Assembly (NCBI GenBank): GCA_913030835.1 | Contig: CAJWDP010000028.1 | Coordinates: forward strand, 1 to 40,970 | Length of the DNA stretch: 40,970 nt | Direction: 5' to 3' | Origin: an uncultured Flavobacteriales bacterium | GTDB lineage: Bacteria > Bacteroidota > Bacteroidia > Flavobacteriales_D > Parvicellaceae | In this document: in pieces, positions 1-40,970 of the stretch | Position numbering within the stretch: the first letter of the stretch is position 1 | Layout of the letters: each line of letters starts with the position of its first letter | Notes under the pieces: generated by a model | The model's input: only the letters and a program-made list of their open reading frames with translations | What the model was told of the DNA's origin: nothing | Databases searched by the model: none | Translations under genes and position numbers: made by a program

Positions 1-1
1 A

Positions 2-538
2 ACTACAGTCAGTACAACTATAGACAATACTACTACAGACAATACGACTACAGACAATACTACTACAGACAATACGACTACAGACAATACGACTACAGAT
101 AATACTACTACAGATAATACTACTACAGATAATACTACTACAGATAATACTACTACAGACAATACTACTGCAGACAATACTACTGCAGACAATACTACTA
201 CAGACAACACAACTTCGGACAATACGACTACAGACAATCCTCGGGGAAATTCAACCGGCATATCGTTTAAAGTTCAGATCGTTGCTTCTCACAAAAGCGT
301 TTCTGAATCGTATATCAACAAACATTACGGTATAAATGAATCGATTGCACTGGAATCTCACGAAGGATGGGTCAAATACACCGTGGGAGGATATGCTGAG
401 TATAGGTCAGCACGAGACAAACGTCAGAAATTATCACCATATGATTTACCGGGCCCATTTGTTACCGCATACAACTCAGGAGAACGAATTACAGTACAAG
501 AAGCACTAATGGTAGCCAACCAAGATTGGGTCAAATAA
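2..538 (+). CDS. SPOR-like domain protein with TTTDN repeat linker (5' partial)
   Basis: The gene enters from the left edge, so its N-terminus is missing. The visible part has two regions. The first 79 residues are almost entirely a low-complexity pentapeptide repeat (TTTDN, with A, S and I variants), likely a flexible linker. The last ~100 residues, from FKVQIVAS, look like a single SPOR module: a beta strand, a helix, a WVKYTVGGY strand typical of the second SPOR half, and a tail ITVQEALM. SPOR domains bind glycan strands of peptidoglycan stripped of stem peptides. The tail closely resembles the end of the next gene (ISVQEAFS), so the two look related. It ends at TAA 536-538, and 57 bases separate it from the next start. 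The domain call rests on pattern only. Confidence 0.7.
   Translation, partial: TTVSTTIDNTTTDNTTTDNTTTDNTTTDNTTTDNTTTDNTTTDNTTTDNTTTDNTTADNTTADNTTTDNTTSDNTTTDNPRGNSTGISFKVQIVASHKSVSESYINKHYGINESIALESHEGWVKYTVGGYAEYRSARDKRQKLSPYDLPGPFVTAYNSGERITVQEALMVANQDWVK
14..238 (+). repeat. 15-bp in-frame tandem repeat, 15 copies
   Basis: Fifteen consecutive 15-bp units of the form ACTACTACAGACAAT end at positions 28, 43, 58 and so on to 238. They encode TTTDN. Units differ mostly at synonymous third positions (ACT/ACG, GAC/GAT), with rare Thr to Ala, Ser or Ile changes. The unit is a multiple of three, so copy-number change alters linker length but keeps the frame. The array may extend beyond the left edge only slightly, since the first codons (T V S) already differ from the unit. 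Confidence 0.9.
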
Positions 539-595
539 TGGCAATTTGGTAACTATTGATTGGTTTTCTCGTAAATTAAGCATTTATCGCACAAA

Positions 596-2683
596 ATGAA
601 GTGGATTAATCTAGCTGTATTGCCTTTATTCCTGATGCCAGCATTCGGCATAAATGCACAGGACTCTTCTGATGATGGAGATGGTGACAATGAAACTTTA
701 AATATTGAGTTCAAACCCAGGGTAGGTTTGGGAATCGGCATGTTTACCTTCTATGGTGATGTGGCATCTAATCATCAAGGTTATCACCCTACAGTAAGCA
801 AACTTGGGTACGACATTTCTATATCCAATCCATTAAATGATTATTTCGACATCAAGTTTTACGGCATGATGGGAACAATTGGTGCAAACGAAAGAACTTT
901 GACCCGAAATCTAAATTTTCAGTCGGATATAACTACAGGCGGCTTTGTTATCAACTACAATTTTGGCCATATTTTGAAGAAAGGTCATTTTGTTAATCCA
1001 TATTTAGGGGTCGGATTCGAGTCCATAGAATTTTTGTCAAAAACGGATCTATACGATGCAAATGGAAATTATTACCATTATTGGTCGGACGGCTCAATTC
1101 GGGATATTGCGGAAAATAGTCCTATGGCCGCTTCTGCGAATTTTATATACCGGGATTATACATATGAAACAGATCTAAGAGAATTGAATTTGGATAATCT
1201 GGGTAAGTATCCCGAACGAACATTTTCAGTGCCCATACAAATAGGTGCAAAGATGGACCTCGGTAAGCGCGTGAAGTTTAGAATCGGTACAAGTTTGCAT
1301 CTAACGATGAGCGATCTAATTGATAATGTAACTGAAGAAAGCGAAGGTAATAGAGCAGGAACAAGAGGAAATGACAAATTTTTATTTACCAGTTTTGCCC
1401 TTACTTATGATCTAAAACTTAACAGAAAGAAAAAAGGAGAAGATGAATACCAGTGGGGGCCTGAAGACTGCATCAAGGATACAATTGATGAGGACAATGA
1501 CGGTATAGCCGATCTTTGTGATCGTTGCCAAAAAACACCGGAAGGTGTTGATGTAGATGAGTTTGGATGTCCAATTGATAGCGATAGTGACATGGTCCCG
1601 GATTATGTAGATCAGGAGGTTTTTTCACCGGATAGTTCTATTGTAGATGTTGAGGGAATTGCATTAACTGATGAGGACTTTTTGGAGCGTTATCTACGAT
1701 ATACGGATACAACTGGAAAATACGATAGTGAATATCTAGAGGATGAAGATGTTGAAACCACTACTACGGGACAACAAGTAGCTGGGAATCTAGACCAGGA
1801 AAACTCCAGAGTATACCGGGTGCTGGTTGGAACAAGTGAAAAAGAAATATTGGCCAATGACATTGCGGGCATCATAAGCTTCCAGAACTATAAGATGGTA
1901 GTGCAAGGAGATACAACGTATTTCGTATTGGGTGAGTTCGATACACCCGAAGGAGCGCAACGACTTGCTAACCTGCTGGATTCCAGAGGCATTTCAAACG
2001 ACGGTATTGTAGAAACTGTTGTGAAAGACAATGGTAATGTTGATGTAAATCCAATCGATCCAATAGCGGATGTTGGCATTGGCGAATACCCGGAAGGCTC
2101 TTTATTTAGAATCCAAGTAGGTGCATTTACCAGCCGTTTGAGCAATAGAGTATTTGCTGATATACCGGATATTGCTGAAGTTGTTGGTGACGATGGAATG
2201 GTTCGTTACTATTCTGGGGAATTTACTACTCCGGAAGATGCTGCCAAGCATAAAATCGACTTGTTAAGCCGTGGATATGAAGGCACATTTATAGTGGTGT
2301 TTAAAGATGGAAAACGAGTAAAGCTTTCTCAGGGAGGATTTAGCGTTCTTAATCCGGAATTTGATACACTTAATCCAGATCGACCAAATCCATATACAGT
2401 AAGCAATTCATTGATCAAATTCAGGGTGCAAGTTGGTGCATATGCACTCGACGTGCCTACGGATGTGCTTGACTTGTTTCTGCAGCTAGGTAATGTGATT
2501 CCGAGAAAGGATGCGAATGATAACCTTGTAAAGTATTTCATAGGTTCCTTTGACAACTATGAACTCGCTTCTGAATTCAAGAAAAAAGTAATTCTGGAAG
2601 GAATAACAGATGCCTTTGTAGTAGGAGACTTTAAAGGTCGAACTATTTCTGTGCAAGAAGCTTTCTCCTTAATACTGAAGTAA
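596..2683 (+). CDS. Outer-membrane beta-barrel protein with TSP3 repeats and three SPOR-like modules
   Basis: The 695-residue product has a signal peptide (residues 1-21, ending GINAQ). Residues ~35-275 have alternating strands typical of a Bacteroidota outer-membrane barrel (PRVGLGIGMFTFYGD near the start). Residues ~290-340 are acidic calcium-binding repeats of thrombospondin type-3 kind (DEDNDGIADLCD, DSDSDMVPDYVD). Three SPOR-like modules follow, starting near residues 404 (RVYRVLVG), 502 (LFRIQVGAF) and 605 (IKFRVQVGAY). Each has a second half of the form YF-x-G-x-F-x(5)-A. The likely role is an outer-membrane protein anchored to or sensing peptidoglycan. The barrel is not assigned to a named family. 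The ATG at 596 is chosen because it opens directly into the signal peptide. Confidence 0.75.
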   Translation: MKWINLAVLPLFLMPAFGINAQDSSDDGDGDNETLNIEFKPRVGLGIGMFTFYGDVASNHQGYHPTVSKLGYDISISNPLNDYFDIKFYGMMGTIGANERTLTRNLNFQSDITTGGFVINYNFGHILKKGHFVNPYLGVGFESIEFLSKTDLYDANGNYYHYWSDGSIRDIAENSPMAASANFIYRDYTYETDLRELNLDNLGKYPERTFSVPIQIGAKMDLGKRVKFRIGTSLHLTMSDLIDNVTEESEGNRAGTRGNDKFLFTSFALTYDLKLNRKKKGEDEYQWGPEDCIKDTIDEDNDGIADLCDRCQKTPEGVDVDEFGCPIDSDSDMVPDYVDQEVFSPDSSIVDVEGIALTDEDFLERYLRYTDTTGKYDSEYLEDEDVETTTTGQQVAGNLDQENSRVYRVLVGTSEKEILANDIAGIISFQNYKMVVQGDTTYFVLGEFDTPEGAQRLANLLDSRGISNDGIVETVVKDNGNVDVNPIDPIADVGIGEYPEGSLFRIQVGAFTSRLSNRVFADIPDIAEVVGDDGMVRYYSGEFTTPEDAAKHKIDLLSRGYEGTFIVVFKDGKRVKLSQGGFSVLNPEFDTLNPDRPNPYTVSNSLIKFRVQVGAYALDVPTDVLDLFLQLGNVIPRKDANDNLVKYFIGSFDNYELASEFKKKVILEGITDAFVVGDFKGRTISVQEAFSLILK

Positions 2684-2721
2684 TTTAAGTGTTTCCATAG
2701 CTAGTACTACCCTATTTGTAT

Positions 2722-2729
2722 TACTTTTG
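2722..2729 (+). promoter_or_regulatory. Candidate Bacteroidota -7 element
   Basis: TACTTTTG matches the Bacteroidota -7 consensus TAnnTTTG and lies 7 bases upstream of the ATG at 2737. No clear TTG -33 element is seen at the usual spacing. If it is used, the transcript would have almost no leader. Confidence 0.4.
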
Positions 2730-2736
2730 ACGTGGA

Positions 2737-4785
2737 ATGAAGTTTCTATATCCAGAATTTCTCTTAGCTCTCTTTGCGGTAGCCATTCCGATTATCATTC
2801 ATCTTTTCAATTTCAGAAAGTTCAGGAAGGTATTCTATTCTGACATACAGCTTTTAAAGGAATTGAAAATTGAAACCAAGAGCAGAGCAAGGCTTAAACA
2901 TTGGCTAATTTTAATCTGCCGAATTTTTGCCATTTGTTTTTTGGTATTCGCATTTGCTCAACCCTATATTCCCCTTGACAATCAAGTTGTTCGAGTTGGA
3001 AATAAGGCAGTGTCCATCTACGTAGATAATTCATTTAGTACAGAAGCAAATGGAGATAATGGCACCATCCTTCAACAAGAAAAAGAAAGAGCTCAGGATA
3101 TTGTTGATGAATACGAATCAGCGGATCGATTTCATTTGATCACAAATGATTTCGAAGGACACTTGCAGCGTACATTCAGCAAGGAAGAAATGGCCTTTTT
3201 GATCGAAGAAATAAAAGTATCTCCGGTTTCCAGAAATCTGAGTGAAGTTATCTTACGCCAACAGGATATACTCAACAATTCAGATATCCCGAATAAGCAA
3301 GCATATCTACTTTCTGATTTTCAAACTACTGTATCAGACTTTCATGCTATGGAATCGGATACTGGAATATCCACACGTCTGATGCCGTTTGAATCACTGA
3401 ACCAAAGTAATTTTTATATCGACAGTGTATGGTTTCAAACCCCGCACCGACAAAACTTTGAAGAAGAAACGATAATAGCAAGAATTGTCAATATTTCTGA
3501 CAAGGACGCTGAAGTTCGGGTTGAATTAGATATCAATGGAAAAAATCAAGGGTTCAATAATTACATTATCCCTTCAAACAATTTCAGTGATTGTGAATTC
3601 CACTATACCGTATTTGGTGACGGGATTCAGGAAGGGATATTACGTCTGGCAGATTATCCTGACCTCAGCATCGACTTCGACGACAATTTTTACTTCAGCT
3701 ACAACATTGCCAAGAACATCAATATTTTGATTGTTAGTGATGAAATAGACGATACTTCCTCCGGCCTAGGAGCAATATTGGGGTCTGTACCGAAATTCAA
3801 CTTAAGATTTAACAGATCAAGCGAAATTATCTATTCCGAATTCGCTAACGATAATTTGATCATACTCCGTGGTCTTAAAAGCATATCTTCCGGATTGAAT
3901 TCCGAGCTGTCAAAATTTATCGGTAACGGAGGAAATGTCTTACTCATCCCCAATCCAGAAATAGACATAAACAGCTACAACAGCTTTCTTAACAACATTA
4001 AAGCGGGGACGATCGTCAAAAAAGACACCAACTTGATAAAGGTCAAAGAAATTAACCTTTCTCATCCTTTATTCAAGGATATTTTTGAAAAAATACCCAA
4101 AAACGTGGATTTGCCATTGGCAAAATCCCATTATAAAATTGGTATTCCTACCAAATCCAACCATTCCTACCTAATGAGGTTGCAAAACGGCGATCCGTAT
4201 TTAACTGAGCACTCCTACCAGGATGGTCATTTGTACCTATCCGCCGTTGCAACTGATGACTCATTTGGCAATTTCATTAAACATGCCACAGTTCTTGCCG
4301 GAATCCTTAGAATTGCGGAATTCAGTCAAGAAAATCAACAACTTTATGGAATAATTGGAAAAGACAATTCCATCAAATTGAAGAACAAGAAGATCAGACC
4401 TGAAAACAGCAAAATTGCCGGTAACGGGATCGAATTTATTCCACAAATAAATACAACGAGGGGAACATCAACATTGATCTTGCATGATCAAATTCAATCA
4501 GCAAGCAATTATCGACTATTCGATGGTAACTCGCATCTTCGTTCGTATGGTTGGAATTACAACCGGAATGAATCAGATCCAAAAACACTAAGTATTTCTG
4601 AAATTGGTCAGCAGGTAAAAGAGAATAAACTGGATCAGACATTTAATGTGATCGAAACAAGTACTTCCAGCCCCATCAATAAGTTGAATAACTTAGCTGG
4701 TGGAGAAAAATACTGGAAATGGTTCATCATTTTGGTACTTTTAGCATTAGCATTAGAAATATTGATTTATCGCATATTCAAATAA
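2737..4785 (+). CDS. BatA-domain membrane protein with vWA-like region
   Basis: The N-terminus has the BatA / aerotolerance-regulator layout. A first membrane segment (~5-25, FLYPEFLLALFAVAIPIIIH) is followed by a basic loop with FRKFRKV and SDIQLL, then a second membrane segment (~54-77). After it, VSIYVDNSFST carries a DxSxS-like motif, the first part of a vWA metal-binding site, so a vWA-like fold is plausible. A long extracytoplasmic region follows, and a single C-terminal membrane segment (~660-680) ends in a short basic tail. It is longer than classic BatA and resembles the large BatA-like proteins common in Bacteroidota. It starts an operon: the dihydroorotase-like gene begins one base after its stop. 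The true function is unknown. Confidence 0.8.
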   Translation: MKFLYPEFLLALFAVAIPIIIHLFNFRKFRKVFYSDIQLLKELKIETKSRARLKHWLILICRIFAICFLVFAFAQPYIPLDNQVVRVGNKAVSIYVDNSFSTEANGDNGTILQQEKERAQDIVDEYESADRFHLITNDFEGHLQRTFSKEEMAFLIEEIKVSPVSRNLSEVILRQQDILNNSDIPNKQAYLLSDFQTTVSDFHAMESDTGISTRLMPFESLNQSNFYIDSVWFQTPHRQNFEEETIIARIVNISDKDAEVRVELDINGKNQGFNNYIIPSNNFSDCEFHYTVFGDGIQEGILRLADYPDLSIDFDDNFYFSYNIAKNINILIVSDEIDDTSSGLGAILGSVPKFNLRFNRSSEIIYSEFANDNLIILRGLKSISSGLNSELSKFIGNGGNVLLIPNPEIDINSYNSFLNNIKAGTIVKKDTNLIKVKEINLSHPLFKDIFEKIPKNVDLPLAKSHYKIGIPTKSNHSYLMRLQNGDPYLTEHSYQDGHLYLSAVATDDSFGNFIKHATVLAGILRIAEFSQENQQLYGIIGKDNSIKLKNKKIRPENSKIAGNGIEFIPQINTTRGTSTLILHDQIQSASNYRLFDGNSHLRSYGWNYNRNESDPKTLSISEIGQQVKENKLDQTFNVIETSTSSPINKLNNLAGGEKYWKWFIILVLLALALEILIYRIFK

Positions 4786-4786
4786 A

Positions 4787-6055
4787 ATGAAGGTATTGAT
4801 CAAAAAAACAACGGTTGTTGATCCCAATTCAGACTGGAATGGTAAAAAAGCCGATGTATTAATTGAAAACGGAATAATCAGTAAAATAGACGGTTCCATT
4901 GATGATCAGGAAGCAGAAATTATTGAGTTCGATAACCTTCACATTTCTCCCGGCTGGTTTGATCTCCACGTTAATTTCAGAGAACCCGGACACGAATACA
5001 AAGAAGACTTGTTGACCGGTATCGATGCAGCAATTGCAGGTGGTTTTACAGGAGTTGCACTGATGCCTTCAACATCCCCACCGATATCAAATAAATCAGG
5101 GATTGACTTTGTCCTCAACAAAACCCAACACTCACCTGTAGATGTCTACCCATGCGGAACAATTTCAGCAGATAAAAAAGGGGGAAATCTTTCTGAAATG
5201 TATGACATGAAAGAAGCCGGAGCAGTCGCTTTTACAGATGACAAAGACGCAATAGAACATTCCGGATTGATGTCGAGAGCACTTCTTTATGCAAAGAATT
5301 TTGACGGCCTGATAATGAGTTTTCCTTACGACAAAACAGCCCAGCCTAATGGGATGATGAATGAGGGCGTCACAAGCACTGAGCTGGGAATTGAAGGGAT
5401 TCCTGCTCTTGCCGAAGAATTACAAATTACCCGAGATCTTTATTTGACGGAATACAACGATTCAAAAATCCACTTTTCAACCATTTCAAGCCCGCGGGGA
5501 TTAGATCTTATTGCAGAGGCGAAGGAAGGCGGCATTCATGTTAGCTGTGATATCGCAATTCACAACCTGGTATTGAACGACGAATGCATCAAATCGTTCG
5601 ATTCAAATTTCAAAGTCCTACCCCCTCTCCGATCTGAAGAAGAGCGTGTTGAACTTGTTGAGGGCCTTAAAGACGGGACAATTGATGTGATTTGCTCCGA
5701 TCATTCTCCCGAAGACGTGGAGCATAAAAATTTGGAATTCGGAAGAGCAAACTTTGGGATAACCGGCTTGGAAACCCTTTTTGGGTTAGCAGTTACTCAT
5801 CTATCGAAAATACTTACCCTAGACGAGCTCATTAACAAGATCAGCATCAATCCGAGAACGATTCTAAGAGTTGATGTACCCATAATAAAAGAAGGATTCG
5901 AAGCGAATTTGACATTATTTGATCCAGCCAAAGAATGGACATTTTATGCTAAGAACAGCAAGAGTAAATCGAAAAACACACCGTTTGATGGATGCGAGCT
6001 GGTTGGAAAGCCACTTGGAATCTACAACAATAAAAAGCTCGAGCTGATTGGGTAA
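4787..6055 (+). CDS. Dihydroorotase-like amidohydrolase lacking metal-ligand histidines
   Basis: The 422-residue product has the full-length amidohydrolase fold of type I dihydroorotase, with FREPGHE (64-70), GGFTGVALMPST and SDHSPED near 304. The metal site is degraded. The HxH motif is HVN at 61-63. The usual HxED is SFPYD at 178-182. The usual HVST is TISS at 232-235. DHAPH is DHSPE at 305-309. Asp151/152 and Asp305 remain. Inactive dihydroorotase homologues of this kind (PyrC'-type) are known to act as structural partners of aspartate transcarbamoylase, so this is probably not the working pyrimidine enzyme. The family is certain and lack of activity is inferred. It is embedded in an operon after the BatA-like gene (1-base gap) and overlaps the next gene by 8 bases. 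Confidence 0.85.
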   Translation: MKVLIKKTTVVDPNSDWNGKKADVLIENGIISKIDGSIDDQEAEIIEFDNLHISPGWFDLHVNFREPGHEYKEDLLTGIDAAIAGGFTGVALMPSTSPPISNKSGIDFVLNKTQHSPVDVYPCGTISADKKGGNLSEMYDMKEAGAVAFTDDKDAIEHSGLMSRALLYAKNFDGLIMSFPYDKTAQPNGMMNEGVTSTELGIEGIPALAEELQITRDLYLTEYNDSKIHFSTISSPRGLDLIAEAKEGGIHVSCDIAIHNLVLNDECIKSFDSNFKVLPPLRSEEERVELVEGLKDGTIDVICSDHSPEDVEHKNLEFGRANFGITGLETLFGLAVTHLSKILTLDELINKISINPRTILRVDVPIIKEGFEANLTLFDPAKEWTFYAKNSKSKSKNTPFDGCELVGKPLGIYNNKKLELIG

Positions 6056-7301
6056 CAAAATTTACCTGATCGCACTGATTCTGCTAGCGGTAAAAGTTCT
6101 AGTATTGCCTTTTGCCCAACCCATTGACGCAGACGCATACAGCAGACTGATTCTGGCAGAATCATGGTTAGCAGAACCCAGTTTTTCTCCTTCATCGCAG
6201 TGGTTACCTGTACATTTCTATTTGTTAGGATTAGGATTAAAAATCTGGCATAATACCCTACTAATTCCAGCATTGATTAGTGCCTTATTTAGCTCCTTAA
6301 CAGTCATTCCGCTCTTTCGGTTTTTAAAATCACTTACAACAGAAAAAGGAGCATTTATAGCCACAGTTTTATTTGCGTTTAGCCCTCTAGTTTTCAGCAA
6401 TTCAATTCAAGGCCTTTCCATGGCTCTGTTCATTTTTCTGTTTGCATCAGCCATTTATTCACTAAGCAAATCAATACAAAACCATAAATGGATTTGGACA
6501 GGGATGATTCTCTTTGCTCTAGCAGCGCTTACGCGATATGAGGCATGGATAATGCTTCCAGTTGTTGGCTATTGGCTATTTCGATCCGGATATCGATGGC
6601 AATGGATTTTTTTGTGCACCGCTCCAATTATATGGCTCATCTATTCTAATTCCATAAACTTAGAAGGGTTTCAATGGATAACAGATAGTATGAATGAGGA
6701 AATGCCAATTTCCGCAGAAAATAGGTTAAGACGTATTTGGTTTTTTCCATTCTCATTATTCGTTGGCTTCGGACCTATTTTAATTTATGCATTCTTGAAA
6801 AAAGGAGAAGGAGAAGAAAAAAACAGAATTTTCTTAATCCCGTTCCTTTACTTGCTAACGACTTATCTCCTTCTGTCGTCAATTGGTACTCTCCTACTCC
6901 AGCATCGATTTACAATATTTCTTCTTTTCCTCTTAACACCATTTTTGTCCGTAAAGCTGAGAACCGTTTCCATAAAAACACTAGCGGGTGCATTGATTTT
7001 GACTATAGGGCTTTCCTTCGTATACAACCAGAAAGGCACTAAACCAATCCCAAGACTTCATGATCAGGAAATAATTGCAATAACCGATTATATCAAAAAC
7101 AAACAAGGTTCCTTCATCATTCGATTTATAGGATGGGAGGAAACCTATTACATTGCCCGTCAACTAAAACATCAGGGAAAAAAGATTAGACTCTACGATG
7201 GAGAGAATCTAGAGGGATTTGATTACTGCATATCCTATAAAATTGAGAATGCTACTCCTGAGTTTGAAACAAATAAATTTCAAATTGATAAAATCAATTG
7301 A
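6048..7301 (+). CDS. GT-C-type polytopic membrane glycosyltransferase-like protein
   Basis: The 417-residue product has about eight to ten hydrophobic segments. A first loop after membrane segment 1 contains PIDADAYSR, placed like the acidic catalytic loop of ArnT/PMT-type GT-C enzymes. Those enzymes move sugars from polyprenyl-phosphate carriers on the outer face of the membrane. The C-terminal ~100 residues look soluble. The start is TTG at 6048: an in-frame TGA lies immediately upstream (6045-6047), and the next good methionine would delete the first membrane segments and the acidic loop. The gene overlaps the dihydroorotase-like stop by 8 bases, which suggests translational coupling. Substrate and acceptor cannot be read from sequence. 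A general membrane protein of unknown function is the alternative. Confidence 0.6.
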   Translation: MGNKIYLIALILLAVKVLVLPFAQPIDADAYSRLILAESWLAEPSFSPSSQWLPVHFYLLGLGLKIWHNTLLIPALISALFSSLTVIPLFRFLKSLTTEKGAFIATVLFAFSPLVFSNSIQGLSMALFIFLFASAIYSLSKSIQNHKWIWTGMILFALAALTRYEAWIMLPVVGYWLFRSGYRWQWIFLCTAPIIWLIYSNSINLEGFQWITDSMNEEMPISAENRLRRIWFFPFSLFVGFGPILIYAFLKKGEGEEKNRIFLIPFLYLLTTYLLLSSIGTLLLQHRFTIFLLFLLTPFLSVKLRTVSIKTLAGALILTIGLSFVYNQKGTKPIPRLHDQEIIAITDYIKNKQGSFIIRFIGWEETYYIARQLKHQGKKIRLYDGENLEGFDYCISYKIENATPEFETNKFQIDKIN

Positions 7302-7302
7302 A
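7279..7302 (+). terminator. Weak hairpin around the stop codon
   Basis: AATTGAT (7283-7289) and ATCAATT (7293-7299) form a 7-bp stem with an AAA loop, extended by TTC/GAA past a bulged A. It encloses the stop codon of the glycosyltransferase-like gene. It is AT-rich and has no clean T-run after it, so termination is only a possibility. Confidence 0.25.
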
Positions 7303-7384
7303 TTAAACTATTGGGCAATGCAGAAAAAATTAAGACTGTGTTCATTACTATTGCAAAATAAATCCGTGAAGATGCTAAATTGAT

Positions 7385-8179
7385 TTATTTGTCATCACAA
7401 TTGCTTATGCATTTGTCTTCCTCATAAACACTGGTTCTCAACAAATTCCCTAAAGAATCATAAAACTGCCATTCACCTTGCTTTTTATTTTGATCGAAAA
7501 AGCCCTTTCCTGACAAAGTTCCGTTCGGATAATAGTATTCGGTTAAACCATTTGCCTCGCCATTTTCCCAGGTACACATTTCTTTTAAGTTGCCGTTTTG
7601 AAAATAATAGTTCCAGCCACCTTCTTGACGATCATCTCTATAATCCCCCTCGGATAACAGGCTTCCTTCCAAAGAAAATGTTCTGGCAGCACCTTCTTTT
7701 TTGCCACTCACCCAAAATGATTCTTCACTTAGCTTTCCGTTTTCATAATATACCCGGAAAAACCCATCTTCTAAATCATCAGAGAATGTACCTTCTGTCG
7801 CAACCGAATCGTTACTGTAATAACTTGTAAACGAACCGTCTTTGAGATCATTCTTCCAATGAACCTCCTGTAGCAGTGCACCGGATTCTGCATATATCGA
7901 CTGTTTTCCGTGTAGCAAACCCAACTCCCAATAAGCCGTAGATTTAATCTGCCCATTCGGATAATAGGTAGTTGATAACCCGTTTACCTCACCGTTTTTC
8001 CAGTTACTGATTTCTTCTATATTTTCATGTGTGTCATAGAACGTCCATTCTCCTTCCTTTCTGCCGTCTTTCAGCTCTCCAATTGAATCCAATGTGCCAT
8101 CATCTCGGTAATGCATTGAACTGTCTGGTGCGCATGAAAAGAAACCCGAAATACAAATCACAAAAACAATTTTACGCAT
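7385..8179 (-). CDS. MORN-repeat lipoprotein
   Basis: The 264-residue product has a short signal peptide with a lipobox-like end (GFFSC), so it is probably a lipoprotein. The rest is nine repeats of about 22 residues with the pattern G-x(3)-G-x-W/F-x(2)-Y-x(2)-NG-x-L, which is the MORN_2 variant (for example DGRKEGEWTFYD and NKKQGEWQFYD). Such proteins are often labelled YwqK-family antitoxins, but nothing here looks like a toxin partner. They probably form an elongated beta sheet at the cell surface or in the periplasm. It is divergent from the small secreted protein at 8210, with 30 bases between starts, and convergent with the glycosyltransferase-like gene. Confidence 0.8.
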   Translation of the reverse strand: MRKIVFVICISGFFSCAPDSSMHYRDDGTLDSIGELKDGRKEGEWTFYDTHENIEEISNWKNGEVNGLSTTYYPNGQIKSTAYWELGLLHGKQSIYAESGALLQEVHWKNDLKDGSFTSYYSNDSVATEGTFSDDLEDGFFRVYYENGKLSEESFWVSGKKEGAARTFSLEGSLLSEGDYRDDRQEGGWNYYFQNGNLKEMCTWENGEANGLTEYYYPNGTLSGKGFFDQNKKQGEWQFYDSLGNLLRTSVYEEDKCISNCDDK

Positions 8180-8209
8180 ACCTTATAACGAATTAGTTAT
8201 CTTGCCTGA

Positions 8210-8683
8210 ATGAGAACAATCATGTTGCTGCTACTCCTACCCTTTAGTTGCTTCAGCCAAGATCAGAATTTTGCTGAAAATAACTGCGAAGCATGGATAA
8301 AAATTCGGATGAAGGATGACAGCAGCACCTATAAATCGATTTTTTTTTCGACGTTGGAACCGAACTACATCATTTCAAAAGAAGGAACTGATCAAATCAA
8401 CCGAATCATTATAAAAAAATACGGATTGTTCACATCCGGCTTAACATCAAATACTGCTAAAGAGGAATACAAAGAAGAAATCAAATTGTTGGACCAGACC
8501 ATCAAAAATCTTCAAGAGCAGTATGAAATAATTTTCGGATTCACGATGAAACACAAGTTTGTAGCAAAGGCAGAGAACGGTTGCTTAGTAAATTATGACG
8601 TCACCTATGACCTAAACGACCAACTTGAGGTTTTCCAAGCTAAAACAAGGCGAAAAATAGATTGTGCCAACACCAATTATTGA
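8210..8683 (+). CDS. Small secreted protein, unknown function
   Basis: The 157-residue protein has a clear signal peptide (MRTIMLLLLLPFSCFSQ; cleavage likely after FSQ). The mature part is charged, with a likely helical stretch (TAKEEYKEEIKLLDQTIKNL) and a C-terminal region with two cysteines (NGC and KIDC) that could pair. I do not recognise a family. It is divergent from the MORN lipoprotein and ends 16 bases before the stop of the convergent SpoIID gene. A sequence TATCTTG, one base short of the -7 consensus, sits 5 bases before its ATG. Confidence 0.65.
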   Translation: MRTIMLLLLLPFSCFSQDQNFAENNCEAWIKIRMKDDSSTYKSIFFSTLEPNYIISKEGTDQINRIIIKKYGLFTSGLTSNTAKEEYKEEIKLLDQTIKNLQEQYEIIFGFTMKHKFVAKAENGCLVNYDVTYDLNDQLEVFQAKTRRKIDCANTNY

Positions 8684-8699
8684 TTCCAACAGATGTGAT

Positions 8700-9863
8700 T
8701 CAGTCCATCTTAAAGAACTCCATGTCGTCTACATGGATCAAATGGATGCCTGTATAATAGAATTTTAGTATTTCCAGATAAGAATACCCGAGATCTGCCA
8801 TTTTCATCGCCCCTTCCTGGCACAGTCCTACTCCATGACCAAAACCCCTTCCACGAAAAACGATGTTATCCCCACTTTCCGTGATGGTAAAGAAGGTAGA
8901 TCTAAGTTTAAAATCTGAGCGAATCGCAGTAAGCGGCACAGTAAATCCCGGATTGCTATAATAGACTCTCCTTTTACCTTGATCAAATTCTACATCAAAA
9001 TTTTCATCGAATGATCCGTTCAATTTGAAATAATCAGGTGTCTTGTTTCTCATGTAATTGATCCACTTAGTCTTTGGAACCTCCTTTTTCCAATAGTAGT
9101 GGGGCATATTCTTGCAAAATGGGTCCTTAACACTTCTTAAATAAGACATTTCCGTATTCCATACATTTTCCGAGTTACAAGTTTGCCCTCCACAATTCGA
9201 AAAGAAGAGTGCCGATATTAAATTGATGTCACTATCAACAAGCACCAATCCCTCAGTGTCCTTGACTGCCTTGGGAATTTCCGGATTCTTCCTTGATCGC
9301 TTTCTATACACCTGACAATGCGTATGGTCACAAAGATCAAAGCCTTCCAATGCATGTTTCCCTGCCTGAGCACGTGCGTAAGTTCTTGAAATTGTGGCCT
9401 GAATTTTATAATACTCAGCACGTTCATTTATACCCGATTCTGATTCTACTACTCCCGGAAGATAATCTTCGATATCTACGGTATTGATTATTTTGAGTTT
9501 ACCTTCACCCATGGATACTTCAACACCTCCCCAATAATACCTGTATTTGCTCTTATGGGTTAACGACCGAATTTTAAAGCCTGTAGAGTCCTCGAGAGGT
9601 GTGAACTTTACCGTATGATAGGTTCCTAAATCATTGCCGTCCAGACGAGCACGAATCTGCTCTCCTTTTGCATAAGCAATGAAAGAGAACTTACCTGTTA
9701 ACGTATCGACAACTTGCGAGTCGGCAGTCATTAAATACGAACCGTTGTCCTGATTCACCTCTACGGTTTTCACTTTTGACACAAAATACAGTCCTATTCG
9801 AAGCTTTTGACTCCAGCCACTCAAAGAAATACAAATCAGTAGAACAGCAAAAAAAGTTCTCAT
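8700..9863 (-). CDS. SpoIID/LytB-domain protein
   Basis: The product has the SpoIID/LytB domain. The C-terminal signature GFGHGVGLCQEGAMKMAD followed by YLEILKFYYTGI matches the family, and VNTVDIEDYLPGVV-like and QATISRTYA motifs precede it. SpoIID is a lytic transglycosylase that cuts peptidoglycan lacking stem peptides. The same activity is inferred here, probably in the periplasm. I place the start at ATG 9863, giving 387 residues and a signal peptide (MRTFFAVLLICISLSGWSQ). A longer frame back to 9932 would put a cysteine-rich, non-signal stretch in front. A near-consensus -7 box lies 6 bases upstream of 9863. It is downstream of lpxB on the same strand, 78 bases away. Confidence 0.85.
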   Translation of the reverse strand: MRTFFAVLLICISLSGWSQKLRIGLYFVSKVKTVEVNQDNGSYLMTADSQVVDTLTGKFSFIAYAKGEQIRARLDGNDLGTYHTVKFTPLEDSTGFKIRSLTHKSKYRYYWGGVEVSMGEGKLKIINTVDIEDYLPGVVESESGINERAEYYKIQATISRTYARAQAGKHALEGFDLCDHTHCQVYRKRSRKNPEIPKAVKDTEGLVLVDSDINLISALFFSNCGGQTCNSENVWNTEMSYLRSVKDPFCKNMPHYYWKKEVPKTKWINYMRNKTPDYFKLNGSFDENFDVEFDQGKRRVYYSNPGFTVPLTAIRSDFKLRSTFFTITESGDNIVFRGRGFGHGVGLCQEGAMKMADLGYSYLEILKFYYTGIHLIHVDDMEFFKMD

Positions 9864-9869
9864 ACAGTA

Positions 9870-9877
9870 CGAACATA
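9870..9877 (-). promoter_or_regulatory. Possible -7 element for the SpoIID gene
   Basis: On the minus strand this reads TATGTTCG, one mismatch from TAnnTTTG, 6 bases upstream of the chosen ATG. It is weak alone but fits the spacing seen at other genes here. Confidence 0.25.
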
Positions 9878-9941
9878 CAATGTTAATGCCCTTTTGCACA
9901 CACCGGGAGTATTTATTATCAACATATGGCAAATAATACCG

Positions 9942-11057
9942 CTATTCATCTGAAACGGAACATGCTGACACAATCAATCGAGCAGTTCTATCGGATGCCC
10001 CCGGTCCACCAAGACGCACCTTTAGCTCCTTAAATTCCTCTAAAATTTCACTCCGTTTGCTATCATTATAGACAATAAGATTCAACTCATTTTTGAGATT
10101 TTCCAGATTAAAATCATTTTGAATTAACTCCTTAACCGCCTCTTTTTCCATGATTAGGTTAACCAGCGAAATGTAATCCACTTTTACCAACCTTTTTGCA
10201 ATGCCATAGGAAATCCAGTTTGCTTTGTAACAAACCACCTCTGGAACACCAAATAAAGCCGTTTCCAAAGTAGCAGTTCCTGATGTCACCATCGCCGCAG
10301 TTGCATTCCGCAACAAATCGTATGTTTGATTTTGAATAATAGGTACAGATTCACCCACAAGTTTTCGATAAAAAGCCAATTCCTGTGAAGGCGCCCCTGC
10401 AATGACCAGTTGATGGTCTTCAAAATGAGCCTTCATGTCAATCATAGTAATTAGCATCTTCGTAATCTCTTGCTTTCTGCTTCCTGGAAGCACAGCAATA
10501 ATTGGCTTATCTCCTAAACCATTGCGCTCACGAAATTCTCCTTCTGATGCACTATTTGCTATTGCATCGATCAATGGGTGTCCTACAAAATTTGATGTGT
10601 ATCCGTGCTTTAAATAGAAGTCTTTCTCAAAAGGCAGTATACAGTACATATGGTGTACATCTCTTTTGATCTTTTTTACTCTGCTTTGCTTCCATGCCCA
10701 TACCTGTGGTGAAATGTAATAATGGACATCAATGTCATGCTCTCTTGCAAATTCAGCAATTCGTAAATTAAAACCGGGGTAATCAATTAAAATGAGTGCA
10801 TCAGGTCGATACTTCAGCAGGTCATTTTTGCAGAATTTTAGGTTCTTAATGATGGTACGGATATTTAGCAGCACCTCTAAAAATCCCATAAATGCCAGGT
10901 CGCGATAGTGCTTCACCAACTCGCCACCCTGTTCAGCCATCAAATCACCGCCCCAGAAGCGAAACTCCGCTTTTTCATCTAACCTTTTGATCGACTTCAT
11001 CAGATTTGAACCATGCAAATCACCGGATGCTTCCCCAGAAATGATGTAATAACGCAT
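9942..11057 (-). CDS. lpxB: Lipid-A-disaccharide synthase
   Basis: LpxB joins UDP-2,3-diacylglucosamine and lipid X to make the lipid A disaccharide at the inner face of the inner membrane. The 371-residue product shows family hallmarks in order: ISGEASGDLHG at the N-terminus, FRFWGGDLM, DYPGFNLRIA, YYISPQVWAWK, FVGHPLID, AVLPGSRKQEI and TSGTATLETALFGVPEVV near the nucleotide-sugar site. The start is taken as ATG 11057 because it forms a TAATG overlap with the upstream stop and puts the conserved YYIISGE motif at the expected place. A frame nine residues longer exists. It is the last gene of a surE / small membrane protein / lpxB operon. Confidence 0.96.
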   Translation of the reverse strand: MRYYIISGEASGDLHGSNLMKSIKRLDEKAEFRFWGGDLMAEQGGELVKHYRDLAFMGFLEVLLNIRTIIKNLKFCKNDLLKYRPDALILIDYPGFNLRIAEFAREHDIDVHYYISPQVWAWKQSRVKKIKRDVHHMYCILPFEKDFYLKHGYTSNFVGHPLIDAIANSASEGEFRERNGLGDKPIIAVLPGSRKQEITKMLITMIDMKAHFEDHQLVIAGAPSQELAFYRKLVGESVPIIQNQTYDLLRNATAAMVTSGTATLETALFGVPEVVCYKANWISYGIAKRLVKVDYISLVNLIMEKEAVKELIQNDFNLENLKNELNLIVYNDSKRSEILEEFKELKVRLGGPGASDRTARLIVSACSVSDE

Positions 11058-11329
11058 TAGTCCAACATAAATTGAATGACCCAAAGAAGCACCAAGACCA
11101 TTGTGATCGCCATAACACCTCGCGCTGTATAATCCCTCTTTCGTTTTGAATAGTATTTGGTTGGAATCATATTCGCGGCTATCCCAAAAATGGCGACATT
11201 ACTCATCAATGAGTCGCTCATTGGCATCTCATTGAAATAAAAGAGCGAGTAAATCAGCATCAGAATCGAAAAAGGCAGCACCAGTCCAATAAGAATGCCC
11301 CATACTGTATGACCTTTATTCCCAATCAT
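11057..11329 (-). CDS. Small three-helix membrane protein between surE and lpxB
   Basis: The 90-residue protein has two or three hydrophobic segments (TVWGILIGLVLPFSILMLIY, VAIFGIAANMIPT, GVMAITMVLVLLWVIQF) and a basic patch (KYYSKRKRD) between the last two. No function is recognised. The start at 11329 overlaps the surE stop by four bases (ATGA). A methionine three codons earlier (11338) is possible but gives a longer overlap. Its stop shares a base with the lpxB start (TAATG). Translation of all three genes is probably coupled, so a role near lipid A synthesis is plausible but unproven. Confidence 0.75.
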   Translation of the reverse strand: MIGNKGHTVWGILIGLVLPFSILMLIYSLFYFNEMPMSDSLMSNVAIFGIAANMIPTKYYSKRKRDYTARGVMAITMVLVLLWVIQFMLD

Positions 11330-12093
11330 ATATTCCATGAATTGATTTCAGCAATGGATTGATGTGCCGTCATATCAAATTGTGTCGGAACGATGGATAC
11401 ATATCCATTTTGCAACGCCCAAAGATCAGTATCCTCTCCTTTGTCGTAATTTTCAAATTCACCGGTCAACCAATAGTACTTTTTCCCCAGCGGTGTAATT
11501 CGCTCTTCAAATCCATCCGCCCAAAAAGCTCTTGCCTGTCGGCAAATTCGATACCCTTTAATTTCAGCAGCATCGATCTTGGGTACATTCACATTTAGAC
11601 AAACGTCTTTTGGCAAATTATTTTTGAGCGCCTCGCCCACTATTTTTCTTACAGCCACTTCGGCGCCGGAAAAATCAGCGTCATGAGCAAAGTCCATTAG
11701 GCTGAAGCCAATCGCCGGAATCTCGTCCAAGCACCCTTCGATCGCGGCTGACATCGTGCCACTATACAACACATTGGTGGAAGCATTACTTCCGTGATTG
11801 ATGCCGCTCACAATTAGATCCGGCTTCCTTCCCTGTAGAACATGCAACGCTAGTTTAACACAGTCCACCGGTGTTCCCGTAGTTGTGTAGGCCTTATGGT
11901 TAGAGTGATATGCCGACTCAGTCAAAAACAAAGGCTCGTTGACCGTTATCGCATGCCCCATACCGCTCTGAGGCTTATCAGGAGCAACGATCATTAGCTC
12001 TCCGAATTCCTGCACTGCATCGATCAAACTTTTAATTCCGGGCGCTGTGATCCCATCATCATTTGTTACTAATATCAAAGGTTTTTCTTCCAT
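11326..12093 (-). CDS. surE: 5'/3'-nucleotidase SurE
   Basis: SurE is a metal-dependent nucleoside monophosphate phosphatase found in the cytoplasm. The 255-residue product has the N-terminal LVTNDDGITAPGI motif, whose paired Asp residues bind metal, then APDKPQSGMGHAIT (conserved Ser/Gly loop) and DLIVSGINHGSNAS (metal-binding Asn). Length matches the family. It is the first gene of a minus-strand operon with the small membrane protein and lpxB. It is divergent from the DUF4139 gene, with 111 bases between starts that hold promoters for both directions. Confidence 0.96.
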   Translation of the reverse strand: MEEKPLILVTNDDGITAPGIKSLIDAVQEFGELMIVAPDKPQSGMGHAITVNEPLFLTESAYHSNHKAYTTTGTPVDCVKLALHVLQGRKPDLIVSGINHGSNASTNVLYSGTMSAAIEGCLDEIPAIGFSLMDFAHDADFSGAEVAVRKIVGEALKNNLPKDVCLNVNVPKIDAAEIKGYRICRQARAFWADGFEERITPLGKKYYWLTGEFENYDKGEDTDLWALQNGYVSIVPTQFDMTAHQSIAEINSWNI

Positions 12094-12110
12094 AACTTAA
12101 TCGAACTTGG

Positions 12111-12118
12111 CAAAACTA
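12111..12118 (-). promoter_or_regulatory. Candidate -7 element for the surE operon
   Basis: The minus strand reads TAGTTTTG followed by CC, a full match to TAnnTTTG, 17 bases upstream of the surE ATG. A good -33 TTG at the usual distance was not seen. Confidence 0.4.
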
Positions 12119-12155
12119 ACCAAAAGGAATAACTTATAGTATTAAATGCATCATA

Positions 12156-12188
12156 TTGCGCAAAGTAACAAAGGAAGCCTTATTTTTA
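12156..12188 (+). promoter_or_regulatory. Candidate -33/-7 promoter for the DUF4139 operon
   Basis: TTG at 12156-12158 and TATTTTTA at 12181-12188 (one mismatch from TAnnTTTG) are 22 bases apart, within the spacing known for Bacteroidota promoters. The ATG at 12205 lies 16 bases beyond. Confidence 0.35.
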
Positions 12189-12204
12189 CGTCAAATTTGA
12201 TTTC

Positions 12205-13809
12205 ATGAAACTACAAATGACAGTGATTTGTTTGCTGTTTTCCTTCTTCTGTATTGGACAGGAGAAAGAAAGAACAGTACAATCCAGCATTGAAAGCGTT
12301 ACCGTTTTCGTTAGAAAAGCCCAAATCAACAGAACAGCCAACGTTACCTTAAATCCCGGAAACAACCTGATCAAGTTTGAAGGCCTTGCTCAAAACCTTG
12401 ACGGCAGCTCCATTCAATTAGGTGGAAACAAAGAGTTCACAATTGTGGCCGTTAATCATTCCAGAAACTACATGAAAAACGCTGCTGTTTCTCCTAGAAT
12501 CAAATCAATCAAAGATTCGTTGAATGACGTTGGGTTTAAATTGGAAATGAGAAACAGATTTATTTCGGTTTATGAAGAAGAGAAATCGTTGCTCCTTTCA
12601 AATAAATCGGTAGGGGGTTCTCAATCCGGTGTTGACGTGGAAGATCTCATTGAGGTCGCTGACCTCTATAGATCCAGACTTAAAGAGGTGGAGATGAAGA
12701 TCATGGATATTACGGAGGAGCGAAATAAGCTTAAAAAAATAACCGAACGACTTAAAAGACAGCTAAACCAGCTGAATTCCCGGGCCAACAAGAATACCAC
12801 GGATATCGTAGTAAGAATATCAGCTGATGTGAAAATGAATGCAAAGCTATTTTTAAGCTATGTAGTTTCGGATGCCGGATGGACTCCGATTTATGATGTA
12901 CGCTCAAAAGGCTCGCCCAACCCGGTGAACATCGCATACAAAGGAAACGTTTGGCAGCTTACCGGGAACGACTGGAATAATGTAATGCTCACTTTATCCA
13001 CCGGAAATCCTAGCCTGAACAACACGGCACCAAGCGTAACCCCATGGACACTTCGGTTTAAATCATATCGCACAGATCAAAGATATATGAGCAATCGATC
13101 CTATGAAATAGAAGAAGCAGAGAACGATGCAATGCCTATGTCAGGATTTGCGGACAATGATGATATATCGGCTCGGCTAGACGTACGTGTTTCTCAGGGT
13201 ACAGTAAACACAGAATTTAAGATCGAAACCCCGTACACCATAGCGAGTGACGGTCAATACAATGCAGTTGAGATTCAAACCCACGCATTACCGGCCGAAT
13301 ACGAATACTACACAGCACCCAAATTTGAGAAAGCAGCTTTCCTGTTAGGAAAAGTAACCAATTGGAATGAGCTGAACCTACTTAGCGGAAAAGCCAACAT
13401 TTATTACGACGGCACATTTATCGGAAGCTCAAACATCGATGCGGACATTACAAAAGATACAATGGAGCTTTCTCTTGGACGAGACCCTTCCGTTGCCGTC
13501 GAAAGAAAAAAAATCAAAGACTTCTGTAAGAATTCCGTAATTGGAGGATCCAAAAAGACTACGCTTGGACTAGAGGTTACGGTTAGAAACGGTAAATCAG
13601 TCCCCATTTCCATTGTTGTTCAGGATCAGATACCTATTTCAAATACCAAAGAAATTGAAGTAACCACCCTCGAGACATCGGGCGCAAAACACAATACGGA
13701 AACCGGATTATTGGAATGGGTGCTTGAGCTGGGACCTGGCGAATCCAAAAGCTTGATTTTTAAATATCAAGTAAAATACCCCAAGTCAAAAACGATTTCA
13801 AATCTGTAA
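12205..13809 (+). CDS. DUF4139/MuiA-like secreted protein
   Basis: The 534-residue product has a signal peptide (to CIGQ), then an N-terminal domain (~20-125, SIESVTVFVRKAQINRTA) typical of the DUF4140 part of MuiA-like proteins. Next comes a coiled-coil stretch (~150-200, EVEMKIMDITEERNKLKKI), then the DUF4139 region from ~205, with LSYVVSDAGWTPIYDVRS and LTGNDWNNVMLTLSTGNP. The C-terminus has IVVQDQIPIS and LEWVLELGPGESKSL, also usual for the family. MuiA was named as a mucoidy inhibitor; no biochemical role is established. It heads a run of co-oriented genes, with the next gene 11 bases downstream. Confidence 0.88.
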   Translation: MKLQMTVICLLFSFFCIGQEKERTVQSSIESVTVFVRKAQINRTANVTLNPGNNLIKFEGLAQNLDGSSIQLGGNKEFTIVAVNHSRNYMKNAAVSPRIKSIKDSLNDVGFKLEMRNRFISVYEEEKSLLLSNKSVGGSQSGVDVEDLIEVADLYRSRLKEVEMKIMDITEERNKLKKITERLKRQLNQLNSRANKNTTDIVVRISADVKMNAKLFLSYVVSDAGWTPIYDVRSKGSPNPVNIAYKGNVWQLTGNDWNNVMLTLSTGNPSLNNTAPSVTPWTLRFKSYRTDQRYMSNRSYEIEEAENDAMPMSGFADNDDISARLDVRVSQGTVNTEFKIETPYTIASDGQYNAVEIQTHALPAEYEYYTAPKFEKAAFLLGKVTNWNELNLLSGKANIYYDGTFIGSSNIDADITKDTMELSLGRDPSVAVERKKIKDFCKNSVIGGSKKTTLGLEVTVRNGKSVPISIVVQDQIPISNTKEIEVTTLETSGAKHNTETGLLEWVLELGPGESKSLIFKYQVKYPKSKTISNL

Positions 13810-13820
13810 ATGAAGCTCAA

Positions 13821-14393
13821 ATGATACGATTTTCTTTTATTCTGGCTCTTTTTGTTAGCTCACTTATAGGATTTTCCCAAGAAGTGCTTACAGATGCTCA
13901 GAAAAGCAGTGAATCTAGTATTAAATTTTTACCTACTCTTAACTTGGGCACCCTGGTAAATTTCCAGGACATCTATATCGATTTCGGTGCAGGTGCTTTT
14001 GAAACAAAGACAAAGTTGGGAGCTCAGCTGAATTTTGCATTCCGTCCCTACTACAAAAAAGTTCAAATTTATGAAGAGGCGAATGTCATCCGCCAGTGGA
14101 AGGAAAAAAAGTATTGTTTGAACCTAGATGTCTATAAAAAACTACTTGAATTTCACATCGCCAGAACGAACACCCATTTTTTACTTGGCGTCAAAACAGG
14201 CTATTTGTTTGGAGACTACAGAGGTACCAGACAACGGCCCGCTGCGGGTTTCACCATCAATCCATACGCGGGAATATCACTTAACCTGAACGGAATTCAT
14301 CTGGCTCTTGCTTATCAATATTTTAACGATCATCTAGCATCTGTTCCGGATAGTCGATTCTTGATTTCATTTACTATACTATTGAACGAATGA
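13821..14393 (+). CDS. Small outer-membrane beta-barrel-like protein
   Basis: The 190-residue product has a signal peptide (to GFSQ) and alternating hydrophobic/polar strands with aromatic ends (KLGAQLNFAFRPYYKKVQIY, THFLLGVKTGYLFGDYRG, NGIHLALAYQYFNDH, RFLISFTILL). This suggests an eight-strand-type barrel. No specific family is recognised. It follows the DUF4139 gene by 11 bases and overlaps the next lipoprotein gene by four bases (ATGA), so the three are probably expressed together. Confidence 0.65.
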   Translation: MIRFSFILALFVSSLIGFSQEVLTDAQKSSESSIKFLPTLNLGTLVNFQDIYIDFGAGAFETKTKLGAQLNFAFRPYYKKVQIYEEANVIRQWKEKKYCLNLDVYKKLLEFHIARTNTHFLLGVKTGYLFGDYRGTRQRPAAGFTINPYAGISLNLNGIHLALAYQYFNDHLASVPDSRFLISFTILLNE

Positions 14394-14800
14394 AAATTCA
14401 TCCGCTGATTTATATATTGATTGCTTTTTCCTTCCTTTTTACCGGATGCTTCTCAAATGACGATGAATGCGATCCAAGTCGATTTTGTGAAAGCACCCCT
14501 ATCGATTCCAATTGGGTGAATATCGACTTAACCGAACAGTCAACCGGAGTTCCTATTGTACTTTACAATGACAATCTGGAAGACAACAATGTGATTCTGC
14601 GAGACACATTGTACACCAGTTCGATCAGCTATTACTTGCCAATGGAAGTGGTTTACACTGCTGAAGCATATTACAGGTCCGGGCCAAATACGATCATTGC
14701 TGTGGACAGCCGCAGACTGGATCAGGAAACCTTTCAAAACTGCGGACAAACGTGCTATGAAAACAATGAAATTACGTTAGATTTGGTCCTTATTGATTAA
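14390..14800 (+). CDS. Small lipoprotein, unknown function
   Basis: The 136-residue protein has a signal peptide with a clear lipobox (FLFTGC). The mature part has several cysteines (DECDP, RFCES, NCGQTC) that may form disulphides, and otherwise a beta-rich pattern. No family is recognised. It is linked by an ATGA overlap to the barrel gene, which suggests the two work at the outer membrane, and it ends two bases before the acyltransferase start. Confidence 0.65.
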   Translation: MKIHPLIYILIAFSFLFTGCFSNDDECDPSRFCESTPIDSNWVNIDLTEQSTGVPIVLYNDNLEDNNVILRDTLYTSSISYYLPMEVVYTAEAYYRSGPNTIIAVDSRRLDQETFQNCGQTCYENNEITLDLVLID

Positions 14801-14802
14801 GC

Positions 14803-15690
14803 GTGGGCAGCAAGATCGTATATTACATTTTCATAATTCCCTTATCTATACTACCGCTATGGGTGCTCCATGGGATATCGTCTTTTTTTTACGTAATCAT
14901 CTACTTTGTTTTCGGGTACAGAAAGAAAGTAATCCGCCCTAATTTAGAGCGCTCATTGCCACATTTATCAAAAAAAGAGATCAGACGTGTTGAGCGTCAA
15001 TTCTATCAGCATTTCTGTGATATTGTTGTTGAAAGCCTGAAGAATTTTACCATCTCAGAAAAACAGGTGAAGAAAAGGTTCGTCATTCATAATGCGGACA
15101 TAGCAGATCGTTTTTACGATCAAGGAAGAGATGTCATCATCGCAGGGGGTCACTACAATGCCTGGGAGCTTTATGCATTGGCGATGCCTCTGTTTCACAA
15201 GCATACAGGAGTAGGTATATATAAACCGTTAAGCAATCCATTTTTCGACAAAAAAATGAGAAAATCAAGGGAGAGATTTGGTTTGAAATTACTCTCAATG
15301 AAAGACAGCACAAGACACTTTGCCGGAACAGAAGATAACACTATAAGAGCATTTATTATGGGCGGCGATCAGTCACCCAGCAATCCGGAAAAAGCCTACT
15401 GGATGACCTTTCTCAATCAAGATACGGGTGTACTCTTTGGGACAGAGAAATACGCCAAGACCTATAACATTCCCGTTTTATTCGGAAAAGCGACAAAAGT
15501 AAAACGTGGACATTACAGTCTTACTTACGAGCTTCTTTTTGATGAGCCTTCTACTCAAGAATATGGAGTGATCACTGAAAGACACACAAAGACGCTGGAA
15601 AAACAAATACTCGATAAACCACAGTTTTGGTTGTGGAGCCACAGAAGGTGGAAACATAAAAGACCCAAAGACAGCAACAGGAATGAATAA
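14803..15690 (+). CDS. LpxL/HtrB-family lipid A acyltransferase
   Basis: Members of this family add a secondary acyl chain to lipid A at the inner membrane. The 295-residue product has an N-terminal membrane segment (~7-38) and the HX4E catalytic motif (GGHYNAWE, His117 and Glu122), the form used by LpxL. Also present are GVGIYKPLSNPFFDKKMRKSRERFG, resembling the family's second block, GGDQSP for the third, and FWLWSHRRWKHKRP near the end. It starts with GTG two bases after the preceding lipoprotein; no ATG gives the membrane segment. Specific acyl chain and acceptor are not readable. It overlaps rarA by 8 bases. Confidence 0.88.
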   Translation: MGSKIVYYIFIIPLSILPLWVLHGISSFFYVIIYFVFGYRKKVIRPNLERSLPHLSKKEIRRVERQFYQHFCDIVVESLKNFTISEKQVKKRFVIHNADIADRFYDQGRDVIIAGGHYNAWELYALAMPLFHKHTGVGIYKPLSNPFFDKKMRKSRERFGLKLLSMKDSTRHFAGTEDNTIRAFIMGGDQSPSNPEKAYWMTFLNQDTGVLFGTEKYAKTYNIPVLFGKATKVKRGHYSLTYELLFDEPSTQEYGVITERHTKTLEKQILDKPQFWLWSHRRWKHKRPKDSNRNE

Positions 15691-16963
15691 TGCGGACTAC
15701 AGACCACTGGCTGAACGTGTGCGCCCCGCAACATTATCCGATTATGTCGGCCAGGAGCACATTGTAGGAGCTGAGGCTCCTCTTCGAAAAGCCATAGAAA
15801 ATGGCATTATTCCATCCATTATTCTTTGGGGACCTCCAGGAGTTGGTAAAACTACTCTTGCACAGCTGGTAGCTCAACATTTGGATCGACCGTTTTACAC
15901 ATTAAGCGCGATTAATTCCGGAGTCAAAGATATTCGTGAGGTCATTGACAAAGTGAAAAATCAAGGTTTGTTCGGCGGATCAAATGCCATTTTGTTCATT
16001 GATGAAATTCATCGTTTTTCAAAATCACAACAAGATTCCCTTCTTTCAGCTGTGGAAAAAGGAATTATCACATTGATTGGTGCTACAACCGAAAACCCTT
16101 CATTTGAAGTGATTTCTGCATTGCTTTCCCGTTGCCAGGTGTATGTTTTGAAACACCATACTCCAGAAGAGCTCCATACCATTTTAGATAAAGCTATTGC
16201 AGAGGATCGGCATCTGAAGAACAAGAGCATTACCATCGAAGAAACCGAAGCGCTATTTCGTGTTTCAGGAGGCGATGCAAGAAGACTTCTGAACGTGCTG
16301 GAGCTCATTGTGAACCACTCAGACGAAGCCAAAATAACTGATGATACGGTAATGTCCGTAATTCAACAGAATTTGGCGCTATACGACAAAACAGGAGAAC
16401 AACATTACGACATTGCCTCTGCATTTATCAAGTCCATGCGTGGCAGTGATCCAAATGCAACGGTTTACTGGCTTGCCCGTATGATCGACGGAGGAGAAGA
16501 TGCAAAATTCATAGCTCGACGAATGCTCATCTTTGCCAGCGAGGACATTGGTAATTCCAACCCAACCGCATTGGTTATAGCCAACAACTGCTTCCAGGCG
16601 GTAAATGTAATTGGATGGCCCGAATCACGAATTATATTATCCCAATGTGCATTGTACCTGGCTAGCTCAGTAAAATCAAACTCAGCTTACAGGGCGATCA
16701 ACGCTGGGCAAGAAATCGTTCGAAAAACGGGAGATCTTTCAGTGCCACTGCACCTTCGAAACGCACCAACACAATTGATGAAGGATTTGAATTACGGTGA
16801 AAATTACAAGTATTCGCACGATCATACTGACGCACTGGGTGAGCAAGAATTTTTGCCTGAAGAAATTTCAGGAACGCGAATATTCAATCCTGGAAATTCA
16901 AAGCGAGAATCCGAATTAAGAGCATATCTTAAGTCAATCTGGAAGGATAAATACGGCTATTGA
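15683..16963 (+). CDS. rarA: Replication-associated recombination protein A (AAA+ ATPase)
   Basis: RarA (MgsA) is a clamp-loader-like AAA+ ATPase that acts at stalled replication forks. The 426-residue product shows RPATLSDYVGQEHIVG, Walker A GPPGVGKTT, Walker B ILFIDEIHRFSKSQQD, sensor 1 GATTENPSFEV, an arginine-finger region ALLSRCQVY, and the C-terminal MgsA part (DYGGED-like GGEDAKFIARRMLIFASEDIG). The ATG at 15683 lies inside the acyltransferase end. It ends the run that begins at the DUF4139 gene. Confidence 0.96.
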   Translation: MNNADYRPLAERVRPATLSDYVGQEHIVGAEAPLRKAIENGIIPSIILWGPPGVGKTTLAQLVAQHLDRPFYTLSAINSGVKDIREVIDKVKNQGLFGGSNAILFIDEIHRFSKSQQDSLLSAVEKGIITLIGATTENPSFEVISALLSRCQVYVLKHHTPEELHTILDKAIAEDRHLKNKSITIEETEALFRVSGGDARRLLNVLELIVNHSDEAKITDDTVMSVIQQNLALYDKTGEQHYDIASAFIKSMRGSDPNATVYWLARMIDGGEDAKFIARRMLIFASEDIGNSNPTALVIANNCFQAVNVIGWPESRIILSQCALYLASSVKSNSAYRAINAGQEIVRKTGDLSVPLHLRNAPTQLMKDLNYGENYKYSHDHTDALGEQEFLPEEISGTRIFNPGNSKRESELRAYLKSIWKDKYGY

Positions 16964-16982
16964 ACAGTCTAAACAGACCGTT
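16963..16982 (+). terminator. Hairpin directly after the rarA stop
   Basis: AACAGTCT (16963-16970) can pair with AGACCGTT (16975-16982) with one mismatch and an AAAC loop. It begins on the last base of the rarA stop codon. There is no T-run after it, so termination is uncertain. Confidence 0.3.
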
Positions 16983-16983
16983 A

Positions 16984-16998
16984 GTTCATTGAATGAAC
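16984..16998. promoter_or_regulatory. Perfect 15-bp dyad, possible operator
   Basis: GTTCATT-G-AATGAAC is a perfect inverted repeat around a single central base. It ends 19 bases before the -7 box at 17018 and so covers the expected -33 region. It could be a repressor or activator site for the operon starting at 17031. No binding protein can be named. Confidence 0.4.
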
Positions 16999-17017
16999 AA
17001 AGACAATTCATTTTGAG

Positions 17018-17025
17018 TATTTTTG
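17018..17025 (+). promoter_or_regulatory. Candidate -7 element
   Basis: TATTTTTG is a full match to TAnnTTTG, 5 bases upstream of the ATG at 17031. Its position inside a longer possible reading frame (from 16989) supports the shorter start. Confidence 0.45.
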
Positions 17026-17030
17026 AAAGA

Positions 17031-18605
17031 ATGAAGCAGTTGATCTACTTCCTTTTGGTCGCGCTATTGTATTTTGCTTCCTGCAAAAAGGAAGCGACAA
17101 CATGGACCAGTGAATATGCGGCTCCTCTCGTATTTACCTCGTTGAATATAAGTGACATGGTCAACGATAGCAACCTGTTAGTTCACCCGGACAGCTCATT
17201 GAGTTTGCACATTGAAAGAGAGATCTACCGGCTCAATATAGATTCTCTTTTCACCACACCCGATACGACCATTTCGGAGGTACATGCAGTGGCATTTCCG
17301 GGAACCATTTCCGTTTCGGCGGGATTCACATTTATTTCTGATGTAGAAGAATCGACATTCAATGTATCCGGTGCTGAATTGAAATACATTTCCCTGAATG
17401 GCGGCCAACTCAATTATGAAATCATTAGCTATGTAACGGGACCAACGATCGATTCAATTAAGATTCCAAGTGCGACGAAACATGGTTCAGAATTCTTAAC
17501 AGTTATTCATCTGGAAGAATCTGACGGAACAATACCAACCACCGTCACTGGAAGTGTTGATCTATCAGATTATGAATTTGATCTTACGGGTTCTGACGGA
17601 TTAAAATACAACACCTTAATTTCGAATATTTCAACGTCCATTGACCCTACTCATTCGACACCGGTTGATATATCAAATGCCGATTCTGTTCGTATAAACG
17701 TGTCTTTTGAGAATATTGACCCGGGCAGAGCATTGGGGTATTTCGGTAACGAACTTGTTGAAGTACCACTGGATACTGTATCCATTCCATTTATGGATAA
17801 AATTATTGGAGGAAATCTGGACCTGGATGATATTGATCTTAGTCTTTCCATTACCAATGGCATTGGTGTAGACATTCAAAGCACCGTCAACGAGTTGAAC
17901 AGCATATCAAGTATCGGAACGGTTGCACTGAGTCATTCAACAATCGGTTCACCCATCAATTTAAATCGGCCCAGCAAAACCGGGTGGGTTGTCAATTCAT
18001 CGGAATATACTACCACATTTAATAACTCAAGTTCAAATCTTACTCCATTCATAGAAAATTTGCCGAACCAAATCAGCTACGATACTAAAATTCAGATCAA
18101 TCCATTCGGAGACGTAAACAGCCATGGAGATTTTTATCATTCGGATTACCCTCTAAAAGCTGACATTGTGCTGGATCTTCCTTTGTGCCTTGGTGCAAAT
18201 AATTTAACGTTACAGGATACAATTCAACTGAGTGTAGACCAAGATACAAGTCAGATAAAAAGCGGTACGCTTAAAATTCACGCTTCAAATCATTTTCCCT
18301 TAGGAGCAGAGGTTCAGGTGTATCTTTCCAACGGGGCAAATGGATTTGCGGACTCGGTTGTTTCTCAACCGATTATTGCTCCTGCTGTAGTTAACTCTTT
18401 CAATGAAGTAATCGCCCCAACCGCATCCGAACTATTAATAGAGCTTGATACCGAGCAAATTCATCAATTGATACATTCCGGCATTGCACTGATCAAAGTA
18501 ATCTTCAATACAACCAATCTGCCGAATCGGATCAAGCTCAAAGACTGGTATCATATTGACTTGAATGTTGGCGCAACGATAAAGTATAAGCACGAAGTAA
18601 ATTGA
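17031..18605 (+). CDS. Large lipoprotein, unknown function
   Basis: From ATG 17031 the product is 524 residues and opens with a lipoprotein signal (MKQLIYFLLVALLYFASC). An earlier in-frame ATG (16989) would add 14 residues in front of the signal, and a promoter-like box lies between the two, so the later start is preferred. The mature part is beta-rich with many Ser/Thr/Asp and repeated strand patterns (SVDLSDYEFDLTG, NLDLDDIDLSLS). I do not recognise a family. Its stop overlaps the next start (TTGA), and the third gene of the set encodes a T9SS cargo, so a surface or outer-membrane role is likely. Confidence 0.7.
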   Translation: MKQLIYFLLVALLYFASCKKEATTWTSEYAAPLVFTSLNISDMVNDSNLLVHPDSSLSLHIEREIYRLNIDSLFTTPDTTISEVHAVAFPGTISVSAGFTFISDVEESTFNVSGAELKYISLNGGQLNYEIISYVTGPTIDSIKIPSATKHGSEFLTVIHLEESDGTIPTTVTGSVDLSDYEFDLTGSDGLKYNTLISNISTSIDPTHSTPVDISNADSVRINVSFENIDPGRALGYFGNELVEVPLDTVSIPFMDKIIGGNLDLDDIDLSLSITNGIGVDIQSTVNELNSISSIGTVALSHSTIGSPINLNRPSKTGWVVNSSEYTTTFNNSSSNLTPFIENLPNQISYDTKIQINPFGDVNSHGDFYHSDYPLKADIVLDLPLCLGANNLTLQDTIQLSVDQDTSQIKSGTLKIHASNHFPLGAEVQVYLSNGANGFADSVVSQPIIAPAVVNSFNEVIAPTASELLIELDTEQIHQLIHSGIALIKVIFNTTNLPNRIKLKDWYHIDLNVGATIKYKHEVN

Positions 18606-19891
18606 AAGCAGTACTCATTTTAATATTGACTTTTTCAATCGGTTTGGGAGTAGCCCAATCCATCTTTCCGCAGAACCTGCTTGAAGATCAAAACAATTCG
18701 TTGGTGATTCGCAGTTTTGCAGAAGGATTTTATCAGGGTCAGGGATTGACCAATCGCTTCATCGATAAATTCATCTATGGTGGGCATATCAGCGATGAGC
18801 TGAAGCAAGAGGTAGAGTCACAACTGAAAACAGAAGAAAACAGAATGGGATTGTGTTTCAGAACAGGAATTAAATTCTATGACTTGAGTGATAGCCTATT
18901 TAAAGGGAAACATTGGGGGATTTCGATTGGCTTGGAACACCAACAGCTCATCACCAGCTCTTTCACACAGGATCTTTTTCATGCTGTTTTTTTTGGAAAC
19001 GCAGACCGGATCGGTCAAGACCTAAATATGGGTCCTACCCGACTTAGCGCTGTGCAGTTTCAATCGCTGAAATTCAACCTGGTTAATAAGAAGAATCATT
19101 GTGAATTCGGCTTTTCTGTGGTCAAAGGTCAATCCAATATCACATTCAATGCGGATCAATTTCGTTTAAGCACAGAAGCTAACCTATCAGAAATCACATT
19201 GGTTTCCCAAGCTAGCCTTTTTCAATCCAATACAAACAGCACAGGTTTCTTTGCAGGGAATGGAATTGGTGCGGCTCTGAACGCTGTTTATTTCATTCCG
19301 ATTAAATCTTTATCTGGTAAACAAAAAGCAAAATCAGACGAGAGCGAAACTGAAAAAGTAACGATCGGTCATCTGAAATTTGAAATTGATAATTTCGGTT
19401 TCATCAATTGGATGAGTGATCCCTCGATTTATCAGACAGATTCCACTTACAGCTATTCAGGGTTTGAAATACAAGATCTATTCAATCAGGACATATCGAA
19501 CTTGGTTGATACCGAAGTTTTGGCCGACTCACTTTTGCCCACGCGGCAAACATCACCCTACAATACAATACTACCGGCAGTATTCAGCGTATCATTCGAA
19601 CCCACAGCAGATAAAAACAATTCTATTTCAGGAATGGCCGGAGCATGGTATCAGATCATGGCAAATGCCAGACCCGTTGTTTACGGTGGGGTTCGGTACC
19701 GATTGAACGAACGATTTTCGGGAGCAATAGTTGGTTTGGTAGGTGGGTATGCCACCATCAATGCAGGCCTGCAACTGACCTACAGCGGCTCTAAAATAGG
19801 AGCAGTTATTGCTACCAATAACTTGATTGGAATGGTGTCCAAAAATGGAAATGGAAGGCATTTAAACTTTGGTGTAATATGCAAGTTTTAA
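18602..19891 (+). CDS. Outer-membrane barrel-like protein (DUF5723-like)
   Basis: The 429-residue product has a signal peptide (to GVAQS) and a pattern of strands and glycine-rich turns typical of Bacteroidota outer-membrane proteins. It ends in a strand with a terminal aromatic residue (RHLNFGVICKF), a usual barrel ending. The overall layout resembles DUF5723 proteins, but this is from memory of the family and not certain. The start is TTG at 18602, overlapping the previous stop as TTGA; it gives a good signal peptide directly. It overlaps the following T9SS cargo gene by 13 bases. Confidence 0.65.
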   Translation: MKAVLILILTFSIGLGVAQSIFPQNLLEDQNNSLVIRSFAEGFYQGQGLTNRFIDKFIYGGHISDELKQEVESQLKTEENRMGLCFRTGIKFYDLSDSLFKGKHWGISIGLEHQQLITSSFTQDLFHAVFFGNADRIGQDLNMGPTRLSAVQFQSLKFNLVNKKNHCEFGFSVVKGQSNITFNADQFRLSTEANLSEITLVSQASLFQSNTNSTGFFAGNGIGAALNAVYFIPIKSLSGKQKAKSDESETEKVTIGHLKFEIDNFGFINWMSDPSIYQTDSTYSYSGFEIQDLFNQDISNLVDTEVLADSLLPTRQTSPYNTILPAVFSVSFEPTADKNNSISGMAGAWYQIMANARPVVYGGVRYRLNERFSGAIVGLVGGYATINAGLQLTYSGSKIGAVIATNNLIGMVSKNGNGRHLNFGVICKF

Positions 19892-21330
19892 AGACGATTA
19901 TCTTCATAGTACTATTGTGTGCAATCCAAGTTGCTAATGCCCAGATCATATTTGAGAAAACCTATGGGAATTCGCAAGAAGAACGAGGTGAAGGCTTGGT
20001 ACAGTTATCAGATTCCAGCTATGTTATCGTTGGCTCAACATCAAGTTTCGGAGACCTATCGACCAACCTGTTGTTGCTAAAAACAGATTCTTTGGGTAAT
20101 CCTATATGGACGAAGATATACGGAGGAAATAATGTAGATGCCGGGATGGAAATTATTAAAACCAGCGATGGTAATCTGGCTATGGTCGGCTACACGAATA
20201 GCACAGGCGCCGGTGGGTACGATGTTTATTTTATAAAAACAGATGTGCATGGAACCGTTCTTCTATCCAAATCTTATGGCGGTGCGGATTGGGACCTGGG
20301 TTATTCTCTTGCAGAAACATCCGATGGTGGTTTTGTGTTAACTGGGGAAACGTACAGCTCAGGGGCCGGATCGAATGATCTATTTGTACTAAAAATTGAC
20401 GCGTCCGGCGATTCCGTTTGGTCGAAAGAATTCGGTGGCATTGGCAATGAAATTGGATGGTCAATAGATGAGGCGTCCAACGGAGACCTGATCGTAGCAG
20501 GAGAAACCAGCTCCAGTGGAGCTGGAGAATCGGATGCATGGCTGATTCGAATGGATAATGTCGGTAACATTATTTGGGATGTCACTTTTGGGGATACCGA
20601 ATCCGATGTAGGCAAGGACCTTACCGAGCTGAGTAACGGAAATATCATGTTTGTATGGAATACGATACTGCCGGGAAATACATACTGGAGCACCATTCAA
20701 TCTAAAATCGATCCGAACAATGGCAATGAAATGAGGAATACCGCCTTTACCAATCCATACAATTACTTCAGCTACAAAGTCATTCCTTACACAGGAAGAT
20801 CAACAACACTGACAGTTGGATATTATGCTTTTTCCGGCAGTGACGACATGATGTTTTTTGGTTTGGACACAGTTAACATGTATTACGACGCGGTTTGTCA
20901 GGGTTTAGGGCTGGGAGCACTCGGGCCGGATTACGGCAAAGACATCATTGTAACCTCAGACGGTGGAGTTGCACTGGTTGGAGAAAGAAACATAGGCACC
21001 GGTTACTCCTCGGTGTTTTTTGTAAAATTAATGGAAGACTGTATTGGAACAGGAAGTACATTACACGACTCCATTTTTGTAACAACGGTTGAAGAACAGC
21101 ATTTAGATACCGACAGAATTTACCCCAATCCCTCCGGCGGAGAGATTCACTTTCAATCGGAAAACCCCGTGCAAAGGGTTCGAATTTACAACACGTTTGG
21201 AGCCCTGCTGGAGGAACACTTAAATCCGATTCAAAACGAAATTCAAACGAACCTTCCTACTGGAATGTATATATTATGCTATGAAAATGGTATTGAAGAA
21301 AAAAGAAGTAAACTGATTATCCATCGATAA
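19879..21330 (+). CDS. Secreted beta-propeller-like protein with T9SS type A sorting domain
   Basis: The 483-residue product has a signal peptide (to VANAQ) and then four to five repeats of about 55 residues. Their pattern is W-x-K-x-YGG-x(3)-D-x-G-x-S, then a DGG-x-V turn, then SSGAG-x-xD. These probably form propeller blades. The C-terminus from ~residue 413 (RIYPNPSGGEIHF, then VRIYNTFGALL and LPTGMYILCYENG) is the type A sorting signal used by T9SS to export proteins and attach them to the surface. Adhesive or enzymatic activity is not evident. Its last 14 bases overlap the end of the convergent porE-like gene. Confidence 0.88.
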   Translation: MQVLKTIIFIVLLCAIQVANAQIIFEKTYGNSQEERGEGLVQLSDSSYVIVGSTSSFGDLSTNLLLLKTDSLGNPIWTKIYGGNNVDAGMEIIKTSDGNLAMVGYTNSTGAGGYDVYFIKTDVHGTVLLSKSYGGADWDLGYSLAETSDGGFVLTGETYSSGAGSNDLFVLKIDASGDSVWSKEFGGIGNEIGWSIDEASNGDLIVAGETSSSGAGESDAWLIRMDNVGNIIWDVTFGDTESDVGKDLTELSNGNIMFVWNTILPGNTYWSTIQSKIDPNNGNEMRNTAFTNPYNYFSYKVIPYTGRSTTLTVGYYAFSGSDDMMFFGLDTVNMYYDAVCQGLGLGALGPDYGKDIIVTSDGGVALVGERNIGTGYSSVFFVKLMEDCIGTGSTLHDSIFVTTVEEQHLDTDRIYPNPSGGEIHFQSENPVQRVRIYNTFGALLEEHLNPIQNEIQTNLPTGMYILCYENGIEEKRSKLIIHR

Positions 21331-21332
21331 TC
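21315..21332. terminator. Stem-loop shared by two convergent gene ends
   Basis: GATTATC (21315-21321) and GATAATC (21326-21332) form a perfect 7-bp stem with a CATC loop. The two arms carry the stop codons of the convergent genes. On the minus strand the stem is followed after about 10 bases by a T-rich run, so it may end the porE transcript. Termination in the plus direction is less clear. Confidence 0.35.
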
Positions 21333-23302
21333 TTCATTTCAGTTCTTCGGTTCATGGCCTTGTGCTCAGGCGTGTCATTTTCCACACGCGGTTGCGATTC
21401 TCCATAGCCTTTATAGCTAAGTCTTTCAGCATTAATACCTTGTGCGATTATGTAATCAACACAAACTTTTGCCCTATTTTCCGATAACAACTGGTTTTCT
21501 AATTCATCTCCGTCACTATCGGTATGCCCTCCCAATTCGACTTTTACCTCAGGGTTGTTCTTCAAATAGTCCACTACTCTATTCAGCTCGTACTTACTTT
21601 CTTCTTTGAGGTCAAACTTACTAACCTCAAAAAAGACATTTTCAAGAACGATCTTCCCTTTCTCCATAGGAACTTCGATAATAAATTCACTATTGGGATC
21701 AACGTTTTGTAATGAATAATTCTTGGAATAAAACAAGTACCCCTTATGATCGGCATGCAATGCATAATTTTTATTTACAGGCAATGCTACCAAGAATTCG
21801 CCATTGCCTGAATTGGCATATGCCTCTTTAACAACCTCTCCTGTTTCCAGATCGATCAGCTTGAAATGCGCAGGAAGGTGCTTTTTCGTAATTGCGTCAT
21901 ATACGATTCCTTTCACATACGTGGTTCGAACTGGTTTCAACTTGTCAGGAAGCACAAACGAATAAAGATCGAGGCTGCCGAAACCACCTTCTCGATCAGA
22001 TGCAAAAAAGGCAAGATCACCTTTAGCAGACACTAATAAACTATTTTCATTTTTAAAGGTATTGATCGGATACCCCAAATTAACGGGTACTCCCCAGCTA
22101 CCATCTGTTTCCCTTCGGCTAACGTATATGTCCAAACCTCCCATGCCGGGATGACCATTTGAAGAAAAATAAATGGTCTCACCATCCGGATGGATCATTA
22201 CCGACTCTTCTCTGTACGGCGTATTTATTTTCCCCGGCACCTTCATCGGTGTAGACCACGTACCATTTTCTGTGATCTGTGTGACATATATGTCTTGCTC
22301 AGCAGGGTTCTTTCTTCCTTGCCTTACAATGCCACGTATGAAATACAACGATTTTCCATCAGCTGAGAAACAAGGCTGCGACTCCCAGTGGTTTGAATTA
22401 ACAGGCTTACCAAGGTTGAATGGCTGTGTCCATTTATCACCTACTTTCTCACTGGCAAACAAATCACATGAGCCATAACCTTGACGATTCTCCCCATAGT
22501 TCAGCTCTCCTCTATAGCCGGTTTCACACCCGACGAAAATAACATAACGACCATCTGCAGAAAATGTTGGGGCTCCCTCATTGTATCTCGTGTTTATAGG
22601 CAAGCCTAAATTTTCTCCCTTGTCCCACTCTCCGTTCGACCAAGTGCTAATAAAAAAGTCCTCCTGCTCACCCATAAAAGGAACCCGCTCGTCTTCTATG
22701 TTTCGGGTGTAAAGTAGGGTTTTATCATCTGCTGTCAATGTCGGGAAGTATTCCGGACGATCAGAATTAATGGCCTCTCCAAGGTTCAACGGTTTGTACT
22801 CGTTCGGGGTTTTGATCGCTTCCAATGCAAACTCACAGTTGTCTAAATATCTTCTTGCCATGTCCTGAAACACCTCACTAGTATTTCTTCGGGATAAAAA
22901 AAGCTTGCTAAACTTGAGACCTTTTTCATAATCACCCATCCCCATTGCAAGACTGGCGATGTAGTAAAATTCATTCACGGAATAATTCGGATTGATGGTC
23001 AACACTTGTTCCTTGTATTCAATCGCCTTGGTAAAATCTCCTCGTACAATATTGATTTCTGCCATAAGCAACAGGGCATCGATAAAGGTCGGGTCTTTTT
23101 CAAGTGCTTTCATAGCATTTGATTCAGCACAATTCAATGATCTTCGTTCGCCCGTTCTTGGGTCAAGGTCCTTGAAACAAATGTTGGCCTCCTCGTACAA
23201 TTTAATCGCTTTTTTGCTGCTCGTTGCATACATTCCAGGCTGTGCTATCGAACATGACGTAGCCATCAATAAAATGCAGAACCATAATATGTGAACTTTC
23301 AT
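21317..23302 (-). CDS. porE: PorE-like lipoprotein: TPR, PD40, regulatory-like and OmpA domains
   Basis: The product (661 residues from ATG 23302) begins with a lipoprotein signal (LLMATSC). Domains follow in order: TPR-like helices (~45-150), several WD40-like PD40 blades (~190-400; each with YFPTLTADDKTLLYT or FSADGRYVIFVG type strands), a carboxypeptidase-regulatory-like beta domain (~430-520; VKGIVYDAITKKHLPAHF), and a C-terminal OmpA domain (~545-660; GGHTDSDGDELENQLLSENRA). This is the layout of PorE, the T9SS component that links the machinery to peptidoglycan. Other Bacteroidota OmpA/PD40 proteins share parts of it. The start overlaps the queE stop by four bases (ATGA), so the two are probably one transcript. 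Confidence 0.85.
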   Translation of the reverse strand: MKVHILWFCILLMATSCSIAQPGMYATSSKKAIKLYEEANICFKDLDPRTGERRSLNCAESNAMKALEKDPTFIDALLLMAEINIVRGDFTKAIEYKEQVLTINPNYSVNEFYYIASLAMGMGDYEKGLKFSKLFLSRRNTSEVFQDMARRYLDNCEFALEAIKTPNEYKPLNLGEAINSDRPEYFPTLTADDKTLLYTRNIEDERVPFMGEQEDFFISTWSNGEWDKGENLGLPINTRYNEGAPTFSADGRYVIFVGCETGYRGELNYGENRQGYGSCDLFASEKVGDKWTQPFNLGKPVNSNHWESQPCFSADGKSLYFIRGIVRQGRKNPAEQDIYVTQITENGTWSTPMKVPGKINTPYREESVMIHPDGETIYFSSNGHPGMGGLDIYVSRRETDGSWGVPVNLGYPINTFKNENSLLVSAKGDLAFFASDREGGFGSLDLYSFVLPDKLKPVRTTYVKGIVYDAITKKHLPAHFKLIDLETGEVVKEAYANSGNGEFLVALPVNKNYALHADHKGYLFYSKNYSLQNVDPNSEFIIEVPMEKGKIVLENVFFEVSKFDLKEESKYELNRVVDYLKNNPEVKVELGGHTDSDGDELENQLLSENRAKVCVDYIIAQGINAERLSYKGYGESQPRVENDTPEHKAMNRRTEMKIIDG

Positions 23303-23922
23303 GGTATATTTAAGTATTTGTGTGTTTGCAACGAAATTTTCCATTTTGGATTTTGCTTCACATAATTAATGATCAGAGGCATCATTTCGTCTTGCTTTCC
23401 CCATTCCGGCTGAAGATACAACGCGCAAGAAGACTGTACTTTCTCAGCGTGTTCTTCTGCCCATTTTAAATCATGTTGATTGTACACAATGATCTTCAGC
23501 TCGCTTGCTACCTCATAAATGGAGGGAACCGGCGGTTTAAACTTTTTGGGTGAAAAACAAATCCAGTGCCAGTTTCCGGTTAGTTCATAAACCCCTGAAG
23601 TTTCAATAGCTGTTTGAATGCCATTATCATTCAATGCCTTTGTTAAATCATTCAAATCGTACATTGTAGGCTCTCCACCGGTTATAACACTAAAATTTGT
23701 ATTTGTTTCAAGCACTCTTTCTACAAGTTCAGCTGTGGAATGTAAAGGATGTTCTTGTGCATCCCAGCTTTCTTTTACATCGCACCACGAGCACCCGACA
23801 TCACAACCACCTAACCGAATAAAGTAAGCAGATCGACCAGAATGAAAACCTTCTCCCTGAATCGTAAGAAATTGCTCCATTACCGGAAGATTACCTACTT
23901 CCATTTTATCACTGACTGACAT
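23299..23922 (-). CDS. queE: 7-carboxy-7-deazaguanine synthase
   Basis: QueE is a radical SAM enzyme that makes 7-carboxy-7-deazaguanine in the path to queuosine. The 207-residue product has the CX3CX2C cluster motif of this family (GGCDVGCSWCDVK; Cys 40, 44, 47), TIQGEGFHSG before it, and VITGGEPTMYD and IETSGVYEL after. Residue numbers use the ATG at 23922; an in-frame TTG lies three codons earlier. A -7 box 6 bases upstream fits the ATG. It is followed by the porE-like gene with an ATGA overlap, an unexpected pairing of tRNA modification with secretion. Confidence 0.93.
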   Translation of the reverse strand: MSVSDKMEVGNLPVMEQFLTIQGEGFHSGRSAYFIRLGGCDVGCSWCDVKESWDAQEHPLHSTAELVERVLETNTNFSVITGGEPTMYDLNDLTKALNDNGIQTAIETSGVYELTGNWHWICFSPKKFKPPVPSIYEVASELKIIVYNQHDLKWAEEHAEKVQSSCALYLQPEWGKQDEMMPLIINYVKQNPKWKISLQTHKYLNIP

Positions 23923-23928
23923 TGGATA

Positions 23929-23936
23929 CAAAAATA
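23929..23936 (-). promoter_or_regulatory. Candidate -7 element for queE-porE
   Basis: The minus strand reads TATTTTTG, a full match to TAnnTTTG, 6 bases upstream of the queE ATG. It implies a transcript starting at or very near the start codon. Confidence 0.45.
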
Positions 23937-24013
23937 AGTAATTGCCAAGTATTGATTAAACGAATCTTTTCGATGTAAACTTAATTTTGATTGAAAATAA
24001 AAGAACCCATAGA

Positions 24014-25045
24014 TTAGTCCATGTTGTATCTCAAACGGTATGGAGCCATTCCACGCACGGCATATACATGCTCCTGCTCATCAGAATTCCGTTTGGCCGC
24101 ATCCAGTAATTCCATGTAGGTTTTGTTAAAGTAGAGAATGGCGAGTGATCTCCGCTTGCCCCACAACCAGTTTTCATGGGCGCTCAATAGGTATATAAAA
24201 TCCTGAAACTTCAATTTTTCATCCAGATTGAATTCAACCAAGGCACTTGATGTTAATCTCAGATGCGAACCTATCAACTGATTCAATGCACTATCTGCTC
24301 TTAAGCTAAATTGTCCCTGCTCGAACAAACTCGCACATTCAACCCCCAAACAAGAATCGATTTCCCGTGAAAGATTTTCTATGGCAATACGCTGATCCAT
24401 CAAATAAGACGAGTCAATTTCAACCATATTCCTCAGGTAAAAGGAATCCAGCTCGTTTCTAATTACCACATCTGTGCTGTCATTACTGAGATACGACGCG
24501 TTGAGATCAAAATTTTCCGACCCGGTTTTTATCCTTTCAAAACAACAATTGAAGGGTATATCGTCTTTACCAAGGGTATGTCTTACCAAAGCTGTATCTC
24601 CTTGAAACAAAACTTCAAAAGCCAGGTTTAAGCAGTTCGCACGAATCAGCTGATCAAAAATAACATTGACCGACTTCATCTCTGCATCCGCCGGAATGCT
24701 CAGTCGAATAAGGCTCGGAAAAGTTACGTGCTTAAAGTAATTGGAAAAGTAATCGTAAGACAAGTTTTCCGTGTATCCATCCCATTCAAATCGAACAGAA
24801 TCCGATCCTAGCTCTAAAATTCTCAGGTTGGCAACCACTTGCTCACGCTCTATCAATGAGTCCTTGAAATACGATACCGGCAGATTCGACTCCACTTCTA
24901 CCACAACAACTTCCTCTTTCTCCTCAGAACCACAGCTCAAAAAGGTTATTGAACAGATCAATGAAAGCACTAGAACGCTATTCACCAATACACTAAAATT
25001 GATTGATCCGGTTTTTATTCCTGATGTTATTTTTCTTAACCCCAT
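24014..25045 (-). CDS. Lipoprotein, unknown function
   Basis: The 343-residue product has a basic N-terminus, a long hydrophobic signal (VLVNSVLVLSLICSITF) and a lipobox (FLSC), followed by an acidic linker (GSEEKEE). The mature part is mixed alpha/beta with paired cysteines (NCCFE) and a helical C-terminal half (QDFIYLLSAHENWLWGKRRS). No family is recognised. GATAAAAAGG sits just before the ATG and might serve as a weak ribosome site. It stands between folD (121 bases upstream) and queE (91 bases downstream) and seems to be its own unit. Confidence 0.65.
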   Translation of the reverse strand: MGLRKITSGIKTGSINFSVLVNSVLVLSLICSITFLSCGSEEKEEVVVVEVESNLPVSYFKDSLIEREQVVANLRILELGSDSVRFEWDGYTENLSYDYFSNYFKHVTFPSLIRLSIPADAEMKSVNVIFDQLIRANCLNLAFEVLFQGDTALVRHTLGKDDIPFNCCFERIKTGSENFDLNASYLSNDSTDVVIRNELDSFYLRNMVEIDSSYLMDQRIAIENLSREIDSCLGVECASLFEQGQFSLRADSALNQLIGSHLRLTSSALVEFNLDEKLKFQDFIYLLSAHENWLWGKRRSLAILYFNKTYMELLDAAKRNSDEQEHVYAVRGMAPYRLRYNMD

Positions 25046-25166
25046 ACCTTTTTATCTAATTGAGTAAAGAATATACTAATAAAAGCTTGTCAAAACTCGT
25101 TGAATGAATATTATTTTGAATGCATATCGATAGCAATACTGCTTGATTTTCGTGCTCTTACCAACT

Positions 25167-26042
25167 TTATTCCCGCGATTTCGCCGCCTGCAATGTATTC
25201 CGCAACAGGGATACAATCGTCATGGGCCCAACTCCTCCGGGTACCGGCGTGATAAACGAACTCTTTGGCGCAACCTCATCAAATTTCACGTCACCCAGCA
25301 ATCGAAATCCCGATTTTTTAGAATCATCCTTTACCCGAGTTATACCCACATCAACTACAACCGCTCCCTCTTTTACATAATCTGCCGTCACGAATTCGGG
25401 TTTGCCCAATGCAACCACTAGAATGTCTGCTGTTCGGCACAGCTCCATCAAATTTGTCGTTCTTGAGTGGGTAAGGGTCACAGTACAATTTCCAGGGTAA
25501 GCATTTCGCCCCATGAGAATGCTCATTGGTGAACCTACGATATGACTCCGGCCAACCACTACACAGTGTTTGCCACTGGTTTCAACCTCGTATCGCTCCA
25601 GCATCTGAACAATTCCATACGGTGTTGCAGGCAAAAACGTGGGTAAATTCAATGCCATTAAGCCAATGTTTTCAGGATGAAAACCATCGACATCCTTTTC
25701 CGGTGAAATGGCCATAGTTACTTTACTTTCGTCGATGTGTTCCGGAAGTGGAAGCTGAACAATGAAACCATCCAAAGTAGCATCGTTGTTCAGTTTTTCA
25801 ATTTCAGCAAGAAGGGCCTCTTCAGAGATGGTATCGGGTAATTGCACTAACGTGGATTCAAAGCCAACCTTTTCGCACGCTTTCACCTTTGCATTGACGT
25901 AAGTTACACTAGCTCCATTTTCTCCAACCAAAATGGCCGCAAGGTGTGGTTTTCTGCCTCCTTTGGCAATAAATGCTTCCACTTCCTGTGCAATTTCCTC
26001 TTTGATTGAAGCCGAGGTGGCTCTCCCGTCTAATAGTTTCAT
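25167..26042 (-). CDS. folD: Bifunctional methylenetetrahydrofolate dehydrogenase/cyclohydrolase
   Basis: FolD interconverts 5,10-methylene- and 10-formyl-tetrahydrofolate in the cytoplasm. The 291-residue product shows [13 protein letters not shown] (catalytic Tyr and Lys), [28 protein letters not shown], the NADP-binding GRSHIVGSP, and the C-terminal [11 protein letters not shown]. Length is normal. It begins two bases after the ffh stop, so the pair is almost certainly co-transcribed. Confidence 0.97.
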
Positions 26043-26044
26043 AA

Positions 26045-27388
26045 TTACATTCTTCCTCGTGTTGCGCCTTTCATTTGACGCATCATATTCATCATATTTC
26101 TTTTATTGCCCATCATCTTCATCATTTTCCTCATGTCCTCGAATTGCTTTATGAGCTTGTTTACATCCTGCACGCTTGTGCCACTACCCCGAGCAATTCT
26201 TTTCCTTCTGGATCCGTTTAAGAGCTCGGGTTTTTCCTTTTCAGCCGGCGTCATTGACTGAATGATGGCCTCGACATTTTTGAACGCGTCATCTTCAATC
26301 TCAACCCCTTTTAGTGCTTTACTCATACCAGGTATCATACCCATCAGGTCTTTCACGTTACCCATTTTCTTAATTTGCTGAAGCTGGTCGTAAAAATCAT
26401 TGAAATTGAACTGATTCTTCTGAATCTTTTTCTGCAATTTCTTTGCTTGCTCTTCATCAAATTGCTCCTGAGCTCTTTCAACAAGTGAGACAACGTCACC
26501 CATTCCAAGGATTCGGTCCGCCATACGATCGGGATGGAAAACGTCAATTGCTTCCATTTTTTCTCCTGTCCCGATAAACTTAATTGGCTTATTGACAACC
26601 GACTTGATCGAAAGTGCTGCCCCACCTCTGGTATCCCCATCTAATTTCGTCAGTACAACTCCATCAAAATTAATCCTTTCGTTGAATGCTTTAGCTGTAT
26701 TAACAGCATCTTGACCAGTCATGGAATCTACGACGAACAAGGTTTCTGTGGGGCGTATAGCGTTCTTGACCCGCTCAATCTCATCCATCATCACCTCATC
26801 CACAGCTAATCGACCTGCTGTATCGACTATTACCACGTTGAATCCGTTGCTTCTCGCATGGTTGACTGCCTTTTGAGCAATATCCACGGGATTTTGATTC
26901 TCCCGATCTGAAAACACTTCAACACCGATCTGCTCTCCTACTACATGCAATTGATCAATTGCCGCAGGTCTGTAGACATCACAGGCAACCAATAAAACTT
27001 TCTTTCCCTCCTTGTTTTTCAGTAAATTCCCAAGTTTACCCGAAAAAGTTGTCTTACCTGAACCTTGGAGACCCGACATCAAGATAATCCCCGGATTTCC
27101 GGTACTATTGATTCCCTCTTTCTGGCCTCCCATCAGCTCTGTGAGCTCTTCCTGGGTAATCTTAATGAGCAATTGACCGGGAGAAATTGAATTCAATACT
27201 CCCTGACCCATCGCCTTCTCCTTGATCCTACTGGAAAATTCTTTGGCCGTTTTGAAATTTACATCGGCATCGAGAAGGGCCCTTCTCACTTCCTTTAGCG
27301 TCTCGGCTACATTTATTTCCGAAATCTGCCCTTGACCTTTAAGGACCTTAAATGCTCTTTCAAATTTATCGGATAAGTTCTCAAACAT
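26045..27388 (-). CDS. ffh: Signal recognition particle protein Ffh
   Basis: Ffh binds 4.5S RNA and signal sequences to send ribosomes to the membrane. The 447-residue product has the N domain, then the GTPase with [16 protein letters not shown] (P-loop), [18 protein letters not shown] and [14 protein letters not shown]. The methionine-rich M domain follows, including [17 protein letters not shown] for RNA binding, and ends in a Met-rich tail. It is upstream of folD with a two-base gap. Confidence 0.97.
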
Positions 27389-27474
27389 GGATTAAATCGT
27401 TTACAGCTTATAAATTTAATTAATTACCCCTTTTCTACAATTTCTATTGTCTAAACACGTAAGCGACCAAAAAC

Positions 27475-29250
27475 CTACATTTGGTCAGGCACCTGGATTC
27501 CCAACAGTTCCATTGCATTCTTTATCACATTTGCAGTGCAATCACTTAAAAGCAATCTAACATTTTTCAGTTGTTCATCTGGCTCTTTTAAAATATTGAC
27601 CGTTTGATAAAATGAATTGAATTGTTTCACCAATTCATACGTGTAATTGACCAGTACGGATGGATTCAATTGTTTTCCTGCCTCACCAACAACCACAGGA
27701 AATTTGAGCAACTCAATGATCAAGTTCTTTTCCGATGCGGCAATACCTGTTTTGGTGTCTATCGGCAACAATTTATCCGCTTTGCCGAGTAAAGATTGAA
27801 TTCGGGCAAATGTATATTGAACAAATGGACCCGTGTTTCCATTCAGGTCAATGGACTCTTCCGGGTTGAACATCATTCCTCTTTTCGGGTCAACACGCAG
27901 CAAGTAATACTTTAATCCTCCCAAGCCGATAGTCGCATAGAGCCTTTCCTTTTCTTCTTCAGAGAGTTTATCCAGATGACCTCGTTCTTGCGTCATGTTG
28001 CGTGCGTCTTCAACAACCGATTGCATCAGATCGTCAGCATCAACCACTGTTCCCTCCCTCGACTTCATTTTGCCCGTTGGAAGATCGACCATGCCATAAG
28101 ATAAATGAGAGCATTCCTGTGCCCAATCATAGCCCAATTTTTCAAGTATAGCAAACAACACCTTAAAGTGATGTTCCTGCTCATTTCCAACCGTATAGAT
28201 CAAACCGGACAAGCCAGGAAAATCCTGATACCGCTGAATTGCAGTGCCTATATCCTGAGTCATGTAAACAGAAGTACCATCTGCACGTAGAAGCAGCTTA
28301 TCATCTAACTTTCGATCTGATAGGTTCACCCACACGGATTGGTCTTCTTTCCGGTAATAATGCCCTGTTTTAAGTCCCTCTTCTACTACTTTCTTTCCAA
28401 GCAGATAGGTGTCTGATTCGTAATATAGCTTATCAAATTCAACACCCATTGTTTTGTAGGAAACATTAAAGCCGCCATACACCCAGCCATTCATTTTTTC
28501 CCACAAGCTGCTGATTTCCGGATCTTTTGCTTCCCATTTTTTCAACATTTCCTGGGCTTCTTTTAAGATAGGGGCCTCCTTTTTCGCCTCTTCTTCATCT
28601 AATCCATCCCCAATCAATTGCTCCACCTCTTTCTTGTAAGCAACATCGAAGGCTACATAATACTTCCCTACAAGTTTATCGCCTTTTATTCCGGCTGACT
28701 CGGGTGTTTCACCTTGACCAAATCTCAACCAGGCAAGCATACTTTTGCAGATGTGAATCCCCCTGTCATTAATGATTTGAGTACGTATAACCTTATGCCC
28801 ATTTGCCCGCAATATGCTTGCCACGGAATCCCCTAGGAAGATATTTCGCAAGTGTCCCAAATGGAGTGGTTTATTTGTGTTGGGAGACGAGTATTCAACC
28901 ATATACAGCTTTCCTGATTCCTCCCGGTTAATCCCAAAATCATTGGATTTTAGCTGGTCCGATAAAGCTTGCAACCAGTGCGAATTGGATATCACCAGAT
29001 TTAAGAATCCTTTTACCACGTTGAATGAATCCACTTCAGCACAATTCTCCAGTACGAACTGACCTAGTTCTTCCGCAGTATCCGCCGGTCCCTTTTTAGA
29101 TACTTTTAACAAAGGAAATACGACTACAGTCAAATCACCTTCAAATTCTTTTTTTGTGCTTTGAATTTGAATGGAAGCCACATCAATCGATGCGCCATAC
29201 AAGTCGGTCATGCCGGCTGAAACAACTTTTGCTAACAAATCACCTATCAT
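27475..29250 (-). CDS. argS: Arginyl-tRNA synthetase
   Basis: ArgS charges tRNA-Arg. The 591-residue class I enzyme has the HIGH-type motif PLHLGHLRN (residues 128-136), a MKSREGTVVD loop in the KMSKS position (~395) and a C-terminal anticodon-binding domain of the DALR type. The start shares one base with the arginase stop (TAATG), so it depends on the arginase transcript. 86 bases separate its stop from the ffh start. Confidence 0.97.
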   Translation of the reverse strand: MIGDLLAKVVSAGMTDLYGASIDVASIQIQSTKKEFEGDLTVVVFPLLKVSKKGPADTAEELGQFVLENCAEVDSFNVVKGFLNLVISNSHWLQALSDQLKSNDFGINREESGKLYMVEYSSPNTNKPLHLGHLRNIFLGDSVASILRANGHKVIRTQIINDRGIHICKSMLAWLRFGQGETPESAGIKGDKLVGKYYVAFDVAYKKEVEQLIGDGLDEEEAKKEAPILKEAQEMLKKWEAKDPEISSLWEKMNGWVYGGFNVSYKTMGVEFDKLYYESDTYLLGKKVVEEGLKTGHYYRKEDQSVWVNLSDRKLDDKLLLRADGTSVYMTQDIGTAIQRYQDFPGLSGLIYTVGNEQEHHFKVLFAILEKLGYDWAQECSHLSYGMVDLPTGKMKSREGTVVDADDLMQSVVEDARNMTQERGHLDKLSEEEKERLYATIGLGGLKYYLLRVDPKRGMMFNPEESIDLNGNTGPFVQYTFARIQSLLGKADKLLPIDTKTGIAASEKNLIIELLKFPVVVGEAGKQLNPSVLVNYTYELVKQFNSFYQTVNILKEPDEQLKNVRLLLSDCTANVIKNAMELLGIQVPDQM

Positions 29251-30212
29251 TAGCCCCTTTTTTCGATAATGTTCGTAGCGTTTTCTAAAATGCGCATGGC
29301 TGATTCCGCCATAGCATTTTGTTTGTTATCCAAACATGGATTAATCTCAACAATCTCAAAACAGCATACCCGCTTGTCAATTAGAAAATGATTGATCAGT
29401 CCGGCCGCCTCATTCTCTGTTAACCCATTTGGAACTGGTGTTCCGGTACCATAGGATACCAGGTCACAATCCATACAATCGACATCAAATGACAAGTAAA
29501 TATGATCACAATCCTTAAGGTAGTTCAGCGTCTCATCAGAAATCTCTTTAACTCCTCGACGGCGAACATCCTGTACGTCAAATTGTTTGATGTTTTTTTC
29601 AGAAATAAAATAATCTTCGGCTTCCTCAGTATCACGAACAGAGATGAAGACCAGGTCCGCTACATCAATCTTCCTTTCAACACCTCCGAAGCTTTTCAAT
29701 TCCGACCAAATTGCTGCTGTTTCGTGATCTACGGCATTCTTTCTATGTTCGATATTGTCCACACCAAGCGACATTGCCAACGGCATACCATGAATGTTCC
29801 CAGAGGGAGTAGTATAAGGCGAATGCAGGTCAGCATGTGCATCCAACCAAATTACGCCGACCCTTGCATCCGGATTAGCACTTCGTATTCCTGCTATAGT
29901 TCCGGCTGCACTAGAATGATCTCCCGCTAAAACGATTGGAAATTTATTTCTGTCAAGAATGGATTTCACCTGATCGTGCACTTTATTTAGCACATCAAGA
30001 ATACCTGCAGCATTAACGGCAAGCTCATTTCCGTTAGCTTCGTGTAACAATTCATTGTTGTCTTCAACTACCTCTGTTTTGTATTTCGTGAAATAGTTCT
30101 TTTTGGTCTTTAACGCTGCTACTTTCAGCGCTGCGATTCCCAAACTAGACCCTCTGGTTCCGGCACCTAATTCAGAATTGTTTTCTAAAATGATAATTTT
30201 CTTACTGTTCAT
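29250..30212 (-). CDS. Arginase-family protein (ureohydrolase)
   Basis: The product has the ureohydrolase metal motifs in order: AGDHSSAAG, WLDAHADLHSP and SFDVDCMDCD, plus GTGTPVPNGLTENEA, which favours arginase over formiminoglutamase or agmatinase. It probably hydrolyses arginine to ornithine and urea with two Mn ions. From ATG 30212 it is 320 residues; an in-frame TTG seven codons earlier (30233) is possible. Its stop overlaps the argS start by one base, linking arginine breakdown and arginyl-tRNA synthesis. It is divergent from the lipoprotein at 30363, and each direction has a -7 box. Confidence 0.8.
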   Translation of the reverse strand: MNSKKIIILENNSELGAGTRGSSLGIAALKVAALKTKKNYFTKYKTEVVEDNNELLHEANGNELAVNAAGILDVLNKVHDQVKSILDRNKFPIVLAGDHSSAAGTIAGIRSANPDARVGVIWLDAHADLHSPYTTPSGNIHGMPLAMSLGVDNIEHRKNAVDHETAAIWSELKSFGGVERKIDVADLVFISVRDTEEAEDYFISEKNIKQFDVQDVRRRGVKEISDETLNYLKDCDHIYLSFDVDCMDCDLVSYGTGTPVPNGLTENEAAGLINHFLIDKRVCCFEIVEINPCLDNKQNAMAESAMRILENATNIIEKRG

Positions 30213-30240
30213 AGGGTTTAGAGCAATTTCCAAAGGATTA

Positions 30241-30248
30241 CAAAAGTA
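30241..30248 (-). promoter_or_regulatory. Candidate -7 element for arginase-argS
   Basis: The minus strand reads TACTTTTG, a full match to TAnnTTTG. It lies 28 bases before the ATG at 30212 and 7 bases before the in-frame TTG at 30233, so it does not settle the start. Confidence 0.45.
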
Positions 30249-30305
30249 AAAATTAATGTGAGTTTAAAGACAAAAAAAACACAAAGGCTCGGGAATAAAA
30301 AATTG

Positions 30306-30314
30306 TATCTTTGC
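30306..30314 (+). promoter_or_regulatory. Candidate -7 element inside a longer reading frame
   Basis: TATCTTTGC is a full match to the extended Bacteroidota -7 element. It lies downstream of a possible GTG start (30258) and 49 bases before the ATG at 30363, so the mRNA would only encode the shorter protein. Confidence 0.5.
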
Positions 30315-30362
30315 TTGCCATTTGCTACTCCTGTAAAGACATCGAATTGGATGACTTGCTAT

Positions 30363-31082
30363 ATGAAGAATAATCGCCTGTTCAATTTTGGTTTTCTAGC
30401 AACTATTGCCTCCAGCCTGGTGCTATTTTTTCTTGGATGCAATTCCGGTGAAGGTAACCCAAAAATAGATGAAGGTACCATTAGCTATGAAATAAGCTAT
30501 CCGGGAAGACCCGAGGGTGGTATGTTAGACGGTGTTCTGCCGAGAGAAATGAAAATGCAGTTCCAAAAATCCAGATATGTAAACACCATTTCTGCAGCGG
30601 GTATGTTTGAATCTAAATTGATTGCCGATTGTAAGGCCAAAACGGTTACATTCACCTTCAACTTCGGACCGAAGAAAATATACGCTACGATTCCAGAAGC
30701 TGTAGCAGATTCATTACTGAATGCGCAATTCTCAATTCCCAACCTCATAGATGTTCGAGGAATGGAAGAAGTAGCCGGATACGATTGCGAAAGGACTTTT
30801 GCAGTTTTCGACCAACTCGAAGATGGTCCGGATTTTGAAGTTAAGTTTACCTCCGACATCCAGATTAGCAACCCCAATTGGTGCAATCAGTTCAAATATC
30901 TGGAAGCAGTTATGCTTGAATATGAAGTTAAACAATACGGATTAAGACTAAAATTAAAGGCAAAGGAAATCAACTCAGATCCGGTTAATGGGAACGCATT
31001 TGAAATTTCGCAAGACTTCAAAAAAGTATCTATTGCGGAAATGATCTATGAATTTGAAGAAGTCTTTAAAAACTTTCAATAA
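30363..31082 (+). CDS. Lipoprotein of DUF4412-like type
   Basis: From ATG 30363 the product is 239 residues with a lipoprotein signal (NFGFLATIASSLVLFFLGC). An earlier GTG (30258) would put 35 unrelated residues before the signal, and a strong -7 box lies between, so the shorter start is preferred. The mature part has GTISYEISYPG, a MKMQFQKSRYVNTI strand and an AGYDCERTFAVF strand. This matches the neighbouring gene's VVYEVKM, FFKENNFRQD and AGFECSKVIVED, so the two look like paralogues. The DUF4412 assignment is from memory. Function is unknown. Confidence 0.65.
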   Translation: MKNNRLFNFGFLATIASSLVLFFLGCNSGEGNPKIDEGTISYEISYPGRPEGGMLDGVLPREMKMQFQKSRYVNTISAAGMFESKLIADCKAKTVTFTFNFGPKKIYATIPEAVADSLLNAQFSIPNLIDVRGMEEVAGYDCERTFAVFDQLEDGPDFEVKFTSDIQISNPNWCNQFKYLEAVMLEYEVKQYGLRLKLKAKEINSDPVNGNAFEISQDFKKVSIAEMIYEFEEVFKNFQ

Positions 31083-31098
31083 ATAAACAACCACTATC

Positions 31099-31773
31099 AT
31101 GATTAAGTTCACTCTAAACAACACCATACTTGCAGTATATTTCGTGCTAATTTCATTCATTTCTAATGGTCAAATAACCGATGCAAAAGTGGTTTATGAA
31201 GTAAAAATGGATTCTGACGATCCCATGTTGTCTCAGCAGCTGAGTATGATGACGGGAAGCACAATGACCATGTTTTTCAAAGAGAATAATTTTCGTCAGG
31301 ATATGGACATGAACATGATGAAATCCAGCACAGTGTATAATGAAAAGCGAAGTGAGGGAATTGTACTTATGGAATTGATGGGGTTAAGAAAAGGTGCAAG
31401 GATCGATAGTTTATTGAATTCTAAAAATGAAGAAAAGGACAATAACGCTTCTGTTGAAGTGACGGATGAAAAGAAGACCATCGCAGGATTTGAATGTTCC
31501 AAAGTAATTGTAGAAGATTCATCAGGAATGGAAATGATCATGTATGTTACGGATGAAATAGAAGCAAGGAACAACAAGAATACGTATGGCAACTCAAAGG
31601 TAAAAGGCTTTCCCTTGAAAATTGAAATGGACCTTGACCAGTTGTCGATGACACTTACGGCTACACAGGTGGTGGAAAAGGTCAAAAAGTCTATGTTCGA
31701 TACCAAGATACCTGACGGATATGAAATCGTATCATATGAAGCTCTAATGCAGTTGATGCAAGGCATGAACTAA
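31099..31773 (+). CDS. Secreted DUF4412-like protein
   Basis: The 224-residue product has a signal peptide (to ISNGQ) and the pattern AKVVYEVKMDSDD, then MTMFFKENNFRQDMDM, then TIAGFECSKVIVED followed by MIMYVTDEI. It appears to be a paralogue of the lipoprotein just upstream, without the lipid anchor. Methionines are unusually frequent (DMDMNMMKSS, MELMG, LMQLMQGMN). Proteins of this type are common in Bacteroidota and often poorly characterised. It begins 16 bases after the upstream stop, so the two are probably one unit. Confidence 0.7.
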   Translation: MIKFTLNNTILAVYFVLISFISNGQITDAKVVYEVKMDSDDPMLSQQLSMMTGSTMTMFFKENNFRQDMDMNMMKSSTVYNEKRSEGIVLMELMGLRKGARIDSLLNSKNEEKDNNASVEVTDEKKTIAGFECSKVIVEDSSGMEMIMYVTDEIEARNNKNTYGNSKVKGFPLKIEMDLDQLSMTLTATQVVEKVKKSMFDTKIPDGYEIVSYEALMQLMQGMN

Positions 31774-31886
31774 CAGGGAGAATTCCTCCAACAATTTCAC
31801 CAGTTATTCCATTGCGGCATTTCTCTGTTAACAGTTGCGTGTTTATATAAGGTCTAAGCACAGATATTCATAAAGCCCCTAACCCG

Positions 31887-31894
31887 TATTTTTG
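31887..31894 (+). promoter_or_regulatory. Candidate -7 element for ftsK-lolA
   Basis: TATTTTTG is a full match to TAnnTTTG, 20 bases before the ftsK ATG, within the 141-base gap after the DUF4412-like gene. No clear -33 TTG was seen. Confidence 0.4.
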
Positions 31895-31914
31895 TTTGTT
31901 GAGGCAAACTGCAT

Positions 31915-34395
31915 ATGGCAAAACAGAACAGGCTTAGAAATACCAAAGAAAAGAAAGGAGCAAAGAACAAGAATAGGAAACCTGCTTCCAAAGGAAAAGG
32001 GCCTTCTCAGACCGGTCTGTTTCTTAAAAAAGTAAAAGCGTTCTTTTTGGATGAAAGATTACACAAGTCACTTGGTTTGTTACTCATTCTTTCCAGCCTT
32101 TACTTATTCATTTCATTCACCTCTTATTTATTCTCATGGAAAATTGATCAGGGACATGTTCGGGATGAAAACTTCTGGTCATTCGTTTTTTCAGGGGAAG
32201 ACCTCGACATCAGAAATTGGCTTGGCAAACTTGGGGCATACACGTCTCATAGTATTTTGTATGGAGGCTTCGGTATCGGTTCATTTGTAATTCCATTTAA
32301 TTTTGGCTTGTGGGCGATTCGCATCCTATTTAAAAAAGAGCTGCTCCCCATATGGAAGACTTTAAGCATCTCATTGCTCGGCTGGATATGGCTATCCATC
32401 ACTTTTGGTTACTTTTTCACTTCTCCCTATGATTTTATGGGCGGTGTTTTTGGTCACGAGACCAGTAATTGGATCGTTACAGCTATAGGTGACGTTGGCA
32501 TGGTCTTTTTCATTTTATTCACCGGCCTAATCGCTACCGTCATTTTATTTAATCCGAAATTTCCAACATTTGGACGGATCCTTCCTCACAAAGAAGAACC
32601 GCCAGTCGATAACCAAAAGGTAAACAAAACCGATAATGCGGTAAAAGCGGAACCGGTTCAAGACCCTCCCGCGGAAGAAATTGAACTTTCTGAGAGTGCC
32701 GAGGAAGATGAAGTGGAAGAAGAAGTTGCAGGTCCCGTTGATCTTGGCACATTTATAGGAGAAGAAGAAACAATTGCTACTGAATCGACGGATGAGGAGT
32801 TTCAGGTTGAAGTTGCCTCAGAAGAAGAAGAGCTAACTGAAGACGAATTGAGCGACAAGCTCAAAGAGTTTGGTGAATACGACCCCAAATTAGACCTCGC
32901 CACCTACCAGCTGCCGGGCATCGATCTTCTTGCAGATCATGGCGGGGGCCAAATTTCGGTCAACAAGGAAGAACTGGAAGAAAACAAAAATAAAATTGTA
33001 GAAACACTGGGCAACTATAACATCAACATTGCCAAGATCAAAGCAACCATAGGACCGACTGTTACGTTATACGAAATCGTCCCTGTGGCAGGCGTCAGAA
33101 TTTCAAAGATTAAGAATCTGGAAGATGACATTGCATTAAGCCTCGCCGCTCTGGGAATCCGAATTATTGCGCCTATGCCGGGAAGAGGAACAATCGGGAT
33201 TGAGGTGCCGAATTCCAATCCTGAGGTCGTTTCCATGCGTTCCATAATCGCTTCAGAGAAATTCCAAAACAGCGACATGGAACTTCCAGTAGCGCTTGGA
33301 AAAACCATTTCGAATGAAACCCTTGTTGCCGATCTGACCAAAATGCCTCATTTATTAATGGCAGGTGCTACAGGACAAGGTAAATCAGTTGGTCTGAATG
33401 CCATTTTGGTTTCTATCCTGTACAAAAAACACCCGTCTCAGGTAAAATTTGTATTGATCGACCCAAAGAAAGTAGAACTCACCTTGTACACCAAAATTGA
33501 ACGTCACTTCTTAGCCAAATTGCCGGATGATGGTGAAGCGATCATCACCGACACATCTAAAGTTGTAACTACACTCAATTCTTTATGCGTGGAGATGGAC
33601 CAGAGATACGAGCTATTGAAGGTCGCTATGGTTAGAAACATCAAAGAATACAACAAAAAGTTCATCGACAGGAAATTGAATCCTGAAAAAGGGCATCGCT
33701 ATTTGCCATACATTGTTTTAGTAGTAGATGAATTTGCCGACTTAATTATTACCGCAGGTAAAGAAGTGGAGACTCCAATTGCCCGATTGGCCCAGCTTGC
33801 TCGTGCAATTGGCATTCATTTGATTATTGCAACACAAAGACCATCTGTCAATGTAATTACCGGTATCATTAAAGCGAATTTCCCTTCTCGAATTGCCTTC
33901 CGGGTAACATCGAAAATCGACTCCAGAACTATCTTGGATTCCGGTGGAGCTGATCAGCTCATCGGGAAAGGAGACATGCTGTTCTCTCCCGGTAATGAAT
34001 TGATCCGTTTGCAATGTGGATTTGTGGACACCCCGGAGGTAGACGAGATCACTGATTTTATTGGGACACAAAGGGGTTACCCCAATGCCTTTCTATTACC
34101 TGAATATATCGATGAAAACGCTTCTTCTTCTTCCGGAATAGATCCAGATGAAAGAGATTCCATGTTCGAAGATGCAGCTAAGGTAATCGTTACCAATCAG
34201 CAAGGATCTGCTTCTCTGATTCAAAGAAAGTTGAAACTGGGCTATAATCGCGCCGGCAGAATCGTTGATCAGCTGGAAGCTGCAGGAATAATCGGACCTC
34301 ACAGAGGAAGTAAAGCAAGAGAAGTATTACTACCCGATCTAGATTCTTTGGCTCGGTTTTTGGAAAATGAGAGAAAAGACAACGAATTAGATTAA
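31915..34395 (+). CDS. ftsK: DNA translocase FtsK
   Basis: FtsK pumps DNA at the division septum and activates dimer resolution. The 826-residue product has a basic N-terminus, four membrane segments (within ~45-215), a short acidic linker (~245-325; many Glu/Asp), then the motor. The motor has Walker A GATGQGKSVGLN (~484-495), Walker B YIVLVVDEFADL (~597-608) and TQRPSVNVITG. A winged-helix gamma domain ends the protein (~755-815, ASLIQRKLKLGYNRAGRIVD). It is followed 10 bases later by the LolA-like gene, a common Bacteroidota pair. Confidence 0.97.
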   Translation: MAKQNRLRNTKEKKGAKNKNRKPASKGKGPSQTGLFLKKVKAFFLDERLHKSLGLLLILSSLYLFISFTSYLFSWKIDQGHVRDENFWSFVFSGEDLDIRNWLGKLGAYTSHSILYGGFGIGSFVIPFNFGLWAIRILFKKELLPIWKTLSISLLGWIWLSITFGYFFTSPYDFMGGVFGHETSNWIVTAIGDVGMVFFILFTGLIATVILFNPKFPTFGRILPHKEEPPVDNQKVNKTDNAVKAEPVQDPPAEEIELSESAEEDEVEEEVAGPVDLGTFIGEEETIATESTDEEFQVEVASEEEELTEDELSDKLKEFGEYDPKLDLATYQLPGIDLLADHGGGQISVNKEELEENKNKIVETLGNYNINIAKIKATIGPTVTLYEIVPVAGVRISKIKNLEDDIALSLAALGIRIIAPMPGRGTIGIEVPNSNPEVVSMRSIIASEKFQNSDMELPVALGKTISNETLVADLTKMPHLLMAGATGQGKSVGLNAILVSILYKKHPSQVKFVLIDPKKVELTLYTKIERHFLAKLPDDGEAIITDTSKVVTTLNSLCVEMDQRYELLKVAMVRNIKEYNKKFIDRKLNPEKGHRYLPYIVLVVDEFADLIITAGKEVETPIARLAQLARAIGIHLIIATQRPSVNVITGIIKANFPSRIAFRVTSKIDSRTILDSGGADQLIGKGDMLFSPGNELIRLQCGFVDTPEVDEITDFIGTQRGYPNAFLLPEYIDENASSSSGIDPDERDSMFEDAAKVIVTNQQGSASLIQRKLKLGYNRAGRIVDQLEAAGIIGPHRGSKAREVLLPDLDSLARFLENERKDNELD

Positions 34396-34405
34396 ATTTA
34401 AGACT

Positions 34406-35035
34406 ATGAAAAAGTTACTTGTCATTACTTGTTCAATCTTGGTTTGTGCCATTACCGGCTTCACTCAGGAGGACGAAAAAGCAAAGAAAGTACTGGATGG
34501 TGTTAGCAAAGAAATGTCGACATATAATACCATTTACATTGAGTTCAAGAGTAGCATAAAGGCCGAAGGGGTAAACTCCTCTTCCTCCGGAAAGGCCTGG
34601 ATCAAAGGAAACCAATACTATTATGAAGACGAGAACGCAAAAATCTGGAACAACACTAAATTCTTGTGGAATCTAGAAGTTGACGAAGGCGTTTGTTATA
34701 AAACTCAGGCGGATGAAGAAGAAGGAATCAATCCGAGCAAACTGCTTCGCATTTGGGAAGAAGGCTTCAAATATCAGTATTACGAAAAGGGTTCAACAAC
34801 GAGTTTACACGCCATAAAGCTGTTTCCGAAAAACCCAAAAGAAAGTAAATACCATACCCTCATTGTAAAAGTAAATAAGTCCACACCAAAGATACACAGC
34901 ATGACGGTAAAGACTAAGGATGGCATGACACTGTATTACACCATCACAAAGTTAACACCCAATATAGAGGTTGGTGACTCAAAATTTAAATTCGATCCAG
35001 CAAAGAATCCCGGGGTTGAAGTGGAAGAGCTATAG
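34406..35035 (+). CDS. LolA-like outer-membrane lipoprotein carrier
   Basis: The 209-residue product has a signal peptide (to GFTQ) and the LolA pattern: KVLDGVSKEMSTYNTIYIEFKS near the start, then a GKAWIKGNQYYYE strand, then FLWNLEVDE and a C-terminal KFKFDPAKNPGVEVEEL, where LolA typically has F-x-F-x-P. LolA carries lipoproteins across the periplasm. It follows ftsK by 10 bases. Homologues with other periplasmic roles exist, so substrate is inferred. Confidence 0.85.
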   Translation: MKKLLVITCSILVCAITGFTQEDEKAKKVLDGVSKEMSTYNTIYIEFKSSIKAEGVNSSSSGKAWIKGNQYYYEDENAKIWNNTKFLWNLEVDEGVCYKTQADEEEGINPSKLLRIWEEGFKYQYYEKGSTTSLHAIKLFPKNPKESKYHTLIVKVNKSTPKIHSMTVKTKDGMTLYYTITKLTPNIEVGDSKFKFDPAKNPGVEVEEL

Positions 35036-35045
35036 ACGCTCAATT

Positions 35046-35936
35046 TTAAATCCAGTCAATACCTTTTTTGAGCAGTTCCATTGTATTTCGTTCTCTGCTA
35101 TTCCTTGGCTGATAATCATATATCCATGAGGCATCACGAGGTAAGCTCATTAATATGGATTCAATCCTGCCCGATGTTTCCAGTCCAAATTTGGTGCCCC
35201 GATCGTAGACTAAATTGAATTCAACATACCTTCCTCGCCTTAATCGCTGCCATTCTCTATCTTGCTCTACGATCGGATCAGCCCTATTTTCGGTTTGCTC
35301 TGTGTAGGCCGGAACAAAAGTCTGTCCAACAGCGAGTGTAAAGTCCAACAGTTCGTCCTTGGATAAATTAGATTTTTCTTCATCCAGCTTATCGTAAAAA
35401 ATACCTCCAACACCCCTGGTTTCCATCCGGTGCTTGTTGAAAAAGTAATCATCAGCCCATTCTTTGAACTTGGGATAAAAATCAGGTTGAAATTGATCGC
35501 AGGTATGCTTTAGCCTTTTGTGAAATTTGCTGGCGAGCGATCGATCAACAAAATGTGGAGTTAAATCAATTCCTCCACCGAACCAATAAGTTCCATCTCC
35601 CAGCTCAAAGTACCTTACATTCATGTGAATGATAGGAACATAGGGTGAATTTGGATGCAATACAATCGAAACTCCACACGCGAAAAATTCATTTTCCGTT
35701 GCACCCAATGAATTCTTTACCACATCCGGAAGCTTACCGTGAACAGCTGAAAAATTCACTCCCCCTTTTTCAATAAGATCACCATTTTCAATGATTCGAG
35801 TTCTTCCACCACCACCACCTTCGCGTACCCATTTATCTTCTCGAAATTTAGATCTGCCATCTAAATTCTCCAATCCAAGGCAAATTTCATCTTGTAGCAA
35901 CTCGAGGCTTTTCTGAACCGATTGATTGAACGACAT
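35046..35936 (-). CDS. hemF: Oxygen-dependent coproporphyrinogen III oxidase
   Basis: HemF converts coproporphyrinogen III to protoporphyrinogen IX with oxygen, in haem synthesis. The 296-residue product has GGGGRTRIIENG, EKGGVNFSAVHG, IHMNVRYFE, YWFGGGIDLTPHF (active-site region) and GRYVEFNLVYDRGTKFGL, all typical. It shares a base with the upstream stop (TAATG), so it is expressed with whatever precedes it; the gene before it here is the hybrid 35936-38287 frame. It is convergent with the LolA-like gene, 10 bases apart. Confidence 0.96.
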   Translation of the reverse strand: MSFNQSVQKSLELLQDEICLGLENLDGRSKFREDKWVREGGGGGRTRIIENGDLIEKGGVNFSAVHGKLPDVVKNSLGATENEFFACGVSIVLHPNSPYVPIIHMNVRYFELGDGTYWFGGGIDLTPHFVDRSLASKFHKRLKHTCDQFQPDFYPKFKEWADDYFFNKHRMETRGVGGIFYDKLDEEKSNLSKDELLDFTLAVGQTFVPAYTEQTENRADPIVEQDREWQRLRRGRYVEFNLVYDRGTKFGLETSGRIESILMSLPRDASWIYDYQPRNSRERNTMELLKKGIDWI

Positions 35937-38287
35937 TACTTTTTACGAATTAGCTTATAGTCTTCGTATGCCAGGATAAATACCTGCTGATTTTCATAGC
36001 CACTGCCCTCTCCCACTAACTCGTAGTTGAAAGCTGTATGCAGATGATCCAATTGAATGTAATTGAGTCGAGACGCAAAACCTTTTCCAAAATGAAGCAA
36101 TCCTGCCAAATGTTGCATCATCACATCGAATCCCATAAACGAATACAATCCTGGGTCGTTTTGATATTTTTTTCTGAATCGTTTGATAAAATCGATCGTC
36201 TTAGCTGAGCTGTAATCGACGTACTTTGATGACGACAAATGAACGTGAAAATCATTGATGTATTCGTAGTCGATCTGTTTGAATTTTTTCCATTCTTCTA
36301 CACCGAAAACTACAAACTTAACATCTCTCATTCCCTGATCATTCTTAACCTTATTCAAGTCGGTAAGAAATGAACTGACATATCCAATGTTTCTCGATGG
36401 CACGATCAACACATTGGTTCCAGTCATATTTAAGTACGGATACATATTTTTTAGGTCAACGCCCTTTTCAATGATTGCCAGCGTATCTCTATACTTGGCT
36501 GTGTCGCCATCTGTTAATTCATTGTATCTTCTCTCGAATACCTTGGCAAAATAGGACTGGTCCTTTGCGTCTTTATTATCAAAAAGAATAACACTCTGCG
36601 TGGCAAAAGAGTCTGCAACGTATTGTGCAATCGCATTCATTTGGGTAGGAATTGAAGCGATAGCTTTAGTTACGAATGGATTTTTGAACAATAATTTATT
36701 TGATGAATTAACCGGAGAGACAAACTGTATTTTATTCGCTAAGGCATAATCAGCGACTAACGGTTGTGTGGAATGAGACAATGGTCCAAATATTAGATCC
36801 AGACTTTTGACTTCATTTTTTGACAAAATATTGCGCACAATTCCAGTATCTCCTTTCGTATCATAAACATGCAAGTTGACCGACAAACCTGCTGACCTCA
36901 TGGAATCAACAGCCATTTCTACACCTTGATAAAATTCCACTGCCCGAATGGTTGGAATGAATGGTTTGCAATCTCCAACGGGTGGGCATTTCAGCAATTC
37001 TTCATCAAATTTATCCAGTTTAAAAGGCAGAAAGACCCCGACATTATATACTTCCTTTTTCAGAATGCTATCTACCCATTCCGCCTGATTGAAAGCTGGG
37101 TTGGCCAATGTGTCCACAGGCACTTGTTTTGGCCTTTTCACTTTCAGGGGAATCCTAATTTCTTGCCCCCTTTTTAAAACCACTAAATTTTCCGCAAAAT
37201 TTCTTAACTCACGAATATTACCAGGCCATGAATAATTCTGAAGAATAGAAACGGCTTCCTGAGACAAAACAGGAGACTCGAAACCGTTTTCTTCCGAAAA
37301 TGTGTGCAAAAAATGATGCAATAAAAGCATAATGTCATCACCTCTTTGACGCAGAGGTGGAAGCTCTATGCTTACAACATTTAACCGGTAATACAGATCT
37401 TCCCTGAACTCACCTGCTTGAGACATTTCCAAAAGGTTTCTGTTTGTTGCACAAACCAATCGTACATCTAAGTCCAATGATTTTGAACTGCCTATCCGTT
37501 CAATGGATTTACTTTCCAAAAACCTCAGTAACTTTACTTGAGTAGAGGCATCAATTTCACCAATTTCATCCAAAAAAAGCGTACCACCATTCGCTGATTC
37601 GAATCGGCCTATTCTTTTCTCATTTGCACCGGTAAAGGCACCTTTCTCGTGACCAAATAATTCACTTTCCAAAAGATTTGCGGGCAACGCAGCACAATGA
37701 ACCGGGACAAATGGAGCATTCTTACGCTCACTATTTTGATGAATTGAATGAGCAAAAAGCTCCTTACCAGTGCCTGTTTCACCTGTGAAAAGAACAGTCG
37801 TTTTTGTAGGACCAACCAGACGCACCTTTTCCATTACCGATTCAAGTGAGGCTGATTTACCAAGAATTCCATCGAATTTAGACTTATTGTCTACTTTCTG
37901 AACATGAATATTTTCCTTTGTTTGTGATTGCTCTTTGAGGCCACGCTTAATCAGAAATTCAAGTTGCTCCAGGTTTACTGGTTTTGGGAGAAAATCAAAG
38001 GCACCTCGCTTCATCGCCTCCACCGCAACATCTACTTCACCATAAGCAGTCATCATGATACAAAGTGGTTTACGGGTAAGTTTATTGATATAATCAAGGA
38101 CGCTCATACCAGTCTCTCCTGGCATCCTTAAGTCAGTAAGTACTACCTGGAAATCCTCTTCGTTGAGAACCGTAACTGCTTCCTCTACGCAACTTGCCGT
38201 GAAAACCTCAAATTCATCCTCAAGTGCCAATTCAAGACCATCCCTAGTATTTTGCTCATCATCAACAATAAGTAAATTTGGTCTCAT
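35936..38287 (-). CDS. Hybrid frame: NtrC-type regulator fused to LysM tail and periplasmic binding protein-like domain
   Basis: The 783-residue frame has two unlike halves. Residues 1-371 are a sigma-54 response regulator: receiver (Asp9/10, phospho-acceptor Asp52 in LTDLRMPG, Lys102), then AAA+ with Walker A GETGTGKE (169-176), GAFTGA (216-221), Walker B LFLDEIGE and WPGNIRELRN. The expected Fis-type DNA-binding domain is absent. At ~372-378 the sequence becomes GQEIRIPLKVKRP, which is how LysM domains end. From ~413 (YNVGVFLPF) there is a type 1 periplasmic binding protein-like domain, common in Bacteroidota LysM proteins. No membrane segment or signal lies between. A periplasmic-type domain on a cytoplasmic regulator is improbable, so this is either a real fusion from deletion or transfer, or a chimeric contig. 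Confidence 0.8.
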   Translation of the reverse strand: MRPNLLIVDDEQNTRDGLELALEDEFEVFTASCVEEAVTVLNEEDFQVVLTDLRMPGETGMSVLDYINKLTRKPLCIMMTAYGEVDVAVEAMKRGAFDFLPKPVNLEQLEFLIKRGLKEQSQTKENIHVQKVDNKSKFDGILGKSASLESVMEKVRLVGPTKTTVLFTGETGTGKELFAHSIHQNSERKNAPFVPVHCAALPANLLESELFGHEKGAFTGANEKRIGRFESANGGTLFLDEIGEIDASTQVKLLRFLESKSIERIGSSKSLDLDVRLVCATNRNLLEMSQAGEFREDLYYRLNVVSIELPPLRQRGDDIMLLLHHFLHTFSEENGFESPVLSQEAVSILQNYSWPGNIRELRNFAENLVVLKRGQEIRIPLKVKRPKQVPVDTLANPAFNQAEWVDSILKKEVYNVGVFLPFKLDKFDEELLKCPPVGDCKPFIPTIRAVEFYQGVEMAVDSMRSAGLSVNLHVYDTKGDTGIVRNILSKNEVKSLDLIFGPLSHSTQPLVADYALANKIQFVSPVNSSNKLLFKNPFVTKAIASIPTQMNAIAQYVADSFATQSVILFDNKDAKDQSYFAKVFERRYNELTDGDTAKYRDTLAIIEKGVDLKNMYPYLNMTGTNVLIVPSRNIGYVSSFLTDLNKVKNDQGMRDVKFVVFGVEEWKKFKQIDYEYINDFHVHLSSSKYVDYSSAKTIDFIKRFRKKYQNDPGLYSFMGFDVMMQHLAGLLHFGKGFASRLNYIQLDHLHTAFNYELVGEGSGYENQQVFILAYEDYKLIRKK
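37150..37176 (-). other. Domain-switch point of the hybrid gene
   Basis: These bases encode residues 371-379 (LKRGQEIRI). The left context (ENLVVLKRG) is the usual end of an NtrC AAA+ C-subdomain. The right context (GQEIRIPLK) is the usual LysM ending. The two families share little beyond this short stretch, so the switch is placed here to within about ten codons. Confidence 0.6.
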
Positions 38288-38295
38288 GATTGAAA

Positions 38296-39483
38296 TTATC
38301 TCTGTTCCAAAAAGTGGCAGCGTGAACCTTTTTTGGGGAATTTCAAAGTAACAATAGTTCCTGAACCTTTTTTACTGTCGATCCCAACTTCCCCTCCATG
38401 ATTTTTCATAGTTCTATGAACGATCATCATTCCAATTCCATTACCGGTATTTTTTGTGGTGAAATAAGGCTCAAAAACTTTAGATATATTTTCTTTTTCA
38501 ATACCAGAGCCATGATCAATAATTTGAACCGTAAGATAATCATTCTCTTCTGAAAGAATAATACGGATATCAGACTTTTGGGTTATTGCATCGATAGAAT
38601 TGCCTATGACATTAAAAAATGCCTGCTTAATTTGTTCAGGATCACCTTCAATTGAAGTAGCTGTTTTGCCTGCATCTAATTGTACATTAATTTTTTTAGC
38701 ACTTAATTCCTTTTCTTTAATGAGAAGCACACCCTCAATTACTTCTAATATATCCAGTGATTGGAAATCAGGAACCGAAGGCCTAATGGCTTTCAAGAAA
38801 TGTACAATTATAGAATCAAGTCGCTGAACCTCCCGTAAACAAGAGTCTAATGATTTCATTGATTTCTCAAATGTTTCCAATCCCTTTAAACTCTTGGAAA
38901 GAGTTCTCTGTAAAACTTGCAAATGGATGGTTATAGAATTGAGAGGGTTACCTAATTCATGAGCAACACCAGCGGCCAGATCCATGATGCTGTTAATTTT
39001 TTCACTTTCAATGGTCTCTTCCAGGTTTGATTTCTCCTCTGTTATATCGGTTAAAACAACGGTTATCCCGGCATCATTAAGGGATTTCCCCCCGTTTACA
39101 GAGCCTTGCATAGGAACAGCGTAAACACGAAGAAATCTTTTTTCTGGATACTTGATCTGAATATCTCGAACAACTACCTCAGGTCGAGTGTTATCCATAA
39201 TGCGATCTAAACCGAGTGAGCGAGCAAGATCTGGAGCGGCACGAAGCAGAGGAACTTTATCAACTTGATCCAGGTTAAGCCCAATTAACCTTCTTCCCTG
39301 AACATTTGAATAGGTTATAATCCCTGACTCATCGAGTACGAGAATGCCATCTCGGATCACATCAAAGACAGTTTCCAGAAGCTTACGCTCTCTGGCCAAT
39401 CTTTGAACCAGATTACTCAGGTTTGCTTCATCTAAATCCTCAAGCTTGCCAAGTACTTTGTCTAGGGGGCTTTTATTTGCCAT
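38296..39483 (-). CDS. NtrB-like soluble PAS histidine kinase
   Basis: The 395-residue product has an N-terminal coiled/linker region (1-40), a PAS domain (~40-145, ending in VVLTDITEEKSN), an H-box (AAGVAHELGNPLNSITIHL, His175), an N-box (FNVIGNSIDA), and G-boxes (DHGSGIEKE and TKNTGNGIGMMIV). No membrane segment is seen, so it is probably cytoplasmic like NtrB. It sits directly before the regulator half of the hybrid gene (8-base gap), so it is the expected partner kinase. It overlaps the coaB end by 22 bases. The signal sensed is unknown. Confidence 0.9.
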   Translation of the reverse strand: MANKSPLDKVLGKLEDLDEANLSNLVQRLARERKLLETVFDVIRDGILVLDESGIITYSNVQGRRLIGLNLDQVDKVPLLRAAPDLARSLGLDRIMDNTRPEVVVRDIQIKYPEKRFLRVYAVPMQGSVNGGKSLNDAGITVVLTDITEEKSNLEETIESEKINSIMDLAAGVAHELGNPLNSITIHLQVLQRTLSKSLKGLETFEKSMKSLDSCLREVQRLDSIIVHFLKAIRPSVPDFQSLDILEVIEGVLLIKEKELSAKKINVQLDAGKTATSIEGDPEQIKQAFFNVIGNSIDAITQKSDIRIILSEENDYLTVQIIDHGSGIEKENISKVFEPYFTTKNTGNGIGMMIVHRTMKNHGGEVGIDSKKGSGTIVTLKFPKKGSRCHFLEQR

Positions 39484-40109
39484 TGGGGATATACAACATG
39501 AAGTATTTTTTTTGCTATTATCGATTTATCGGCAAGTGAAATTCTTTCCACTTCATCGCTCGCACCTAATACAATGACTTCGTTTGTATCAGACATGAAT
39601 CCGATTTCATGATTCGATACATCGTTAACTACGATCCAATCCAGGTTTTTTTTAATTAATTTTTTCTTTGCTGAAGCTAAAACATCGTGAGTTTCTGCAG
39701 CAAAACCCACTAAAATCTGCCCAGGTTTTTTCTGGGAGCCAAGAATTTTTAAGATATCTGGGTTTTTTTGGAGCAATAGAGTCTCAGGAATATTTTCTTT
39801 GGCTACTTTATGATCGCATTTTTTTTGCGGACGATGATCGCATACTGCAGCACACATAATAATGAGGTCTGCTGTCTCTGAAAATTCTAGCATGGCATCT
39901 TTCATCTCCAATGCAGTTTCAACAGATATTGTTTTCACACCACTAGGAGGTTCAATGGAGACTGGACCACTGACTAGGGTGACATCCATACCGAGATTAT
40001 GAGCAACTTGTGCAAGTGCGTACCCCATCTTGCCAGATGAAGGATTTGAAATAAATCGAACTGGATCAATCCATTCCCTCGTAGGTCCAGCTGATATCAA
40101 ACAGTTCAT
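39462..40109 (-). CDS. coaB: Stand-alone phosphopantothenate-cysteine ligase domain
   Basis: CoaB joins 4'-phosphopantothenate to cysteine in coenzyme A synthesis. The 215-residue product carries only the CoaB half: ISAGPTREWIDPVRFISNPS, SGKMGYALAQ, an AAVCDHRP motif (usually AAVADY), KNPDIL and LVGFAAET. The CoaC decarboxylase half, fused in most bacterial CoaBC proteins, is absent, and no flavin-binding CoaC motif is seen nearby. An AGGA sequence lies three bases before the ATG. It heads a minus-strand set with the kinase and regulator. Either CoaC is elsewhere, or this lineage has split proteins. Confidence 0.88.
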   Translation of the reverse strand: MNCLISAGPTREWIDPVRFISNPSSGKMGYALAQVAHNLGMDVTLVSGPVSIEPPSGVKTISVETALEMKDAMLEFSETADLIIMCAAVCDHRPQKKCDHKVAKENIPETLLLQKNPDILKILGSQKKPGQILVGFAAETHDVLASAKKKLIKKNLDWIVVNDVSNHEIGFMSDTNEVIVLGASDEVERISLADKSIIAKKILHVVYPQWQIKAP

Positions 40110-40172
40110 ATGTCCTAGTTTTACGAAATTGATGGCGACAAAATAATCCTATCATGATTCCATAATTTGCCT

Positions 40173-40937
40173 ATGAATAAAAGCATGCAATCTGCTAAAA
40201 CTGAACCTAGAGAAAATCTATTCCTGAATCTTATTTTTAATTTCGGGATACCTATCATGGTATTAAGGAAAGGAAATGATTGGGTGGGAGATTTATTAAT
40301 CCAATGGATGGAAGTACCTACTGAGTCTAAATTGGTTCCGTCCATACTACTAGGTTTAGCACTTCTATTTCCATTCTTCTATGGAGCCTATGATTTACTC
40401 AAGAGAAAGAAGTGGAATATTTTTAGCATCCTCGGAATTATCAATATTTTACTCACGGGAGGAATCGGTCTTATTCCTGGAGGAACAGTAAATATGTTTG
40501 CGATCAAGGAAGCTGCAATACCCGCAATTATTGGATTAACAACGCTGTTCACTTTACGAACTAAAAAACCTCTCGTCGAATTGTTACTCTATAATCCTCA
40601 AGTATTTGATATAGAGAAAATTGAAAACGAGCTCAAAATCAGGGATACCAAAAGTGAATTTAAAAAACTTTTATTCAAGTGTACCTGGCTTTTGGCTCTT
40701 AGCTTTTTATTAAGTGCAGTACTTAACTACTATCTATCGAAGGCAATTGTTGTTACCGAGCCTTTCGTTGATGCAAATGCATTTAACGATGAAATAGGAG
40801 AAATGATGACTTGGAGCTATCTAGTGATCATTGCGCCATGTATGTTGGTTAGTGGCTATGCTCTTTGGACCCTAATAAAGGGGATAAAAGCTTTGACTGG
40901 ACTCAATATGGAGTCCGCATTAAGGCGTTTAGAATAA
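40173..40937 (+). CDS. Polytopic membrane protein, VC0807-like
   Basis: From ATG 40173 the product is 254 residues; an in-frame TTG two codons earlier (40167) is a weaker alternative. It has several hydrophobic segments (~20-30, 50-70, 80-110, 165-185, 210-245), with charged loops and a basic C-terminus. The N-terminal NLIFNFGIPIMVLRKG resembles the VC0807-family membrane proteins (some annotated as MFS-like), but this is only a visual match. Function is unknown. It is divergent from coaB, with 63 bases between starts, and the 33 bases after it to the window edge show nothing clear. Confidence 0.55.
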   Translation: MNKSMQSAKTEPRENLFLNLIFNFGIPIMVLRKGNDWVGDLLIQWMEVPTESKLVPSILLGLALLFPFFYGAYDLLKRKKWNIFSILGIINILLTGGIGLIPGGTVNMFAIKEAAIPAIIGLTTLFTLRTKKPLVELLLYNPQVFDIEKIENELKIRDTKSEFKKLLFKCTWLLALSFLLSAVLNYYLSKAIVVTEPFVDANAFNDEIGEMMTWSYLVIIAPCMLVSGYALWTLIKGIKALTGLNMESALRRLE

Positions 40938-40970
40938 AGCTTTCCTTAGTCAGAAAATCGAAACTGAAAT

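Follow-up and report, generated by a model that had tools for sequence, protein, structure and literature searches.

A dihydroorotase homologue that has lost its metal site, and its probable partnership with aspartate transcarbamoylase in a class of Bacteroidota

Background

What is the use of a protein that keeps the fold of dihydroorotase (DHOase) and gives up residues that hold its metal? The question is raised by a single gene in the window, by which we mean the whole stretch of 40,970 nucleotides analysed here, from an uncultured Flavobacteriales bacterium. An earlier note, made from the sequence, had considered the protein likely to be catalytically dead and kept for another purpose, either as a partner of aspartate transcarbamoylase (ATCase) or in a role with the BatA-like protein encoded next to it. 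Precedents exist for such partners: PMC7053772 describes bacterial ATCases in which PyrB is associated with an active or an inactive DHOase (classes A1 and A2), with PyrI (class B) or with no other chain (class C), and reports that the ATCase of P. aeruginosa requires its inactive DHOase chain, pDHO. Below, pDHO also designates the metal-less homologues of the kind found in the window, where the protein is called P0001.

Results

A whole-length homologue with an incomplete metal site

The gene runs from ATG to TAA, with exact boundaries (Table 1), and its 422-aa product is homologous to type-I DHOase over its whole length according to phmmer, the profile TIGR00857, an AlphaFold2 model and a fold search. 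Its best phmmer match is the DHOase of Aquifex aeolicus, aligned with residues 1-411 (E about 5e-86). P0001 passes the NCBIfam model TIGR00857 'dihydroorotase' with 344.6 bits (cut-off 279), a model that matches all 27 scanned members of its family, and the narrower equivalog models that match it all stay below their own cut-offs. The AlphaFold2 model, built on an alignment of 27 family members, has a mean pLDDT of 92.7 and a pTM of 0.92; its top match in the PDB is 4yiw of B. anthracis (TM 0.94, 35% identity), followed by 3d6n of Aquifex (TM 0.94, 38% identity). Fold and length of type-I DHOase are thus kept, as the earlier note had proposed.

Table 1. Features of the locus, and the second dihydroorotase of the same genome
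Feature	Position	Strand	Evidence
BatA-like protein, directly upstream of pDHO	2737..4785	+	PF07584 73 bits, TIGR02226
Metal-less type-I DHOase homologue (pDHO)	4787..6055	+	ORF, TIGR00857, AlphaFold2 model
HVNFR, aligned with HxHxR; keeps His61 and Arg65, has Asn for His63	4967..4981	+	Aquifex DHOase alignment
Asp151 kept, equivalent to Aquifex ligand Asp153	5237..5239	+	Aquifex DHOase alignment
Phe179 in place of β-site His180	5321..5323	+	Aquifex DHOase alignment
Thr232 in place of β-site His232	5480..5482	+	Aquifex DHOase alignment
DHSPE; Asp305 and His306 kept, last His of Aquifex DHAPH replaced by Glu	5699..5713	+	Aquifex alignment
Second DHOase, own genome	contig C17, L001:1345-2682		PRK09236 over cut-off

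The motifs singled out in the earlier note are present as described in both the translation and the Aquifex alignment: HVN (residues 61-63), SFPYD (178-182), TISS (232-235) and DHSPE (305-309). Three of the six metal ligands are kept (His61, Asp151, Asp305), one more than had been counted, and three are lost, with Asn replacing His63, Phe replacing His180 and Thr replacing His232. The claim that nothing but the two Asp positions is left is wrong, for His61, the first His of HxH, stays too. At the substrate site, which we take to include Arg65, Asn95 and His309, Arg65 is kept and the other two positions are lost, to Ser and Glu respectively.

The weight of these losses differs between sites. 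According to PMC3880350, the α site of Aquifex DHOase is formed by His61, His63 and Asp153, with Asp305 near, whereas His180 and His232 make up a putative β site, and activity is unchanged when both β-site histidines are replaced by Ala; the argument that the missing histidines of HxED and HVST prove P0001 dead was rejected on this ground. The α site of an active type-I DHOase is itself incomplete in P0001, His63 being Asn. A further warning comes from Pseudomonas, where a PyrC paralogue with predicted Zur regulation resembles P0001 as a DHOase paralogue with unconserved zinc residues and differs in being reported active (PMC2770081): by analogy, absent zinc ligands need not mean inactivity. 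P0001, which retains His61, Asp151, Asp305 and Arg65, might therefore still be a DHOase that uses one metal, a different metal or no metal at all and serves as a backup, for instance under zinc shortage. Its sequence by itself would leave activity open; the family appears to settle more, and makes continued DHOase activity unlikely in our view.

A loss common to one clade and maintained by selection

Searches with P0001 at E <= 0.001 gave matches in 140 of the 148 genomes of a phylum-wide sample and in 176 of the 178 sampled from the class of the window's genome; the weak matches that were fetched are the second DHOase described below, related enzymes or very divergent pDHO. Strong matches, defined by E <= 1e-50, occur in 149 of the 178 class genomes, 47 of them unread, and include one intact type-I enzyme (G072). 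The metal-less class sequences compared here number 123, from 117 genomes and six named contigs (Hufsiella, Pararcticibacter, a Chryseobacterium, a Cryomorphaceae and two Flavobacteriales records); two named contigs, L016 and L017, are identical or nearly so to the copy of G045, yet are counted among the six. From these names we take the class to be Bacteroidia. The metal-less sequence of G172 and the very degenerate copies of family f72 (G219, G249) lie outside the 123. Family f72 genomes also have low-scoring PyrB and PyrC. In the other classes of the phylum, 76 of the 81 sequences read keep all six ligands, the metal-less exceptions being four of family f11 and that of G096; the 20 unread of the 101 strong matches from these classes in the phylum sample all belong to family f16.

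A FastTree phylogeny of 201 sequences, with six read f16 sequences left out, groups the 123 in one clade (support 99), and the metal state requires 3 changes on this tree against a mean of 59 in shuffles; long branches are flagged, and the placement of G096, f11 and G072 is uncertain. Loss of the metal site is old and common to the clade. Since all 123 class sequences form one clade with the same loss, that of P0001 is neither due to chance nor the mark of a single decayed copy.

As 'intact' stands for the presence of the six ligands in the tree, locus and column comparisons, invariance of the ligands in that set follows from its definition, and we give counts by taxon instead, with the 81 sequences from other classes as reference. 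His61 is kept in 14 of the 123 clade members, His63 in 17, Asp153 in 107, His180 in 33, His232 in 7 and Asp305 in 87, against 78, 76, 81, 76, 77 and 77, respectively, of the 81. Two clade members retain all four α-site ligands, at least one being lost in the other 121, and three retain both His61 and His63. The four His columns lie between the 62nd and 92nd percentile of variability among 417 columns, and the two Asp columns, at percentiles 13 and 32, are still rather conserved. Substrate positions drift too: Arg65 is kept in 34 of the 123, Asn95 in 44 and His309 in 12 (76, 80 and 75 of the 81). This family-wide loss of α site and substrate residues is a better argument for inactivity than the loss of the β site, and it weighs against continued DHOase activity, as a zinc-free catalyst would be expected to keep some fixed residues at the substrate positions.

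Constraint on the gene is nonetheless strong. Of 11 close metal-less pairs, nine give dN/dS estimates of 0.034 to 0.102 (one from f11, five with dS over 1) and the other two have saturated dS; all six intact pairs give 0.027 to 0.082. Where measurable, metal-less genes are under purifying selection. Absence of the catalytic residues and the degenerate f72 copies (about 118 bits against the clade profile) would fit a decaying remnant without function, but the selection estimate already contradicts it, and so do the confident predicted fold and the long open frames among the class matches listed, one of which (G199) is split in two. We regard a mere remnant as extremely unlikely. The protein instead appears to be retained for something other than the old reaction.

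That something might be a different enzymatic or ligand-binding function. Strong constraint is compatible with it, as are the many conserved residues, including His306 (kept in 122 of the 123) and Pro279 and Gly324 (conserved at 1.00 in the clade). Yet the former active-site positions differ by lineage, with no new fixed set seen, and most of the best-conserved positions carry the same residue as in intact DHOases; an acquired function of this kind is thus very unlikely.

A second dihydroorotase in the same genomes

The genome of the window encodes another DHOase on contig C17, a protein of 445 aa that scores 733 bits against PRK09236 (cut-off 535) and resembles the P. gingivalis structure 2gwn. 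The earlier note had called for a search for a second pyrC with intact ligands: a second enzyme is there, but one of its metal positions is Gln, in place of the first His of HxH (QVH). The same holds for 2gwn, and among 21 sequences of the PRK09236 type this position is Gln in 12 and His in 9.

PRK09236 is over cut-off in 38 of the 148 genomes of the phylum sample: 36 of the 37 class members (all but G072, which is intact), G087 and G109. All 34 metal-less class genomes of this sample have it, which further argues against P0001 still being a DHOase, compared with one (G087) of the 76 intact genomes read from other classes; in G087 both types of DHOase occur, each intact. Outside the class, each of the metal-less f11 genomes contains, away from the first, another DHOase-like match of lower score, and G096 has one of 457 bits, below the PRK09236 cut-off. 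The class sample gives 157 of 178 genomes over cut-off. Strong P0001 matches without it are found in the intact G072 and in G223, G227, G168, G167 and G226: the best match of G223 reaches E 1.2e-146 and is still below cut-off; G227, rated 100% complete, has a metal-less pDHO and no PRK09236 match better than 6e-18; completeness is 97% for G168, 91% for G167 and 85% for G226. Assembly gaps or another type of enzyme are possible explanations in these five. Together with the family pattern, the second DHOase lends good support to the proposal that P0001 is dead, as we infer, and kept for another purpose.

Gene order around the metal-less homologue

The pDHO gene of the window starts one base after the stop of the BatA-like gene. 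At its other end it overlaps with the next ORF, listed from 6048, which encodes a PMT_2-type protein. Upstream of the BatA-like gene, positions 596-2683 encode a 695-aa protein with a SPOR domain and a PorG-like match below cut-off. In a 783-aa ORF farther away (35936-38287, minus strand), an NtrC-like response regulator with receiver, sigma-54 domain and lid is followed by a C-terminal half that faintly resembles a periplasmic binding protein (27 bits, under the cut-off); this ORF is either a fusion or an assembly artefact.

Within the flanks fetched, 99 of 122 metal-less class loci have a same-strand BatA-like gene upstream, against none of 72 intact loci and none of the 5 metal-less loci of other classes. 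This conservation, and the single base between the two genes in the window, could mean that P0001 works with the BatA-like protein in the cell envelope and has no part in pyrimidine synthesis. The neighbourhood is missing, however, from 23 of the 122 loci (two of them cut by the contig end), the f11 metal-less gene adjoins pyrB instead, and strong P0001 matches are absent both from the PyrI genomes of the class sample and from a genus without a PyrB match. An envelope role in place of one in pyrimidine synthesis therefore seems improbable: of the earlier note's suggestion, the conserved neighbour stands, whereas nothing found bears out a functional link.

The pyrB gene is itself a neighbour in part of the family. 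Of the loci with flanks, 19 of 70 intact type-I ones have it immediately upstream, as do 4 of 110 metal-less ones, namely all four of f11. The inactive DHOase gene of Pseudomonas usually lies next to pyrB (pyrBC'), an arrangement that does not define the class, and the f11 order, with a metal-less homologue behind pyrB, presumably corresponds to it. No pyrB was found near class metal-less loci in flanks of up to about 3 kb. The two genes are likewise apart in the window's genome, with pDHO on contig C28 and pyrB on C19, the latter preceded by a phosphoribosyltransferase gene that is probably pyrR.

Metal-less homologues, PyrB lineages and PyrI

PyrB is encoded on C19 in the window's genome, and no match to PyrI was found in this draft of 86 contigs (99.95% complete). 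Over the class sample, PyrB is over cut-off in 167 of 178 genomes and PyrI in 7; an eighth match to PyrI, in G029, is weak: it stays under the cut-off and contains stops. None of the seven PyrI genomes has a strong P0001 match (E <= 1e-50). The corresponding Fisher p of 1.6e-6 is an overstatement, since the split between PyrI and pDHO follows whole families and orders and hence few evolutionary events.

In one order of the class, that of G212, PyrI is common, with 170 of 198 genomes scoring over its cut-off; family f88 (G272, G299), absent from the sample of this order, also has it. The sole strong profile match in the order, in G414, a genome with PyrI not over cut-off, was set aside as a pDHO candidate: it is an intact type-I PyrC, located about 3.6 kb from pyrB and adjoining ORFs that we interpret as pyrF, pyrD and pyrK. 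This stretch of G414 (L288, L263) appears to be a replaced pathway module within the PyrI order. Weaker profile matches of 140-187 bits in the same order were also discarded, the four fetched (G381, G453, G352, G383) being PyrC of the PRK09236 type; as the others are unread and a genuine but divergent pDHO can fall in this range (G172, 164 bits), absence of pDHO from the order is unproven.

PMC6022934 distinguishes two ATCase families, ATC I and ATC II. A tree of 30 PyrB sequences, with five long branches flagged, falls into two sides across a branch with support 100: one holds five PyrI genomes, G414 and G232, and the other 14 pDHO genomes, seven intact type-I genomes, G012 and G185. The metal-less homologue thus goes with the PyrB lineage of DHOase-bearing genomes. 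In favour of co-occurrence, one genus (G182, G217, G247) has no match to PyrB, no strong P0001 match and no PRK09236 over cut-off, and perhaps lacks a de novo pyrimidine route. Against it, two assemblies lack a PyrB match, G163 (230 contigs, pDHO with its metal site read) and G284 (360 contigs, a strong P0001 match with its metal site unread), possibly through assembly gaps. Conversely, G012 and G232 have PyrB without PyrI or a strong pDHO match, so a partner chain is dispensable in some genomes. In family f48, G232 (L264) combines a PyrB from the PyrI-associated side of the tree with neither PyrI nor a strong pDHO match, and G287 has two PyrB matches over 320 bits; contamination of these draft genomes may be involved.

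Discussion

By analogy with the class A2 ATCase of Pseudomonas, P0001 is probably a non-catalytic partner of PyrB, encoded away from pyrB. Of the two purposes suggested in the earlier note, the ATCase partnership has the better support: the PyrB lineage with which pDHO occurs, the absence of PyrI and the adjacency to pyrB in some intact relatives and one metal-less lineage (f11) all point to it. Against it stand the separation of pDHO from pyrB in the window's genome and in the class loci, the pDHO or strong P0001 matches without PyrB (G163, G284), the PyrB genomes with neither partner (G012, G232), the two DHOase types of G087 and the poor PRK09236 match of G227. Physical binding to PyrB, the mode of assembly, the lack of activity and any regulation are what we infer from these patterns. 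P0001 would then be a structural, and possibly regulatory, chain associated with the PyrB encoded on C19, while the dihydroorotase reaction would be carried out by the DHOase of C17. As in the Aquifex and Pseudomonas complexes, pDHO dimers may bridge two PyrB trimers into a dodecamer, taking the place of the PyrI dimers used by other bacteria.

Each known system matches this proposal in part. The pDHO (PyrC') of Pseudomonas class A2 is an inactive, DHOase-like partner of PyrB of about 45 kDa (PMC7053772), and its zinc residues are likewise unconserved (PMC2770081). The window gene, in contrast, is unlinked to pyrB and stands behind a BatA-like gene, its family is spread over much of a class, and its partnership with PyrB is a proposed one. 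Class A1 is represented by the ATCase-DHOase of Aquifex aeolicus (PDB 3d6n), akin to P0001 in sequence and fold and to the phylum's intact relatives in their pyrB-pyrC loci; the Aquifex DHOase differs in having all metal ligands and being active in the complex. Class B offers a proposed counterpart in PyrI, a second chain bridging PyrB trimers, which nevertheless is of a different protein family and accompanies a different PyrB lineage.

A plausible course of events can be drawn from these distributions. The ancestor probably had a pyrB-pyrC pair with an active, complexed DHOase. A second DHOase would have arrived, after which the first could lose catalysis and stay as the partner of PyrB; its gene would later have come to stand behind the BatA-like gene, and part of the class would have acquired another PyrB together with PyrI and lost pDHO. 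The place of the gene, which in much of the class immediately follows that of a BatA-like membrane protein, also invites the thought that pDHO goes beyond a scaffold and ties ATCase assembly, and through it the entry into the pyrimidine pathway, to envelope state; we give this extension a slim chance.

The kind of protein is already known, an inactive DHOase acting as ATCase partner. Titles and abstract openings searched, with few subscription papers among them, contained no inactive DHOase from Bacteroidota. Relative to that literature, the novelty would lie in its probable occurrence in much of the class, in a location apart from the pyr genes and in the way it alternates with PyrI. If the proposal is true, much of the class carries a protein that family models take for a DHOase and that makes no dihydroorotate, and pathway models and target lists that count it as a DHOase would be wrong. 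Class A2 ATCases would extend from the studied species of Pseudomonas to a large part of a phylum, and the class would provide a natural comparison between a dead-enzyme partner and PyrI, a regulatory chain of another family, each replacing the other together with a switch of PyrB lineage.
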